Origin: Parasphingorhabdus litoris DSM 22379
GTDB taxonomy: Bacteria; Pseudomonadota; Alphaproteobacteria; Sphingomonadales; Sphingomonadaceae
DNA: 64,000 nt
Reading direction: 5' to 3'
Assembly (NCBI RefSeq): GCF_020906275.1
Contig: NZ_CP086727.1
Coordinates: 2,046,001 to 2,110,000 of the forward strand
A model generated the notes under the pieces. The model ran no database searches and was not told the DNA's origin. It worked only from the letters and a program-made list of their open reading frames with translations. The position numbers were made by a program, and so were the translations under genes. Of this stretch, positions 1-64,000 are shown one piece after another. The stretch's first letter is position 1. The number at the start of each line of letters is the position of its first letter.

Positions 1-3000
1 GCTTGCACCACCCAGCACAGAGGCTGTTGCATTGCCCTGCGCCGTCGTGATGGCGTCTTGCGCTGCAATCGCCGCGCCGACACTGTCGTGGGTAGCCGTG
101 CCAACCGTGAAAGTTGGCGCTGTGCCGGCAATTACATCGGCGCCGCCGCCAATGTAGCTGTTCGTATTACTCGCTACATCAAACAGTTGCGACCCATTAA
201 CGGCCTCGTCCGACGTCCCCGTCACAGCGCCATTTGACAGACCAGACAGCACCCGTGTGCCAGCTGTACCATCAAACTGAACCTCCATACCATCCGTGGC
301 AGCAGCAACCGTAATCGGCGCGCCGGCCGCAGCCTGCTGCACCAGACCGGCTGTACCGTTATTGATATTATTAATATTCGTCGTGTTGAAATCAACCTGT
401 TCGGTCACAACCTCAAATGCATCGTCAATATTATCGGCCGTATTGTTGTTGGGAGTCATGAATGACGGCGCGGTATAGTTACCGGCTGCGTCAAACACAT
501 CTTCACCAACCAGCATGTTGATATTGTCCGCCTGACTGGCCAGCTGGCGAACCGTGACCGCATCGGATAAATCGGCGCCGTCGGCGACGCCTTGAATCCG
601 GCGGTTGCCGACCGCCATAACGCTGCTTGGAAGCCCAGCTCCTGTACCATAGGCTGCGCCAACTGCTACCGAAGTATTCGAGTTCGAACCGATCGCTATA
701 GAGCCAGCGACATCAGCGATTGCACCGGTACCCAATGCCACTGCATTATTAGCTGTTGCTTGACTGGTCGAACCAAGGGATGTGGAACCATTTGCGGAAG
801 CCATCGCATCAATCCCGGATGCCAGGGCACCGACGCCATTAGCTGTGGTATTTCTTCCGACAGCCGTACCTGTAACGCTTGCAGTAGCCGCGGAACCCAA
901 AGCCGAGCTGTTGCCGCTCGCAGATGCCCCTTCTCCGAAGGCAATACTAGAGTTTCCGTTCGCGCTAGAATCACGACCGAAAGCAACTGATCCGTCTGCT
1001 GTTGAACTAGAATTGGTACCTATGGCGATGGAATCGTTACCTGACGCCTCACTATTCAACCCGCCGGCAAAGGACCGTGATTGGCTGGCTTCTGCTCCAG
1101 AGCCCAAAGCGACGCCTGCAAATCCGGTCGCTCGGGTACCGGCGCCAACTGCAAGAGATTGATTGGCAGAAGCAATCGCGCCATCACCGCCTGCCGAGGC
1201 ACTATCGCCGGTAGCCATCGGCGCAACAGTCGCCGTTGCTGAACTGGTTTCGAAATCTCCACCGGCCGCAGATGCAACAGTTTCCAAGGCATCCAACGCA
1301 CTTCCGACGTCATTATAATCCGTGCCATCGATATTATAAGTCGGGGCAGTGTTAGTTGTAATATCCGTACCACCGCCCAGATAGCTGCTGACAGTCGTAT
1401 TGTTGGCAAACAGTTGCGACCCATTAACAGCCTCATCCGATGCCGCCGTCACAGCGCCATCTGACAGTCCAGATAGAGTCCGGGTGCCCGCGGTGCCATC
1501 AAACTGAACCTCCATACCATCCGTGGCAGCAGCAACCGTAATCGGCGCGCCGGCCGCAGCCTGCTGCACCAAACCGGCAGTACCATTATTGATATTGGTG
1601 ACATCCGTGGAAATCTCATCAAACACCGCCTGTACCGTTGTCTGTGGAGTGCTGTCGTAAGTAAAGCCGCCCGTCACATCGCCGGTACTCGCATTATATG
1701 CGCTTGTTCCACCCAGCACAGAGGCTGTTGCATTGCCCTGCGCCGTCGTGATGGCGTCTTGCGCTGCAATCGCCGCGCCAACACTGTCGTGGGTAGCCGT
1801 GCCAACCGTGAAAGTTGGCGCTGTGCCGGCAATTACATCGGCGCCGCCGCCAATGTAGCTGTTCGTATTACTCGCTACATCAAACAGTTGCGACCCATTA
1901 ACAGCCTCATCCGATGCCGCCGTCACAGCGCCATCTGACAGTCCAGATAGAGTCCGGGTGCCCGCGGTGCCATCAAACTGAACCTCCATACCATCCGTGG
2001 CAGCAGCAACCGTAATCGGCGCGCCGGCCGCAGCCTGCTGCACCAGACCCGCTCCGCTATTGTTGATATTGGTGATATCCGTATTGATTTCATCAAACAC
2101 CGCCTGCACCGTTGCCTGCGCAGTACTGTCGTAAGTAAAGCCGCCCGTCACATCGCCGGTACTCGCATTATATGCGCTTGTTCCACCCAGCACAGAGGCT
2201 GTTGCATTGCCCTGCGCCGTCGTGATGGCGTCTTGCGCTGCAATCGCCGCGCCGACACTGTCGTGGGTAGCCGTGCCAACCGTGAAAGTTGGCGCTGTGC
2301 CGGCAATTACATCGGTGCCGCCGCCAATGTAGCTGTTCGTATTACTCGCTACGCCAAACAGTTGCGACCCATTAACGGCCTCATCCGACGCACTCGTCAC
2401 AGCGCCATTTGACAGACCAGACAGCACCCGTGTGCCAGCTGTACCGTCAAACTGAACCTCCGTACCATCCGTGGCAGCAGCAACCGTAATCGGCGCGCCG
2501 GCCGCAGCCTGCTGCACCAGACCCGCTCCGCTATTGTTGATATTGGTGATATCCGTATTGATTTCATCAAACACCGCCTGCACCGTTGCCTGCGCAGTAC
2601 TGTCGTAAGTAAAGCCGCCCGTCACATCGCCGGTACTCGCATTATATGCGCTTGTTCCACCCAGCACAGAGGCTGTTGCATTGCCCTGCGCCGTCGTGAT
2701 GGCGTCTTGCGCTGCAATCGCCGCGCCGACACTGTCGTGGGTAGCCGTGCCAACCGTGAAAGTTGGCGCTGTGCCGGCAATTACATCGGCGCCGCCGCCA
2801 ATGTAGCTGTTCGTATTACTCGCTACATCAAACAGTTGCGACCCATTAACGGCCTCATCCGACGTCCCCGTCACAGCGCCATTTGACAGACCAGACAGCA
2901 CCCGTGTGCCAGCTGTACCGTCAAACTGAACCTCCGTACCATCCGTGGCAGCAGCAACCGTAATCGGCGCGCCGGCCGCAGCCTGCTGCACCAGACCCGC

Positions 3001-5130
3001 TCCGCTATTGTTGATATTGGTTGTGTTGGTATTAACCTGCGCCGTGACTCTCTGAAATGCTTCGGTCACATTGTCAGCCGTCCCGCCATTGGGGGTTGTG
3101 AAGCTTGGCAGGGTTCCTGCCAGCACATTACCGCTACCCACCAGCGCATCGATATTATTGGTTACACCAGCAAGCTGCGACCCATTAATCGCTTCATCCG
3201 ACGTCCCCGTCACAGCGCCATCTGACAGTCCAGATAGAGTCCGGGTGCCCGCGGTGCCATCAAACTGAACCTCCATACCATCCGTGGCAGCAGCAACCGT
3301 AATCGGCGCGCCGGCCGCAGCCTGCTGCACCAAACCGGCAGTACCATTGTTGATATTGGTGATATCCGTATTGATTTCATCAAACACCGCCTGCACCGTT
3401 GACTGTGGAGTGCTGTCGTAAGTAAAGCCGCCCGTCACATCGCCGGTACTCGCATTATATGCGCTTGTTCCACCCAGCACAGAGGCTGTCGTGTTACCTT
3501 GATTGGTAACAATAGTATCCTGTGCGTTCAGCGCACCGCCGACAGTTATCTGAGCAACCGTACCGACGGTCGCGATAGTTGCGTCTGTCGCGTCGCCATT
3601 GGCATCAATCAGGTTAGCCGCCCCCAAAAGCGCATCAATCTGGTCCACCTGATCGGAAAGCTGAGCAACATTGACCGCATCTGTGGCATTTACACCTCCA
3701 GAAACGCCCTGAATCCGACGGTTGCCGATCGCCATAACGCTGCCCGGAGCCGCGGCCTGCGTGCCATAGGCCAAGCCGCCTGCCGCGACGGTTGTCGAAC
3801 CTTGACCAAGGGCTACATCACCCACCGCCGTGGCAGCCGCATCCCTACCAATTGCAACCGCATTTTCGCCGGAAGCCGTTGAGTCAAAACCTGCTGCAAT
3901 GGAGAATTCACCGCTGGCTTCCGAACGAAGACCGATCGCCGCCGAAGACTGAGCTGAGGCCTCTGCAAATGCACCCAGCGCCAGCGAACGAGTACCCGAG
4001 GCAACCGCACCATCACCGCCTGCTGACGAACCGTTACCTGACGCGTCTGCCGGCGGCGCACCGCCGAAATTGCTGGTCACGAAGTCACCACCGCCCGAGC
4101 CGCCGGTCATCGCCGCCGCCTCAATCGCTTCCTGAACCGTCCTATAGGCCGTGCCGCCAACGGTTGCGACTATGCCGTCGGTTCTGATACCATTGGGACC
4201 AATCAGATCGTTGCTACCGATCAGTGCATCAATTTGCTCCGCCTGATTCGACAGCTGGGCGACGTTGACCGCATCACCCGCATCTGCGCCCGGCGCAACG
4301 TTAGTAATCCGGCGCACAGTATAGGCTCCACCGCCTACAGATACCTGAGTCTGCACCGTCGCACCACCGACGCTATAAGCTGTACCGGAGACAGAAGCGG
4401 TATTTGTTGACGCAGCGCCAAGGGCGACATTACCCGCAGTACCGCTGACGCGTGCAGTGCTGCCAAGGGCCGCCCCGTCCACAATGTCCGCCCCCGAACT
4501 CTGACCAATCGCCACTCCGCGCTCGGCAGTGGTCACAGCCAAAACCCCCACAGAAATACCCCGACTGGCAACAGCATCTACTCGGGCAGAAGGTCCTATC
4601 GCTGTCGTGTTTGCTCCAAGAGCGTTTGCGGATGAACCGATTGCCGTGGAGACATTTAACGCCCTGGCCTGGACTCCGACAGCGACCGTCCTGGATCCCT
4701 CAGCCCTAGCTCTGTTACCGATCGCAGTAGATTCCACACCGCTGGCCACGACATCGAAACCCATAGCTAATGATGATTCAGCAAGGGCCTGCGCGTCGAT
4801 GCCGCAAGCGACAGAATTTTCATCTTGGGCCACGGAACCGGAAGCGACATTATCACCGGTACCGCCCGGCTGGTCAATAGTCCGGCAGACTACCGTCGCC
4901 ATCGCAGTATCAGTGGGCACGACCATCATCGTGCCCGCGAACATCGTTGAAAGCGCAAGCGCCGACGCACTTGCACCTGCAAAAAGACCGCCAAATAGAC
5001 GCGAAGAAGGCGCATAGCTGCCCGCGCCGCCATCAACCTTTACAATACGGCCGCCCTGACTCTGGTGGAATATGCTCTCACGGAAATCATTGGCGCGGAA
5101 ATCGTCGGATTTGATGGTTGATACAGTCAC
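1..5130 (-). CDS. Giant YadA-like trimeric autotransporter adhesin (C-terminus beyond window)
   Basis: The frame is open for 1710 codons from a GTG at 5130 to the window edge, so the C-terminal membrane anchor is not seen. The start is chosen from AGGGAG nine bases upstream. Residues 1 to about 80 look like a long signal region: a polar start, then an Ala/Leu-rich hydrophobic stretch (GLFAGASASALALSTMFAG) ending near TAMA. Three blocks of YadA-head-type repeats (motifs such as AIGxxAxAxG) lie at about residues 85-260, 365-470 and 1300-1500. Each is closed by a neck motif such as RRITNV or NRRIQGV followed by DAVNVAQL. Between them are stalk segments with VNGSQL motifs. The family forms outer-membrane trimers that mediate attachment or autoagglutination; which surface is bound cannot be read here. 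Stalk DNA is highly repetitive. Family assignment is firm; total length is unknown. Confidence 0.9.
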   Translation of the reverse strand, partial: MTVSTIKSDDFRANDFRESIFHQSQGGRIVKVDGGAGSYAPSSRLFGGLFAGASASALALSTMFAGTMMVVPTDTAMATVVCRTIDQPGGTGDNVASGSVAQDENSVACGIDAQALAESSLAMGFDVVASGVESTAIGNRARAEGSRTVAVGVQARALNVSTAIGSSANALGANTTAIGPSARVDAVASRGISVGVLAVTTAERGVAIGQSSGADIVDGAALGSTARVSGTAGNVALGAASTNTASVSGTAYSVGGATVQTQVSVGGGAYTVRRITNVAPGADAGDAVNVAQLSNQAEQIDALIGSNDLIGPNGIRTDGIVATVGGTAYRTVQEAIEAAAMTGGSGGGDFVTSNFGGAPPADASGNGSSAGGDGAVASGTRSLALGAFAEASAQSSAAIGLRSEASGEFSIAAGFDSTASGENAVAIGRDAAATAVGDVALGQGSTTVAAGGLAYGTQAAAPGSVMAIGNRRIQGVSGGVNATDAVNVAQLSDQVDQIDALLGAANLIDANGDATDATIATVGTVAQITVGGALNAQDTIVTNQGNTTASVLGGTSAYNASTGDVTGGFTYDSTPQSTVQAVFDEINTDITNINNGTAGLVQQAAAGAPITVAAATDGMEVQFDGTAGTRTLSGLSDGAVTGTSDEAINGSQLAGVTNNIDALVGSGNVLAGTLPSFTTPNGGTADNVTEAFQRVTAQVNTNTTNINNSGAGLVQQAAAGAPITVAAATDGTEVQFDGTAGTRVLSGLSNGAVTGTSDEAVNGSQLFDVASNTNSYIGGGADVIAGTAPTFTVGTATHDSVGAAIAAQDAITTAQGNATASVLGGTSAYNASTGDVTGGFTYDSTAQATVQAVFDEINTDITNINNSGAGLVQQAAAGAPITVAAATDGTEVQFDGTAGTRVLSGLSNGAVTSASDEAVNGSQLFGVASNTNSYIGGGTDVIAGTAPTFTVGTATHDSVGAAIAAQDAITTAQGNATASVLGGTSAYNASTGDVTGGFTYDSTAQATVQAVFDEINTDITNINNSGAGLVQQAAAGAPITVAAATDGMEVQFDGTAGTRTLSGLSDGAVTAASDEAVNGSQLFDVASNTNSYIGGGADVIAGTAPTFTVGTATHDSVGAAIAAQDAITTAQGNATASVLGGTSAYNASTGDVTGGFTYDSTPQTTVQAVFDEISTDVTNINNGTAGLVQQAAAGAPITVAAATDGMEVQFDGTAGTRTLSGLSDGAVTAASDEAVNGSQLFANNTTVSSYLGGGTDITTNTAPTYNIDGTDYNDVGSALDALETVASAAGGDFETSSATATVAPMATGDSASAGGDGAIASANQSLAVGAGTRATGFAGVALGSGAEASQSRSFAGGLNSEASGNDSIAIGTNSSSTADGSVAFGRDSSANGNSSIAFGEGASASGNSSALGSAATASVTGTAVGRNTTANGVGALASGIDAMASANGSTSLGSTSQATANNAVALGTGAIADVAGSIAIGSNSNTSVAVGAAYGTGAGLPSSVMAVGNRRIQGVADGADLSDAVTVRQLASQADNINMLVGEDVFDAAGNYTAPSFMTPNNNTADNIDDAFEVVTEQVDFNTTNINNINNGTAGLVQQAAAGAPITVAAATDGMEVQFDGTAGTRVLSGLSNGAVTGTSDEAVNGSQLFDVASNTNSYIGGGADVIAGTAPTFTVGTATHDSVGAAIAAQDAITTAQGNATASVLGGAS
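1701..3021 (-). repeat. 474-bp tandem repeats in the adhesin stalk
   Basis: The segment beginning cgcttgttcc recurs at 1701, 2175 and 2649, exactly 474 bases (158 codons) apart. The third copy is partial, diverging after about 3021. Parts of the same unit also occur at 1-360, 1490-1700 and 3240-3480. The copies differ by scattered substitutions that come in blocks (for example, two alternative versions of the stretch around 1911-1980 and 2385-2455), as expected from recombination between repeats. The period is a multiple of three, so gain or loss of units keeps the frame. Confidence 0.9.
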
Positions 5131-5205
5131 TGAAAAATTCTCCCTGAACTTCAAAAAATAGATATTGGAATATGTGGAATTGGATATAGAGCTTGTGCCG
5201 CAGGC

Positions 5206-5343
5206 CTAACCCGCTCCGGCCAGCAGCCGGCATGTGCCGAATCCGAAAGTCACGGAATACTGGCGATCGAGATCAGGTTTTGGTCCTGCGTCCGGCCCAA
5301 ATTCTCGAAGGAACGCCGGTCCGGCCAATTCAAAAGACATCAT
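5206..5343 (-). CDS. Small ORF (45 aa) upstream of the adhesin
   Basis: An ORF of 46 codons starts at ATG-ATG (5343/5340) and ends at TAG (5208-5206). It is preceded by AAGGAG seven bases upstream of the first ATG, one of the best ribosome sites in this region. The peptide begins MMSFELAGPAF and ends LLAGAG; it has one cysteine, no clear signal peptide and no membrane segment. It lies on the same strand and in exactly the same frame as the adhesin, with only the TAG and 25 sense codons between them. It could be a leader peptide, a small independent protein or a fossil N-terminal extension of the adhesin. I do not recognise the family. Confidence 0.5.
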   Translation of the reverse strand: MMSFELAGPAFLREFGPDAGPKPDLDRQYSVTFGFGTCRLLAGAG

Positions 5344-5377
5344 TGCTAACTCCTTGTTACGAGAGCCGGATTAGCAA
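5343..5377 (-). promoter_or_regulatory. Inverted repeat framing the small-ORF ribosome site
   Basis: Seven-base arms ttgctaa (5343-5349) and ttagcaa (5371-5377) are separated by 21 bases. On the minus-strand transcript the loop contains AAGGAG and the second arm abuts the ATG, so a hairpin here could occlude or present the ribosome site. The stem is short and functional meaning is inferred only. Confidence 0.3.
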
Positions 5378-5924
5378 CGATCAGTTGGTGATGAACAATT
5401 CCATGAAGTATAAAATTAATAACCAAATGGAATATTATAAAAATACCCATTGTCAGTGGAATATAATTCCATCAAGAGCAGTTTTCATAACTTATCGGAA
5501 TAGGCATTTAATCCGATTTAGTTTGTAAAATTTGGTATTTTTTTGACCATCGCGGGAAACAGGGACTTTACCAATGCAAGAACTCAACTTGAAAGATCGC
5601 AGACGACCAAGCTTAAGAAATTCTGGAAAATTTAAGAAACGACGAGCTGTCCAGTCATTTGAACATGGACATTTTTGTTGCTTGCCTCATCCTATCTATG
5701 GCGACAATCGATCGAGCATGTTTGGCGGAATTGCCAAATGGAGAGCAGGGTCTTGGCCATTTATCCAGCCATAAAATTACCACCTAATCATCGAGGATAT
5801 TGCGCCATAACCTGATCGTCATATCATCATTTGACGGGTTTGCACGGTCAAAAGACCGCTGTCGCAATTATCAAGTCTTCCCCCAAAAGCACTGACAAAT
5901 TGTCAGACTATTGACTGGTAAACG
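5378..5924. other. AT-rich intergenic region between adhesin operon and LysR gene
   Basis: No gene with a credible ribosome site was found. 5390-5560 is strongly AT-rich and probably holds the promoter for the minus-strand small ORF and adhesin. TATAAT-like hexamers occur, but none has a convincing -35 at the right distance. A dyad, ctgaca-aat-tgtcag (5892-5906), lies 18 bases before the LysR start and is a candidate autoregulatory operator. Confidence 0.5.
5892..5906 (+). promoter_or_regulatory. Palindromic candidate operator before first LysR gene
   Basis: CTGACA and TGTCAG form perfect six-base arms around a three-base centre, immediately upstream of the LysR start. The corresponding position before the second LysR gene keeps only the left half (CTGACA), although the following bases (TTGAxTGGTAAA) are shared. 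LysR regulators usually bind interrupted dyads near their own promoter; binding here is inferred. Confidence 0.35.
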
Positions 5925-6839
5925 ATGGAACTTTCACGCCTTCAAGTCTTTCTAGCTGTAATGGATTGTCGAAATTTTGCGAAGGCCGCTGATGTTATGG
6001 GCATGTCCCAGCCAGCGATCAGCAAGAATATCAAAAAGCTGGAAGACCACCTAGATGTAAAGCTTTTCGAACGCGGCCGTCATGGTGCGGAACCAACCAA
6101 ATATGCCGAAGCTATCGAACGACGTGCAAAACTACTCCTCACAGAAAGCCGCTTGATCCAAGCAGAAGTGGAAGCATTGCGCGGCTCGCACAAAGGACAG
6201 TTGATGATAGGCGGTGCACCACCATTCATGTCCAAAATATTACCAGAAGCGCTGCATCTGTTTCGCAAACGTTGGCCTGAAGTCCATATCCATGTGGATC
6301 ACGGACTGTCTCCTTTGCTTTTTTCCGCGCTGGAGCGCGGCCAGTTTGATTTTATCGTATCCATCCCACCAGTCCACCTGCTTCACAATGAACTGACCAG
6401 CATAGAATTAAAGTATAAACACGAACGCAGCTTGGTCATGCGACGCGATCATCCTCTCAGCAGGACCGATGATGTCAGCCTGGAACAGCTGGCAAAATAT
6501 CCGTGGGTAGTTGCGCGGGGGCTGGGTAACTGGAAAAAAATCAGCAGCGTGTTCCTGATGGCTGGATTGGAACCGCCCAAAATAGCCATCGAGACCACTT
6601 CTAATACTCTCACCAAGGCCCTCATTGAACAGGACAACTATATCTGTGGTCTCAACAAGGACATATTCGATCTGGAAGAGCAAAATGGCATCTTGACCTG
6701 TCGGTCTCATAAATCCCTTTTTAAACCACGCACTGCTTATATTACCCACCGTCGCCGCAGCCCCTTGTCCGCTCCAGCACGAAACATGATAGAGATCATC
6801 AAAAATGTTTGCCGGACACTCTACGAGGCTACTCCTTGA
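5925..6839 (+). CDS. LysR-family transcriptional regulator (copy 1)
   Basis: This 304-residue protein has a normal LysR length. Residues 1-60 form the winged helix-turn-helix (SRLQVFLAV, then FAKAADV and SQPAISKNIKKLE), followed by a linker helix (RAKLLLTES) and the type-2 periplasmic-binding-like effector domain from about residue 90. It sits divergent from the adhesin and small ORF, which makes them candidate targets, and is followed 446 bases later by a close paralogue in the same direction. By eye the two proteins share roughly 70 percent of residues, with the DNA-binding part nearly identical, so they probably recognise the same sites while sensing different ligands. The ligand is unknown. 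The start is supported by similarity to the paralogue; no strong Shine-Dalgarno sequence is visible. Confidence 0.9.
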   Translation: MELSRLQVFLAVMDCRNFAKAADVMGMSQPAISKNIKKLEDHLDVKLFERGRHGAEPTKYAEAIERRAKLLLTESRLIQAEVEALRGSHKGQLMIGGAPPFMSKILPEALHLFRKRWPEVHIHVDHGLSPLLFSALERGQFDFIVSIPPVHLLHNELTSIELKYKHERSLVMRRDHPLSRTDDVSLEQLAKYPWVVARGLGNWKKISSVFLMAGLEPPKIAIETTSNTLTKALIEQDNYICGLNKDIFDLEEQNGILTCRSHKSLFKPRTAYITHRRRSPLSAPARNMIEIIKNVCRTLYEATP

Positions 6840-7285
6840 GAGCATGAATTTTTCCAAACGGAGATATATGTTCATAAAGCTTCAGAGGAAAGAAACCCAA
6901 TTTGTACGTCGAAATCAGATGGTACCGTTAAAAACGGCTGAATCTTGGTAATCTGGATCTTGTCATACTAGAAATCATAGGCACAAATATTCAGCGATAA
7001 TTTGATCGAGATTTCCGACATTTGCCGGCCCTTAATAATAGCTTTGTGAATACATGTTCCCAAAGCAATACTAACTCTTCTCGAAGTGCTTACCTAAACC
7101 TCCCTACCCAATTTTCCCAAAAAACTACCCATATTTCGCTTTGCCATTCCTCCTCGTAGCGCTGAAAAAGGTCAAAATGAACCTGGATGGCGCATCACAT
7201 GATTGTAAATTCAACTTTTTCCGCAAGCGAAGCGCTCGTTGTCATGGTCATTCTGACAACTTGCCCGGGCGTTGATTGGTAAATG
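6840..7285. other. Intergenic region between the LysR paralogues
   Basis: About 445 bases without a supported gene. The last 33 bases resemble the region just before the first LysR gene, showing that the duplication included the start region. No clear terminator or promoter was identified. Confidence 0.5.
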
Positions 7286-8227
7286 ATGGAACTTTCACGA
7301 CTCCAAGTCTTTCTAGCTGTAATGGATTCTCGCAACTTCGCGCGAGCGGCAGATGTTATTGGCATATCGCAACCAGCAATCAGCAAGAATATCAAGAAGC
7401 TGGAAGATCACTTTGACGTAAAACTGTTTGAACGCGGGCGGCATGGAGCAGAACCAACAAAATATGCCGAAGCTATCGAACGACGCGCAAAATTACTCCT
7501 AACAGAAAGCCGTTTGATAAAGGGCGAGGTAGAAGCATTGCGTGACACACACAAAGGACAGTTGGTGATAGGGAGTGCACCGCCTTTCATGCCAAAAATA
7601 TTACCCGAATCCCTTCATTTGTTTCGGAGACGCTGGCCGGATGTTCACATCAATATCGATCAAGGCATATCAACGACTTTGTTTCCAGCACTGGAGCAGG
7701 GAGAGTTTGATTTCATCGTTTCGCTGCCGCCTGCACGACTGTTGCACGATGAATTAAGCAGTATAGAGTTAGTGTATCGGCATGAACAGCGTTTGGTTGT
7801 ACGCCCAGAACATCCCTTGTGCAGAAACAACAATATTGATCTGGAACATCTTGCAAAATATCCTTGGGTTGTTACGCGAGGGCTTGGCGATTGGCAGAAA
7901 ATCAGCAGTAACTTCCTGATGGCTGGACTGGCCCCACCAAAAATAGCCACAGAAACTACGTCCGACGCCCTCACCAAAGCGCTGGTTAAACAGAACGACT
8001 ATATCTGCGCGCTCAACAATGATATATTTGCGTTGGAAGAAAAAAGCGGCACTTTGATGAGGTTGTCGCACCCCTGCCTGTTTGAACCACGCCAAGCCTA
8101 TATAACGTATCGCCGCCGCAGCCCCTTGTCCGCTCCAGCACGAAACATGATCGAAATAATCAAAAAATCTGCCAAATATTTCACCGAAGAAGGTACGGAA
8201 CATATTCAAAGCTCAAGCCTGCAGTAG
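7286..8227 (+). CDS. LysR-family transcriptional regulator (copy 2)
   Basis: This is a 313-residue paralogue of the preceding LysR protein. The helix-turn-helix (FARAADVIGISQPAISKN) is almost the same, while the effector domain differs at many sites and the C-terminus is about nine residues longer. Two ATGs are adjacent (7283 and 7286); the second is chosen because it aligns with the start of copy 1. The pair looks like an old tandem duplication rather than a recent one, since the DNA has diverged at many positions, including outside third-codon positions. Its effector and targets are unknown; the adhesin region and the neighbouring paralogue are the nearest candidates. Downstream there is no functional gene on the same strand. 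Confidence 0.9.
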   Translation: MELSRLQVFLAVMDSRNFARAADVIGISQPAISKNIKKLEDHFDVKLFERGRHGAEPTKYAEAIERRAKLLLTESRLIKGEVEALRDTHKGQLVIGSAPPFMPKILPESLHLFRRRWPDVHINIDQGISTTLFPALEQGEFDFIVSLPPARLLHDELSSIELVYRHEQRLVVRPEHPLCRNNNIDLEHLAKYPWVVTRGLGDWQKISSNFLMAGLAPPKIATETTSDALTKALVKQNDYICALNNDIFALEEKSGTLMRLSHPCLFEPRQAYITYRRRSPLSAPARNMIEIIKKSAKYFTEEGTEHIQSSSLQ

Positions 8228-8674
8228 CCTGAATCCGATCAATCGTCGCCCATCATTCGAAAATACTTTCCTGACAAGAACCCAAATTCTTGGCAATGAA
8301 ACTCAAAAAATCATGCAGTTGACTCAGCCTAGACAACAGGGAGTCGTTCTCCCGCCAAGATATGCCTTTGGTCAAGGTAACCCAATCATGGGCATCGGTA
8401 CTATCAACAAGCGAAAAACTAAAACTCGCATGAGCGCAAAAGTCTATCTCAAAAACTGTATTGACCGTGTCAGGTTGGTCAAAAAGCGCCCCAAGACGCG
8501 TCGCGAATATTTGGGGATATTACCGTCAGATTACTGCGGAGATTAATTCAGCTACCACCGCTCTAATATGGGTATATTTATCGGGATAATTTTTTGGTAT
8601 ATGTATGAATAACTGTTATATCCTAATAATACTTGAATTTGTGGCGGAGAGACACTCCGTTTTGCATATCCGTA
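8228..8674. other. Non-coding stretch downstream of LysR copy 2
   Basis: No convincing gene was found. A 77-codon open frame at 8313-8546 (plus) has no ribosome site and no recognisable domain. The region around 8550-8640 is AT-rich. It may be decayed sequence continuous with the pseudogene on its right. Confidence 0.45.
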
Positions 8675-8818
8675 TCAGAAAACCGGCGAAAACTGCATGT
8701 CGCGCACAGCGACCTTTTCGACAATTGCATCCGAGGGAAGCGCATTCTCATAGACCTGAAGGAGGTGGGATGAATATCGTCCGTCGTCCGGATGACCATC
8801 AAGCAAAACTATGCGCAT
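8675..8818 (-). pseudogene. Truncated flavodoxin-like NAD(P)H oxidoreductase fragment
   Basis: A minus-strand frame starting at ATG 8818 encodes 47 residues resembling the N-terminus of the NAD(P)H quinone reductase / flavodoxin-like fold family. It opens with a beta strand and a nucleotide loop (MRIVLLDGHPDDGRYSSHLL), then a helix and the strand VEKVAVRDMQF, where intact members continue for about 140 more residues. Here a TGA follows at once. The next codons in frame (GYAKRSVSPPQIQ) may be residual homology, after which nothing recognisable remains. It is read as a gene broken by a stop and then deleted or decayed. Confidence 0.5.
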
Positions 8819-8987
8819 TTGTCTCAGGTGCCCCACATTTGTAGTTTCGATAGAATGCTCTACACTAAACAACATCTTGTCGAGGGCAATCAATTCATCG
8901 AACGGGAGTGATACGAACCGGTAGCTCTAAAATTGGAGCGTCCTCTTTTGCGCCCAAAACGGACATTAACTCGCATTCCCCGATCAC

Positions 8988-9770
8988 TCATCCAAATTGC
9001 TGCCAGAATATCCGGCCAGCCACATAGAGAATTAGCAACGCCGTCAGTCGCCTGATCCAGTGTTCCCGCAGTGCCTTGCTGGCCAGAAAACTGCCAATCT
9101 GACCGCCCACCAATACGCCAAGGAACAATGGCCAATAGGACAAGAGCATGTCGGCAACCTGCCCCTCCTGCTGCCACGCTGACTTCATCAACTGTCCAAT
9201 CAATCCGCTTGCCGAGTTAACGAGGATGAAGACACTCGCGGTCGCCGCTATTCGGCGGCTATCAGACCAGTTCATTAACAACAGGATCGGCGCCAGAAAT
9301 ATCCCGCCACCGATGCCGACCATGCCGGACAGGAAACCAATGCCGCAGCCAACAATTGGCGCGAACCAAAAACCCTGCTCTGTTTGAGGCCGTGAACCAA
9401 CGGTCTGGCTGCGGAAAAAAGGTTCTGTGAGGAGCAACAGAGCGGCAACGGTCAAAGACAGCCCCAATAGGACAAGAAAATTATCCTGATCTATGGCCAG
9501 ACGCCCACCGACCCAGGCCGCCGGCACTGACAACAGCAAGATCGGCCAAATCCTCCGCCAATCGATCAGTCCGCGCGCTTGAAAGCGCACCGTCCCGCCC
9601 AAGACCACGATGATGTTACAGATCAGGGCAATGATCGGCAGCAGGCGATAGTCCAGATCGGCCAGAGCCAGTAGGGCGATGTAGGTCGAACCACCGCCAA
9701 ATCCTACTGACGCATAGAGCCCAGCTGTGAGCAGGAAAAGCAAAGCGAGACCAGTAATGCCCAATGCCAT
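8988..9770 (-). CDS. TauE/SafE-family membrane transporter
   Basis: This 260-residue, very hydrophobic protein has about eight predicted membrane helices. It carries the family's two glycine-rich repeats: GFGGGSTYIALL near residue 23 and GMVGIGGGIFLAP near residue 150. TauE/SafE proteins export sulfite, organosulfonates or other small anions across the inner membrane. The substrate here cannot be read, since no sulfonate-degradation genes are adjacent. It lies 32 bases after secA on the same strand and may be transcribed with it, though the pairing looks incidental. The family call is secure; the substrate is open. Confidence 0.88.
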   Translation of the reverse strand: MALGITGLALLFLLTAGLYASVGFGGGSTYIALLALADLDYRLLPIIALICNIIVVLGGTVRFQARGLIDWRRIWPILLLSVPAAWVGGRLAIDQDNFLVLLGLSLTVAALLLLTEPFFRSQTVGSRPQTEQGFWFAPIVGCGIGFLSGMVGIGGGIFLAPILLLMNWSDSRRIAATASVFILVNSASGLIGQLMKSAWQQEGQVADMLLSYWPLFLGVLVGGQIGSFLASKALREHWIRRLTALLILYVAGRIFWQQFG

Positions 9771-9802
9771 ATCAGGTCTCGCTTATCCTTTGTCTCAGCA
9801 GA

Positions 9803-12529
9803 TCAATATTTACCGTGACAATGTTTGTATTTCCGACCCGACCCGCACGGACAAGGAGCATTGCGGCTGACACCTTCAAAATTCACGTCCGCTGGAACTG
9901 GGCCTGCAGATTGGCGCGGTGGCAGCGTTGACGCAACCGTACCCAATGTACCGCCATCAATATCATTGCTGTCATCTTCGCCCGTCAGCGGGTCAATATG
10001 CGTGGTGAGGAAATCAGGTAATTCGGGCAATTCCGGTACTTCAATTTCTTCCTGACGATGGAACTGGCTGACTGCGATAGTTTTCGTCACACTTTCGCGA
10101 ATAACCTCCAGCATGCGTTCGAAAAGACCAAAGGCCTCTTTCTTATACTCATCCAGTGGCTTTTTCTGAGCATAAGCGCGCAGGAATACCACCTGTCGCA
10201 GCGCATCAAGGGTTGCCAGATGCTCTTTCCAGTTATGGTCGAGCGATTCCAGCAGGATGGATTTTTCAATCTGAACCCAGATTTCGGGATCGATCTGTTC
10301 CACCTTCGCATTGAAATCGGCATCGGCCAGTTCAGCGATCCGTGTTTCCAGAATCTCCGGCTCAACCGCATCTTCCTGCATCCATGCATCGATATCCGGG
10401 GTAAGGCCGAATACTTCCTCGACACGCTTTTTGAGCAAGTCGATATCCCATTGCTCAGGATAGCTGCCAGGAGGACAGCTATCGGCAACAACGGCATTGG
10501 CGGTCTCAAGCCGCATATCCTCAACAACATCGCCAACCGTCTCGGCGTCCATGATTTCAGAGCGTTGCTCGTAAATCACCTTACGCTGGTCATTCATCAC
10601 GTCATCATATTCGACAACCTGCTTCCGCGCTTCATAGTTACGCGCTTCAACCTTTTTCTGGGCCGTTTCAATGGCTTTGGAGAGCCACTTGCCACCAATA
10701 GCCTCCCCATCTTCGAGGTTTTTGTTCATCATCTTGGCGAACATGGTTTCGGTTCCGAAAATCCGGAGCAGATCGTCTTCCAGGCACAGGTAGAAGCGGC
10801 TGAGACCGGGATCACCCTGACGACCGGAACGACCGCGCAGCTGGTTATCGATACGGCGGCTCTCATGCCGTTCCGTACCCAGAACGAACAGACCACCTGC
10901 CTCACGGACCTGCTCACGCAACACCCGGACTTCTTCTTCTATTTTAGCGACTGCCTTATCGCGCTCTGGCCCTTCTTCCATATCGGCAAGTTCCTGCTCG
11001 ATACGGAAATCAATATTCCCGCCGAGCTGAATATCGGTACCGCGACCAGCCATGTTGGTGGCAATCGTCACCGCGCCCGGGGCACCTGCCTGGGCGACAA
11101 TATGCGCTTCCTGTTCGTGAAACCTGGCATTGAGAACGTTATGTGTGACGTCTTCCTTCTTCAGGAAGTCAGACAGAAGCTCCGATTTTTCGATGGAGAC
11201 CGTGCCTACCAGAACCGGTTGGCCCTTGTCGCTATGTTCCTTGATTTTCTTGGCAATAGCCGCGAACTTATCCAGCGTGTTTTTGTAAAACTCGTCATTC
11301 TCATCGATACGCTGAATGGGCTTGTTCGTCGGAATGGTTACGACGTTCATTTTGTAAATTTCGAAAAATTCTGCCGCTTCCGTTTCTGCTGTACCGGTCA
11401 TACCTGACAGTTTCGGATACATACGGAAATAATTCTGGAACGTGATCGACGCCATGGTCTGGTTTTCGGGTTCGATCTGAACGCCTTCCTTGGCTTCCAC
11501 CGCCTGATGAAGGCCATTGGACCAGCGGCGTCCGTCCATCATACGGCCGGTAAACTCGTCGATGATGACCACTTTGCCATCTTTGACAATATAATCCGTG
11601 TCCCGCTTACGCATGACGTTGGCCATCAGGGCCTGATTCAGGTGATGGACGACTTGTGTGTTCTCAAAGTCATAGAGGTTGTTGCCTTCCAGTAGTCCGG
11701 CCTCTTCCAACAGCCGTTCGGCTTTCTCGGTTCCCTCTTCGGTCAGCGATATCTGACGGCTTTTCTCGTCTTTTTCGTAGTCTTCCTCGTCAATATGCTG
11801 AACAATCTCATTCACCGACACATAGAGATCGGATTTATCGTCCGTCGGGCCTGAAATGATGAGAGGCGTCCGCGCTTCGTCGATCAAGATGGAGTCCACC
11901 TCATCGACAATCGCAAAGTTGAAAGGCCGTTGGACCATCTGGGCACGGTCATGTTTCATATTGTCGCGCAGATAGTCGAAACCGAACTCATTATTCGTGC
12001 CATAGGTAATATCGGCAGCATAAGCCTCACGCCTCTGCTCTTCGCCAATATTGGGAATGATCGTTCCAACGCTCATGCCGAGGAAATTATATACTTGGCT
12101 CATCCACTCACCGTCGCGGCGGGCCAGATAGTCGTTCACCGTAACAACATGGACACCCTTGCCTTCGATCGCATTGAGATAACAGGCGAGCGTGGCGACG
12201 AGCGTTTTACCTTCGCCTGTCCGCATTTCGGAGATTTCCCCGCGATGCAATACGATACCGCCGACCATCTGCACGTCATAATGGCGTTGACCCAAGGTCC
12301 GTTTGGCGGCTTCACGGACAACCGCAAAGGCCTCCGGCAAAATATCATCGAGTTTTTCACCATTAGCTACACGTTCGCGGAAATAAGGGGTTTTTGCTGC
12401 CAGCTCCTCGTCCGATAGAGGTTCGATTTCTGGTTCGAAAGCGTTGATCTTATCAACCACTTTCATGATGGATTTAACGTAACGGTCGTTAGAAGACCCG
12501 AATAGGGATTTGGCAAAGCCGCCGATCAT
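9803..12529 (-). CDS. secA: Preprotein translocase ATPase SecA
   Basis: SecA is the ATP-driven motor that pushes unfolded preproteins through SecYEG. The start is placed at ATG 12529, giving 908 residues beginning [19 protein letters not shown]; an in-frame extension to 12613 is not typical of the family. Visible features are Walker A ([11 protein letters not shown]), the DEAD-type box [29 protein letters not shown] and [12 protein letters not shown] of the second motor domain, and a C-terminal zinc-binding tail [16 protein letters not shown] that binds SecB. All key motifs are intact. The adhesin at the left of the window is an expected Sec client. Confidence 0.97.
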
Positions 12530-12637
12530 GATGATTTCCGATATTTCTAAAGCTATTGGACGTGGTTCACGCCCAGATTTATCTGCATTTGGGGACGATT
12601 GGGGACAATTCAACGCGAGTGATTGTCCAGAAGACGG

Positions 12638-12922
12638 CTAAGGCGCGCCTTCGACATGCTCCAGCTTGTCACCAATGGTTGAAAGGACCGGCAATACCGA
12701 CCAGAAAACAGTGGTATCGCGGCCGCCAGGCACGCGAACTGCAAAAGGCGTTTCGCTCTGAATGAAGGCCCGAGCCGCTTTGTCCCAGCCCGATGGCGTT
12801 GCCAATTCAGCTTCTGAAGCGACTTCATTGCCAGCGGTTTCTGTTGCCATAGCAGCAGCCGGCGCATTAACGCCCACTGCATTGAAAAGCAGCAACATAA
12901 AACTTGCAATATAGACGTTCAT
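12638..12922 (-). CDS. Small exported protein of unknown function
   Basis: This 94-residue ORF starts at ATG 12922. It is divergent from argJ (58 bases between starts) and upstream of secA on the same strand. The N-terminus (MNVYIASFMLLLFNAVGV, then NAPAAAMA) looks like a cleavable signal peptide with an AxA site, so the mature product of about 65 residues would be periplasmic. The mature part contains VRVPGGRDTTVFWSVLPVLSTIG and no cysteine. I do not recognise a family. A competing minus-strand frame overlaps it (12610-12909), but only this one has a signal peptide and a sensible start. Confidence 0.55.
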   Translation of the reverse strand: MNVYIASFMLLLFNAVGVNAPAAAMATETAGNEVASEAELATPSGWDKAARAFIQSETPFAVRVPGGRDTTVFWSVLPVLSTIGDKLEHVEGAP

Positions 12923-12980
12923 CAATAAGCCCTGTGAGAAGAACTTCGCTTTAGCAAACCAATAGATAAAGGCAAGTTAA

Positions 12981-14210
12981 GTGTCAGAAACTATATCGCC
13001 CCTTGCCCCTGCAGATATCCCAAAGCTTCCGGAAATTTCGGGCGTCACCTGTCGCATCGCTCAGGCGCGGTACAAGGAATGGGATCGCTGTGACCTCACC
13101 TATATCGAATTGAACGAAGGCACATCCGTCGCGGGCGTGCTCACACAAAGCAAATGTCCGTCCACAGAAGTGGAATGGTGCCGCAAAGCCTTGCCCGGCG
13201 GCAAGGCAAGAGCACTGGTCGTCAATGCTGGTAACGCCAATGCCTTTACCGGCGCGCGTGGCATGGAGGCGGTGCAACGGATATTATCCCTTTCCAGCAG
13301 TCATTTAGGATGCACAGAGGAAGAGATATTCGTGTCCTCTACCGGTGTTATCGGCGAACCTTTGCCCAAAGATCGGGCCGAGGCCGGCTTAAAGGCTGCT
13401 TTCACCGCGAAGCCTTGTAGCTGGGAAGAGGCTGCTGCCACGATCATGACCACCGACACCTTTCCCAAAATGGCGACTACAAGCGCAATTGTTGATGGGA
13501 AAACGGTATATTTGAATGGTATCGTCAAAGGCTCCGGCATGATTGCACCGGATATGGCGACAATGCTCGGTTACATTTTTACGGATGCGACTGTCGATGC
13601 CGGCGTGCTGCAGGAAATGCTGAATGCAGCGACCGCAAAAAGTTTCAACTGCATCACGGTGGACAGTGATACATCGACCAGCGACACTGTTTTGGCCTTC
13701 GCTACGGGTCAGCATGACACCCCTGCCCTAACCTCCTTTGAAGACGCCGGGGCTGATGCCTTTCAAGCAGCCCTGAGCGATCTATGTATGCAACTGGCGC
13801 ATCTCGTAGTCCGCGATGGCGAAGGCGCCAGCAAATTTATCGAAATTGCCGTGACGGGCGCTCAAAGCGACGACAGCGCCAAGCGTATCGCTCTCTCAAT
13901 CGCCAATTCTCCGCTCGTCAAAACCGCAATTGCTGGAGAAGACGCCAATTGGGGCCGCGTCGTCATGGCGGTTGGCAAAGCCGGCGAACCCGCAGACCGC
14001 GACAAGCTGTCCATCGGATTTGGCGGTATCATGGTTGCGCGCGACGGTCTCGTGGTGCCGGATTATGACGAAGCCCCGGTCGCCGAGCACCTGAAGGGCG
14101 ACGTAATTGACATCAGCGTCGATATCGGGATCGGTAACGGTAAGGCCACAGTCTGGACCTGCGACCTGACCCATGGATATATCTCGATAAATGCCGACTA
14201 CAGGAGCTAG
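12981..14210 (+). CDS. argJ: Bifunctional ornithine acetyltransferase / N-acetylglutamate synthase
   Basis: ArgJ moves the acetyl group from N-acetylornithine to glutamate and so recycles acetyl in arginine biosynthesis; bifunctional forms also use acetyl-CoA. The protein has 409 residues, usual for the family, and starts at GTG. The autoproteolytic and catalytic threonine lies in the motif KGSGMIAPDMATMLG near residue 190, so the precursor is expected to split into alpha and beta chains. AGEDANWGRVVMAVGKAG near residue 320 matches the conserved beta-chain motif. The two downstream genes overlap or adjoin and probably form an operon with it. Confidence 0.95.
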   Translation: MSETISPLAPADIPKLPEISGVTCRIAQARYKEWDRCDLTYIELNEGTSVAGVLTQSKCPSTEVEWCRKALPGGKARALVVNAGNANAFTGARGMEAVQRILSLSSSHLGCTEEEIFVSSTGVIGEPLPKDRAEAGLKAAFTAKPCSWEEAAATIMTTDTFPKMATTSAIVDGKTVYLNGIVKGSGMIAPDMATMLGYIFTDATVDAGVLQEMLNAATAKSFNCITVDSDTSTSDTVLAFATGQHDTPALTSFEDAGADAFQAALSDLCMQLAHLVVRDGEGASKFIEIAVTGAQSDDSAKRIALSIANSPLVKTAIAGEDANWGRVVMAVGKAGEPADRDKLSIGFGGIMVARDGLVVPDYDEAPVAEHLKGDVIDISVDIGIGNGKATVWTCDLTHGYISINADYRS

Positions 14211-14211
14211 A

Positions 14212-15111
14212 ATGACCGAAATCATATTGCATCACTACGAAAATTCGCCTTTCGGACAAGCGATGCGGCTCGCGCTCGGTTTGAAGGGCATAGACTGGAA
14301 GTCTGTCCAGCAACCTGACATTTGCCCCAAACCGTTTCTCAGCGCGCTTACCGGCGGTTATGAGCGCATACCCGTGCTGCAAATCGGTTCGGATATCTAT
14401 TGCGATACGGCCGTCATTGTCGACGCGCTTGAGGCGCTTAAACCTGAGCCAAGCCTTTATCCAAAACCGCTGGGCTTTGCCGGTCGGATGATAGCCTTAT
14501 GGTCGGGCGGCCAGTGGTTCATGCCAGCAGTTGGCGTGGCTCTTGGCACCAATCCTGAGATTGTCAGCGATGAATTTTGGGAAGATCGTGCCAAACGTTT
14601 CGGTATGGATCGCCGGAAGTTCCTACCAATGGTGCCGCATCTGACAGCACAATTTGAAGCCGGCGCGGCCTTGGTTGCCGAAACCCTGGCCGATGGACGG
14701 GACTATATTAGCGGTGACTTGGCGGGCCATGCGGACCTGATGCTTTACATGAACATTCGTTTCGCCAGTTTTGCTGGCAAGAAACCGTCAGACTTCGGCT
14801 CAGATGTCGCGGCTTGGTATGATCGTATTGACGGCATTGGTTATGGAAATTTCGAGGAATGGACGGGGCAGCAAGCGATCGACTATGCCAAGGCGTCAGA
14901 ACCGGTCAGCAGCGGGTCGGTGGATCCGGCATCAGGTTTTTCCGCTGGTGACAAGGTTTCCGTAAGAACCGAGACGCCTGATCCTGCAGCCGTTAGGGGT
15001 ACATTGATCGGCCTTAATGATCGGGAAATCATCATCAAACGAGAGGACGAACAAACTGGCGCGTTGCACGTACATTTCCCACGTCTGGGGCAGATATTGG
15101 CCCCGGCATGA
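14212..15111 (+). CDS. Glutathione S-transferase family protein
   Basis: 299 residues. The start is ATG 14212, one base after the argJ stop, with CAGGAG nine bases upstream; an in-frame start at 14191 would overlap argJ and lacks such a site. Residues 1-80 form a thioredoxin-like GST N-domain (HHYENSPFGQAMRLALGLKG, then YERIPVLQIG with the cis-proline, and CDTAVIVDALE). A helical C-domain follows to about residue 220. An extra C-terminal domain of about 60 residues (AGDKVSVRTETPD and GTLIGLNDREIIIKREDE) looks like a small beta-barrel and is not part of a standard GST. Substrate unknown. It overlaps the next gene by four bases. Confidence 0.85.
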   Translation: MTEIILHHYENSPFGQAMRLALGLKGIDWKSVQQPDICPKPFLSALTGGYERIPVLQIGSDIYCDTAVIVDALEALKPEPSLYPKPLGFAGRMIALWSGGQWFMPAVGVALGTNPEIVSDEFWEDRAKRFGMDRRKFLPMVPHLTAQFEAGAALVAETLADGRDYISGDLAGHADLMLYMNIRFASFAGKKPSDFGSDVAAWYDRIDGIGYGNFEEWTGQQAIDYAKASEPVSSGSVDPASGFSAGDKVSVRTETPDPAAVRGTLIGLNDREIIIKREDEQTGALHVHFPRLGQILAPA

Positions 15112-15920
15112 GTTACTCCAGCCTCAACCTGTCGGTGCGGGATATCCTGAAAGACGTGGCGAAAGAGGTCGTACTCCCACATTATCAGAACCTCAAAACC
15201 GCCGATATTGAGGAGAAGTCACCCGGCGATTTGGTGACTGTGGCTGACCGGCTAAGCGAAGAGATGCTCGGTGAAAGATTGACCGCCCTGCTCCCAGACG
15301 CCGCCATTGTGGGTGAGGAAGCCAGCGCAGCTGATCCCTCGGCCATGGATCATCTGGGTGACAAGCGGACATGGATTATCGACCCGATTGATGGAACCGG
15401 AAATTTTGCAGCAGGCAAACCACCTTTTGGAATGATTGTGGCGCTGTCGCAGGAAAATGAGACTGTTGCTGGCTGGCTCTATGATCCATTGAAGGACCGG
15501 CTTTGCTATGCCGCAAAAGGGCAAGGTGCCTTTATCAATGGTGAAAAGCTTAGCGTATCAGTCGATCCAGATGGAAAACCCATAGCCGCTCTGGCGACTG
15601 GCTTCATGACGTCAGAGCAGCGGGACAAGCTTCTTAACGCAGCGGATGGACATTATGAAATTGTCGATATTCCGCGCTGTGCGGCGGAGCAATATCCGCG
15701 GCTGGCGCTTGGCACCAATCATATTTCCACTTTTGAACGCAGCCTGCCCTGGGATCATGCCGCGGGCATATTGTTCCTGAATGAAGCGGGCGGGAAAGCC
15801 GCGCGCTGGAACGGTGACCCCTATCGGCCTGCTGATCGCAGAACGGGATTGCTCGGGGCCTCATCGCCGCAATTATGGGATGAGGCCGCCGAGCTTCTGG
15901 GGGATGTTTTTGCCGATTGA
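15108..15920 (+). CDS. Inositol monophosphatase family phosphatase
   Basis: 270 residues with the metal-binding motifs of the family: GDLVTVADRLSE (first acidic site), AAIVGEEAS, the signature WIIDPIDGTGNFAAGKP near residue 90, and the late motif PWDHAAGILFLNEAGG. These enzymes are Mg-dependent phosphomonoesterases acting on inositol phosphates, 3'-phosphoadenosine 5'-phosphate (CysQ) or fructose bisphosphate. This sequence does not settle which. The ATG overlaps the stop of the GST gene (ATGA), indicating translational coupling. The gene faces trxA, with 11 bases between the two ends. Confidence 0.9.
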   Translation: MSYSSLNLSVRDILKDVAKEVVLPHYQNLKTADIEEKSPGDLVTVADRLSEEMLGERLTALLPDAAIVGEEASAADPSAMDHLGDKRTWIIDPIDGTGNFAAGKPPFGMIVALSQENETVAGWLYDPLKDRLCYAAKGQGAFINGEKLSVSVDPDGKPIAALATGFMTSEQRDKLLNAADGHYEIVDIPRCAAEQYPRLALGTNHISTFERSLPWDHAAGILFLNEAGGKAARWNGDPYRPADRRTGLLGASSPQLWDEAAELLGDVFAD

Positions 15921-15931
15921 ATCAATTTAAA

Positions 15932-16258
15932 TTAAGCTGGCAGGCTTTCTTCCAACCATGATTTCAGCTGGCTCTTTGGCGCAGCGCCGACTTTGGTTTC
16001 AACCGGCTCACCATTGTTGAACAGGATCATTGTCGGAATGCCGCGCACGCCGTATTTTCCGGGCGCATCCGGGCTGTCGTCGATGTTGAGCTTGGCAATT
16101 GTGACCTGCTCGCCCAGTTCATCGCTGATTTCTTCCAGCGCTGGGCCAATCATCTTACAGGGGCCGCACCATTCTGCCCAGAAGTCGACAAGCACGGGGC
16201 CGTCGGCTTTCAGGACATCTTGTTCAAAACTCTCGTCAGTAATTGCTTTGGTAGCCAT
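15932..16258 (-). CDS. trxA: Thioredoxin
   Basis: A 108-residue classic thioredoxin with the active-site motif WCGPC (in [11 protein letters not shown]), the cis-proline loop GIPTMILF and a conserved C-terminal helix. It is the general cytoplasmic protein disulfide reductant, fed by thioredoxin reductase. The start is ATG 16258, preceded by AAGGAGA; an upstream in-frame extension to 16315 is rejected because the family begins at this point. It follows addA by 78 bases on the same strand and may have its own promoter in that gap. Confidence 0.96.
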
Positions 16259-16336
16259 AGGGAATCTCCTTTGCTTGTTTAAATATAATCTAGGCCTGCA
16301 CAGCCCATTGCTCAAGTCTCTGCCCGAAAAGGATTT

Positions 16337-19300
16337 TCATGGGCGCCCCAAGTCTGCCTTGTTACCCGAACGATTATCGGGCCTGTGTTTTTCGATCAGG
16401 TCGCCGGAAAGCTCCATCAGGGTGGGGCCATGCGTGTACAACAGGGCGGTTTTAATGGGGCGTCCGGGGAAAATCTTTTCAAGGGCGGCGACATAGGCTG
16501 CCATTTGGCGCAGATAAGACAAAGGCGCATTGGCAGCGTCTTTGGGAACTGCGCGCCCCGTTTTGAAATCAATAACGGTGATCAAGTCATCAGTGATCGA
16601 AAGACGGTCAACGGTTCCGGAAATCACATGCTGGTCAACCACGGCCGCGATCGGGGCCTCGGCAAAGCTGCCGGGAGAGAACAGGACTGACCATGCGGGA
16701 TTGCCCAGGACCGACAATACCGTCTCAATAAGCCCCCGACGCTCTGCCGGATCACTGACCTGTTTTTGCTTGGCGAGCCAGCGGTCTGCTACATCCGCAC
16801 GGTTTTCCGGCGCAATGTCGGGCAGCCGCTCGAACAGGCTATGGAGCAGTTTGCCGCGTTCGGCCGCATCGCGCATCGCCTTTGCCGGCGGCGGGTTCGC
16901 AGCATCGTCTGGCCCCAGATCAGATGGCGTAAGGGGTCGCGGCGGGCGGGCTTCTTTGGGGGCTGGCGCGAAAAGCCAGTCTGGCAATGCGGCCTGCTCT
17001 TCATCTGGTAACGGCTCGGCGGCTTTGGCCCTTCGTCCGGCTTTGTCTGGTGCATCAGGCCCCGTATATGTTCGCTCGGCAATCCAGCGCACGGAATCTG
17101 TTTGCTCCGTTCCCAACGCAGTCAAGCCCTGCTCCACAGCGTGATACCAACTGGCCTCCGGCACAATACCTTTGGCTTTTGGTCCCAATGTCCCGGTGAC
17201 GACGAGATGTTCCTCCGCGCGGGTCATGGCGACATAGAGCAGACGCCAATGCTCTTCCCTTTCCCGGGCATCTGCCACGGTGGCATAGGCGTCCAGCAAT
17301 CCGATACGCTCGGCCTTGCGAACCGGTAGGACAGGATATTCGAGGTCATCATCCGGTCGCGTTGGGTCCGGGATGTCAAAGCCGCCGCTTTTCTTGTTCG
17401 CCGGATCAAATGTCGCGTTGGCAAGAATGACCAGCGGTGCCTGCAGACCCTTGGCCCCGTGAACGGTCATCAGGCGGACTTCATTGCCGCCTTCCAGCTG
17501 ATCCCGCTTGATCTCGACATCGCCGCGATCAAACCAGTCGAGAAAACCCTGCAGGGTCGGAATATGGTCCTGCTCAAAGGCCAGCGCGGTATTGAGCAAC
17601 TCCTCCAGCGGGTCGAGCGCCGCATGGCTAAGGCGTGCCGTCAGCTTCTTGCGTCCCTGCATCGGGCCGGAAACGATGGTTTCCAGAAACTGATAAGGCG
17701 TGTTGAAATCCGCCATGTTTAATAGCGTACGCAAAGGTTCGACATGCCGTTTCAGCCCGTCTTGCGTGCGCAAATATTCCCAAAGGCTTTTGTCCTTATG
17801 GGCCTCCCCGCGATAGCCGCGTTCCAGCAGATCATCCTGTGACCAGCCCAAAAGCGGAGACACCAGCAGCGATGCCAGATTAAGATCATCTTCCGGTTGC
17901 AAGACAAAGCGGATCGCGGCCAGAAGGTCCTGCACCACCAGAGGCTGGTTCAGCCGGATGCGGTCAATACCGGCGACGGGGACATTTTCGGCAAAAAGCC
18001 GCGCCACGATAAGGGCGCTGAGATCATCGCGCTTGCTGACAAGGATCATGACATCCCTGGGCTCGAGCGGGCGATTTTCGTGATTCAGCCAAAGCGCTGT
18101 TTCGGGTGAGAGCCATTCTTTAATCTGAATCGCAAGTCTTTGGGCGAAAACGCGTTTCTCATCACTCAGCCAGGTCTCGCCATCATCCGCATTGCTGACC
18201 GCACCGTGGGCAACGGGCCTCCATGTTGTGACGCTTCCCGGCTCGCCAGCATAGTGGCTCTGATGGGCTGGTATGGCTTTATCGAGGCCGAGTTCCTTTT
18301 CCCCGACATGTTCCAATACCTTGTCGACTACCTCCAGCACTGGCGGCGTGGATCGAAAACTGCGGTCCAGTGACAGATCGTTAAATGGGCGTTCAGACGC
18401 CAACGCATCAGCAAAGAACTTTTTCTTTGCCGTTATATAGTTATGCGGGCTGGTTCCCTGAAAACCGAAAATCGCCTGCTTGAAGTCGCCGACGGTAAAC
18501 AGCGTCCGTATTTTGTCGGCATTGGCACCGATTCCTGCGAAAAACTCACCGGCAAGAGCCTGAACAATTTCCCACTGCGCCAGATTGGTGTCCTGCGCCT
18601 CGTCAACCAATATATGATCGGTGCGCTGATCCAGCTTGTAGCGGATCCATTCGGCCATATTACCCTGATTAAGCAATTTCGCCGTCATCCGGATCATATC
18701 GTCAAAATCGACCACACCCTGCAGCTTTTTTGCGTCCCGATAGCGATAGTAAAAGCCGCGACCGGCATTCAGCGCCCCCGCAAACAGGTCGGCATAATCA
18801 AACAGCGCCTTTTTCTCGATCAATTGGCGGCAATGATCGTACATATCGACGCTAAGTTCATGATAATGCGGCGCAGCCTTTTCCAGCCCCTTTGGTACGG
18901 AGCGCCATTCGCCATCGGCCTTGGCCCAAATCTTGTGTAGTTCCGGCAATGCATCCGCCCGATCGGCAGGACTGGCGGCCATCCATGTGCGAATTTTATC
19001 GATATATCCGGCAGCTGTCTTGGTGCCCCAGCTGGCCAGCGAATCCGCCATATTCTGTAAGGCCGCGATGTTGAATGCATCATCACTGCACCGCTGCTCG
19101 AGCCAGCTTCGCGCATCGCCATCAATCGGCAATCCCAACAATCCGCGAACAAAAGGCAGCACGCCGCTGGGCAGGCTTTCCATCGCATCGGCTTTGGATG
19201 CGCAGGCCATCAGATATTTTTCGGCTTCTTCTTCACCCATCCGGACGCTGAGCGCCTGAATAGCCTGAATTATGCCAGTATTGCCTGCGGCCTCTTCATC

Positions 19301-19807
19301 CAGCAGCAAATCGCCCAGCGCCTGGCGCGCCAATATCTTTTGATCACGTTCTTCAATCGGTTTGAACAGCGCCGGAATATCGGCCTCTTCCGGGAAACTC
19401 GCCAGCAATGTCTGGCAGAAGCTGTGGATCGTCATGATCCTGAGACCGCCGCCACGCGCATCCAATACGCGGGCGAATAATGTCCGGGCATATTCCCGTG
19501 TCGCGGGATCAACCGGCGCGCCGATGGCGGAAAGATCGGCGGCCAGCTTGCTATCATCAAGCCGCACCCAACTGGCCAGTTGCCGGTGGATCCGGTCGGC
19601 CATCTCGGCGGCCCCCGCCTTGGTGAAGGTCAGGCATAATATATGTTCCGGATTGACATTTTCCCGAAGCAGCAGCCTGAATACCCGCGCGGTCAGCACC
19701 TGCGTCTTGCCAGTACCGGCAGATGCGCTCAGCCAGATATTGTCGTCCGGCTGCACCGCCTCATTCTGTTTGTCGGCGAGCGGAAAAAGCGTCGGTGTAT
19801 CACTCAT
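16337..19807 (-). CDS. addA: Double-strand-break repair helicase-nuclease AddA
   Basis: A 1156-residue UvrD-type superfamily 1 helicase with a C-terminal RecB-like nuclease. Walker A is SASAGTGKTQVLTAR near residue 30, the DExx box is VDEAQDTNLAQW near residue 400, and late helicase motifs include VRLMTVHGAKGLQAP and LLYVAMTRAEEHL. The nuclease motif is VIDFKTGRA near residue 1090. With AddB it resects broken DNA ends and loads RecA, the alphaproteobacterial counterpart of RecBCD. The start is ATG 19807 with GGAGG upstream; it overlaps the addB stop by eight bases, so translation is coupled. Confidence 0.96.
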   Translation of the reverse strand: MSDTPTLFPLADKQNEAVQPDDNIWLSASAGTGKTQVLTARVFRLLLRENVNPEHILCLTFTKAGAAEMADRIHRQLASWVRLDDSKLAADLSAIGAPVDPATREYARTLFARVLDARGGGLRIMTIHSFCQTLLASFPEEADIPALFKPIEERDQKILARQALGDLLLDEEAAGNTGIIQAIQALSVRMGEEEAEKYLMACASKADAMESLPSGVLPFVRGLLGLPIDGDARSWLEQRCSDDAFNIAALQNMADSLASWGTKTAAGYIDKIRTWMAASPADRADALPELHKIWAKADGEWRSVPKGLEKAAPHYHELSVDMYDHCRQLIEKKALFDYADLFAGALNAGRGFYYRYRDAKKLQGVVDFDDMIRMTAKLLNQGNMAEWIRYKLDQRTDHILVDEAQDTNLAQWEIVQALAGEFFAGIGANADKIRTLFTVGDFKQAIFGFQGTSPHNYITAKKKFFADALASERPFNDLSLDRSFRSTPPVLEVVDKVLEHVGEKELGLDKAIPAHQSHYAGEPGSVTTWRPVAHGAVSNADDGETWLSDEKRVFAQRLAIQIKEWLSPETALWLNHENRPLEPRDVMILVSKRDDLSALIVARLFAENVPVAGIDRIRLNQPLVVQDLLAAIRFVLQPEDDLNLASLLVSPLLGWSQDDLLERGYRGEAHKDKSLWEYLRTQDGLKRHVEPLRTLLNMADFNTPYQFLETIVSGPMQGRKKLTARLSHAALDPLEELLNTALAFEQDHIPTLQGFLDWFDRGDVEIKRDQLEGGNEVRLMTVHGAKGLQAPLVILANATFDPANKKSGGFDIPDPTRPDDDLEYPVLPVRKAERIGLLDAYATVADAREREEHWRLLYVAMTRAEEHLVVTGTLGPKAKGIVPEASWYHAVEQGLTALGTEQTDSVRWIAERTYTGPDAPDKAGRRAKAAEPLPDEEQAALPDWLFAPAPKEARPPRPLTPSDLGPDDAANPPPAKAMRDAAERGKLLHSLFERLPDIAPENRADVADRWLAKQKQVSDPAERRGLIETVLSVLGNPAWSVLFSPGSFAEAPIAAVVDQHVISGTVDRLSITDDLITVIDFKTGRAVPKDAANAPLSYLRQMAAYVAALEKIFPGRPIKTALLYTHGPTLMELSGDLIEKHRPDNRSGNKADLGRP

Positions 19808-22799
19808 GCGCGCCTCCCTGCTCCGATACGTCGGCGCGGCCATACCATTCTTCAAGCCGCATCAGCTGGTCATAGTCCGCGTAAGGCGCATATTCCGGAT
19901 GGAGCTTTGCCACCATAGGTTCATCGCCATGGATGTAGCTGTTCACCGCCTTGGTATATTCCGTCACGGCATGATCGACCATCTGGTCAGCTTCTATCTT
20001 GTCGGGACTGCGCGGGTTGGTCGGCGTCGCAATATAACCAAAGCTGTTTTTGCCGCCCTGCTTTGCCAGTGACCAATATTCAAAGCCGCTTGTTTTGCCG
20101 GAAAGACCGCCGAAATCACCTTTTTCGGCAATAGCACCCAACAAACCAAGCTGCAGAGCAAAGCCTTCCTTGACGGCTTTGTTCGATGGCGGACCGCCGG
20201 TTTTATAGTCGATAATAGCAAGACCGCCGTCGGGCATGCGGTCGATACGGTCCGCTATTCCAAATAGATCAACGCCGGCGATGCGTGCAACGCCCTTTTG
20301 TTCTGACTTGAGCGGTTCGCGCCCGTCTGCACGTTGCCGAGCGACAGTATCGGCCACCCATAACAGGCCCTCTATCAGGCGCGGCGCCCATAAAGTGCGC
20401 ATCAGGGGATGGGACGAACGCTCGTTCAAAAATGCTTCAGCACGCCGTTTCAGAGCATCGGGATCAAAATTATCCTCTTTTGCCCATTTATCCAATATGT
20501 CGTGGATGATTGAGCCACGCCACGCAGGGCTTGGCTCTGCATCAATCATGTCGAGCGACCCAAGCCGCATGATTTTTGCCGCGTAAAAGGCGAATGGATC
20601 AGCGATCAACCGATCGACATCGGTAACTGACAGCTTCACCTTGCGCTGCTCCGCGCTTGGCTCCGGCGCAGGTTGTTCGATACGGATAAACTCATCCGGC
20701 TGATCCAAGCGCCGCGCCCAATTCTGAGCGACAGGATGCTCTTTGAGGTTGGCGCCACACATCGCTTTGAGGCGCAACAGGAAGCGCGAGGCAATGGCTG
20801 GGCTGGACCCGTCACGCTGCGCCCGTGTGAGAATCACATTTTGCGCGCCCATTGCACCGACCAGATCATGCGCGGACAGACCAATCTGCCGTTCCTGCGC
20901 AGGTAGACCCAGGGATTTACGCACCATCGGTGCCAGCCATGGATCGGGCGTTATCGCTTGAGGCCAGCTGCCTTCATTAAGACCGCTGCAGATAACGAGG
21001 TCCGCCTGTTGCAGCCGCGCCTCCAGCAAACCGTAAAGCGCAATGCGGGGATGCCCGCCATAAGGGGGACGCACCGGCATATCGGCCAAAAATGTCTCAA
21101 AATATCCGGCAATCTCGGGTGCCTGGATTTTCATCGGTCCCAAGGCTGCGCGATCTTCCATATCCGAAAGAAAGTCAGCCAGTTGGCGGCCTGCCGGTCC
21201 GGCCCAGACCTGGCCGTTGGTCAGCAGGTCCGCCAACTGCCGGATTTCTGCCAGCATCTCGGTCCAGTTCATCGCTCCGCTCAAGACTTCTGCCGCGGGC
21301 GCAAATATTGCCCGCACATCCGTCCACCACGGACGCAAATCGTCTCTCAGGCTTTTGGTGCGCTTGTCTTCGCTCTGAAACAGGCTGTCAATTCCAGCCA
21401 ATCCCGGCGCTGGCCGGGGGCCGCGCATTAACAGGTCCAATTTGCGAACCTGGGTAAGCCAGTCCAAACGCCCTTCCCCTGCCCGCACCAATGGATGTTT
21501 CAGCAAAGCCAGAAATTCGGCCGGAGGAAATCCGTCTGTTGCTGCGGACAGCAAGGCCAGAAAGAATATGCCTTCCGGTTTTTTGGACAAGGGTTGACCC
21601 GCCGTATCGTCCGCCGCGATCATCCAGCGCTCGAGATGCGCTGAAATCCGGCCTGCCAACGCCCGATCCGGTGTGATTATCGCAACGCGGCGTTCCGGGG
21701 TCTCCAACGCCTCACGCGCCAACAGCGCAATAATCTGCGCCTCTTCGGCGCTATTGCGTGCTTCCACCGTCTGCACGCCTGCGAGGCTGCGTTCATCAGT
21801 GTCGAGCGATTGCCAGCGCGATGTCAGCTTCGGGATGGCAAAGGCATTGCTGAGCGCCCGGCTGCGCTTTGCAGCCGCGCCGCTGGTTCCTGTCCTTGGC
21901 CAGCGCATGATCTCGCCGCGCGCAATCGACATGCGTTCGAGCAGCAGCTTCATGTGATATTGCGGATGGGTTTCCTGCGCACGCTCGATTTTGCCAGTCT
22001 CGGCATCGGGTTGAAACGGGCCGAGCATGTCCCATTCTTCATCAGCCATGACCATGTCCAGGTCCGGCAAGACCACCATTCCTTCTGGCAGGAAGGCAAT
22101 GGCCCGCAAGAAACGCGCAATGGCCGGGGCGGAGGTGGTGATACCGGCAGCGACCACAAAATGGTCAGGCGGGGCCGTTTTCCAAGCCTTCACAGTTTGA
22201 TCGAACAGGGCATTGCGCCGCGCCGCTTCATCCACGGCGCCCATATTCGTCAGCTTTGCCTGCCATTTCTCGGCAATCACACGAAAAAACGCGAGCGAAT
22301 CCTGCCAATGGCCGGACAGTTCCGGTTCCACATCAATATCAAAAAGGTCCTTGAGCGCGATTTCCTCGACTGTCAGCTGATCCAGCGTCCGGGCAAATTC
22401 GCGCGCCAGCCGCAGTGCTTCTTTCGATAACAAAGCGCTGCCTTTCGCTGCACTTTCCCTTTCAATCAGCTGGGCCAGCATCAGCAGGCGATCCAGCGGG
22501 TCAACCGACGGCGCTATGTCGAGAGCCAGTTCGCCCCTGTCCAGCGCCACGCCGATGGACTCATCCAGCTCCAGGTCGCCAATTACCGCCATTTGCGGCA
22601 ACAACAAACCATCTTCGCTAAGCCTGACAAAAGCATCATGCACGGCACGGCGCGCGCGGTTATTGGGTAGGATGACGAGGCCTCGCGCCAAGCCAAGCGG
22701 GTCTTTCGCAAAACGGTCGATCAACCCCTGTGCCAAGGCATCGGCAAAGCCGCCATGCGCGGCAATATTGTAAATTGCGGGCTGAAGCCGCTTGCTCAT
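19800..22799 (-). CDS. addB: Double-strand-break repair protein AddB
   Basis: A 999-residue partner of AddA. The N-terminal part is helicase-like but without a Walker A lysine motif (LVILPNNRARRAVHDAF at the corresponding place), as known for alphaproteobacterial AddB, and the C-terminus carries a RecB-type nuclease with LAIIDYKTGGPPSN near residue 870. In AddAB each subunit cuts one DNA strand. It is preceded by murU with six bases between and overlaps addA. The murU-addB-addA order puts a murein-recycling gene and the repair enzyme in one transcript. Confidence 0.95.
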   Translation of the reverse strand: MSKRLQPAIYNIAAHGGFADALAQGLIDRFAKDPLGLARGLVILPNNRARRAVHDAFVRLSEDGLLLPQMAVIGDLELDESIGVALDRGELALDIAPSVDPLDRLLMLAQLIERESAAKGSALLSKEALRLAREFARTLDQLTVEEIALKDLFDIDVEPELSGHWQDSLAFFRVIAEKWQAKLTNMGAVDEAARRNALFDQTVKAWKTAPPDHFVVAAGITTSAPAIARFLRAIAFLPEGMVVLPDLDMVMADEEWDMLGPFQPDAETGKIERAQETHPQYHMKLLLERMSIARGEIMRWPRTGTSGAAAKRSRALSNAFAIPKLTSRWQSLDTDERSLAGVQTVEARNSAEEAQIIALLAREALETPERRVAIITPDRALAGRISAHLERWMIAADDTAGQPLSKKPEGIFFLALLSAATDGFPPAEFLALLKHPLVRAGEGRLDWLTQVRKLDLLMRGPRPAPGLAGIDSLFQSEDKRTKSLRDDLRPWWTDVRAIFAPAAEVLSGAMNWTEMLAEIRQLADLLTNGQVWAGPAGRQLADFLSDMEDRAALGPMKIQAPEIAGYFETFLADMPVRPPYGGHPRIALYGLLEARLQQADLVICSGLNEGSWPQAITPDPWLAPMVRKSLGLPAQERQIGLSAHDLVGAMGAQNVILTRAQRDGSSPAIASRFLLRLKAMCGANLKEHPVAQNWARRLDQPDEFIRIEQPAPEPSAEQRKVKLSVTDVDRLIADPFAFYAAKIMRLGSLDMIDAEPSPAWRGSIIHDILDKWAKEDNFDPDALKRRAEAFLNERSSHPLMRTLWAPRLIEGLLWVADTVARQRADGREPLKSEQKGVARIAGVDLFGIADRIDRMPDGGLAIIDYKTGGPPSNKAVKEGFALQLGLLGAIAEKGDFGGLSGKTSGFEYWSLAKQGGKNSFGYIATPTNPRSPDKIEADQMVDHAVTEYTKAVNSYIHGDEPMVAKLHPEYAPYADYDQLMRLEEWYGRADVSEQGGAHE

Positions 22800-22805
22800 G
22801 CGGGA

Positions 22806-23522
22806 CTACACACGGCTCAGCGCCTGTTCCGTTGGCGCGATGGCATCCGGCGATCCGACCTCAAACCAGTCCCCCTCATGGACCAGACCAAAAAGCCGCC
22901 CTTCCTGTATTGCCCTGTTCCATAAAATATTGGTCGAGAAAGGTCCCGTCGGTGCATCGCGCAACAAGCGTTTGGAAAGTAGCTGGATGCCAGTATAGAT
23001 AAAAGGTGCCTGACGATCCGGTAAGCGCCGCGAAATCCTACCGTTATCGTCAAGTTTAAAGTCACCGGATCCTTTATAATTGTGAGCTGAAGTCTGCGGA
23101 ACAACCAACAATAAAGCATCCATCTCCGCATCATCCCAACGCTGTTCCAATCGCTGTAAACTATTGGATGGTCCATCGGTCCAAAGATTGTCGCTATTGA
23201 TCGCAAAAAACCTATCTTCATCGATAAGAGGCTCGGCTTGCACCATGCCGCCGCCGGTTTCCATCAACCGCGCTCGTTCGTCCGAAATTCTGATATCGAA
23301 AGGATAATTGACCGACTGAAGATGTGCTTCCAGCGCATCGGGTAAGTAATGCGCATTCACAACGACCTTCATAACCCCTGCTTCCCAGAGCTTATCAAGA
23401 CAATGATCAATCATAGCCTTACCTGCCACTTTCACGAGCGGCTTAGGGCGAGTGGCAGTCAATGGACGCATACGCTTTCCCAAGCCGGCAGCCATAACCA
23501 TCGCGGTTTCGACCTTGCTCAT
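22806..23522 (-). CDS. murU: N-acetylmuramate-1-phosphate uridylyltransferase-type nucleotidyltransferase
   Basis: A 238-residue GT-A-fold nucleotidyltransferase. The signature is AMVMAAGLGKRMRPLT at the N-terminus, followed by RPKPLVKVAGKAMIDH and the metal-binding region FFAINSDNLWTD. MurU makes UDP-MurNAc from MurNAc-1-phosphate in the murein-recycling bypass that makes cells less sensitive to fosfomycin. The substrate assignment rests on its position directly after an AmgK-type kinase (overlap of four bases) and on the known amgK-murU pairing; by sequence alone it could be another sugar-1-phosphate nucleotidyltransferase. Confidence 0.85.
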   Translation of the reverse strand: MSKVETAMVMAAGLGKRMRPLTATRPKPLVKVAGKAMIDHCLDKLWEAGVMKVVVNAHYLPDALEAHLQSVNYPFDIRISDERARLMETGGGMVQAEPLIDEDRFFAINSDNLWTDGPSNSLQRLEQRWDDAEMDALLLVVPQTSAHNYKGSGDFKLDDNGRISRRLPDRQAPFIYTGIQLLSKRLLRDAPTGPFSTNILWNRAIQEGRLFGLVHEGDWFEVGSPDAIAPTEQALSRV

Positions 23523-24511
23523 TCTGTAGTTACCTCAATCGGTTTGCCTCGGACAATGGCAGGAATATTCTGGTCGAACCATTTCGCAACGGGAGCTAAA
23601 TCAGGATGGACCAAATCCTTTTCCAATAAACGCCACATACGCGGCAAAAAATCCAGATAGCGCGCTTTACCATCGCGAGAATAGAGTCGTGTAAAGATAC
23701 CAATAATTTTCGTGTTTCGTTGTGCGCCCAAAATAGCATAGTGGCTACGAAACCGTTGTGCATCCTCTGCTGTATGACCATCTAGATAATAGTCCAGCAT
23801 GGCATCCTCCAAACTGTCAGGCACATCACGGCGAGCATCTTGCAACATAGACACAAGGTCATAGGCCGCATGCCCGGCAAGGGCATCCTGGAAATCAAGA
23901 AGCCCCAGACGACCATCATCTAACAACATTATATTTTCGGCATGATAGTCGCGAAGGACCGTAACAGGAGAAGTCTGAGAAGTGATTACAGGTTCTAGTA
24001 CCGTTCGCCATGCTTTGACAAAACTGGACTGATCCACATCAAGAGACTGCGCAGGGCAATACCATTCCGGCAACAAATTGACCTCTCTGAGATATTGTTC
24101 CCAATCGTAATGTGGAACATCAGCAGCAGATTTTTGATGTAGAGACTTTATGAGATCAACGGTCCGGCGATACGTTTCCTCTTCTGCCTCGGGATGATCA
24201 TCCAAATGCTCTCTCATCCGTTGATCGCCAAAGTCCTCCAATAGGACAAGACCTTGCGTTAGATCTTCTCCATAAATTTCGGGAGCAGCAAAACTTTGAG
24301 ATTTCAGATGCCGCGCGATTTCAATGAATGGACGGGGATCTTCATGTGGCGGCGGAGCATCCATAAGTATCGCTTTGCGATCACCTTCAACCACCCGAAA
24401 ATAGCGTCGAAAAGATGCATCGCCAGCTACAGGAATAATCTCCGCATTTTTCCAACCATGAGTGTCCAAAAAGTCCTTCGCCGCAACGGGCGGTGTCATG
24501 TTGTTAGCCAT
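23519..24511 (-). CDS. amgK: Anomeric MurNAc/GlcNAc kinase (AmgK-type phosphotransferase)
   Basis: A 330-residue aminoglycoside-phosphotransferase-fold kinase. Visible motifs are the nucleotide-binding N-lobe (AGDASFRRYFRV), the catalytic loop VLRDYHAENIMLL with Asp and Asn, and the metal-binding GLLDFQDALAG. AmgK phosphorylates MurNAc or GlcNAc at C1 in cell-wall recycling; the next gene is the matching uridylyltransferase. The start chosen is ATG 24511, which has GGAAAG upstream. ATG 24499, overlapping the tsaE stop as ATGA, is an alternative that removes four residues. Both lie within the tsaE end, so the genes are coupled. Confidence 0.86.
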   Translation of the reverse strand: MANNMTPPVAAKDFLDTHGWKNAEIIPVAGDASFRRYFRVVEGDRKAILMDAPPPHEDPRPFIEIARHLKSQSFAAPEIYGEDLTQGLVLLEDFGDQRMREHLDDHPEAEEETYRRTVDLIKSLHQKSAADVPHYDWEQYLREVNLLPEWYCPAQSLDVDQSSFVKAWRTVLEPVITSQTSPVTVLRDYHAENIMLLDDGRLGLLDFQDALAGHAAYDLVSMLQDARRDVPDSLEDAMLDYYLDGHTAEDAQRFRSHYAILGAQRNTKIIGIFTRLYSRDGKARYLDFLPRMWRLLEKDLVHPDLAPVAKWFDQNIPAIVRGKPIEVTTE

Positions 24512-24948
24512 CTGTCTTTCCAAGCCGGGCCAGCTGTCCAAGTCAACCGGCGACTATTATCATTTTGTATCTCAAGTGTAATTTGCAGGCCATCGGCCCA
24601 AAAGCTGTTGGGCAATCGATCGGGCCATTCCGCTATAATCGCACCTTCATTCAATATATCATCCAAGCCCAATTCCTGAATTTCATCCGGCTCTTCAATT
24701 CTATAGAAATCAACATGAGCGACAGGAAGTCGAACATCCGGTGGTTCATATTGCTGGACGATGGCAAAGCTTGGGCTAGGAACATCAGCCTCGAAACCCA
24801 AACCGCGCAATATGCCGCGAGCTAGAGACGTTTTTCCGGCTCCTAGCGTTCCGGACAAGGCGATCTTGTCACCCGGTTGCAAAATGTTGGCGAGGCGTTT
24901 GCCCAACTGTATTGTAGCGGCTTCATCATCTAAGACTGTTGGAAACAT
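24496..24948 (-). CDS. tsaE: tRNA threonylcarbamoyladenosine biosynthesis ATPase TsaE
   Basis: 150 residues with the P-loop GTLGAGKTSLARGILRGLGF near residue 37 and the conserved VAHVDFYRIEEPDEI stretch. TsaE is the ATPase that, with TsaB and TsaD, places threonylcarbamoyl on A37 of ANN-decoding tRNAs. Length and motifs are normal. It lies 15 bases after divL and overlaps amgK, in an order (divL-tsaE-amgK-murU) that I recall as common in alphaproteobacteria. Confidence 0.95.
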   Translation of the reverse strand: MFPTVLDDEAATIQLGKRLANILQPGDKIALSGTLGAGKTSLARGILRGLGFEADVPSPSFAIVQQYEPPDVRLPVAHVDFYRIEEPDEIQELGLDDILNEGAIIAEWPDRLPNSFWADGLQITLEIQNDNSRRLTWTAGPAWKDRWLTT

Positions 24949-24963
24949 AAGCGCAACGGATCT

Positions 24964-27312
24964 TTACTGCCGGGGAAGATGGAGGGTAACAAGCGTGCCC
25001 TGACCCAGCTCCGACGTGAGCGTCAGTTCGCCATTGTGAGCAAGCAATAATTGCCGAGCAAGTGGTAGGCCCAGCCCGCCTGTATTTTCACCGGACTTTT
25101 TGCGGGATCGCGCAAAGCTGTCAAAGGCCTTGGACTGCTGACCAGGACTCATACCGGGACCATTGTCAGAGATATGAATTACAGCCTGCTTCACATTACC
25201 GCTGCCGTTGATAAGAATACGTCCTCCCCTTCCGGTATAGCGGATACTATTATCCACAATCTGAGCGATAGCTTGCGACAGCCGTTTCTTGTCAGCAAGC
25301 GCAGAGCCAAGTGTTTCATCCAATTGCAGTTCGACCTCTATTCCTTCTGCCTTTGCATCGTCGGTAAATTGCGCCGCGACATCTTCTACCAGCTTTTTGA
25401 GATTCACTTTCTCCTTGGCAATCGGCAAGGCTCCCGCCTCGCTCTGACTGAGATCCAACACATTGTCGATCTGCATACCCAGTCGTTTCACCGATTGTAG
25501 GATCGCTCTGGCATATTCATGTCCTTGTTCGGTCAAAGGCCCTGCCACTTCATTGTCTAGCAATTCAGCAAAACCTCCGATGGATGTCAGCGGCGTTCGG
25601 AATTCATAGCTCATATTGGACAGGAAAGCGGCTTTGATAGAATCTGCCTCTACCAATGCCTCGTTACGTTCGCGCAGCGCCAATTCTATACGGCGACTGT
25701 CTGATATATCGAGCATCGTAAACAACGCATTGCCATCAGGCAGCGGTATGGCAGCAAATTGAAAACGGCGTCCGTCGGCAAAAGACATTTGTCCACTTTG
25801 CTGCTCGCGCTCAGATGTCGCAGCACGCACCATTGTGCGCACTTCTGAAATTCGGGCTGGTTGTTTCAATTGCACAGCCATTTTCTGCATCAAAGTGTCA
25901 ACGCGAGGATGCTTCGCAAGATCTTCTTCATCCAGATTCCAAATGCTGGCAAACTGGTGGTTCCAAATGTTAAGTTTGCCGTCAGCAGCAAACACAGCGA
26001 CAGATTCAAACAAATTGTCGAATGTAGCCGTCCGAACGCGCAACAATGTATCTCTAGCGCTAGCCAGCTGGACCTGTTCCGTGCGATCCTCGATAATCAT
26101 CAACAAGCCGCCGTCCGGCGTCGGATTGGCAATAACCCGTAAATGTGTGCCATCAGCAAGCAACCAGTTCTCCTCAATGGAGCCGGTTGATTTAAACCAT
26201 GTCGTGCGATCTTCTCGCCATTCTGGAAAATCTCGAACCTCTGGAATCCGGTTCATCTCGCGCATTCGATCCAACACTCGAGGAAATTCGGGACGCTCTG
26301 CTATCCACTGTTGGCGCATAGAAAAAATACGCTGGAATGGTAGATTGCAGAACTGCAAGGATCTGTCCGCGTCAAACTGCACCACTGCCGCCGATATCTT
26401 GTCTAGCATATCCCGCTGCGATTCGTTGAAGCGCCTCTGTTCTTTGCGGGAATCGATCAGTTCCTGAATATCGATAGCATAACCTGCTATGCCAGATTTA
26501 CCGAGTGGGACATCAACCACCTGCGTAGTCCGCCGCTCCCCACCAATCGTGGTGGCCACTACACGTTCATGTGGCTCACCTTTCTCCTTGGCCTGCGCAG
26601 CTGCATCTTTGGGGCTGAAACCGTTGATTGGTTCGACGAGTTCAATCCCTTCCTCAACAACCTGAGCCCCATCTTCAGCATCCACAGCTTTCACATAGGC
26701 ACTATTTACCAGTGTCAGTTGCAAGTCGCGTGAACGATGCCACATAGGAACCGGAGCTGCCTCTATCAAAGCGGACAGCGCGTCAAATGCAGCATGCGCC
26801 TCTTCGTTTTCATTGCGCAGTTTTTCTATCTGATTTTGACTTTCTGTGGCGTCAAATACCCAAAGAAGTGCGCTTCCATTTGGCGCTATTTTCTGGTCTG
26901 CCAATCCGCCTCGAACCAACAAAGACTTGTCCGAGCCGTTGACCTTGATCGCTCTGGTGAAGCTGCTCCCAGATTTCTGGGCAAGGTTCACGTCCTGCGT
27001 TAATTCTTCAAGGTTTGCACGACTCATACCAGCGTCATTGTCATGAAGCTCCGAAATATGTGCAGGTAGATAATCGAAACCAAACCAGTGCATCAATCGC
27101 TGCGATGCTTCAAGTTTGCCGTCCGACCGCACCAATAAAGGCAGTGCAGGCGACGTTTCCAGCAGTCGGCCCAAACGTCCAGATTGACGCATAGTGGCGG
27201 CGGCCTTTTTTTTCATGGCCAACCCGGTCCAAACCGCCCAAGCAGACGCACCCAGCCAGATGGCGAGAATCAGGCCCAATATGATTGCGGTTAAGTCCGG
27301 AACGTTCGACAT
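24964..27312 (-). CDS. divL: DivL-like tyrosine-containing sensor kinase
   Basis: 782 residues: one N-terminal membrane helix (about residues 6-30), several PAS-type segments (about 50-560), then a HisKA-like helix pair and a HATPase domain. In the dimerisation helix the usual acceptor motif reads SNMSYEFRTPL, so the phospho-acceptor histidine is Tyr569 (codon TAT at 25606-25608). ATPase motifs remain intact (AQIVDNSIRYT, DNGPGM, GGLGLPLA). Length, the single membrane anchor, the PAS array and above all Tyr in place of His match Caulobacter DivL (Tyr550), which controls the CckA-CtrA pathway together with DivK. Adjacency to tsaE supports the call. It begins a minus-strand operon and diverges from moaB. 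Confidence 0.87.
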   Translation of the reverse strand: MSNVPDLTAIILGLILAIWLGASAWAVWTGLAMKKKAAATMRQSGRLGRLLETSPALPLLVRSDGKLEASQRLMHWFGFDYLPAHISELHDNDAGMSRANLEELTQDVNLAQKSGSSFTRAIKVNGSDKSLLVRGGLADQKIAPNGSALLWVFDATESQNQIEKLRNENEEAHAAFDALSALIEAAPVPMWHRSRDLQLTLVNSAYVKAVDAEDGAQVVEEGIELVEPINGFSPKDAAAQAKEKGEPHERVVATTIGGERRTTQVVDVPLGKSGIAGYAIDIQELIDSRKEQRRFNESQRDMLDKISAAVVQFDADRSLQFCNLPFQRIFSMRQQWIAERPEFPRVLDRMREMNRIPEVRDFPEWREDRTTWFKSTGSIEENWLLADGTHLRVIANPTPDGGLLMIIEDRTEQVQLASARDTLLRVRTATFDNLFESVAVFAADGKLNIWNHQFASIWNLDEEDLAKHPRVDTLMQKMAVQLKQPARISEVRTMVRAATSEREQQSGQMSFADGRRFQFAAIPLPDGNALFTMLDISDSRRIELALRERNEALVEADSIKAAFLSNMSYEFRTPLTSIGGFAELLDNEVAGPLTEQGHEYARAILQSVKRLGMQIDNVLDLSQSEAGALPIAKEKVNLKKLVEDVAAQFTDDAKAEGIEVELQLDETLGSALADKKRLSQAIAQIVDNSIRYTGRGGRILINGSGNVKQAVIHISDNGPGMSPGQQSKAFDSFARSRKKSGENTGGLGLPLARQLLLAHNGELTLTSELGQGTLVTLHLPRQ

Positions 27313-27425
27313 TATTACAAGCGATTAGACGGTTAGAGCACTGGCGAAAAGCCCCTATTCTTTATGGTTTATAAAAGTCAGCCAATATGAGCTATACGGA
27401 AGCTGAAAAATTAGCGGAGAAACCT

Positions 27426-27953
27426 ATGCCCATTGATGAAAGCCGAACATTTAAGGCGATCAACATCGCCCTATTGACGGTATCGGATACCCGTTCCTTA
27501 AAAGACGATAGCTCTGGTGACATATTGGCTAATCGCATTGCCGCAAAAGGTCATACACTTATCCATCGCAGCTTGATCCGCGATGACCAGCCAAAAATAA
27601 TCAAGCAACTGAATCAATGGATCGATGAAGAGACTGTCGATGTGATCATAACCACCGGTGGCACAGGACTAACTGGGCGCGATATCACGCCCGAAGCGCT
27701 TGATGTAGTGAAAGACAAAGATATTCCAGGTTTTGGCGAATTATTCCGCTGGTTAAGTTATGAAAAGATCGGTACGTCAACCGTTCAATCTCGCGCTTGT
27801 GCTGTAGTCTCTCGGGGCACCTACGTCTTTGCGCTACCGGGTTCCAATGGTGCGGTTAAAGATGGTTGGGACGGTATTTTAGACACGCAGCTAGACAGTC
27901 GCCACCGGCCGTGTAACTTCGTGGAACTCATACCGAGGTTGCTAGAGAAATAG
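27426..27953 (+). CDS. moaB: Molybdenum cofactor biosynthesis protein B
   Basis: 175 residues from ATG 27426 (GGAG upstream); an upstream ATG at 27387 adds 13 residues not seen in the family and has no ribosome site. The MoaB/MogA fold is shown by [11 protein letters not shown], the glycine loop [16 protein letters not shown] near residue 75 and [14 protein letters not shown]. MoaB-type proteins adenylylate molybdopterin or assist moco assembly. Two more moco genes, moaC and moeA, lie about 7 kb downstream on the same strand. The gene diverges from divL. Confidence 0.92.
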
Positions 27954-27958
27954 AATTT

Positions 27959-27973
27959 GTTCTTTATTTGTTC
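27959..27973 (+). promoter_or_regulatory. LexA (SOS) box before SPL-family radical SAM gene
   Basis: GTTC-tttattt-GTTC is an exact direct repeat with seven-base spacing, the LexA operator known from alphaproteobacteria. It ends 18 bases before the ATG at 27992. A nearly identical box (GTTC-tttattc-GTTC) lies before lexA in this window, so the same repressor very probably binds both. Confidence 0.8.
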
Positions 27974-27991
27974 TCATGTTATGTGAGGACA

Positions 27992-29089
27992 ATGGAACAG
28001 AATAATCGACTAACTCCGCTCGCCCAGAAAGGGCGCGGGGCGGTTACCAATGATGAAAGTCAGCGATTCAATCTGCCGAGCCGTCAGGTCGATGGGGATT
28101 GGCTGGACAGTCGCGAGTCAATTGGTGATCCCCATACGAAAATTAGGACGCAGGTTACAACAGAAGCGCCGAAATCAATACTGAGCTTCAACAAATCTCC
28201 AGACATTCCATTTGATCGTTCTATAAATGCCTATCGAGGATGTGAGCATGGCTGTGTGTACTGTTATGCTCGCCCAACTCACGCTTATCATGATCTGTCT
28301 CCTGGTCTTGATTTCGAAACCAAACTGTTCGCTAAACCCAATGCGGCAAATTTACTCAGAGAAACTCTGGCCAAACCCAAATATAGGCCTGCGCCCATAG
28401 CACTGGGAACGAATACCGACCCCTATCAGCCAATCGAAAAACGCTATCGGATTACTCGGGCTATCCTAGAAGTTATGCTGGAAACAAGACATCCGGTAGG
28501 AATCACGACGAAGTCCGACAGGGTCGTCAACGATCTCAATATACTCACTAAGCTCGCGGCGTTGGAACTTACGGCGGTCGCCATTTCAATAACTACTTTG
28601 AATGCCCGCACAGCACGCCTTCTTGAACCAAGAGCGCCCTCACCAACAAAAAGACTGTCAGCGGTCAAGCAGCTATGTGCTCAGAATATTCCTGTGCACG
28701 TCAATATTGCACCAGTTATTCCTGCCATTACTGACCATGAAATTGAGACAATTGTCGAGGTAGCAGCGGACAACGGTGCGCAAAGTGTATCGGTCATACC
28801 GGTGCGCTTACCTCACGAAGTCGCCCCTCTTTTCGAAGAGTGGCTCGAAACCCATTTTCCGGACCGCAAAGATAAAGTCATGAGCATCATAACATCAATA
28901 CGTAAGGGCAAGAAGAATGATCCTGACTTTTACAGCCGGATGCGCGGTCATGGCCCTTGGGCGAAATTGCTCCAAAACCGGGTTGCAATAGCGGCTCGCA
29001 AACACGGTCTGGGAAAAGCAAAATTCAGCCTGAGAACCGACCTGTTTCGTCCTCCTTTGGTTAAAGGCAGCCAGATGGAGTTGTTTTAA
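27992..29089 (+). CDS. Radical SAM protein, SPL / PA0069-Rv2578c family
   Basis: 365 residues from ATG 27992, which has GAGGAC just upstream; a TTG at 27968 in frame would fall within the LexA box and is rejected. The radical SAM cluster motif is CEHGCVYCYARPTH near residue 83 (Cx3Cx2C). The next conserved parts are APIALGTNTDPYQPIE and ITTKSDRV, and late PVRLPHEVAPLFEEW. The family is related to spore photoproduct lyase, and members are often linked to DNA damage genes, but the substrate is undetermined. A perfect LexA box covers its promoter region, so it is probably SOS-induced. It lies between moaB and the kynurenine genes without overlap. Confidence 0.88.
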   Translation: MEQNNRLTPLAQKGRGAVTNDESQRFNLPSRQVDGDWLDSRESIGDPHTKIRTQVTTEAPKSILSFNKSPDIPFDRSINAYRGCEHGCVYCYARPTHAYHDLSPGLDFETKLFAKPNAANLLRETLAKPKYRPAPIALGTNTDPYQPIEKRYRITRAILEVMLETRHPVGITTKSDRVVNDLNILTKLAALELTAVAISITTLNARTARLLEPRAPSPTKRLSAVKQLCAQNIPVHVNIAPVIPAITDHEIETIVEVAADNGAQSVSVIPVRLPHEVAPLFEEWLETHFPDRKDKVMSIITSIRKGKKNDPDFYSRMRGHGPWAKLLQNRVAIAARKHGLGKAKFSLRTDLFRPPLVKGSQMELF

Positions 29090-29140
29090 GACACAGGAAA
29101 CTTGCCTTTGCTTTTACCCGCGCCAAGGTTACATTTCCTT

Positions 29141-29938
29141 ATGTCCAGAAAAGAAACTGTCACCTATGCAAGCTATCTTGAGCTCGACAAGCTATTGTCC
29201 ACTCAGCATCCAAAATCTGATTTCGACGACGAGATGCTCTTCATCATCATCCATCAAACCAAGGAATTGTGGCTGAAGCAGATTATTCGCGAGATGCATC
29301 TGGCAATAGCGCAAATCTCTAAAGATGCGTTGGTTCCCGCCTATAAAGCCCTGGCTAGGGTGAGCCGAATACAGGCGGTCATGACGCTTAGTTGGGATGT
29401 GCTCTCTACCATGACGCCAAGTGACTATAGCAGGTTTCGGCATGTGCTTGGGGAAAGCTCTGGGTTTCAATCCGACCAATTCCGGACTGTAGAATATCTC
29501 CTGGGGCTAAAAGACAAAGGGTTCCTCAAATATCAAGACGACCGACCAGAAGCGCAGGCCGCGATGCAGGCGGCATTGGAAGCGCCGAGTCTTTGGGACC
29601 ATAGTATCGCCGCTCTTGCGCGTGCTGGTTTTGCCATCTCGCCCGCACTTCTTGATCGCGATTTCAGCACATCCCACGTACCATCGCCTGAAGTGGAAGC
29701 GGCTTTCCTCTCAGTTTATCGCGACACCGAGCGCTATTGGGAATTGTATCAACTGGCAGAAAAGCTGGTTGATCTCGACGATGCGATGGCGACTTGGCGG
29801 CACAAGCATGTTTTGACGGTGGAGCGTATAATTGGCGGTAAAATGGGAACCGGAGGCACAGCCGGCGTATCCTATCTGCAATCCACTTTGCCAAAGCGCG
29901 CTTTTCCCGAACTCTGGTCATTGCGTACAGCACTATGA
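29141..29938 (+). CDS. kynA: Tryptophan 2,3-dioxygenase
   Basis: 265 residues of the heme-dependent dioxygenase that opens the indole ring of L-tryptophan to N-formylkynurenine. Family hallmarks are VTYASYLELDKLLSTQHP at the N-terminus, DEMLFIIIHQTKELWLK near residue 30, and the C-terminal segment KHVLTVERIIGGKMGTGGTAG that contains the proximal heme histidine. The start is ATG 29141; a TTG further upstream is less likely. The stop overlaps the next gene, a kynureninase-like enzyme, as ATGA, making a two-gene tryptophan catabolic unit just upstream of tryptophan biosynthetic genes. No formamidase is seen nearby. Confidence 0.95.
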   Translation: MSRKETVTYASYLELDKLLSTQHPKSDFDDEMLFIIIHQTKELWLKQIIREMHLAIAQISKDALVPAYKALARVSRIQAVMTLSWDVLSTMTPSDYSRFRHVLGESSGFQSDQFRTVEYLLGLKDKGFLKYQDDRPEAQAAMQAALEAPSLWDHSIAALARAGFAISPALLDRDFSTSHVPSPEVEAAFLSVYRDTERYWELYQLAEKLVDLDDAMATWRHKHVLTVERIIGGKMGTGGTAGVSYLQSTLPKRAFPELWSLRTAL

Positions 29939-31056
29939 GTTGGAAATCGCTCTTCTCACGAGCATTAAATGCAAATCCTGATCGCTTGCATTTTGCTGCG
30001 CACAGCCATCATCTTTGGCCAAATGCTGCTTATGACGGTCATTTAGAAGCCTGTAACGACGCCATGATGTTGGCCGATCATAAATGGGATAAAATAATGG
30101 GACCGGTCTGGGAAAAAGCACAGTCCTATATTGCGGCTGAGCTTCACCTTCCCGATCCACAAACTATTGCTTTTGCGCCTAACACGCATGACTTTCTTAT
30201 TCGCATTGTATCAGCCATCCCAGCGCTCCCAGTCCGAGTCCTTACTACAGATGGAGAGTTTCACAGTTTCCGGCGACAGATGGATCGCTGGGCAGAGAAT
30301 GGTGAGGTGATATTAGAACGAGTAGCAGTTGATAGTTTAGTAGATCGAGCGTCGACTGGTGACCATGATCTGATTTTCGCTAGTCAGGTGCTATTTAACT
30401 CAGGCACTGTCTTGAACGGGATCGAAAAGCTTGCCGACATCGCCCGTCCCGAAGGCCCCTGGGTCGTGATTGATGGCTATCACGGCTTCATGGCTCTTGA
30501 TACAGATCTGTCAGAATTCGCTACCAATATCTTCTACATGTCTGGCGGCTATAAATATGCGATGGCCGGGGAAGGAGTCTGTTTCCTTCATGCTCCAACC
30601 GGATTTGCGCCACGACCACCCATAACAGGCTGGTATGCTGCATTTGATGACCTAAGCCTCCCTCCTGGCGAGATAGAATATGCGCCGGACGGCCGCAGAT
30701 TTTTGGGTAGCACCTTCGACCCATCAGGCCTGTATCGATTTAACGCCGTACAAGCCATGTTGTCTAAGGAGGGCTTGTCGACGGAAGTAATTTCCAATCA
30801 TGTTGCCAACTTGCAGAGCGATTTTATTGCTCAAGATCCGTTGCCGGGTATGATGCTGCTCAACCCAATTGACGGAAAGCCACATGCCCGATTTCTCGCC
30901 TATCAAAGCCCAAACGCTTCAGCACTGCATGCAGCACTGACAGATCATAAAATCGTGACTGACGTGCGCGGAGACGTTTTGCGTATAGGATTTGCGATCT
31001 ATCACGATATGTCCGATGTTGAACGTTTAATCGCGGTGATGCGTGAGTTTCGGTGA
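29935..31056 (+). CDS. Aminotransferase class V-fold PLP enzyme, probable kynureninase
   Basis: 373 residues of the fold-type I PLP family. The PLP lysine lies in SGGYKYAMAGEG near residue 205 and the cofactor aspartate in VVIDGYHGFMALD near residue 180. The YKY context resembles kynureninases, and the gene is translationally coupled to tryptophan 2,3-dioxygenase, which makes cleavage of kynurenine to anthranilate plus alanine the natural reading. The protein is shorter than common bacterial kynureninases (about 400-420 residues), so another class V activity is possible. A small hairpin, gcggt-aga-accgc, follows the stop at 31057-31069 but has no U-run. Confidence 0.72.
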   Translation: MSWKSLFSRALNANPDRLHFAAHSHHLWPNAAYDGHLEACNDAMMLADHKWDKIMGPVWEKAQSYIAAELHLPDPQTIAFAPNTHDFLIRIVSAIPALPVRVLTTDGEFHSFRRQMDRWAENGEVILERVAVDSLVDRASTGDHDLIFASQVLFNSGTVLNGIEKLADIARPEGPWVVIDGYHGFMALDTDLSEFATNIFYMSGGYKYAMAGEGVCFLHAPTGFAPRPPITGWYAAFDDLSLPPGEIEYAPDGRRFLGSTFDPSGLYRFNAVQAMLSKEGLSTEVISNHVANLQSDFIAQDPLPGMMLLNPIDGKPHARFLAYQSPNASALHAALTDHKIVTDVRGDVLRIGFAIYHDMSDVERLIAVMREFR

Positions 31057-31071
31057 GCGGTAGAACCGCAT

Positions 31072-31374
31072 TTACTCCAACATTTTCGGCGCTTCTTTCT
31101 GAAGCTTTTCCTTAAGCTTGTTGGCAAACATGGCGAGCAATGGCGGAAGATCGAAGATGGCGTAGACCTCGTCCTCACGCACTTGCATTTCGCCACCAAT
31201 GCGCTGGCCCATCGCCTCCAACGTACAGTGCATGGTGTCGCCTTCCCAGTGATGGTCCGTTACAGTCGCACCTGGCACAGATTCACCTAAAGTGTGGACA
31301 CCATTACCTATACGGCTGCGGGCTTCTGCTAGCCCCAAACTATGTGCTATTGTAACAGTTACAGGCTGGCCCAT
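31072..31374 (-). CDS. Polyhydroxyalkanoic acid system family protein
   Basis: 100 residues matching the small PHA-granule-region family: VTVTIAHSLGLAEARSRI at the start, a strand-rich middle (MHCTLEAMGQRIGGEMQV) and a C-terminal helix MFANKLKEKLQKE. The fold is thought to be a compact beta-sheet domain. Its exact role is not established, and no PHA synthase is nearby. It stands alone on the minus strand, converging with the kynureninase-like gene and diverging from trpG with 113 bases between starts. Confidence 0.8.
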   Translation of the reverse strand: MGQPVTVTIAHSLGLAEARSRIGNGVHTLGESVPGATVTDHHWEGDTMHCTLEAMGQRIGGEMQVREDEVYAIFDLPPLLAMFANKLKEKLQKEAPKMLE

Positions 31375-31487
31375 GAGTTAGTCTCCCCTGCCCTCCAATA
31401 TCATCCGTATCGCCTTCGTCAAACCATCCGCTTGATAGCCCGCATAAAAACTTGGCCTACTGCGATTTTATCATTAGGCAACATCAC

Positions 31488-32072
31488 ATGATTTTGGTTA
31501 TCGACAATTACGACAGTTTTACCTTCAACCTGGTTCATTATCTCATGGAACTGGGAGCCGAAGTGCGGGTGGAACGTAACGATGCGCTGGGCGCCAAGGA
31601 CGCGCTAGAAACTGGAGCGGATGCGTTTCTAATCTCTCCAGGCCCCTGCACTCCCAATGAAGCCGGTATATCGCTGGATTTGGTGGCAGCCTGCGCGGAT
31701 GCTGAAAAACCATTGCTTGGTGTTTGTCTTGGCCATCAAAGCATTGGGCAGCATTTTGGCGGAAAAGTTGTGCGCGGCGGTTTGATGCATGGGAAGACGT
31801 CTCCTGTAACGCATGATAATAGTGGCGTGTTTCAAGGCATTCCGTCGCCCTATACCGCCACTCGCTATCACTCCTTGATTGTGGAAGAAATTCCGGAATG
31901 CCTCCCGATCACTGCTACCGCGGAGGATGGATCCGTTATGGGCTTCCGTCATGAAAGCCTTCCGATACATGGTGTGCAATTTCATCCGGAAAGTATCGCA
32001 ACCGAATATGGCCATGAACTGCTCGCCAATTTTTTGGTGCTCGCCGGCCTTAAGCCAAAGCAAATCGCATGA
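31488..32072 (+). CDS. trpG: Anthranilate synthase component II (glutamine amidotransferase)
   Basis: 194 residues from ATG 31488 ([19 protein letters not shown], the exact family start). Catalytic Cys is in [15 protein letters not shown] near residue 80, and the His-Glu pair in [14 protein letters not shown]. It supplies ammonia to TrpE in the first step of tryptophan synthesis; the same subunit often serves PabB in folate synthesis. trpE is not in this window. The stop overlaps the next gene (ATGA). Confidence 0.95.
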
Positions 32073-32602
32073 CGGAGAAATTAGTATTCACACCCACCGA
32101 GGAGGATCTTCGCTCCGCCTACGGATTGCATATGAAGCAGCTGGGCTTGAAACGAATTCTCTATTTGCTTCTTTTCGGGCTGACTATTGGCGTTATTCTT
32201 GCCGCTTTCGATGGCTTTGACGATTTGCCCAAAGCGTTGGGACTAATTGTCAGCATGTCCATCTGGGCCGGTATTGTAGCAGCGATCATAACAATCATGA
32301 TCCCTGTTTGGTGGGTTCCTCGCCTTGCCAAGAAAATCTATAAGCAGCAAAAAGACTTACATCTAGAAACCACCAGTTGGTGGGATGATGAAAAGCTATA
32401 TTCGCAGAATGCCCAAGGCCAAGCGCAGCTGACTTTCGGAGACATGGTTAAATGGAGAGCGGACGACAAAATCATTCTGCTTTATCGCTCTGATCATATG
32501 TTCAATTTTTTGCCTGCTCGGATATTCAAGGATGAAGCGCATAGAAATGGTTTGATCCGTCGCCTTCAAGACGCTGACTTACCGGGAGAGGACAATTCAT
32601 GA
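32069..32602 (+). CDS. YcxB-like membrane protein inside the trp operon
   Basis: 177 residues with two membrane helices (about 28-46 and 52-76) near the N-terminus and a soluble C-terminal half. The soluble half contains the YcxB-type pattern: [18 protein letters not shown], then [31 protein letters not shown]. The function of YcxB-like domains is not known; the repeated strand pattern suggests a small PH-like beta domain facing the cytoplasm. The gene overlaps trpG and trpD by four bases on each side, so it is an integral part of the operon rather than a loose insertion. No link to tryptophan synthesis is known to me. Confidence 0.78.
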
Positions 32603-33588
32603 TGGCACTTCCCAGTACAGAAAACCCACTTTCGGCAGCAGATGCTAGGGAAGCTTTTGAATTAATATTAGACGGCAAGCTCGATAGCGAAGCAATCAGC
32701 ACATTCCTGGTCACGCTCGCTGATCGAGGTGAAACCGCAACAGAAATTGCTGCGGCTGCGCAAGCTATGCGTTCGCGTATGGTGACCGTTGATGCACCTG
32801 TTGGCGCAATTGATGTCTGTGGAACCGGCGGTGATGGCAGCCATAGCTTGAACATCTCCACTGCAACCTCTTTGGTCGTTGCAGCCTGCGACATACCGAT
32901 GGCCAAACATGGTAATCGGGCTGCATCCAGTAAATCAGGAGCTGCCGATACATTGGAAGCCTTGGGACTCGATCTTGCTAACGCCGCGACCGGCGGTGAA
33001 CGATCTTTGCGCGAAATCGGCATCGCCTTTTTCTTTGCGCCCAATCATCATTCAGCGCTCGGCCCATTGGCACCCATTCGCAAAGCCATAGGCCGGCGTA
33101 CTATCTTCAATCTGCTTGGCCCCCTGTGTAATCCAGCGCGCGTCAGGCGACAGCTCATTGGCGTCGCTTCGCCAGACTTGATTGAAACCTATGCGGAAGC
33201 TGCAGCGCAATTGGGTTATGATAAAATCATGATCGTATCGGGCGAAGAAGGTTTGGATGAGTTAAGTATTTCTGGCCCTTCAAAGCTCGCAATTGTTGAA
33301 GGTCAATCAATCACATATAGCCGGATAACACCAGAGGACTTAGGATTGTCGCGCCATAGCAGTGATGCAATTAAAGGTGGTGATGCTGAGTATAATGCGG
33401 CAGCTCTTCGTAATCTGTTGCAGGGAGAACCGTCTGCTTACCGCGATGCAGTCATATTAAACAGCGCCGCAGCATTGATCGTAGCAGGTGAAGTCGACAA
33501 CTGGGAAGCTGGAGCTGAGGAAGCTGGTGAAGCACTCGACAAAGGCTTGGCCAATGCTTTGCTGAACTGTTGGATCGCCAATCAATGA
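32599..33588 (+). CDS. trpD: Anthranilate phosphoribosyltransferase
   Basis: 329 residues, normal length. The PRPP site is shown by CGTGGDGSHSLNISTAT near residue 75 and MAKHGNRAASSKSGAADTLEALG near residue 105. It joins anthranilate to PRPP in the second committed step of tryptophan biosynthesis. Start ATG 32599 overlaps the stop of the YcxB-like gene and has GGGAGAGG upstream; the next codon is also ATG. trpC follows after ten bases. Confidence 0.96.
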   Translation: MMALPSTENPLSAADAREAFELILDGKLDSEAISTFLVTLADRGETATEIAAAAQAMRSRMVTVDAPVGAIDVCGTGGDGSHSLNISTATSLVVAACDIPMAKHGNRAASSKSGAADTLEALGLDLANAATGGERSLREIGIAFFFAPNHHSALGPLAPIRKAIGRRTIFNLLGPLCNPARVRRQLIGVASPDLIETYAEAAAQLGYDKIMIVSGEEGLDELSISGPSKLAIVEGQSITYSRITPEDLGLSRHSSDAIKGGDAEYNAAALRNLLQGEPSAYRDAVILNSAAALIVAGEVDNWEAGAEEAGEALDKGLANALLNCWIANQ

Positions 33589-33598
33589 GATATAACCA

Positions 33599-34393
33599 AT
33601 GAATAAGCTTGCCGAAATTTGCTCGGTTAAACGCGATCATGTGTGCAAACGCAAAGCCGATGTTTCCAGCTCCGCAATGCACGAGCAAGTTCGCAGTCAA
33701 GCACCACCGCGCGGCTTCGCAAAATCACTCAAGGACAAAGCGCGAACCGGTTTTGCGTTGATTGCTGAAATCAAGAAAGCAAGCCCTTCAAAGGGTTTGA
33801 TACGCGAAGACTTTCATCCGCCTGATCATGCTAAAGCTTACGAAGCGGCGGGGGCAGCATGCTTATCAATACTAACCGATACTCCTTATTTTCAAGGTGC
33901 GGATGAATATCTGGTTGCCGCGCAGACCGCCAGCTCTCTTCCTTGCCTGCGTAAAGATTTCATGGTTGATCCGTGGCAAATAGAAGAATCTCGCGCTTTG
34001 GGTGCTGACGCAATTTTGATTATCATGGCCGCTCTTGATGATGCCCTAGCGCTCGAACTTGAAGATGCGGCAATCGAACTAGGTATGGATGTGCTAATAG
34101 AAGTCCATAGCGAAGATGAACTGGAGCGGGCGCTGCGCCTGCAATCGCCTTTGCTTGGTATCAACAATAGAAATCTTAAAACGTTCGAGACAAGTCTTGA
34201 GCAGACGGAAAGACTGTCAAAGCTGGTCCCAGATGATCGCGTCATGGTTTCGGAAAGTGGTATTTTTACGCATGATGATTGCCAGCGATTGTCCCGCTGT
34301 GGCGCCCGTACGTTTTTGGTAGGAGAGTCACTGATGCGACAGGATGATATTGAGCAAGCCACCCGCCAGCTTTTGACAGGCTGTGAGACATAA
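33599..34393 (+). CDS. trpC: Indole-3-glycerol phosphate synthase
   Basis: 264 residues forming a TIM barrel. Catalytic motifs are [13 protein letters not shown] (Glu and Lys, near residue 58), [12 protein letters not shown] near residue 118, [23 protein letters not shown] and VSESGIF. It converts CdRP to indole-3-glycerol phosphate. It is a stand-alone TrpC, not fused to TrpF, which together with trpA and trpB must lie elsewhere. moaC begins two bases after the stop, so the operon continues into molybdenum cofactor genes. Confidence 0.96.
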
Positions 34394-34394
34394 G

Positions 34395-34865
34395 ATGAGC
34401 AAACTTACTCATATCGGCGGCGATGGAACGGCTCAAATGGTCGATGTTTCTGCCAAAGGTGACACGGTCCGCGAAGCACATGCGGAAGGGATTATCCGGA
34501 TGGCTAAGGAAGTACTTGATGCCATCAAAGCCAACGCCATGAAAAAAGGTGATGTGCTGGCCACTGCCCGTATCGCCGGGATTATGGCGGCCAAAAAAAC
34601 CAGCGATCTTATTCCGCTTTGTCATCCGTTGGAAATCAGCAAAGTTGCCGTGGAATTCGAGTTTCTAAAAGATGGGATCAGGGCCGAGACGATGGTGCGC
34701 CTGACGGGTAAAACCGGGGTGGAAATGGAGGCTTTAACCGCTGTTTCAACGGCACTTTTGACCATTTATGATATGTCCAAGGCCATGCAGAAAGACATGC
34801 TGATCAGCGACATTCGACTGCTTTCCAAAACCGGCGGCAAATCAGGAGACTGGACCGCCGAATGA
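34395..34865 (+). CDS. moaC: Cyclic pyranopterin monophosphate synthase
   Basis: 156 residues. The family signature runs through [13 protein letters not shown] near residue 75 and [27 protein letters not shown] near residue 112, holding the catalytic Lys and Asp. MoaC completes the first stage of molybdopterin synthesis after MoaA. The start is ATG 34395; a GTG at 34383 inside trpC is rejected. The stop overlaps moeA as ATGA. Confidence 0.96.
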
Positions 34866-36046
34866 GTTCATTACTACCCCTGGACGAAGCGCAAAATCGC
34901 CTGATTGCTATGGCCGAGCCCCTGCCATCGGAAACGGTTCCGGTAAGCGATGCGAAAAGTTGCTATCTTGCACAAGATCTTGTCGCAAAGCGTAGTCAAC
35001 CTGCGGCAGATATGTCAGCAATGGATGGCTATGCCATCAACTTTGAAGATCGCGAGGGACCATGGCAGTTGGTCGGCGAATGCAAAGCCGGAAGCCCGCC
35101 CTGCCCTGCGATGCAAGCAGGTCAAGCAGCAAGGATTTTCACCGGAGCACTGATGCCGGAAGGCGCAGACACGGTTGTCATGCAAGAAAATGTCGAATCT
35201 GATGGCGAGCAGATCAGGCTGATCGACGATCCTTCTCCAGTCAGAGGCCGTCACGTAAGACATGCGGGCGGCGATTTTAAAGCCGGAGACATTGCCCTGA
35301 AAGCGGGCACAAGACTTACGGCGGCAGCACTGGGACATGCGGTCATTGCCGGTGTGGGTGAACTAAGCGTTGGCCGCCGCGTGAATGTCGCGATCCTTTC
35401 GACTGGCGACGAGCTGGTTACTCCGGGCACGGCTACACAGCCTCATCAAATTCCTGCCAGTAATGACGTGATGGTTGCCGCTTTGCTGGACCAATTACCG
35501 GCCCGATCCCGTTCAATCAGCCGGATCAAGGACGATATGGAAAGCCTGTGTACGGCGCTGGAAAGCGCCAGAGATTGCGACATAATCGTCACAATCGGGG
35601 GCGCGTCTGTAGGCGATCATGATCTTGTCGCCCCGGCATTCAAACAGCTGGGCGGGGAAACCGATTTCTGGAAAATCGCAATGAAGCCCGGCAAACCGCT
35701 AATGGCTGGAAAATTAGGCAACAGCCTTGTTTTAGCGTTACCGGGAAATCCAGGTTCCGCCTTTGTGACCGCAACATTATTCTTGCTTCCGCTTATTCGT
35801 TATATGGCTGGTGCCACCAACTATATGCCTGTCATGAAAAGTGCGATTACAAACTCTGCCCTACCGCCCACAAATCAGCGCGCTGAATTTCTAAGGGCAA
35901 AAGCAGATGGTACCGGCATAACGGCATTTAACAGTCAAGACAGCGCCAAGCTATCAATACTGGCTGCGGCCAATGCTCTTCTCTATCGACCAGCCCACAG
36001 CCCTGAGCAGGAAAAAGGTGAGAATGTTTCCTATATAGAGATTTGA
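34862..36046 (+). CDS. moeA: Molybdopterin molybdenumtransferase
   Basis: 394 residues. MoeA inserts molybdate into adenylylated molybdopterin. Motifs are [13 protein letters not shown] near residue 47, the MoeA loop [19 protein letters not shown], the MoCF-binding segment ILSTGDELV near residue 178, and [13 protein letters not shown] followed by [11 protein letters not shown]. Length is typical. It is coupled to moaC and followed by the lexA promoter, whose -35 lies only seven bases after its stop. Confidence 0.95.
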
Positions 36047-36052
36047 ATTGTC

Positions 36053-36081
36053 TTGACTTAACCCTATTTGTTTCATAATTG
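36053..36081 (+). promoter_or_regulatory. Predicted sigma-70 promoter of lexA
   Basis: TTGACT (36053-36058) and TAATTG (36076-36081) are separated by 17 bases, close to the vegetative consensus. The LexA box begins at the last base of the -10 element, so bound repressor would block the polymerase. Confidence 0.65.
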
Positions 36082-36095
36082 TTCTTTATTCGTTC
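36081..36095 (+). promoter_or_regulatory. LexA box of lexA (autoregulation)
   Basis: GTTC-tttattc-GTTC is a direct repeat with seven-base spacing, overlapping the predicted -10 and start site of lexA and ending 18 bases before its ATG. This is the known alphaproteobacterial LexA operator type. Confidence 0.85.
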
Positions 36096-36113
36096 CCGAT
36101 AAGGACATGAAAT

Positions 36114-36806
36114 ATGCTCACACCGAAACAACATGAACTGCTGTGTTTCATTCATAACAGTTTGGAAGAATCCGGCGTTTCCCCCTCTTTTGAAGAAATG
36201 AAAGACGCGCTGGGGCTGAAATCCAAATCTGGCGTTCATCGATTGATTAGCGCATTGGAAGAACGGGGTTTCCTGAGACGCCTTCCCAATCGTGCGAGAG
36301 CTTTGGAAGTTACCAAACTTCCTGAGGGCGGTAATCTGAAACCCGCCCCGTCCAATGTTGTTAATATCATGCCCGATGCGGCACAATCGAGCCCGCTAAA
36401 GGAAATTCCGGTTGCCGCGAATGATGTTATCGAAATCCCGCTGCATGGTAAAATTGCCGCTGGTGTTCCGATAGAAGCGCTTGAAGGCCAGTCTGCTCTT
36501 AGCGTTCCGGCAGCATTGCTGGGATCCGGCGAACATTACGCATTGGAGGTGTCTGGGGATTCGATGATTGATGCAGGAATTTTAGACGGGGACTATGCCC
36601 TTATCCAGCGGACCGAAACCGCACGCAACGGTGAAATTGTCGTCGCTCTTGTTCATGATGAGGAAGCAACGCTGAAATATCTGTTCAAAGATAATGGTCA
36701 GGTTCGTCTGGACCCCGCCAACCCGGCCTATGAACCGCAAATTTTTGGTGCAGGTGAAGTGCGCATACAAGGAAAAATGGCTGGGCTGTTGCGCCGCTAT
36801 AACTGA
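36114..36806 (+). CDS. lexA: SOS repressor LexA
   Basis: 230 residues. Residues 1-65 form the winged helix DNA-binding domain ([20 protein letters not shown], then [19 protein letters not shown]). The self-cleavage site is Ala116-Gly117 in [10 protein letters not shown], and the catalytic pair is Ser150 (SGDSMID) and Lys188 (EATLKYLF). On DNA damage RecA filaments trigger cleavage and derepression. The autoregulatory box upstream and a matching box before the SPL-family gene define two regulon members in this window. It converges with comEC. Confidence 0.97.
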
Positions 36807-36860
36807 TAATAGCCTGCTTCATTGACCTGATATTTTCCGTCGCACTTTTGTGGCTTCGGA

Positions 36861-39071
36861 CTATTTGAAACGCGTCCATGCATGACGGCCGCTATGGTTC
36901 AACACAGTCTCAATCTGTTGGCTTTTCAGGTCGACTGTCATCCCACCGACTTGCCGTAGAAATGTGCGATCGGCTTTTATCCAGCGCGGCTGGCAGCTAG
37001 CGGGAAGGCGCCGCTCGCTTATTACAATATCTGCTCGGCGGCAGGCGGCAGATAAGGCCAATGCGGGAATGTGATAGGAACTGCGCGTTGCCAATATTGT
37101 CCAATGTCTGCCTGATACTTCTATAGCGACCGCACAGCTATCAGCATTGCATCGCGCGTTGGGCCAATCCTCAAGCGCCATTGCCTCTCCATCCACACCC
37201 GCATTTTCCAAAAGCATGTCTCTTACAAACCCGCTTCGGCCGGTTCGTAACATAGCGACTTCTCCATCCTGATTGCGGATTCCTACATGACGGCCATCGC
37301 CGGCAATATAGATATCTGGCGGACGGTTCATGAGGACGAGCAGTGTTCCGTAGCATATTGGCAAAATGCCCCATATTCGCCAGCGCTGAGTCCAGAGAGC
37401 CATCCACAAACCGCCGAAAACCAACAATGCGAATGCCATTAACGGCATGGTTGGCAACATAGTAACGGACCCAGGACTGCTCGATACATAATGAGCCAAA
37501 ACCAGAAGACTGTTGAGCGCTTGTTCGCAAACCCACCAGACAGGTGCGCCCAACCCAACCGTGTCAAGCAACAGGGCCAGGGCCTCGAGCGGCATGATTA
37601 CAAATGTGGTGAGCGGAATGGCAATGATGTTTGCCAAAGCGCCGTAAATCCCGGCTTTATGAAAGTGGAAAAGCGCGATCGGCATTAATGCAAGTTCCAC
37701 GACCAGCCCAGTTAGAAACAGCGCGACAATCGCTCTGCCAAATCGTTTCCCGATCGCTTCATCTCTTCTGGCAAAGAAAGATTGGATCCGCGGCGCAGTA
37801 TGCAGGGCAATTATTGCCGTAACGGCTGCAAAGCTGAGTTGGAAGCTAGGACCAACCAAGGTTTCCGGCCAAATGATAAGAACCAATAACGCACCAGTTG
37901 CGACCATCCGAAGGGTAATCGCACTCCGCCCGATCACTAGAGCCGTCAACACAAGCAATGCCGCGATGCAGGCGCGAATGGTCGGCACCTGTGCGCCCGT
38001 TAGCAATGTGTAGGAAAGTGCTGCTACAGCCGCGCAACCTGCTGCTACGATAGGCAAAGGAACACGTAGTGCCAAAGCCGGGAACAAGGCCAACAACCGG
38101 ATAACAAGCAGATACACTGCGCCAACAACCGCCGTCACATGCAACCCGCTAATCGACAATAAATGGGCCAATCCACTGCGACGCATGGCTTCTGCATCTG
38201 CATCATCTATTGCACCGCGATCACCCGTAGCCAGCGTTGCACCTATGGCGCCTGCACCGCCATCCATTTGCGACTGAACATGCGCGGACAGCTTTTGTCG
38301 ATAATCTGGTAAAGCGGATACCGCCCACCATGAAGGCTCAGCTGGTTCAACAACCTTTATATTTCCAAGCGCTTGCCCCGTTGCCCCCAATCCCATGAAC
38401 CAGGCACGGCGTGAAAAATCATAGGCGCTTGGCAAGGATGCCATGGCTGGCGGCATCAATCTGGCCCGCAATTGAATCACAGCACCGACCTGCAAGTCCG
38501 GATCCGCTTTCACCAACGGCACATTCACTCGCACTCGTTTTGGCAAGCCCTGTTTCTCATGTGTATCAAGCGTTAAACGAACCATATCGCGCGCGCTCAA
38601 AACTTCTGTCTTTTCGATTTCGGCATAGAATGAAGTGACGACAGGTTGTTCCAATACCGGTGCGGCTACTGACGAGGATCTTAGCCATATGATCGTGCAG
38701 CCCGCCCCCACAGATAGCGAAAGCCAGAATATCGCCGCCCCCACTCGCGTGCCCTGCCCCATCAATTTGACAAAAACAGCCAAGCCCGCGCAGAGGGCCA
38801 AAACCGCACTCCATAAATAAGCATCGGCCAATAGAAACCAGATTGTGATTCCCGAACCGATTCCCACCGGTATCCAAAGTGGCAACTGGTCACGCTCCTT
38901 TTCCAGGTGCAATTCCAGCAATATAAAAATTTGCGAAATTCTAAGATATTCAGGTAATTGTCGTGCGCGAAACAGCATGCTAAGGGCCTTGCCAACACCA
39001 TCAGACGTGGTGGCCTTTTTAAAATTTTCATGCGCTACATCAGAGCTGTCTGGATCAAAGCTACTCTGCAT
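36861..39071 (-). CDS. comEC: ComEC/Rec2-family DNA-uptake channel protein lacking the metallo-hydrolase domain
   Basis: About 736 residues from ATG 39071. A DUF4131-type N-terminal part with membrane helices (SGITIWFLLADAYLW) and a small soluble domain precede the Competence domain. The latter begins around HLLSISGLHVTAVVGAVYLL and continues as about ten membrane helices. ComEC is the inner-membrane channel for single-stranded DNA in natural transformation. The last 150 residues form a short soluble domain without the HxHxDH motif, so the hydrolase domain seen in Bacillus ComEC is absent; such short forms are common in alphaproteobacteria. The start is uncertain, since no ribosome site is evident; only 19 bases separate it from gltX. 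Confidence 0.87.
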   Translation of the reverse strand: MQSSFDPDSSDVAHENFKKATTSDGVGKALSMLFRARQLPEYLRISQIFILLELHLEKERDQLPLWIPVGIGSGITIWFLLADAYLWSAVLALCAGLAVFVKLMGQGTRVGAAIFWLSLSVGAGCTIIWLRSSSVAAPVLEQPVVTSFYAEIEKTEVLSARDMVRLTLDTHEKQGLPKRVRVNVPLVKADPDLQVGAVIQLRARLMPPAMASLPSAYDFSRRAWFMGLGATGQALGNIKVVEPAEPSWWAVSALPDYRQKLSAHVQSQMDGGAGAIGATLATGDRGAIDDADAEAMRRSGLAHLLSISGLHVTAVVGAVYLLVIRLLALFPALALRVPLPIVAAGCAAVAALSYTLLTGAQVPTIRACIAALLVLTALVIGRSAITLRMVATGALLVLIIWPETLVGPSFQLSFAAVTAIIALHTAPRIQSFFARRDEAIGKRFGRAIVALFLTGLVVELALMPIALFHFHKAGIYGALANIIAIPLTTFVIMPLEALALLLDTVGLGAPVWWVCEQALNSLLVLAHYVSSSPGSVTMLPTMPLMAFALLVFGGLWMALWTQRWRIWGILPICYGTLLVLMNRPPDIYIAGDGRHVGIRNQDGEVAMLRTGRSGFVRDMLLENAGVDGEAMALEDWPNARCNADSCAVAIEVSGRHWTILATRSSYHIPALALSAACRRADIVISERRLPASCQPRWIKADRTFLRQVGGMTVDLKSQQIETVLNHSGRHAWTRFK

Positions 39072-39090
39072 CGCATTGGCGTAACACAGG

Positions 39091-40521
39091 ATGAAACCAA
39101 GCGTGACTCTTAAAGAAACCGACACTGTCGTCACACGTTTTGCCCCCTCCCCGACAGGCTTTTTGCATATCGGCGGCGCACGTACAGCCATGTTCAATTG
39201 GCTGTTTGCCCGGCATCATGGCGGCAAAGCGCTGCTGCGTATCGAAGATACCGATAAGGCGCGCTCGACGCAGGAAGCGATTGATGCGATTCTGGAAGGA
39301 CTGGATTGGCTGGGTCTCGACTGGGACGATGAACCGGTTTTCCAATCTCAACGTGCCGATCGCCATGCCGAGGTCGCTTATGAGCTGCTCGCCGCCGGCA
39401 ATGCCTATAAATGTTTCGCAACGCCAGAAGAGCTGGCCGCCATGCGCGAGCAGCAAAAGGCGGAGAAAAAGCCGATGCGCTATGACGGCCGCTGGCGGGA
39501 TCGTGATCCTTCCGAAGCACCGGAAGGTGCGCCCTATGTGATCCGCCTGAAAACCGAAACCGGCGGCAAGATGACTGTTACCGATGCGGTTCAAGGTGAA
39601 GTGTCGGTTCAGAACAGTGAAATTGACGATTTCATCCTGCTGCGCTCCGACGGCACGCCAACCTATATGTTGGCAGTCGTGGTGGATGATCATGATATGG
39701 GCGTCACCCATTTGATCCGCGGCGATGACCATCTTAATAATGCGTTCCGACAGCTTGCGATGATCCGCGCGATGGGCTGGAAAGAACCGACCTATGCGCA
39801 TATTCCGTTGATCCACGGCAATGACGGCGCCAAGCTTTCCAAACGCCATGGTGCGCTGGGCGTAGAGGCTTATAGCGACATGGGCATTATGTCGGATGCG
39901 ATGTTCAACTATCTTCTCCGGCTCGGCTGGGGGCATGGCGATGACGAGATTATTTCGCGCGCGCAGGCAATTGAGTGGTTTGGCTTGGCTGGCGTTGGCA
40001 AATCACCATCCCGCTTTGACGCCAAAAAGCTTCAAAATCTAAATGGCCAATATATCAGAGAGGCTGATGATGGCGCGCTGGTCGCGTTAACGATGCCGTG
40101 GATTGAGGAAGAGCTGGGAACAAAATTATCACCCGCCGATGGTGATTTACTGGCGCAGGCCATGCCGGTTTTGAAAAGCCGGGCAAAAAACCTTATCGAA
40201 TTGGCTAATAATAGCCTTTTTCTCTATAAAAAACGACCACTTGACCTCGACGAGAAGGCACAATCTCTGCTAGACGCTGATGCACGGCAGCTGCTTGAAT
40301 CGATTCACTCTACCTTGGCCGACCTCGACAACTGGACGCTTGAGGCAACCGAGGAAAAAGTGAAGGCGATAGCGGAAGCCGCCGAATTGGGGTTAGGAAA
40401 GCTTGCACAACCCATGCGAGCGGCTCTAACGGGAAGTACCAGTTCACCCGGAATTTTTGACGTGCTGATACTCTTGGGCAAGGAAGAGTCATTGGATCGT
40501 CTTGCAGATCAAATAAAATAA
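39091..40521 (+). CDS. gltX: Glutamate--tRNA ligase
   Basis: 476 residues of the class I synthetase. The HIGH-type motif is [20 protein letters not shown] near residue 15 and the KMSKS-type motif is [13 protein letters not shown] near residue 245. It charges tRNA-Glu; in alphaproteobacteria a second paralogue, or mischarging of tRNA-Gln followed by GatCAB, is usual, which this window cannot resolve. gltA follows 33 bases later on the same strand. Confidence 0.95.
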
Positions 40522-40554
40522 CCTGAATTTCTCAGGAGCAGAAAGGACAATATT

Positions 40555-41841
40555 GTGGGCAACAATAGCGCATCATTCGGCCTAGGCGGCGAGAACTACG
40601 AATTTCCCGTGATGCAGGGTACCGAAGGGCCGGATGTCGTTGATATTCGGAAACTTTATGGGCAAACTGGTGCCTTCACTTACGATCCAGGCTTCAAGTC
40701 AACAGCCAGCTGTGAATCGGAATTGACCTTTATCGATGGCGGTGAAGGCGTCTTGCTTCATCGCGGCTATCCCATTGGCCAATTGGCTGAAAAAAGCAGC
40801 TTCATGGAAGTGGCCCATCTGCTGCTGCGCGGCGAGCTTCCGACTTCAGATGAATATGCTGACTTCACAAATACGATCACGCGCCACACGATGCTGCATG
40901 ATCAGTTCTCAACCTTCTACAACGGCTTTCGCCGCGATGCTCATCCGATGGCAATCATGTGCGGTGTCGTTGGTGCGCTATCGGCTTTCTATCACGACAG
41001 CACGGATATCAGCGATCCCGAACAACGGATGATCGCAAGTCACCGGTTGATCGCTAAAATGCCGACCATCGCGGCAATGGCCTACAAATATGCCGTTGGT
41101 CAGCCCTTCATGCATCCAGATAACAGCCTGTCTTACACCGGCAATTTCCTGCGCATGACATTTGGCGTTCCTGCCGAACCCTATGAAGTTGTTCCTGCCG
41201 TTGAAAAAGCAATGGACCGGATTTTTATCCTCCATGCCGACCACGAACAAAATGCTTCGACGTCCACTGTGCGTCTCGCCGGTTCATCTGGCGCCAACCC
41301 ATTTGCCTGTATCGCAGCCGGCATTGCTTGCCTCTGGGGCCCTGCCCATGGCGGTGCCAATGAAGCCGCACTTAACATGCTCCACGAAATCGGCCATCCG
41401 GACCGGATTCCTGAATATATTGAACGCGCGAAAGACAAGAATGACCCATTCCGCCTGATGGGCTTTGGTCACCGCGTGTACAAAAACCATGACCCGCGTG
41501 CGACTGTTATGCAGAAAACTGTGCGCGAAGTCTTTGATGCATTGAAAGTCTCTGACCCAGTGTTTGAAGTTGCTCTGCAGCTCGAAGAAATGGCGCTCAA
41601 CGACGACTATTTCAAAGAGAAGAAGCTGTTCCCGAACGTGGACTTCTATTCCGGCATCATTCTTTCCGCCATCGGTTTCCCAACCTCTATGTTTACCGCG
41701 CTCTTCGCGCTGGCCCGGACGGTTGGTTGGGTTGCCCAATGGAACGAAATGATTTCTGATCCTGGCCAGGTGATCGGACGTCCGCGTCAGCTTTACACGG
41801 GGCCAACACAGCGTGACTATGTCGACATCGACAAGCGCTAA
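40555..41841 (+). CDS. gltA: Citrate synthase
   Basis: 428 residues of the type II (hexameric, NADH-regulated class) citrate synthase. It condenses oxaloacetate with acetyl-CoA. Active-site motifs include [22 protein letters not shown] with the first His, [27 protein letters not shown] with the second His, and [10 protein letters not shown] with the catalytic Asp. The start is GTG 40555 with AAAGGA upstream. The gene ends at a strong terminator. Confidence 0.96.
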
Positions 41842-41860
41842 CTTTATGTAGATATGAGAT

Positions 41861-41889
41861 AAAAAGGGAGTCTAACCGCTCCCTTTTTT
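41861..41889. terminator. Bidirectional rho-independent terminator
   Basis: A perfect ten-base stem, aaaaagggag (41861-41870) with ctcccttttt (41879-41888), has an eight-base loop. It is flanked by an A-run on one side and a T-run on the other, so it can stop transcription from gltA (plus) and from the kinase-like gene (minus), whose ends face each other. Confidence 0.88.
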
Positions 41890-41893
41890 GTGC

Positions 41894-43294
41894 CTAAATC
41901 GTACGCGACGGCAGGCTAAGCTTGAACGTAGAACCTTTACCCACGGCGCTCTCGACGGTCAGGCTCCCATCCATGGCGTTTGCTAAACGGCGGGAAATAA
42001 ACAATCCCAGCCCACTGCCACCATCACCGGAACGTCCCAATCTTTCAAATTTTTCAAATATACGTTGTTGATCTTCTACAGCGATCCCATCGCCCTGATC
42101 GCGGACGGTAACTGCAGAAAACTCACCTTCTGACGCCACTCGCAATTTGATTACCGAACCATCAGGTGAATACCGGATCGCATTGCCAATCAGATTCACC
42201 AATATTTGAAGAACTCTACGAAATTCACCTCTCACAGGCATTTTCAAGTCTTTCTCCGGAAGATCAATTCGGATCTGATGATCCGCTGCCTTGACCGCAA
42301 GCAAGCCAGCGGCGCGATGAGCGAGGTCCACCAGGTCGATATCATCTGCCGCAACCGAAAAGCTTGTCCGCTGAATGGCTTCTAGATCAGAGAGATCATT
42401 GACCAAGTCCATCAGATGGCGGCCTGCCGAGGCAATGTCTTTTGCATAGTTGGAATAGTCGCCACGCAGGGGACCTTCCAACCGACTGCCAATTGTTTCT
42501 GCATTGGCAATGATTTTGCCTAGTGGCTGACGCAATGCCGGTCCGAGCTGTGAACCAAAAAGAGAGTCACTGATCAGATCGCCTTCACCGAACCGCGTTT
42601 CTGTGTCGTCTCGATTTTCATCCGCTTCACGCTCTTGGTCCAGTTCAAGCGAAAACCGATAGCCAGAGAAAAGTCCCTCATTGTCGATCAACGGTTGTCC
42701 GGAAAGCGTATAGAATGACTTTTTACCTTGCCTCTGCCGGACATGTTGTCCCCGCACAGGTTGACGCTCTGAAATAGACTCAATCAATACGCTTTGTTTT
42801 GATGGCTCTACAAATTCGAGAACATCCAAAAGGGAGTGACCAACGTAATTTTCAATCGCATCCAAATCACCGGGCAATGATAGGGCCATGATCCGTAAAG
42901 AAGCATCGGTGCGGATGGAACCCCGCCCGTTCAAGCGATCGAAATCCCTTCTACGACTTGGCTCTTCGCGATTTGTCGAAGGCGCTGGTGACTCCTTCCA
43001 ATCAACAATGCTGATCGCAATCGCCCCCTCATGCTGTCCGCGCAGAAGTCGAATTTCAACCCACATGCTGATCAGATTTTCCTCGTCGGCAGCCTGCACC
43101 GGACGTGACAGATTCATGTCCAGTTGACGACTTAGGCGGCAAAGATTCAACAATTGAGGAATAGCGAGAGGTCCGCCTTCATATCCACCGCAATGCAAAT
43201 GCAAACGCAGCAGCGGCGGATCTGCCGAGACCAGGCAACCATTAGCATCCAATTGCCCGCGCACAGGCTCGGCAAGATTGCCCGACTTCGTCAT
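41894..43294 (-). CDS. Histidine-kinase-like protein lacking the acceptor histidine
   Basis: 466 residues, no membrane helix. A divergent N-terminal region and a PAS-like segment (about 130-220, with NEGLFSGYRFSLELD) are followed by a HisKA-like helix pair and a clear HATPase domain. The acceptor motif reads GPALRQPLGKII where SHELRTPLNAI is expected, so His is replaced by Pro252 (codon CCG, 42539-42541). The ATP-binding motifs remain intact: ILVNLIGNAIRYS, RDQGDGI and GSGLGLFISRRLA. It may therefore be a pseudokinase or an allosteric partner, like other kinase-fold proteins without His. Its ATG overlaps the stop of the DUF2336 gene (TGATG), so both are made together. It ends at the shared terminator. 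Confidence 0.82.
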   Translation of the reverse strand: MTKSGNLAEPVRGQLDANGCLVSADPPLLRLHLHCGGYEGGPLAIPQLLNLCRLSRQLDMNLSRPVQAADEENLISMWVEIRLLRGQHEGAIAISIVDWKESPAPSTNREEPSRRRDFDRLNGRGSIRTDASLRIMALSLPGDLDAIENYVGHSLLDVLEFVEPSKQSVLIESISERQPVRGQHVRQRQGKKSFYTLSGQPLIDNEGLFSGYRFSLELDQEREADENRDDTETRFGEGDLISDSLFGSQLGPALRQPLGKIIANAETIGSRLEGPLRGDYSNYAKDIASAGRHLMDLVNDLSDLEAIQRTSFSVAADDIDLVDLAHRAAGLLAVKAADHQIRIDLPEKDLKMPVRGEFRRVLQILVNLIGNAIRYSPDGSVIKLRVASEGEFSAVTVRDQGDGIAVEDQQRIFEKFERLGRSGDGGSGLGLFISRRLANAMDGSLTVESAVGKGSTFKLSLPSRTI

Positions 43295-44349
43295 CAAGCT
43301 GGCAAACCCGAAAGATGCGCATTTAGCTGATGCTGCGCATTCTGATAGAGTGCATTGGTGGACCAGCTAGCAACCAGTTGCTTGGCTTTTTCTGTTTCGA
43401 TTTCTTCATAGGAGGCACGGGTCAACACCTGCCCACCGGCATCCAGCGCACCGAAAATTGACAGCGCATGATCAGCTGGAATTTCTATTGCGCGCATGGT
43501 CAAAACCAAACGAACCATATTTGGTTCTGCCGTAAACAGAATGAGCTGATCGACAGACAATCCCGAACGTCTTGCAATACGAGCAAAAAATAGATCCAAC
43601 CCATCATGTATGGGATGAGGTTCCTGTTTTCCCTCCGCTACTTCGTCTACAAGCTGCGCCAGTCTCGCCGCCCGAATTGGCGTTGCAATCCCTTCGTCAT
43701 GTTGGCTGAGCAATTTTTCCGCAGCTTTTGTCAGTTCTTGACCTTCGTCACCTGACATTTTCTGGAGTGCTGCGGTTACCGGCCAAGTCAGTGCAAACAA
43801 GATGTCGGCAGGCAAATTCGCGATATGGGCTTGCAAGGAACCGGATCCTGCGCTGGCACGGCTTTGCGCGACCAACAGGGCCATCGCAGCGTCAGCAACC
43901 GAGGCATCTTCATCATCCAGATAACGCGTCAATACCGCCTCAAGATCGGCTTGGGATACGCGTTGCAACAGACGCGTGTTTAGTTCCGCACGCTGCACAC
44001 AGGTAAAGACATTATCGAGCAACGTCTTACTTTCGAGCAGGCCGGCATTTTGCAACAACCCATAGCTATGAACGCGGCCACTATTTCCAATCTCGATAAC
44101 GATATCTTGCTGCATACCGAAATCTTCAGCTGCGATCATGCAAATTTCAGTTTCTATTTCCTGAACAATGGTGCGAAGATATTGACGCCCATTGGACAAC
44201 ATCCGATCAGTCAGAATAACCTCTGATTTTGGAAATAAAGCGGACGCAAGATCATCCGCGATATACCCGCTGGAAATGCCAATTGCAGAAGCTTGCTGAA
44301 CAAGCCCAACGCCTGGATTCCGTTCCATTGAAAAGTCTCGTGTCGCCAT
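43294..44349 (-). CDS. DUF2336 domain protein
   Basis: 351 mostly helical, soluble residues. The region from about residue 60 to 300 fits the DUF2336 pattern of HEAT-like helical repeats (for example RVSQADLEAVLTRYLDDEDASVADAAMALLV, and near residue 260 ARRSGLSVDQLILFTAEPN). The function of DUF2336 is not established; members are mostly alphaproteobacterial and often lie near signalling genes. Here it is coupled to the kinase-like gene downstream and follows the membrane protein gene by about 50 bases. A protein-protein interaction role is plausible but unproved. Confidence 0.8.
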   Translation of the reverse strand: MATRDFSMERNPGVGLVQQASAIGISSGYIADDLASALFPKSEVILTDRMLSNGRQYLRTIVQEIETEICMIAAEDFGMQQDIVIEIGNSGRVHSYGLLQNAGLLESKTLLDNVFTCVQRAELNTRLLQRVSQADLEAVLTRYLDDEDASVADAAMALLVAQSRASAGSGSLQAHIANLPADILFALTWPVTAALQKMSGDEGQELTKAAEKLLSQHDEGIATPIRAARLAQLVDEVAEGKQEPHPIHDGLDLFFARIARRSGLSVDQLILFTAEPNMVRLVLTMRAIEIPADHALSIFGALDAGGQVLTRASYEEIETEKAKQLVASWSTNALYQNAQHQLNAHLSGLPA

Positions 44350-44400
44350 GGAGTTACCCCTAGGCTAATGTGGTTAATATCTGGCTAAGTGCAACATCCA

Positions 44401-45603
44401 CTATGCGATAGGATCTGTGCGCTCTTGATCGGTTGAACTAAGTCGCTGTTTAGCGATAATAAACAAGAGACAGAATAGCGGAGCAAAATAAAGCCCAAAC
44501 AAAAAAATATTCAATGCCGCGGCTAGAAATAAAATCAGTAATATCAATGGAATATCGGGGAAAAGTCCATTCAGATGACGACCTTCTGGTTCTGCGAAAA
44601 TGATCCACAGAATTCCGAAGAGCAAAAGCAATATGGTTATATGGGCGAATAATGATTCCACCCGCGCATAATGGACGACCGCAACTGTCAAGACGGCTGC
44701 TGCCAGCAGATGAAAACAAAGACCTACCAAGTCGGTTCTTTGATCCTGTCGGGAAAAAATTGAAAGACGGCGATGAAGCATAATTGCCAAAGAACCGGTC
44801 AATAGCAAGCCTAGTGACAGAACAGGCCAACCGAATAGCGCCATTATCAATGCAATCAAGCCAGCCCCCAAGCTTGCAAAACCAGTGTAATTTTTCGCAC
44901 CGGGCGATTTCCAAAGCAAAGGAATGATCTTTCGCATCAACGGCCAGATGGCGAACCGATCAAGCCAATTTTGCTTGGGTATCTTGACTATATTCAACTG
45001 CCGAATGGCATAAGCTGCGCTCTCCTCGGCTTGTTGCAAGCGGGGAACCGCATCCATCTGCATATCGGCATCTGAAACCAATTCACGTTTGCATTCCGCT
45101 TGGACTGCGGTTCGAAGTAATGCCGATCCGACATCCCAATCATCCGGGATTTCTGCAATTTCTGACAAGCGTTCCGACCTTAAAACGGCAATACCAAGCC
45201 ATCTATGAGTAAGGTCGATACGCTCAAAATTTTGATACTCATCAGCGTTGGAAACAACATAAATTAGCTCTTCCGATGCCGCAGACAGCTTCCGTTCAAT
45301 GGCTTCATCAGGAAAAACACCATCGGCAAGAAAGACAAGATCGCTGCCCTGCGTGGGATATTCCTGCAAATCTGAAGCATTTCGAACAATATCGATCTTA
45401 ACGTTGCTATTCCGCAATCCGTCGGCATATTGCAGGAGGCCGCCGTGCATAGTTGGGCTCAGCAGAATGATCTTCTCTGCCCCCATTCGCATCGCTGACT
45501 CAACCTGTTTCGAGAGAATATTGCGGTCAAAAAGAGGTAACATCCCTGCTGGCGGATCTCCCGCAGAAGTTTCGGCCGATAGTGAAATTAATGCCAGTCT
45601 CAA
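44401..45603 (-). CDS. Membrane protein with nucleotidyltransferase-like N-terminal domain
   Basis: 400 residues. The N-terminal 200 look like a degenerate sugar-nucleotidyltransferase fold: LISLSAETSAGDPPAGMLPL, then FDRNILSKQVESAMRMGAEKIILL, and DLVFLADGVFPDEA in place of the usual metal site. After a linker rich in charged residues, about residues 235-390 hold six or so membrane helices (for example GLIALIMALFGWPVLSLGLL). The order resembles enzymes that join a nucleotidyltransferase to a phosphatidyltransferase, but the CDP-alcohol signature is not visible, so catalytic activity is doubtful. It lies between the Hpt-like and DUF2336 genes on the same strand. I do not recognise a named family. 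Confidence 0.65.
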   Translation of the reverse strand: MRLALISLSAETSAGDPPAGMLPLFDRNILSKQVESAMRMGAEKIILLSPTMHGGLLQYADGLRNSNVKIDIVRNASDLQEYPTQGSDLVFLADGVFPDEAIERKLSAASEELIYVVSNADEYQNFERIDLTHRWLGIAVLRSERLSEIAEIPDDWDVGSALLRTAVQAECKRELVSDADMQMDAVPRLQQAEESAAYAIRQLNIVKIPKQNWLDRFAIWPLMRKIIPLLWKSPGAKNYTGFASLGAGLIALIMALFGWPVLSLGLLLTGSLAIMLHRRLSIFSRQDQRTDLVGLCFHLLAAAVLTVAVVHYARVESLFAHITILLLLFGILWIIFAEPEGRHLNGLFPDIPLILLILFLAAALNIFLFGLYFAPLFCLLFIIAKQRLSSTDQERTDPIA

Positions 45604-45710
45604 TGAAATATCCCAATTAGCTAGCCGAACGACTTAAGCTTCATATAGGATTTAGAGATGGAGCATAAAAGCGATATCTGCTCATAGCCGTGCGCTGTTA
45701 GACTGTATTT

Positions 45711-46019
45711 TCAGTCTCGATGATCTTCGATCGTCTTAATTGCCTGCTCTAGCCGTCTCAAAACAGTTGGCTCGCCTGGCGCAGCGGTTGCTGCTTCTTC
45801 TGCCAACAAGAGAACTTGCCTGGCTCCAAAGCTGGCCGCCAAGCCCTTCAAACGCCATGCAGCATAGTGCCAGTTGGCATCACAACGGGCCCGATGCAGC
45901 AGATCAACCTGCCGTTTCGCGCTCTCTAAAAAGGCCGTGCGTAGCTCAGCAATTAGGGACTGATCGTCACCTACAGCAGCGGCCAATGCCGCGTCGAGCG
46001 CTCCATAATCAAATGACAT
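45711..46019 (-). CDS. Hpt-like protein with tryptophan replacing the acceptor histidine
   Basis: 102 residues with the layout of a histidine phosphotransfer four-helix bundle: a first helix FLESAKRQVDLLHRA, then AAWRLKGLAASFGARQVLLLAEEAA, which follows the Hpt pattern AxHxLKGxxxxxG. The phospho-acceptor position is Trp55 (codon TGG, 45855-45857) rather than His, while the Lys and Gly that usually surround it remain. A nearby His50 is out of register. The protein cannot relay phosphate in the normal way and may act as a binding scaffold. It heads the minus-strand set that includes the acceptor-less kinase-like protein. A small stem, agactg/cagtct, spans its stop codon. Confidence 0.75.
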   Translation of the reverse strand: MSFDYGALDAALAAAVGDDQSLIAELRTAFLESAKRQVDLLHRARCDANWHYAAWRLKGLAASFGARQVLLLAEEAATAAPGEPTVLRRLEQAIKTIEDHRD

Positions 46020-46145
46020 GAGGCTTTTCTACGGTGCCATGGTTAACTTATAGTTTCTCCCGGCGACATTTAATGGTAAATGAGAATCATGACAGGTGGA
46101 TCAAAAATTATCGGAATTAGGCGTGACCGGGGCACGGAGCCTCAC

Positions 46146-48434
46146 ATGGAACATGTCGAGATTGATGAAACTGATGGCGAAGAAGCCCTTGAGCTCAGCG
46201 ATGATGATCGTGAGAGCGAGGAGGAAATCGATACAAATCAACAAGTTGACGGGGCCGATAGCGATGAAGAGTGGAGCCATTATGCGGATGAAGAAGTAAG
46301 TTCTGCTTCAAAGTCCCATTATGTCGCACCGACACTATTGGGAATCTCCATCGCCATTTGGACAGGCTTATTCCTCTGGGTCAATCAAGAGATTTTTTCC
46401 GTGATTCCTTCCATGAAAGGCGGAATCGACCTTTTCTCGCAATATTGTATGCCGGTTGCCACCCTCGCGGTGCTCTATTTGCTCTATATGAGGAACAGCA
46501 CGCGGGAGGCAAAACGCTTTGATGATGTGGGATCATCTCTGCGCGCCGAATCCGAGCAGCTGGAATTTCGTCTAAAGACAGTCAATAACGAGCTGGCAAT
46601 GGCACGTGAGTTTCTGGCCGGTGAAACGAGAGAATTGGAAACACTGGGTAGCCAGTCTTCCGAGAAATTGAACAATGCAGCGAGTAACATAAAATCCGCT
46701 CTCAGTGATGGCTTGTCCAAAATGAAAAAGCTCGATGATGTCGGCGGCGCTGCTTACAAAAATCTTGAACAGCTGCGCGAACATCTGCCTGTGGTTATCA
46801 ACACCGCTAAAGATGTAACCAACCAGATCGGCAATTCTGGGCGATCCGCTCAAGCCGAAATTGCAGCGATGGTCACCACGCTCAAGCGCGTAGGCGATGT
46901 TGGAACGGCGGCTAAAGAGAGCCTCGATGAGTTAAATCATCGGTCTGAGGAATCTTTAGAGAATCTCGCAAAAACAGCAGAAGACATTAAGCAGAAATTC
47001 ACTGCGCAATTGTCTGAGGCCGAAACCGGCACCAACCGCATTGCCGGGGTTTTAAAGAACGCATCCACCGAAGTTATCGAAGCGCTGCATAAAACGCGCG
47101 CGGAATTGGCCACCGAGTCATCAGAAAGTTCACAGGCCATCAAGGCAGACCTCGCGGCTTTGGAAGAGACGCTGGTGACAGTTGGCAAAGCGGCGGATGA
47201 CGAAGAAACACGCCTCAAGGATTTGGTTGCCGGTCTGAATGAAAATATCCTCGAGATTTCCACCAAAGTGGAAACGCTCGACAATGAAAGCGGTGAAAAA
47301 ACCGCAAAACTTGCCTTTGCCATGACTGCGCTGGAGCAGAATAGCGATGCACTCAAAAAATCGATCGAAGAAGGTCATGGCACAGCCGATGGCATGATCG
47401 AGCGTATTGAGCAGTTGTTGGTTGCGTTGGACAGCAGTGCCAGAGAGCTTGATGAAACATTGCCGGCTGCGTTTGAGCGGATGAATGAGAAAACTGAAAG
47501 CAGTTTTGCCACATTTAACCGCATGACCGAAGAGGCGGCAAAAGTTGGCACTGTTACTGAAGAAGTCACGGCGAAAATTGAAAAATCAGATGAAGCCATT
47601 GAAGAACAACGGGCGAAGCTCGCCAAACTAAGTCATGATGGAAATATCGCGACCGACAATGTTCTCGGAAAAATCGATGGCTTGGCGAAAGAGTTGCAAG
47701 ATGTTCGTGATCAAAATGAGGCTTTGGCAGAAAGTGCTGGCGAAAAACTGATCAGCGCGCTGCTTCGTGTAAAAGAAACAGCAAGACAAGCGTCCGAGCA
47801 TTCTCGAGAAGCTCTGGAGAAATCCATATCCGGCTCTGCGGAAGCCTTTGAGAAGGTCAGTGAAGAAGCTCTCAACAAGATTATCGACGAGAAGATAACG
47901 TCGATCGCACCCAAGCTGGAAAAAGCTGTTTCCAATGCCGTCGCCACAACTGAGTCGACCGCAGGTCATCTGACCAGCCAGCTCAACGCAATTGAGGAAA
48001 TGACGGTCAAGCTGGAACAACGCATTTTGTTCGCGAAAGAAAAAGCGGAGCAGAGCAGTGAAGAGAATTTCACGCGCCGGGTTGCGTCACTCACCGAGTC
48101 ACTCAACTCCACTGCCATAGACGTGACCAAATTGCTGTCGAACGAGGTAACCGACACCGAATGGGCCGCTTATCTGAAAGGAGATCGCGGTATCTTCACC
48201 CGTCGGGCGGTACGCCTGCTCGATGCCGGAGAGGTCCGCGAAATATTATCAGAATATGACAGCAACTCCGAGTTCCGCGAACATGTAAACCGCTATATTC
48301 ACGACTTTGAAACGATGCTCCGCGGTGTCCTGGCAACCCGAGACGGAAGTGCGGTAAGTGTTACTTTGCTGTCATCTGACATCGGCAAACTATATGTCGC
48401 ATTGGCACAAGCAATCGAACGCCTTCGTAGCTAG
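46146..48434 (+). CDS. Long membrane-anchored coiled-coil protein
   Basis: 762 residues from ATG 46146, chosen for GGAG six bases upstream; starts at 46080 or 46089 add up to 22 residues in rare-codon-rich sequence. The first 50 residues are strongly acidic (Asp/Glu-rich), then two membrane helices (about 60-79 and 99-115), then about 500 residues of continuous coiled coil rich in Ala, Glu, Lys and Ser. The coil resembles the signalling coil of chemoreceptors but lacks their conserved tip. The final 110 residues form a compact domain containing TEWAAYLKGDRGIFTRRAVRLLD and RYIHDFETMLRGVLATRDGS. I recognise this as a conserved sphingomonad protein type without a known role. It diverges from the Hpt-like gene, 126 bases apart. 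Confidence 0.78.
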   Translation: MEHVEIDETDGEEALELSDDDRESEEEIDTNQQVDGADSDEEWSHYADEEVSSASKSHYVAPTLLGISIAIWTGLFLWVNQEIFSVIPSMKGGIDLFSQYCMPVATLAVLYLLYMRNSTREAKRFDDVGSSLRAESEQLEFRLKTVNNELAMAREFLAGETRELETLGSQSSEKLNNAASNIKSALSDGLSKMKKLDDVGGAAYKNLEQLREHLPVVINTAKDVTNQIGNSGRSAQAEIAAMVTTLKRVGDVGTAAKESLDELNHRSEESLENLAKTAEDIKQKFTAQLSEAETGTNRIAGVLKNASTEVIEALHKTRAELATESSESSQAIKADLAALEETLVTVGKAADDEETRLKDLVAGLNENILEISTKVETLDNESGEKTAKLAFAMTALEQNSDALKKSIEEGHGTADGMIERIEQLLVALDSSARELDETLPAAFERMNEKTESSFATFNRMTEEAAKVGTVTEEVTAKIEKSDEAIEEQRAKLAKLSHDGNIATDNVLGKIDGLAKELQDVRDQNEALAESAGEKLISALLRVKETARQASEHSREALEKSISGSAEAFEKVSEEALNKIIDEKITSIAPKLEKAVSNAVATTESTAGHLTSQLNAIEEMTVKLEQRILFAKEKAEQSSEENFTRRVASLTESLNSTAIDVTKLLSNEVTDTEWAAYLKGDRGIFTRRAVRLLDAGEVREILSEYDSNSEFREHVNRYIHDFETMLRGVLATRDGSAVSVTLLSSDIGKLYVALAQAIERLRS

Positions 48435-48450
48435 TTAATCGCAACCAAAG

Positions 48451-48732
48451 TTAGCCACGTATCCGCTCAATACTCCCGAAGAAATCGATATCTTCGACTG
48501 TAACCCAGTGGTTGGTGTAGTTAAAATAGAACAAGATAAACGCAAATGTGGCGAGCAATGTCGTGTAGAGTAGAACCCTGCCCGGCTTGAAATTGACTGG
48601 GGCTCCATCTGCTTGCCCTTTGACCATTTCAACCCCCGTTTCCGCATGATTGCGAATACCGAAAGGCAGAATGATGAAGGCTGAGATCACCCAAAACAAA
48701 ACATAAATCGCAAGGATAGATGTCCATTCCAT
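48451..48732 (-). CDS. DUF1467 family membrane protein
   Basis: 93 residues with two membrane helices (about 5-25 and 55-75). The family pattern is FWVISAFIILPFGIRNHAETG near the first helix. Function unknown; the family is common in alphaproteobacteria. It is the last gene of the long nuo-birA-coaX-rnj transcript, four bases after the ribonuclease J stop, and converges on the coiled-coil gene with 16 bases between. Confidence 0.88.
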   Translation of the reverse strand: MEWTSILAIYVLFWVISAFIILPFGIRNHAETGVEMVKGQADGAPVNFKPGRVLLYTTLLATFAFILFYFNYTNHWVTVEDIDFFGSIERIRG

Positions 48733-48736
48733 AGGA

Positions 48737-50377
48737 TCAGGCCTCTACTACCAATACCGCAACAATAGGTTTCTTTCCGGTCCATTCCGTTGCACTACGC
48801 CGGACCATCAAGCGCACTTCTTCAGAAAACCGGTCGATATCACCAATTGGCTTCCTGTAAGTCTCAGTAATTTTGTTATAAATCTCATCGAGAAAATCTT
48901 CTTCATCTTCCTCCAACGGAACACCTGACAGACGAAGCGATGGCTGTCCTGAGACTTTGCCCTTAGGATCGAGACCTATCGCCACGGAAATCATCCCATT
49001 ATAGGCGATTTTCCGCCGCTCGTTAAGCGTCTTGCCATCTGCTGGAATAATGACATCTCCATCAACAACAAGTCGCCCTGTTCTCTCCTGGCGCAGTATT
49101 TTCGGGCCATCAGGCGCCAGACGAACTACATCGCCATTTTGCTGAAAAATCGTTTTGGGAACACCTTGCTCTATGGCGAAGCGCGCCTGCTCTTTCATAT
49201 GACGGATTTCACCATGGACGGGCACCAATATCTCTGGACGGATCCATTTATACATTTCGGCCAGTTCCGGACGACCGGGATGTCCCGATACATGGATATG
49301 CTCCTGTCGATCAGTAATCATGACGACACCTTTGGCTGCCAACTGATTCTGAATACGACCAATGGCAATCTCATTACCCGGTATTTGTTTGGACGAGAAA
49401 AGGACGTGATCGCCCTCAGTCAGCTTGATTGTATGTGTATCACCAGCGATCCGGCCCAGTGCTGCCCGCGCCTCACCCTGCCCGCCCGTTGCGATAATCA
49501 TGATTTCATCGCGCGGAATATTCATCGCATCATCGAAGCTCACCGTTGCAGGAAAGTCTTTCAGATAGCCATTTTCGCGAGAATTTTCGATCATCCGGTC
49601 CAATGACCGTCCAGCGACACATAACTGCCGACCAGAGTTTTTCGCAACCTCGCCAAGCGTTTGCAGTCGAGCGGCATTGGAGGCAAATGTCGTTACCAAT
49701 ACGCGATTATCAAGATTTTCAACGACCCGCATGAGATTGCGATAAACATCGCCTTCTGAACCCGACGGAGCATTATTGAAGACATTTGTCGAGTCACAAA
49801 CCATCGCCAGGATGCCATCATCACCGACAGCGGTAAGCTGCTCAGGTGTAGATGGTATTCCCAACATGGGTTCCTCATCCAACTTCCAATCGCCAGTATG
49901 GAATATTTTGCCATAAGGCGTGTCGATCAGCAGCGCGTTGCCTTCTGCGATGCTGTGCGCAAGCGGCAAATAACGAAAACCGAAAGGCCCAAGATCGAAG
50001 CTTCCTTCATTCGGGATGATGTTCAATTCAACATCATTCTCCAGGCCTACTTCTTCCAGTTTTCGCCGTATTAAACCGGCGGTAAAAGGCGTCGCATAGA
50101 GCGGAACATCCAGTTCACCTGCAAAATAAGGAATCGCCCCAATATGGTCCTCATGACCATGGGTCAGCACAATCCCCAGCAGGTTTTTCGATTGCTTCTC
50201 GATAAATTCCAGGTCTGGCAAGACAAGATCAATGCCGGGATAGGCCGGATCTGAAAAAGTCATACCAAGGTCGACCATGACCCATTTACCATCGCAGCCA
50301 TATAGATTGACGTTCATGCCAATCTCCGCCGACCCGCCAAGAGCCAGGAAGAGAAGTTCGTTTTTTGGTTTTATCAT
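48737..50377 (-). CDS. rnj: Ribonuclease J
   Basis: 546 residues of the metallo-beta-lactamase/beta-CASP ribonuclease family. The metal-binding motif is VLTHGHEDHIGAIPYF near residue 72, with later metal ligands in FHTGDWKLDEEP and the beta-CASP motifs (VCDSTNV, and HVSGHPGRPELAEMYKWIRPE). RNase J processes and degrades RNA from the 5' end and internally, and matures rRNA in alphaproteobacteria. The start overlaps the coaX stop by one base (TAATG). Confidence 0.95.
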   Translation of the reverse strand: MIKPKNELLFLALGGSAEIGMNVNLYGCDGKWVMVDLGMTFSDPAYPGIDLVLPDLEFIEKQSKNLLGIVLTHGHEDHIGAIPYFAGELDVPLYATPFTAGLIRRKLEEVGLENDVELNIIPNEGSFDLGPFGFRYLPLAHSIAEGNALLIDTPYGKIFHTGDWKLDEEPMLGIPSTPEQLTAVGDDGILAMVCDSTNVFNNAPSGSEGDVYRNLMRVVENLDNRVLVTTFASNAARLQTLGEVAKNSGRQLCVAGRSLDRMIENSRENGYLKDFPATVSFDDAMNIPRDEIMIIATGGQGEARAALGRIAGDTHTIKLTEGDHVLFSSKQIPGNEIAIGRIQNQLAAKGVVMITDRQEHIHVSGHPGRPELAEMYKWIRPEILVPVHGEIRHMKEQARFAIEQGVPKTIFQQNGDVVRLAPDGPKILRQERTGRLVVDGDVIIPADGKTLNERRKIAYNGMISVAIGLDPKGKVSGQPSLRLSGVPLEEDEEDFLDEIYNKITETYRKPIGDIDRFSEEVRLMVRRSATEWTGKKPIVAVLVVEA

Positions 50378-51159
50378 TAGGTGTTGGTTGCTCTCTGGTA
50401 GAGGATTAACAGGCCGCGTAGCGTAAGGTCGGACTCAAGATGATCAAATACGTCAGTATGTTCATCAAATAGCACGGACAGGCCTCCCGTCGCGATAACC
50501 TTTGTTGGGCGCCCTATTTGAACTTTTGTACGTTGGACCAATCCCTCGATCATTCCAACATAGCCCCAAAAGATACCAATCAGCATCTGGCTTTCTGTTG
50601 TGCGGCCAATGACATTGTCATCGTCTGGTGCTTCTAACGCGATGCGCGGCAATTGCGCTGTTTTACCGACCAATGCATCAAGCGAGAGATTGATACCCGG
50701 CGCGATAACGCCGCCTTTATAGGCGCCGTCATAATCGGCAACATCAAAAGTCGTAGCGGTTCCGAAATCGATGATCACAATATCTTGTTTGTAGGTCTCA
50801 TGCGCTGCGATAATGTTCAGCACACGATCGGCTCCCACCGTGTCCGGTTGCGCAACATCCAACGCGACACCCCATTCGGCATCTCCGCGACCTGCTACAA
50901 GCGGCGTCACGCCAAAATATTTCTCGGACAACACGGTTAGATTATGAAGAGCCCGGGGAACAACGGTACCGATAATTACGGCATCGACAGAATCCAAACT
51001 CCAATCATTCAACTCAAGCAATTGTCGTAACCAAACCACATATTCATCGGCAGTGCGGCGCGGATCTGTAGCGATGCGCCAACGGGCCTTTATTTCTGAC
51101 CCCTCAAAAAGCGCGAACACAACATTCGTATTACCTGCATCTATTGCGAGCAGCATCAT
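50377..51159 (-). CDS. coaX: Type III pantothenate kinase
   Basis: 260 residues of the ASKHA-fold kinase, which makes 4'-phosphopantothenate for coenzyme A. Motifs are the phosphate loop [16 protein letters not shown] at the N-terminus, [13 protein letters not shown] near residue 105, [15 protein letters not shown] with the catalytic Asp, and [15 protein letters not shown]. The first two codons are both ATG. It lies 12 bases after birA and overlaps the RNase J gene by one base. Confidence 0.95.
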
Positions 51160-51171
51160 TGAACCTTTCTT

Positions 51172-51888
51172 CTAACCGACTTCAACATCGCCAGCATGTA
51201 TCTCGATAAGCGTTCCGTCCGGCTTTCTCAAGCGCAGTGCACCGTCATTCGAAAGGCCAGCATATTCGCCGTCCACGCGGATTCCGTGGGCATCGCTTGT
51301 TGATAAGCGTGTTCCCACTGGATGGGCATTTTGTTGCCATACATCCAAGATCGCAGCCAGACCCGACTGCCTCCATCTAATCAGCACATCCATAAAATTT
51401 TGTGCCAAAGATTCCAGAAATGCAGAGGCGGTCAGCTCAGGATCAGCTCCCTCCTTATGCAGGCTGGTAACAACCCGCCCCTCGACCTCTGGAGCAATCG
51501 CGACGTTTACGCCAATGCCCACGACAACCGAATCACCGGCGCCTTCGAGCAAAATTCCACAAATTTTCGAACCAGATACCAATATATCATTGGGCCATTT
51601 CAACCAGATCTCATCATGTGGAAGATGCGCGTTGATCGTCTCATATACGGCGAGTGCTGCTACAAAAGACAATGTCAAAGGCGCAGGATCACCGATACGG
51701 CAGTTCACTATCGTACTACAATAGAGATTACCTTTCGGGCTCTCCCATCTGCGCCCCATTCGCCCGACACCGCCGTTTTGTTTTTCAGCACGTAGCCAAC
51801 TTCCCTCAACGGCACCCGATTTGGCACGTGCTTTCATGTCCGCATTAGTCGATGCGGTTTCGGCGATTGTTTCGATATTAAAGGTCAG
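51172..51888 (-). CDS. birA: Biotin--[acetyl-CoA-carboxylase] ligase with probable CTG start
   Basis: The catalytic domain is clear: NGGVGRMGRRWESPKGNLYCS (GRGRxGR-type loop), WLKWPNDILV and GILLEGAG. There is no DNA-binding domain, so it is a monofunctional biotin protein ligase. The first ATG in frame (51837) would give 221 residues but cut off the essential biotin-binding motif STN, encoded just upstream in FNIETIAETASTNADMK. No ATG, GTG or TTG lies in frame between the preceding stop and 51837. The proposed start is CTG 51888, whose CTGA overlaps the nuoN stop exactly as ATGA and GTGA do at other junctions here, giving 238 residues. ATT 51891 is an alternative. Confidence 0.85.
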   Translation of the reverse strand: MTFNIETIAETASTNADMKARAKSGAVEGSWLRAEKQNGGVGRMGRRWESPKGNLYCSTIVNCRIGDPAPLTLSFVAALAVYETINAHLPHDEIWLKWPNDILVSGSKICGILLEGAGDSVVVGIGVNVAIAPEVEGRVVTSLHKEGADPELTASAFLESLAQNFMDVLIRWRQSGLAAILDVWQQNAHPVGTRLSTSDAHGIRVDGEYAGLSNDGALRLRKPDGTLIEIHAGDVEVG

Positions 51889-53339
51889 AATAAAGCCTGA
51901 GCCGCGGTTGCAGTGACAGGAGCCAGAACCGGAATGGCCAGATAACCAAGAGGAGAAACCGCCAGGGCCATCAGCGCTATCAAACCATTTTCAGTCTTAT
52001 GGCCGGTCTGAGCAATAGCACCGGCAGGATCATCGAAATAGATGATCTTGACGACTTTGATATAGTAAAAGGCACCAATAACTGAGGCCGCGATACCGAT
52101 CACTGCGAGTGGGAGCATACCTGCTGCCACGGCGGCATCAAAGACAAGGAATTTGCCCCAGAAACCGAACAGCGGTGGAATACCAGCAAGCGAGAACATG
52201 AACACGGCAAAGGCCGCAGCAAGGCCCGGACGAGTCTGCGACAAGCCAGCAAGACTGGATAGAGTTTCAAGCGGTTTGCCTTCAGTATCCCGCATTTCCA
52301 TAACGCAGATAAAGCTGCCCAACGTCATGGCGACATAAATCACCAGATAGAAAAGCATTGCAGAAATGCCCTGCGCCGTACCCGCAGCCAAACCGATTAA
52401 AAGGAAACCGACATTGTTGATCGAACTGAACGCAAGCAAGCGTTTGATATTTTGCTGCCCGATCGCCGCAACGGCACCCAGTACAATTGAAGCCAGCGCT
52501 ACGAATACGATAATCTGTTGCCATGTTGATGTCTGGCTACCAAAGGCGTCGATAATCACGCGCACGGTCAGCGCGATAGCGGCGACTTTAGGAGCGCTCG
52601 CGAAAAAGGCGGTGACTGGGGTGGGCGCACCTTCATAAACGTCCGGCGTCCACATGTGGAAAGGCACCGCGCTAATCTTGAACGCCAGCCCAGCCAGAAC
52701 CAGCACCACTCCGATAAGTGGTCCGGTGGACAATTTTCCGGTCAGCGTGTCGCCAATAACCGAGAAGCTAGTGGATCCCGCAAAACCATAAACAAGCGAA
52801 ATACCGAATAACAACATCCCGCTGGCCAAGGCGCCGAGTACGAAATATTTCAAACCGGCTTCTGATGAACGCACATCATTTCTGACAAAACTTGCCAAAA
52901 CATAGGCGGAAAGACTGTTGAGCTCCAACCCGATATAAAGGGTCATCATGTCAGCCGCGGACACCATCATGCCCATACCGATTGTCGCAAACAGGATCAG
53001 TATCGGATATTCCGGACGATAAGCGCCCCCGTCCTTGAAAAAGCGTGGGGCCACGATCAGCGATATAATCGCAGCGAAATAGATCAACAGTTTCGCAAAA
53101 CTGCCGAAACCATCCATACGATAGAGGCCGTAAAACGCGTCTCCGCCAAATTCAAAAGATGGGTTTGTCAAAAATTCAAATGCATAAGCAGATGCTCCAA
53201 ATAGAGCAGCAACCGATAAAATTGTGATCAAGCGCGCAGATTTAGCGCCGCCCCAGGCAGCGACCAACAACAAGATCAAACCACTGACTGCAAGAATGAT
53301 CTCGGGCAGCGTGAATATCAGTGAAAGCCTGTAATCCAT
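51885..53339 (-). CDS. nuoN: NADH-quinone oxidoreductase subunit N
   Basis: 484 residues, about 14 membrane helices, one of three antiporter-like proton-pumping subunits of complex I. Typical sequence includes LYIGLELNSLSAYVLASF with the key Glu near residue 135, KYFVLGALASGMLLFG, and FHMWTPDVYEGAPTPVTAFFASAPK with the pump Lys. The stop TGA overlaps the proposed birA start. The start overlaps the nuoM stop by one base. Confidence 0.96.
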   Translation of the reverse strand: MDYRLSLIFTLPEIILAVSGLILLLVAAWGGAKSARLITILSVAALFGASAYAFEFLTNPSFEFGGDAFYGLYRMDGFGSFAKLLIYFAAIISLIVAPRFFKDGGAYRPEYPILILFATIGMGMMVSAADMMTLYIGLELNSLSAYVLASFVRNDVRSSEAGLKYFVLGALASGMLLFGISLVYGFAGSTSFSVIGDTLTGKLSTGPLIGVVLVLAGLAFKISAVPFHMWTPDVYEGAPTPVTAFFASAPKVAAIALTVRVIIDAFGSQTSTWQQIIVFVALASIVLGAVAAIGQQNIKRLLAFSSINNVGFLLIGLAAGTAQGISAMLFYLVIYVAMTLGSFICVMEMRDTEGKPLETLSSLAGLSQTRPGLAAAFAVFMFSLAGIPPLFGFWGKFLVFDAAVAAGMLPLAVIGIAASVIGAFYYIKVVKIIYFDDPAGAIAQTGHKTENGLIALMALAVSPLGYLAIPVLAPVTATAAQALF

Positions 53340-54889
53340 CAGTGCGACTCCCCATGACTGGCTTCGGCCCCATGGCCTTTGGTTGCCGCCTTCGCTTGAC
53401 CCATTTTCAAATGCGCATCCCCCTCCGGCGCGGCGCGATCAATTCGCGCGACCAGTGTACCTACATCTCCGCGGATCGGTGCCAAAAAGCTTTCCGGATA
53501 AACACCCATCCACATGACTGCAGCTGCGATAGGTGCCAATAGCGCCATTTCACGAGCAGATAGATCCGGCATTGCCTTCACGTCATCATGCACCAGTTCA
53601 CCAAAAGCGACCCGGCGATAGAGATAAAGCATGTAACCGGCGCCCAAAATAATACCGGTCGTTGCAACCAGCGTGACCCAGCTATTCACCTTGTAAAGAC
53701 CGACTAGCGATAGGAACTCACCAACAAATCCGCTGGTGCCGGGTAGACCAATCGATGCCATAGTGAACAGCATGAACAGCAGCGCATATTTTGGCATGTT
53801 GATCGAAAGCCCACCGTAACGGCTAATTTCTCTCGTGTGCAGGCGATCATATATCACACCAACACACAGGAAGAGTGCGCCCGATACCAGACCGTGACTG
53901 AGCATGACAATAATCGCACCTTCAATGCCCTGACGGTTGAAAGCAAACAGCCCCAAAGTAACAATCGCCATATGGGCGACCGAAGAATAGGCAATCAGCT
54001 TCTTCATGTCCTCTTGCACCAGCGCAACCAATGACGTGTAGATCACCGCAACCATGGAGAAGGCGAAAATCAACCAGATAAACTGCTCGGATGCTTCCGG
54101 GAACATGGGCAGCGAAAAGCGCAAGAAGCCATAGCCACCCATTTTCAGCAATACGCCCGCCAAGATCACAGAACCGGCGGTCGGTGCCTGCACGTGGGCA
54201 TCGGGCAACCAGGTATGTACTGGCCACATCGGCATTTTGACGGCAAAGCTCGCGAAAAAGGCCAACCAGAGCCAGGTTTGTGCTTCCGGCGCAAAGTCAT
54301 AGTTGAGCAGCGTGGGAATATCGCTCGTACCAGCATCCTGCACCATCCACAGCATCGCGATCAGCATCACAACGGAGCCCAGCAACGTATAGAGGAAGAA
54401 TTTGTAACTGGCGTAAATCCGGTTGGTGCCACCCCAGATACCGATAATCAGATACATCGGGATCAAGCCTGCCTCGAATAGAATGTAAAACAGGAAAATA
54501 TCCTGCGCTGCAAACACACCGATCATCAGCACTTCCATGAACAGGAATGCCGCCATATATTCGCCGACACGCTCCTTGATCGACTCCCAGCTGGCACCGA
54601 TACAAATTGGCATTAGGAAGACCGTGAGCATGATCAGCATCATCGAGATGCCGTCTATGCCGAGCGCCCAGGCAAAATTGCCAAACAGATCAATCCGCTC
54701 AACATATTGCCATTGCGGACCGCCAATATCGTAATTGGCCCAAAGAACCACTCCGAGCGCGAAGAGCACCAAGGTTGTCACAAGCGCCAGCAACCGGGCT
54801 GCATGGGCACCCAAGAACAGGCAAATGATGGCCGCCAGCATGGGCAGCCCCATCATTAGCGACAGGATCGGGAAATCAAGCTGGTTCAT
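53339..54889 (-). CDS. nuoM: NADH-quinone oxidoreductase subunit M
   Basis: 516 residues, about 14 membrane helices, antiporter-like. Markers are [21 protein letters not shown] with the conserved Glu near residue 140, [21 protein letters not shown] with the pump Lys, and [16 protein letters not shown]. The C-terminal tail is charged and histidine-containing ([12 protein letters not shown]). It overlaps nuoL and nuoN by one base each. Confidence 0.96.
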
Positions 54890-56892
54890 CAGTTCGCCCC
54901 CCGCACAATAAGCCAGGTGACAGCAGCCGCCAATCCGAGCAGCATAACAAGCGCATAGCTATACAGATATCCGGTCTGGAACCGTTTCGCGATACCCGAA
55001 CCAGCAGCGACAACAGCCGCGACACCATTGGGGCCAAAGCGATCAATCGTCCCCTCATCACCGGTTTTCCAGAATAATCGTCCGAACCAGAAAGCCGGGC
55101 GTACAAAGATGAGATCATAGAGCTCGTCAAAATACCATTTGTTGAAGAAGAAATTATAGACAGGCTGAAATGTCGAAGCGAGCCGCGCCGGGCGATCTTT
55201 GCCACGGAAATAAAGCTGGAACGCAGTAATCAATCCAATGAGCATCGCAAATGTTGAAGATAGTTTGACCCAATAAGGCACCTCATGGATCGCATGCATT
55301 AGATGCCGATCAAAAGCCAAGCTACCAGCCCAGAAGCGGAATCCTTCGGTCGCATCAATAAACTGGTTGTGGAACAGAAAGCCTGCTGCAATCGCCCCAA
55401 AACCAAGCACGCCCAACGGGATCAACATCGACATCGGGCTTTCATGCGGATGATAACCGCCGGTTGAGTCTTCGGCCGTCTCGGGCGTTTTGTGCACGCT
55501 ATGTTGAATATGCTCAGACTGGATCCAGCGCGGCGTGCCCCAGAATGTCAGGAACATCAGACGCCAGCTGTAGAAGCTAGTGAGCAAGGCCGCCAGAACA
55601 CCAATGGCAAAGGCAAATTGCCCAGTGCTTGTGCCACTCGCAAATGCAGCTTCGATAATGGCATCTTTGGAATAGAAACCGGCAAAACCGCCAAGACCAA
55701 CGATCCCGACACCAGTAATTGCCAATGTACCCGCTATCATCGTCCAGAAGGTCAACGGTATTTCTTTCCGGAGACCGCCATAATAACGCATGTCTTGCTC
55801 GTGATGCATTGCATGGATTACCGAACCCGCACCAAGGAACAGAAGCGCCTTGAAGAAAGCGTGGGTAAACAGGTGGAACATCGCCGCGCTATAGGCACCA
55901 ACACCAGCAGCAAAGAACATATAGCCGAGCTGTGAGCAGGTCGAATAAGCAATCACACGCTTGATATCATGCTGGACCAGACCAACCGTCGCGGCAAAAA
56001 TCGCGGTACAGGCACCGACCACGGTCACCACCGTCAACGCTACATCGCTGGTTTCAAACATGGGTGATAAGCGGCAAACCATGAATACGCCAGCGGTGAC
56101 CATCGTCGCGGCATGGATCAAAGCAGACACAGGTGTCGGCCCTTCCATCGCATCAGGCAGCCAAGTGTGCAGTCCCAGTTGCGCTGACTTGCCCATCGCA
56201 CCGATAAACAATAGCAAACACAGAATCGTCATCGTATCGAGCCGCATGCCCGCAAAAGTAATGGTCGATCCTGCCATCGCAGGCGCCGCTTCCAGAATTT
56301 CCGGAATGGACACGGTACCGAACACAAGAAATGTTCCGAAAATACCGAGCATGAAGCCAAGGTCACCGACCCGGTTGACCACAAAGGCCTTTATCGCCGC
56401 CGCACTGGCGCTCGGCTTTTTGAACCAGAAGCCGATCAGCAGATAGGAAGCAAGACCAACGCCTTCCCAACCAAAGAACATCTGCACCAGATTGTCGGCT
56501 GTCACCAGCATCAACATCGCAAAGGTAAAGAGCGACAGATAGGCGAAAAACCGCGGTTGGTCGGGGTCTTCATCCATATAACCCCAGCTATAGAGATGGA
56601 CCAAAGCTGAAACCGTGGTCACCACAACCAGCATAACAGCGGTCAGGGCATCGACCCGCAGTGACCATTCAAAATTGAGATCACCGGACTGCACCCAGGT
56701 CAGCACTGGCACTACTTCAGCAGCGCGAGACAGCAAGATATAGTCGATAAAGATCGGCCAGCTCAGCGCGCAGGAAACGAACAAAGCCGCGGTCGTAACA
56801 AATTTCGCGGGCACATTGCCAATCATGCGATTGCCAAAGCCTGCGACGATTGCTGCCAGCAAAGGCAGGAAAACGATAAGCTGGATCGTCAA
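54889..56892 (-). CDS. nuoL: NADH-quinone oxidoreductase subunit L
   Basis: 667 residues, the largest antiporter-like subunit, with a C-terminal extension that includes the long lateral helix region. Conserved parts include [50 protein letters not shown] and [23 protein letters not shown]. The start is TTG 56892, four bases after the nuoK stop with AGGG upstream. A stop in frame lies a few codons before it and no ATG occurs nearer than residue 23, so TTG is the only start that keeps the first membrane helix. Confidence 0.95.
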
Positions 56893-56896
56893 GTCC

Positions 56897-57202
56897 CTAA
56901 CCCTTCATCCGGTTGACATCGTCAACGGCGATCGTGCCGCGCTGACGGAAATAAATGACCAATATGGCGAGCCCGATGGCTGCTTCACCAGCAGCCACAG
57001 TTAGGACCAGCATCGCAAATACCTGACCTGTCATATCGCCAAGAAAAGCACTGAATGCGACCAAGTTGAGGTTTACAGCGAGCAAGATCAGTTCAATTGC
57101 CATCAAGATAATGATGATATTTTTGCGATTCAGAAAAATGCCGAGCATTCCCATCACAAACAAGATGGAACTGACCACCAGATAATGTTCTATGCCGATC
57201 AT
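56897..57202 (-). CDS. nuoK: NADH-quinone oxidoreductase subunit K
   Basis: 101 residues, three membrane helices. The conserved glutamates lie in the segment [17 protein letters not shown] near residue 36 and in [15 protein letters not shown] near residue 72; they carry protons in the membrane arm. The ATG overlaps the nuoJ stop by four bases. Confidence 0.96.
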
Positions 57203-57813
57203 AGCTCGACCCCCTTGCCTACCTCGGGCTGTGTATTGCGCGTGGCGTCTTCCGGACGCCGATTGACCTGCTCTTGAATGTTCTGGATCCGTACACCGCC
57301 ACGTTTGCGATTGGTGAGGACAATGGCGCCAACCATGGCGACCAACAAGATCATGCCAGCGGCTTCAAACAAGAATACATATTTGGTGTAAAGCAACGTG
57401 CCCAGCGCCTCGATATTTGAAGGCCCGCCCGCTGGAGGTCCAACCACCGCATTGGCTTCACCCATGCCTTCAGATGACCAGGACAGAGCACCAAAAATGA
57501 TAAATTCTGCCGCTAATATGATTGCCAGCAACAAACCCAGCGGCAGATTTTTCATAAAACCAGCGCGCAGTTCAGCGAAATCGATGTCGAGCATCATAAC
57601 AACGAACAGGAACAGCACCGCGACTGCACCAACATAGACAATGACCAACAAGGCCGCGATAAACTCCGCACCCACCAGCAACATCAGGCCAGCGGCGTTA
57701 AAAAACGCCAAAATCAGCCACAAAACGCTGTGCACGGGATTGCGCGCAAAGATACAAAAGGCGGCACTGGCGATGACGACCGATGCGAACAGATAGAAAG
57801 CAAATATTTGCAT
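57199..57813 (-). CDS. nuoJ: NADH-quinone oxidoreductase subunit J
   Basis: 204 residues with five membrane helices. Typical sequence is [20 protein letters not shown] near residue 25, then [32 protein letters not shown] with the pi-bulge region, and a C-terminal hydrophilic tail. Membrane-arm subunit. It starts 41 bases after nuoI, the largest gap among the nuo genes in this window. Confidence 0.95.
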
Positions 57814-57854
57814 TATAACGGTTTCCGTAACCCCCTTAGAATCCTGTCAGCGCC

Positions 57855-58340
57855 TTAACGATAGGGCGCGTCGGCGGCAAGGTTGGATGCGATCGCTCGC
57901 TCCCATTTGTCACCATTTTCAAGCAATTTGGCTTTGTCGTAGATTAGTTCTTCGCGTGTCTCGGTCGAATATTCAAAATTCGGCCCCTCAACAATGGCAT
58001 CTACCGGACAGGCTTCTTGGCAGAAACCACAGTAAATACATTTGGTCATATCGATGTCATAGCGTGTCGTACGGCGGCTGCCATCGTCGCGTGGCTCGGC
58101 CTCGATTGTGATCGCCTGTGCCGGACAGACGGCTTCACATAGCTTGCAAGCAATACAACGCTCTTCTCCATTGGGATAGCGGCGCAGCACATGTTCTCCC
58201 CGGAACCGCGGCGAAATCGGGTTCTTCTCATAGGGATAGTTGATCGTCTTCTTCTTTTTGAAGAAATATTTCAGCGTCAATGCGTGCGCTTTTAATATTT
58301 CCCAAAGCGTAAAGGCTTTTATGGTTTGTGCGATGCTCAT
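57855..58340 (-). CDS. nuoI: NADH-quinone oxidoreductase subunit I
   Basis: 161 residues carrying two 4Fe-4S clusters (N6a and N6b): [12 protein letters not shown] near residue 61 and [16 protein letters not shown] near residue 100, with one cysteine of each set serving the other cluster. It passes electrons toward the quinone site. The start is ATG 58340, which overlaps the nuoH stop (ATGA); a GTG at 58349 is less likely. Confidence 0.97.
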
Positions 58341-59389
58341 AGCGGCCACCCAAATTTATCGATCATTACATATCCGCTGACCAGAAATACCCAGAATATG
58401 CTGATCGGTAGGAAGACTTTCCAACCCAGACGCATGAGCTGATCATAACGGTAACGCGGTACTGTGGCCCATGCCCAACTGAAGATGAAAAAGAAGACGA
58501 ATATCTTCAAGAAGAACCAGATAATGCCAGGCACAGCATAAAGCGGTTCCCAATCAACTGGCGGCAACCATCCGCCCCAGAACAGGATAACGTTAAGCGC
58601 ACACATCAGCAGGATGTTGGCATATTCCCCGAGCCAGAACAGCGCGAAGGACATGGACGAATATTCGGTCTGATAACCCGCGACCAGTTCGCTCTCCGCT
58701 TCGGTCAGATCGAAGGGCGCGCGCGCAGTTTCCGCCATCGAGCTGATCAAGAACATGACCGCCATCGGAAAGAGCAGCGGATTAAGCCCATAAGCATTCA
58801 CCGCTCCAAAAATATGCCCTTCTTGCGCTTTGATAATCTCATTGAGATTGAACGTACCAGCAAACAACACCACCGATATCAGGATGAAGCCAATCGAGAC
58901 TTCATAGGAAATCATCTGTGCGGCCGCACGCATGGCCGAGAAAAACGGATATTTAGAGTTACTCGCCCAACCGGAAATCACAACACCATAAACGCCAAGC
59001 GAGCTGATCGCGAGAATGTAAAGCACACCAATATTGATGTTGGAGAGGACCATTTCCTCGCTAAACGGAATAACCGCCCAGGCCAGCAAAGCGACCGTGA
59101 ATGTAATAATCGGCGCTAGCAGAAACAGGCCTTTATTGGCCCCGGATGGAATGATGGTTTCCTGAAGGAACACTTTCAAACCATCGGCGAAGCTCTGCAG
59201 CAGACCGAATGGCCCAACCACATTGGGGCCACGACGCAGCGCCACGGCCGCGATAATCTTGCGGTCAACATAGATGATCATCGCCACGGCCAGCAACAGC
59301 GGCAGCGCAATCAACAATATCAGCGCCAACGTAGCTACAAACCAGCCAAGTTCGGGGCCGAGAAAAGTCGATTGGAGATATTCGGTCAT
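58337..59389 (-). CDS. nuoH: NADH-quinone oxidoreductase subunit H
   Basis: 350 residues, eight membrane helices, forming the quinone chamber. Markers are [26 protein letters not shown] near residue 60 and [22 protein letters not shown] near residue 225. It overlaps nuoG and nuoI by four bases each. Confidence 0.97.
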
Positions 59390-61398
59390 TCCGCGGCCTC
59401 CAGCATATCATCACCATGCAGCAATTCGGCCGAACAGCGCTGCATTGTAGCGCTGGCGCGAGCGATGCTGTTGGTGAGGTAGAAATCCTTGATCGGATGG
59501 ACGCCCTTCCCTTTGGGTTTGTCGGCCAATCCCGCGGGTGGTGACCAATCAAAGGACACAAGACCTTCTTCCGCCATTTCCGGATGATCCTTGTACATTT
59601 TGCTGCGCAGCTCTTCAAAACTGTCGAAGGGCAGCGTCTTGCCCATCACATCAGACAGAGCCCGCAAAATGCTCCAGTCTTCCCGCGCATCGCCGGGAGC
59701 AAAAATCGCCTTGTTGGAGCGCTGTACGCGCCCTTCCAGATTGACATAAGTGCCGTTTTTCTCGGTATAGGCTGCCGCTGGCAGGATCACGTCCGCTGCA
59801 TGAGCGCCCGCGTCGCCATGATGCCCGATATAGACTTTGAAGCTCTTATCAAACGGCGCATAATCCATTTCGTCAGCACCAAGCGAAAAGAGCAGTTTCG
59901 GCTTTTTCGCTGCAATGGCCTTGATCCCTCCATCATAGGCATAGCCAAGCATCAACCCGCCGGTGCGCGAAGCACCGATATGCAGCACGTTGAAACCATT
60001 CCAGTCATCTCGGATCAGCTTGTATTTCGCTGCCAGTTTCAATGCTGCGCCATGCGCGCCTTCGACACTCAATGCGCCTCCGCCCAGGATGAGCGCCGGT
60101 TTCTCGGCATCTTTCAAGGCATCCGCGGCAGCCTTGGGCAACTTGGCCAGCAAGCCCATATCATCGCCGAGCCATTCCACCGGATAAGTCTGATCCGCCT
60201 CTGGTCCAATGCCAAAGACTTTTGCGCCGCCCTTACGAACAGCTTTACGAATACGCGTGTTGACCAGCGACGCTTCCCAGCGCGGGTTGGTCGAGACCAG
60301 CACGATCACATCGGCTTCTTCAATGCCCGCAATGGTCGTGTTGAAATTGACCGCCGCGAGATTGGATACGTCATAAGACAGGCCGGTCTGACGCCCTTCG
60401 AGCATATCGGACCGCATGGATTTCAGCAACCGCTTGGTCGCATACATGGTTTCGCAATCCACCAGATCACCGGCAATGGCTGCGACGGAACTGCCGGCCT
60501 TGACCGCCGCAATGGCTTCAAAGGCTTCGTTCCAACTGGCGGGAAGCAATTTACCATTCTGCCGAATATAAGGCTGGTCGAGACGGCGCTTCATCAGCCC
60601 GTCAATCGCGTGACGTGTCTTGTCAGTCGCCCATTCCTCATTCACATCATCATTAACCCGTGGCAGAGCGCGCAGCACTTCGCGGCCGCGGCTATCGATC
60701 CGGATATTGGTGCCGACACCGTCCATGACGTCGATGCCCATGGTCTTGGTCAGCTCCCAAGGGCGGGCCTCAAATGCATAAGGCTTGCTGGTCAGCGCGC
60801 CGACCGGACATAGGTCAACGACGTTGCCGCTCAATTCGCTATGCACGGCGCCTTCAAGATAGGATGTGATCTCCATCCCCTCGCCGCGTCCAATGGCGCC
60901 GATTTCTTCCACGCCAGCGACTTCTTCAGCAAAGCGAACACAGCGGGTGCAATGAATACAGCGGGTCATGATCGTCTTGACCACCGGCCCCATATATTTC
61001 TCGGTTACCGCGCGCTTATTCTCATCATAGCGCGATCCGCCCTTACCATAGGCCATGGCCTGGTCCTGCAAGTCGCACTCGCCGCCCTGATCGCAAATAG
61101 GACAATCCAGCGGGTGGTTGATGAGAAGAAATTCCATCACCCCTTCACGCGCTTTCTTGACCATTTCACTATCGGTGCGGATTTCCTGTCCCTCGGCAGC
61201 GGGCAGCGCACAGCTCGCCTGCGGCTTCGGCGGTCCGGGCTTAACCTCCACCAGACACATGCGGCAATTGCCAGCGATGCTCAGACGCTCATGATAACAG
61301 AAGCGCGGAATTTCCTTACCGGCAAGCTCAGCGGCCTGCAGCACGGTTGCGCCCTGTGGAACCTCAAGTTCGACGCCATCTACGGTGACTTTAGGCAT
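59386..61398 (-). CDS. nuoG: NADH-quinone oxidoreductase subunit G
   Basis: 670 residues of the iron-sulfur subunit. The N-terminal ferredoxin-like domain has the 2Fe-2S cysteines in [21 protein letters not shown]. Next come the His/Cys cluster motif [18 protein letters not shown] near residue 98, and [19 protein letters not shown] with [14 protein letters not shown] for 4Fe-4S. The remainder is a molybdopterin-oxidoreductase-like domain that has lost its cofactor, as usual. Its start overlaps the end of the 94-residue ORF by eight bases. Confidence 0.96.
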
Positions 61399-61675
61399 TG
61401 GGCGTATCCTTGATTTCTTCCGGCGAAATCAAATTTCTTTGACCCGTCAAATGACCCCGCATTCTAAGGTGAAATCCAAATCTTTTCACCAAAGATACCG
61501 CAGCGGCCTCGCTGCCTGCATAAATAGCATTCTTTTTGTGATGCTTTTCTTTACCAAAATCAGGATCAGCTAATTCATAGAGGCCTCTACTGTCATGGTC
61601 CGGCCAATATTTTTCAACTTGCCCCACCAATCTGCCCGACTTGTGAATGCGATCTCTGTAAACAAGGTGTTTCAC
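61391..61675 (-). CDS. Uncharacterised 94-residue protein between nuoF and nuoG
   Basis: It starts at GTG 61675, overlapping the nuoF stop as GTGA, and ends eight bases inside nuoG, so it is tightly embedded in the complex I operon. The sequence is hydrophilic and basic, without membrane helix or cysteine: [20 protein letters not shown], then [20 protein letters not shown] and [19 protein letters not shown]. The middle, rich in Lys and His, suggests nucleic-acid or phosphate contact, but no family is recognised. The AT content is higher than in the flanking nuo genes, hinting at later arrival. Whether it belongs to complex I or only shares the transcript is unknown. Confidence 0.7.
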
Positions 61676-62982
61676 TCCGCCGCCTCCATTACTGGCTCAG
61701 CACCGCTATTCTCGCGAATCCGCCGCTCCAACTCTGGCCGGAAATGACGTATAAGCCCCTGAATTGGCCACGCCGCAGCGTCGCCCAATGCACAAATCGT
61801 ATGCCCTTCGACCTGCTTGGTCACTTCATGCAGCGTATCGATTTCTTCAATCGTTGCATCGCCATCACGTAGGCGTTCCATGACGCGCCACATCCAGCCT
61901 GTGCCTTCCCGGCAAGGCGTACATTGACCGCAGCTTTCATGTTTGTAGAAATAGGACAACCTTGAAATCGCGCGGACGATATCGGTAGACTTGTCCATGA
62001 CAATCACCGCTGCCGTGCCGAGGCCCGATTTTAGCTCCGACAAGCCGTCAAAATCCATCGGTGCATCCATGATCTGCTCGGCAGGCACCAGAGGCACGGA
62101 CGAACCACCCGGAATAACCGCGAGCAGATTGTCCCACCCGCCGGTAATGCCGCCGCAGTGTTTCTCAATCATATCACGGAACGGGATCGACATGGCTTCT
62201 TCAAACACGGCCGGTTTTTCAACATGGCCGGAAACCTGGAACAATTTCGTGCCCTTGTTATTCTCCCGCCCGAAACTCGCAAACCAGGGCGCGCCGCGCC
62301 GCATGATGGTCGGAACAACCGCAATGGATTCCACATTGTTGACAGTCGTTGGGCAACCATAAAGTCCTGCTCCGGCAGGAAATGGCGGTTTCAGCCGCGG
62401 CTGGCCTTTTTTGCCTTCCAGGCTTTCGATCATCGCGGTTTCTTCACCGCAGATATAGGCGCCTGCACCGCGATGGACGAAGACGTCGAAATCATAGCCG
62501 GATTTGGCCGCATTCTTGCCAATCAACCCAGCGTCATAGGCTTCCTTGACGGCCGCCTCCATGACCTTGGCTTCCATGATATATTCGCCGCGAATATAGA
62601 TATAAGCCGCGCGAGCCCGCATGGCGAAACCGGCAATCAAAGCGCCCTCGATCAGCTTGTGCGGATCATTGCGCAGGATTTCACGGTCCTTGCAGCTGCC
62701 GGGTTCGGATTCATCGGCATTGATGACCAGAAAGCTCGGTCGCCCATCCGGTGACTCTTTCGGCATGAAGGACCATTTCAGGCCGGTCGGAAAACCCGCA
62801 CCGCCACGACCGCGCAGGCCGCTTTCCTTCATCTCGTTGATAATCTTGTCATTGCCGCGCTTGATGATATCGGCGGTATTGTCCCAATCGCCGCGTTTCT
62901 GCGCAGCCTTCAAGTCCCATGACTGAAAGCCATAGACGTTGGTAAAGATCCGGTCTTTGTCCTGGAGAAAGTCAAAAGCCAT
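61672..62982 (-). CDS. nuoF: NADH-quinone oxidoreductase subunit F
   Basis: 436 residues, the NADH- and FMN-binding subunit. Motifs are [20 protein letters not shown] near residue 55 (NADH), [15 protein letters not shown] near residue 88, [19 protein letters not shown] near residue 170 (FMN), and the 4Fe-4S site [15 protein letters not shown] near residue 345 with a fourth Cys later. Its ATG overlaps the stop of the 30-residue ORF (TAATG). Confidence 0.97.
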
Positions 62983-63074
62983 TATTTCTTACTCCTGCGG
63001 CCCCAAAGACCACCCGCAACCGCAATGGCGACAACTGCCAGCGCAACCCATCCTGCATATCCGTCGAGCAGCAT
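62982..63074 (-). CDS. 30-residue single-helix membrane peptide between nuoE and nuoF
   Basis: A 31-codon ORF starts at ATG 63074, two bases after the nuoE stop, behind a strong GGGAGGAG site within the end of nuoE. It ends with TAA sharing a base with the nuoF ATG. The peptide starts MLLDGYAGW, has one membrane helix ([15 protein letters not shown]) and ends with a basic tail GRRSKK, giving an N-out, C-in prediction. Its exact fit between the two genes, with couplings on both sides, argues that it is translated. It could be a small accessory subunit of complex I or an assembly aid; this is inference. Confidence 0.7.
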
Positions 63075-63075
63075 C

Positions 63076-63741
63076 TTACCACTCCTCCCGATAGTCATGA
63101 TTGGCCTTGACCATCTCTTTCAGGACAACCGGACCGCCTTTGGGTTCACTGGTCTTACGACCGATTTGTGAACCGACCGGAATCTCTTTGCCATCGGCAA
63201 GGTCTTCGAGGATCCGTGTCATGATATCGTAATCGAGATCTTCGTAATTATCGTCGTTAATCTGGACCATCGGGGCGTTGGAGCAATTGCCCATGCACTC
63301 AACTTCGGTCAGCGTGAACAGGCCATCCGGTGTCGTTTTGCCCTTGGCCATGCCTTTATTCTTGCAGGCCGCCATCACGTCGTCGCTGCCGCGCAGCATG
63401 CAGGGCGTGGTGCCGCAAACCTGAACATGGAAACGGCCAACCGGCGCGAGATTATACATGGTATAGAAGGTCGCGACTTCATAAGCGCGCATATAGGGCA
63501 TGTCTAAATAAGCGGCGACATATTCGATCACCGGAACCGGCAGCCAGCCCTGTGTTTCGGTATCCGCGCCAACCTGACGCTGGGCGAGATCAAGCAAGGC
63601 CATAACCGCCGATTTCTGGCGCCCTTCCGGATATTTTGCGATCTGCCATTTGGCGAGTTTTTCGTTCGCTGACGTGAATTTGAAATCGCCCCACTTGGCG
63701 CGCACTTCAAGTTCATCAGGTATGTTTGGAGCTTCAGCCAT
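63076..63741 (-). CDS. nuoE: NADH-quinone oxidoreductase subunit E
   Basis: 221 residues, thioredoxin-like 2Fe-2S (N1a) subunit. The cluster ligands are in VQVCGTTPCMLRG near residue 108 and EVECMGNCSNAPMVQ near residue 148. The C-terminus carries about 40 residues of charged extension (GKEIPVGSQIGRKTSEPKGG) as in related alphaproteobacteria. It overlaps the upstream 83-residue ORF by eight bases. Confidence 0.96.
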   Translation of the reverse strand: MAEAPNIPDELEVRAKWGDFKFTSANEKLAKWQIAKYPEGRQKSAVMALLDLAQRQVGADTETQGWLPVPVIEYVAAYLDMPYMRAYEVATFYTMYNLAPVGRFHVQVCGTTPCMLRGSDDVMAACKNKGMAKGKTTPDGLFTLTEVECMGNCSNAPMVQINDDNYEDLDYDIMTRILEDLADGKEIPVGSQIGRKTSEPKGGPVVLKEMVKANHDYREEW

Positions 63742-63985
63742 CTACATCACTTTTGTTTCGCGTATCAAAACGCGCTTCCCCGATTTCGTCCCAATGTTTT
63801 GAGAAATATATGTTTAACCAGAACCCGGCGACAATGATGCCCACCGTCATCGTCAACAAGATGATATTCCAAAGCATATTTGCCGGCTGCCACAATTCCC
63901 AGAGCAACATGATAGCCACGATCACAAAGACCGTAGCGCCCATGCCGAGGCGCCATCTTTTTGATGTGTCAGGAGCATCAGCCAT
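63734..63985 (-). CDS. Small two-helix membrane protein upstream of nuoE
   Basis: 83 residues: a short polar N-terminus (MADAPDTSKRWRLG), membrane helix 1 (MGATVFVIVAIMLLWELW), helix 2 (ILLTMTVGIIVAGFWLNIYF) and an acidic-basic tail. GGAG lies upstream of the ATG. It overlaps nuoE by eight bases and is presumably preceded by nuoD beyond the window edge. I do not recognise a family; like the two other small ORFs it may be an accessory of complex I in this lineage or merely co-transcribed. Confidence 0.72.
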   Translation of the reverse strand: MADAPDTSKRWRLGMGATVFVIVAIMLLWELWQPANMLWNIILLTMTVGIIVAGFWLNIYFSKHWDEIGEARFDTRNKSDVDG

Positions 63986-64000
63986 GGCGCAATCTCCGCT

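Follow-up and report, generated by a model that had tools for sequence, protein, structure and literature searches.

A conserved four-gene locus of Sphingomonadaceae in which both the histidine kinase and the Hpt protein have lost their acceptor histidines: a candidate phosphate-free signalling module

The window analysed here, a 64,000-nucleotide stretch of Parasphingorhabdus litoris DNA, contains four co-directional genes on the minus strand that encode, in this order, an Hpt protein, a membrane protein, a DUF2336-like protein and a kinase. The first product is a pseudo-Hpt (45711..46019; 102 amino acids) with Trp55 (codon 45855-45857) in the acceptor position, followed by a membrane protein (44401..45603; 400 amino acids) with a nucleotidyltransferase-like domain and a putative degenerate CDP-alcohol phosphotransferase membrane domain, a DUF2336-like helical protein (43294..44349; 351 amino acids), and an acceptor-less histidine kinase (41894..43294; 466 amino acids) with Pro252 (codon 42539-42541) in the acceptor position and intact ATP-binding motifs. 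Gaps of 107 bases (Hpt/membrane gene) and 51 bases (membrane/DUF2336-like gene) separate the first three genes, and the DUF2336-like and kinase genes overlap; a scan for promoters and terminators gave a number of sites not above that in shuffled sequences. Genes for glutamate-tRNA ligase and citrate synthase (the latter at 40555..41841, plus strand), both exceeding NCBIfam cut-offs, form the convergent flank. On the other flank, the Hpt gene adjoins a divergent gene for a long coiled-coil membrane protein (46080..48434, plus strand), beyond which lie a small gene, which we take to be DUF1467, and an RNase J-like gene, the best matches of these last two being just or well below the cut-offs.

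This four-gene neighbourhood recurs in relatives together with both flanks. Upon searching 119 Sphingomonadaceae genomes with the kinase, we obtained matches at E<=1e-20 in 114 of them, generic kinases included, and took the regions around 91. The complete set of four was recognised in 57 of the 91 loci, and the gene order proved conserved, with the same order and strand in 57 out of 57. The Hpt, DUF2336 and membrane genes are each absent from some of the other loci, and among the 88 genomes with a kinase of the clade (G024 and G109, whose kinase has the histidine, included) the Hpt is present in 72 and absent from 16; hence, the parts of the module are separable. Where the Hpt sits apart from the kinase, the coiled-coil gene adjoins it in 13 of 13 stretches, the neighbours of these stray Hpts, sought as a clue to the receiver partner, having been covered by nine profiles of our own. 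In six stretches that yielded neither kinase nor Hpt nor DUF2336 (G057, G046, G013, G027, G036 and G045), the membrane gene still lies beside the coiled-coil gene. A kinase adjoins citrate synthase in G077, and an apparent DUF2336-kinase fusion in L064 proved not to be real, the long open frame holding one HK domain.

As the initial annotation had pointed out, the kinase carries Pro252-Ala253 where HisKA domains have the acceptor histidine and Glu/Asp, which leaves its DHp domain without the expected acceptor. The acceptor histidine is absent from 84 of the 86 kinases of the orthologous clade, the 84 spanning 68 genera, and also from kinases outside the tree (G070 and G018, with Pro, and G077, with Asp, aligned by eye). 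L110 and L111, from one genus with 2.1 Mb genomes, have the His and lack the Glu; their long branch lies within the clade. Among 92 aligned kinases, the window's included, the acceptor position is occupied by Pro in 52, by His in 8, and otherwise by Arg, Ala, Gln, Lys, Glu and further residues, ruling out proline as a conserved new residue. Elsewhere in the DHp domain of the 84 His-less rows, Arg at +3 occurs in 76 and Pro at +5 in 83 (Arg255 and Pro257 in the window), the Glu at +1, which acts as the base in HisKA catalysis, in 0, and Thr at +4 in 3, and new residues are found at +8 (Arg, in 79), +11 (Ala, in 72) and +12 (Asn, in 62), where the six canonical orthologues have Ala, Gly and Phe. 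These residues look like those of a surface put to new use, not like the outcome of drift, and such a surface may bind a receiver. The N-terminal half of the kinase is, to judge by eye, presumably PAS-like.

The Caulobacter protein DivL resembles this kinase in that it is alphaproteobacterial, has its acceptor histidine replaced, keeps the HATPase fold and carries Arg at +3, and its structure (4q20) ranks 18th among the PDB matches of the window kinase (E 2.5e-15). According to the available text of PMC4211667, DivL has no kinase or phosphatase activity, keeps the ATP fold, binds an ATP analogue weakly and binds DivK~P, and mutation of its +3 Arg abolishes DivK binding, as do mutations of +7 Thr, +12 Tyr and +29 His. 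At these last three docking positions the module kinases differ from DivL, +7 being variable, +12 mostly Asn and +29 Ser/Ala. Furthermore, DivL has Tyr in the acceptor position and acts on CckA, whereas the residue varies in the module kinase, which shares an operon with a pseudo-Hpt. We ruled out that the kinase is itself the sphingomonad DivL, as the window holds a separate DivL-like gene with Tyr at 24964-27312, whose product has 4q20 as its best PDB match (E 7.5e-38). A likeness to PdhS/DivJ-type kinases is seen in the canonical orthologues L117 and L112, which score against the DivJ and PdhS models, but far under the cut-offs, as they do with other kinase models, and the window orthologue is acceptor-less.

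The Hpt shows the same kind of loss. The window protein has the predicted four-helix Hpt fold and, in agreement with what had been annotated, Trp55 in place of the acceptor histidine of HxLKG. The Hpt profile matched 78 of the 119 genomes (41 were without a match), and the acceptor histidine is missing from 72 of these 78 proteins, namely from 62 of 64 in kinase loci, from 9 of 13 elsewhere and from that of G018. The position is filled by Leu, Gln, Met, Trp and other residues, which ruled out tryptophan as a conserved new residue; among 120 listed of the 2194 database homologues found, 109 have Trp, 11 Leu and 0 His. What is conserved in both families is therefore the absence of the histidine, and not the Pro and Trp that replace it in the window. 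Loss of the acceptor from an Hpt has a parallel in Arabidopsis AHP6, which the available text of PMC3572949 describes as a pseudo-Hpt inhibiting cytokinin signalling in the plant and which, unlike the Hpt studied here, is mentioned there with no paired pseudokinase.

To place these losses, a kinase tree was computed with the acceptor columns left out, four canonical kinases serving as the root. The six canonical SHELRTPL kinases all fell outside a single clade formed by the other 86 rows (support 97, starred), and in a second tree of the DHp-CA part only, a branch again set the canonical group apart (support 90, unstarred). As the acceptor histidine is kept by six outgroup kinases and by five Hpts from early or side branches, the ancestor was probably an ordinary phosphorelay. 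Hence, His-bearing homologues, which the initial annotation would have taken as a sign of a point loss in this strain, do exist, but they record a history of loss; a point loss was ruled out by the family-wide absence of the histidine from kinases and Hpts. The state of both proteins is known for 75 genomes, of which 69 are without both histidines and 3 have both (G085, G056 and G040), so that the annotated loss from kinase and Hpt alike holds for the great majority; it is not strictly paired, however, and a strictly simultaneous loss was ruled out by G034, G005 and G099, where a His-less kinase accompanies a His-bearing Hpt (3/75, the reverse being found in 0/75).

The distribution of the module across genomes pointed to the CtrA network. 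We left 21 of the 119 genomes as kinase-less, none with an Hpt match, a set that may hide some truncated kinases since scores alone do not part truncated orthologues of the G005 and G099 type from generic kinases; G005 and G099 have a truncated His-less kinase beside DUF2336, both with an Hpt, and G117 has an Hpt and a kinase piece at a contig end. The window genome, which has 25 receiver domains in all, codes for a DivK-like receiver (best PDB match 1m5t, E 7.6e-36), CpdR (NF046022, 180.1 bits against a cut-off of 180) and, by its motif, a protein that we assume to be ChpT-like (L219). A DivK-like receiver was found in 101 of the 119 genomes. Across 103 genomes, kinase and DivK are both present in 82, the kinase only in 2, DivK only in 5 and neither in 14, a raw association (Fisher p 1.8e-11) that is computed over non-independent rows. 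CpdR is missing in 12 of 19 kinase-less genomes, and among the kinase-bearing ones only G024, G034, G056 and G109 are without it, as judged by comparing the lists by hand. On independent pairs, of which 4 fell on starred branches, the tests were not significant (median p 0.5 for DivK and 0.125 for Hpt), with the differing pairs going the expected way on average (2.1 versus 0.1 for DivK, 3.4 versus 0.0 for Hpt); the citrate-synthase tree covered 103 of the 119 genomes, six having been dropped as incomplete and the rest being without usable sequence. DivK as the specific partner was rejected, given the similar outcome of the CpdR control and the non-significant independent-pair test. As the absences of CpdR resemble those of DivK, the pattern speaks for the network and not for DivK, and since kinase-less genomes are usually without both receivers, the module appears tied to the CtrA network. 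Put safely, loss of the module tends to go along with loss of receivers of the CtrA network. The available text of PMC2877005 reports that Sphingomonadales keep CckA-ChpT-CtrA, with DivJ-PleC-DivK degenerate or lost.

The membrane protein had been annotated by its nucleotidyltransferase-like domain, which stands. The predicted model (pLDDT 91) matches an AF2299-type CDP-alcohol phosphotransferase (PDB 4o6m) over about its whole length (Foldseek E 3.2e-8, TM 0.54-0.65) and has the overall fold of these enzymes, but the DGxDGxxAR motif is gone from the window protein in the alignment. On the strength of the model, the protein is better described as a putative third ex-enzyme, a degenerate CDP-alcohol phosphotransferase with a nucleotidyltransferase-like domain. 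The full motif is present in G017, G085, G072, G101 and G003/G097 and, in families beyond this one but within the order, in G137, G130 and G124; DGxxAR stands in the motif column of just two of the 81 syntenic orthologues, those from G017 and G085. These calls were made by alignment, a strict regular expression having been dropped because it gave nothing in 100 rows, intact ones included. The L093 orthologue holds a look-alike of DGxxAR 12 columns off. As to the DUF2336-like protein, the window copy scores 12 bits against PF10098 (cut-off 34.6), a model to which 20 of its 56 syntenic orthologues show matches at E<=0.01, the best having an E of 5e-68, and a literature search with poor reach into subscription journals returned no paper on DUF2336.

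The clusters of G085 and G017 additionally encode a MobA-like transferase, a Wzi-type capsule protein and an inositol-1-phosphate synthase. Judged by coordinates, the gene for this synthase also adjoins the membrane gene in G072, G101, G003, G040 and G038; it occurs in 35 of the 119 genomes and was not found in that of the window. Together with the motif-bearing relatives, these neighbours make it likely that the ancestor was a gene cluster for inositol lipids or the envelope that had a relay of its own. They would also suit a module that serves as a membrane or envelope scaffold with an output unrelated to receivers, its ancestral role having been inositol-lipid or capsule synthesis, and so would the six stretches where the membrane and coiled-coil genes stay paired and no kinase, Hpt or DUF2336 was found. 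However, the docking Arg and Pro are kept and the kinase tends to vanish together with DivK and CpdR, for which we favour signalling over scaffolding and regard the envelope reading as rather unlikely.

The ATP site bears on a second alternative. The N, G1 and G2 boxes are present in the window kinase (HATPase_c E 1.2e-25), and N367, N371, D399, G401, G426, G428 and G430 are invariant in the 43 of 92 kinase rows taken, canonical ones included, which is more than a pure scaffold needs. The kinase might thus still be active in trans, its ATP domain phosphorylating a separate protein or a heterodimer partner at a histidine or some other residue. Speaking against this, the Glu next to the acceptor is gone in 84 of 84 His-less rows, and DivL likewise keeps the ATP fold and binds the ATP analogue weakly in the absence of kinase activity, as far as described in the available text of PMC4211667. 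We therefore think that activity in trans is unlikely.

The phosphate could, alternatively, be carried by a histidine at another place, such as kinase His293, which is invariant in both the 80-row and the 43-row sets, or the Hpt residue at +10, which in 35 of 64 rows is a His, the kinase of the locus being of the Pro type in every such case. Yet 6 of 6 canonical kinases have His293 as well, the Hpt of the window carries Gly at +10, and the Hpt columns that are invariant or almost so (63 of 64 rows aligned) include no His, making a moved acceptor quite improbable.

All four genes bear signs of purifying selection. In an analysis with our own Nei-Gojobori script on 25 contigs, the window and L031, 46 of the 48 lowest-dS pairs listed (the window being in none of the 48) gave a dN/dS of 0.06-0.40, the other two, with proteins less than 50% identical, giving 0.70 and 0.72. 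For pairs with dS <1.5, the median dN/dS was 0.29 for the Hpt (81 pairs), 0.21 for the membrane gene (31), 0.18 for DUF2336 (14) and 0.52 for the kinase (76, with distant pairs and untrimmed starts included). Such values below 1 argue against decay. The Hpt is the most conserved of the four, with a mean column identity of 56% against 41% for the kinase, 33% for DUF2336 and 26% for the membrane protein, over alignments of unlike make-up (63 of 64 rows for the Hpt, 43 of 92 for the kinase, and the window plus 76 of 80 orthologues for the membrane protein). Hence, slow decay towards loss, which the apparent absence of the kinase from 21 and of an Hpt match from 41 of the 119 genomes might suggest, is disfavoured and very improbable in view of the low dN/dS of close pairs, the newly fixed residues, the 84 His-less kinases across 68 genera and the column identity of the Hpt. 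As the loss extends across most of the family, and predicted folds, gene order, ATP site and purifying selection have been kept, it represents neither a point loss nor ordinary decay, and decay had already been disfavoured in the initial annotation.

Judged from sequence and predicted structure, then, the acceptors of kinase and Hpt and the catalytic motif of the membrane protein have been lost, and the ATP site, synteny, two docking residues, predicted folds, purifying selection and co-occurrence have been kept. Because both acceptor histidines are gone from genes that remain under selection, the module probably signals by binding partner proteins and not by passing phosphate. Our preferred reading, to which we give a probability of slightly under one half (about 0.47), is that a once-ordinary phosphorelay operon has become, in most Sphingomonadaceae, a module that no longer passes phosphate and acts through receiver binding, with an output into the CtrA/DivK/CpdR network. 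On this receiver-binding reading, the kinase dimer would serve as a nucleotide-dependent conformational switch, whose DHp face (Arg255 and Pro257) could dock receiver domains as DivL does with DivK~P. AHP6 is held to act by competition, and the pseudo-Hpt may similarly offer a second, non-transferring receiver-binding surface that competes for or titrates the same receiver or receivers. The DUF2336 and membrane proteins might anchor or scaffold kinase and pseudo-Hpt, and the output would most likely feed into the CtrA/DivK/CpdR network. A more far-reaching version, in which a whole phosphorelay operon has turned phosphate-free and pseudokinase, pseudo-Hpt and ex-lipid-synthase together make up an ATP-liganded receiver-binding switch of the CtrA cell-cycle network in most of the family, is tentative and in our estimate doubtful.

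Precedents exist for each half singly, DivL as a pseudokinase and AHP6 as a pseudo-Hpt, which qualifies the annotated claim that no such module has been described; for the paired pseudokinase/pseudo-Hpt module, a literature search at listing level, with poor reach into subscription journals, returned none. With both halves of one bacterial relay His-less and co-inherited, and canonical relatives still alive, the family provides a natural before-and-after series, and a comparison of His-bearing with His-less orthologues would be a direct test of two-component signalling without phosphotransfer. Overall, in a large family of environmental bacteria, the module may provide the CtrA network with an input that has so far gone unstudied.

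The window holds two different acceptor-less kinases, separated by ~15 kb, because a DivL-like pseudokinase on the minus strand (24964-27312; best PDB match DivL, 4q20) carries Tyr at the acceptor position (NMSYEFRTPL), while the operon kinase (41894-43294) has Pro252.

Among the 64 Hpt orthologues, the conserved Gly at the tenth residue after the acceptor position (Gly65 in the window) was replaced by His in 35, and this His was confined to loci with Pro at the kinase acceptor position, where it occurred in 35 of 47. The plus-strand gene for a long coiled-coil membrane protein (46080-48434) adjoins the Hpt gene even at loci where the latter lies away from the kinase, and its product may be part of the operon's system.

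In G005 and G099, the kinase beside DUF2336 is truncated to the acceptor-helix and ATP-binding domains and lacks the acceptor His, and yet the Hpt retains its own (L198, L289). The kinases of two small-genome relatives (L110 and L111) have His at the acceptor position, in DHSFKPPL, without Glu; no Hpt match was found in these two genomes. Two stretches (L195 and L199) carry a canonical kinase and DUF2336 together with another DUF2336 gene and genes for flagellin or FlgK, which hints that the ancestor was linked to motility.
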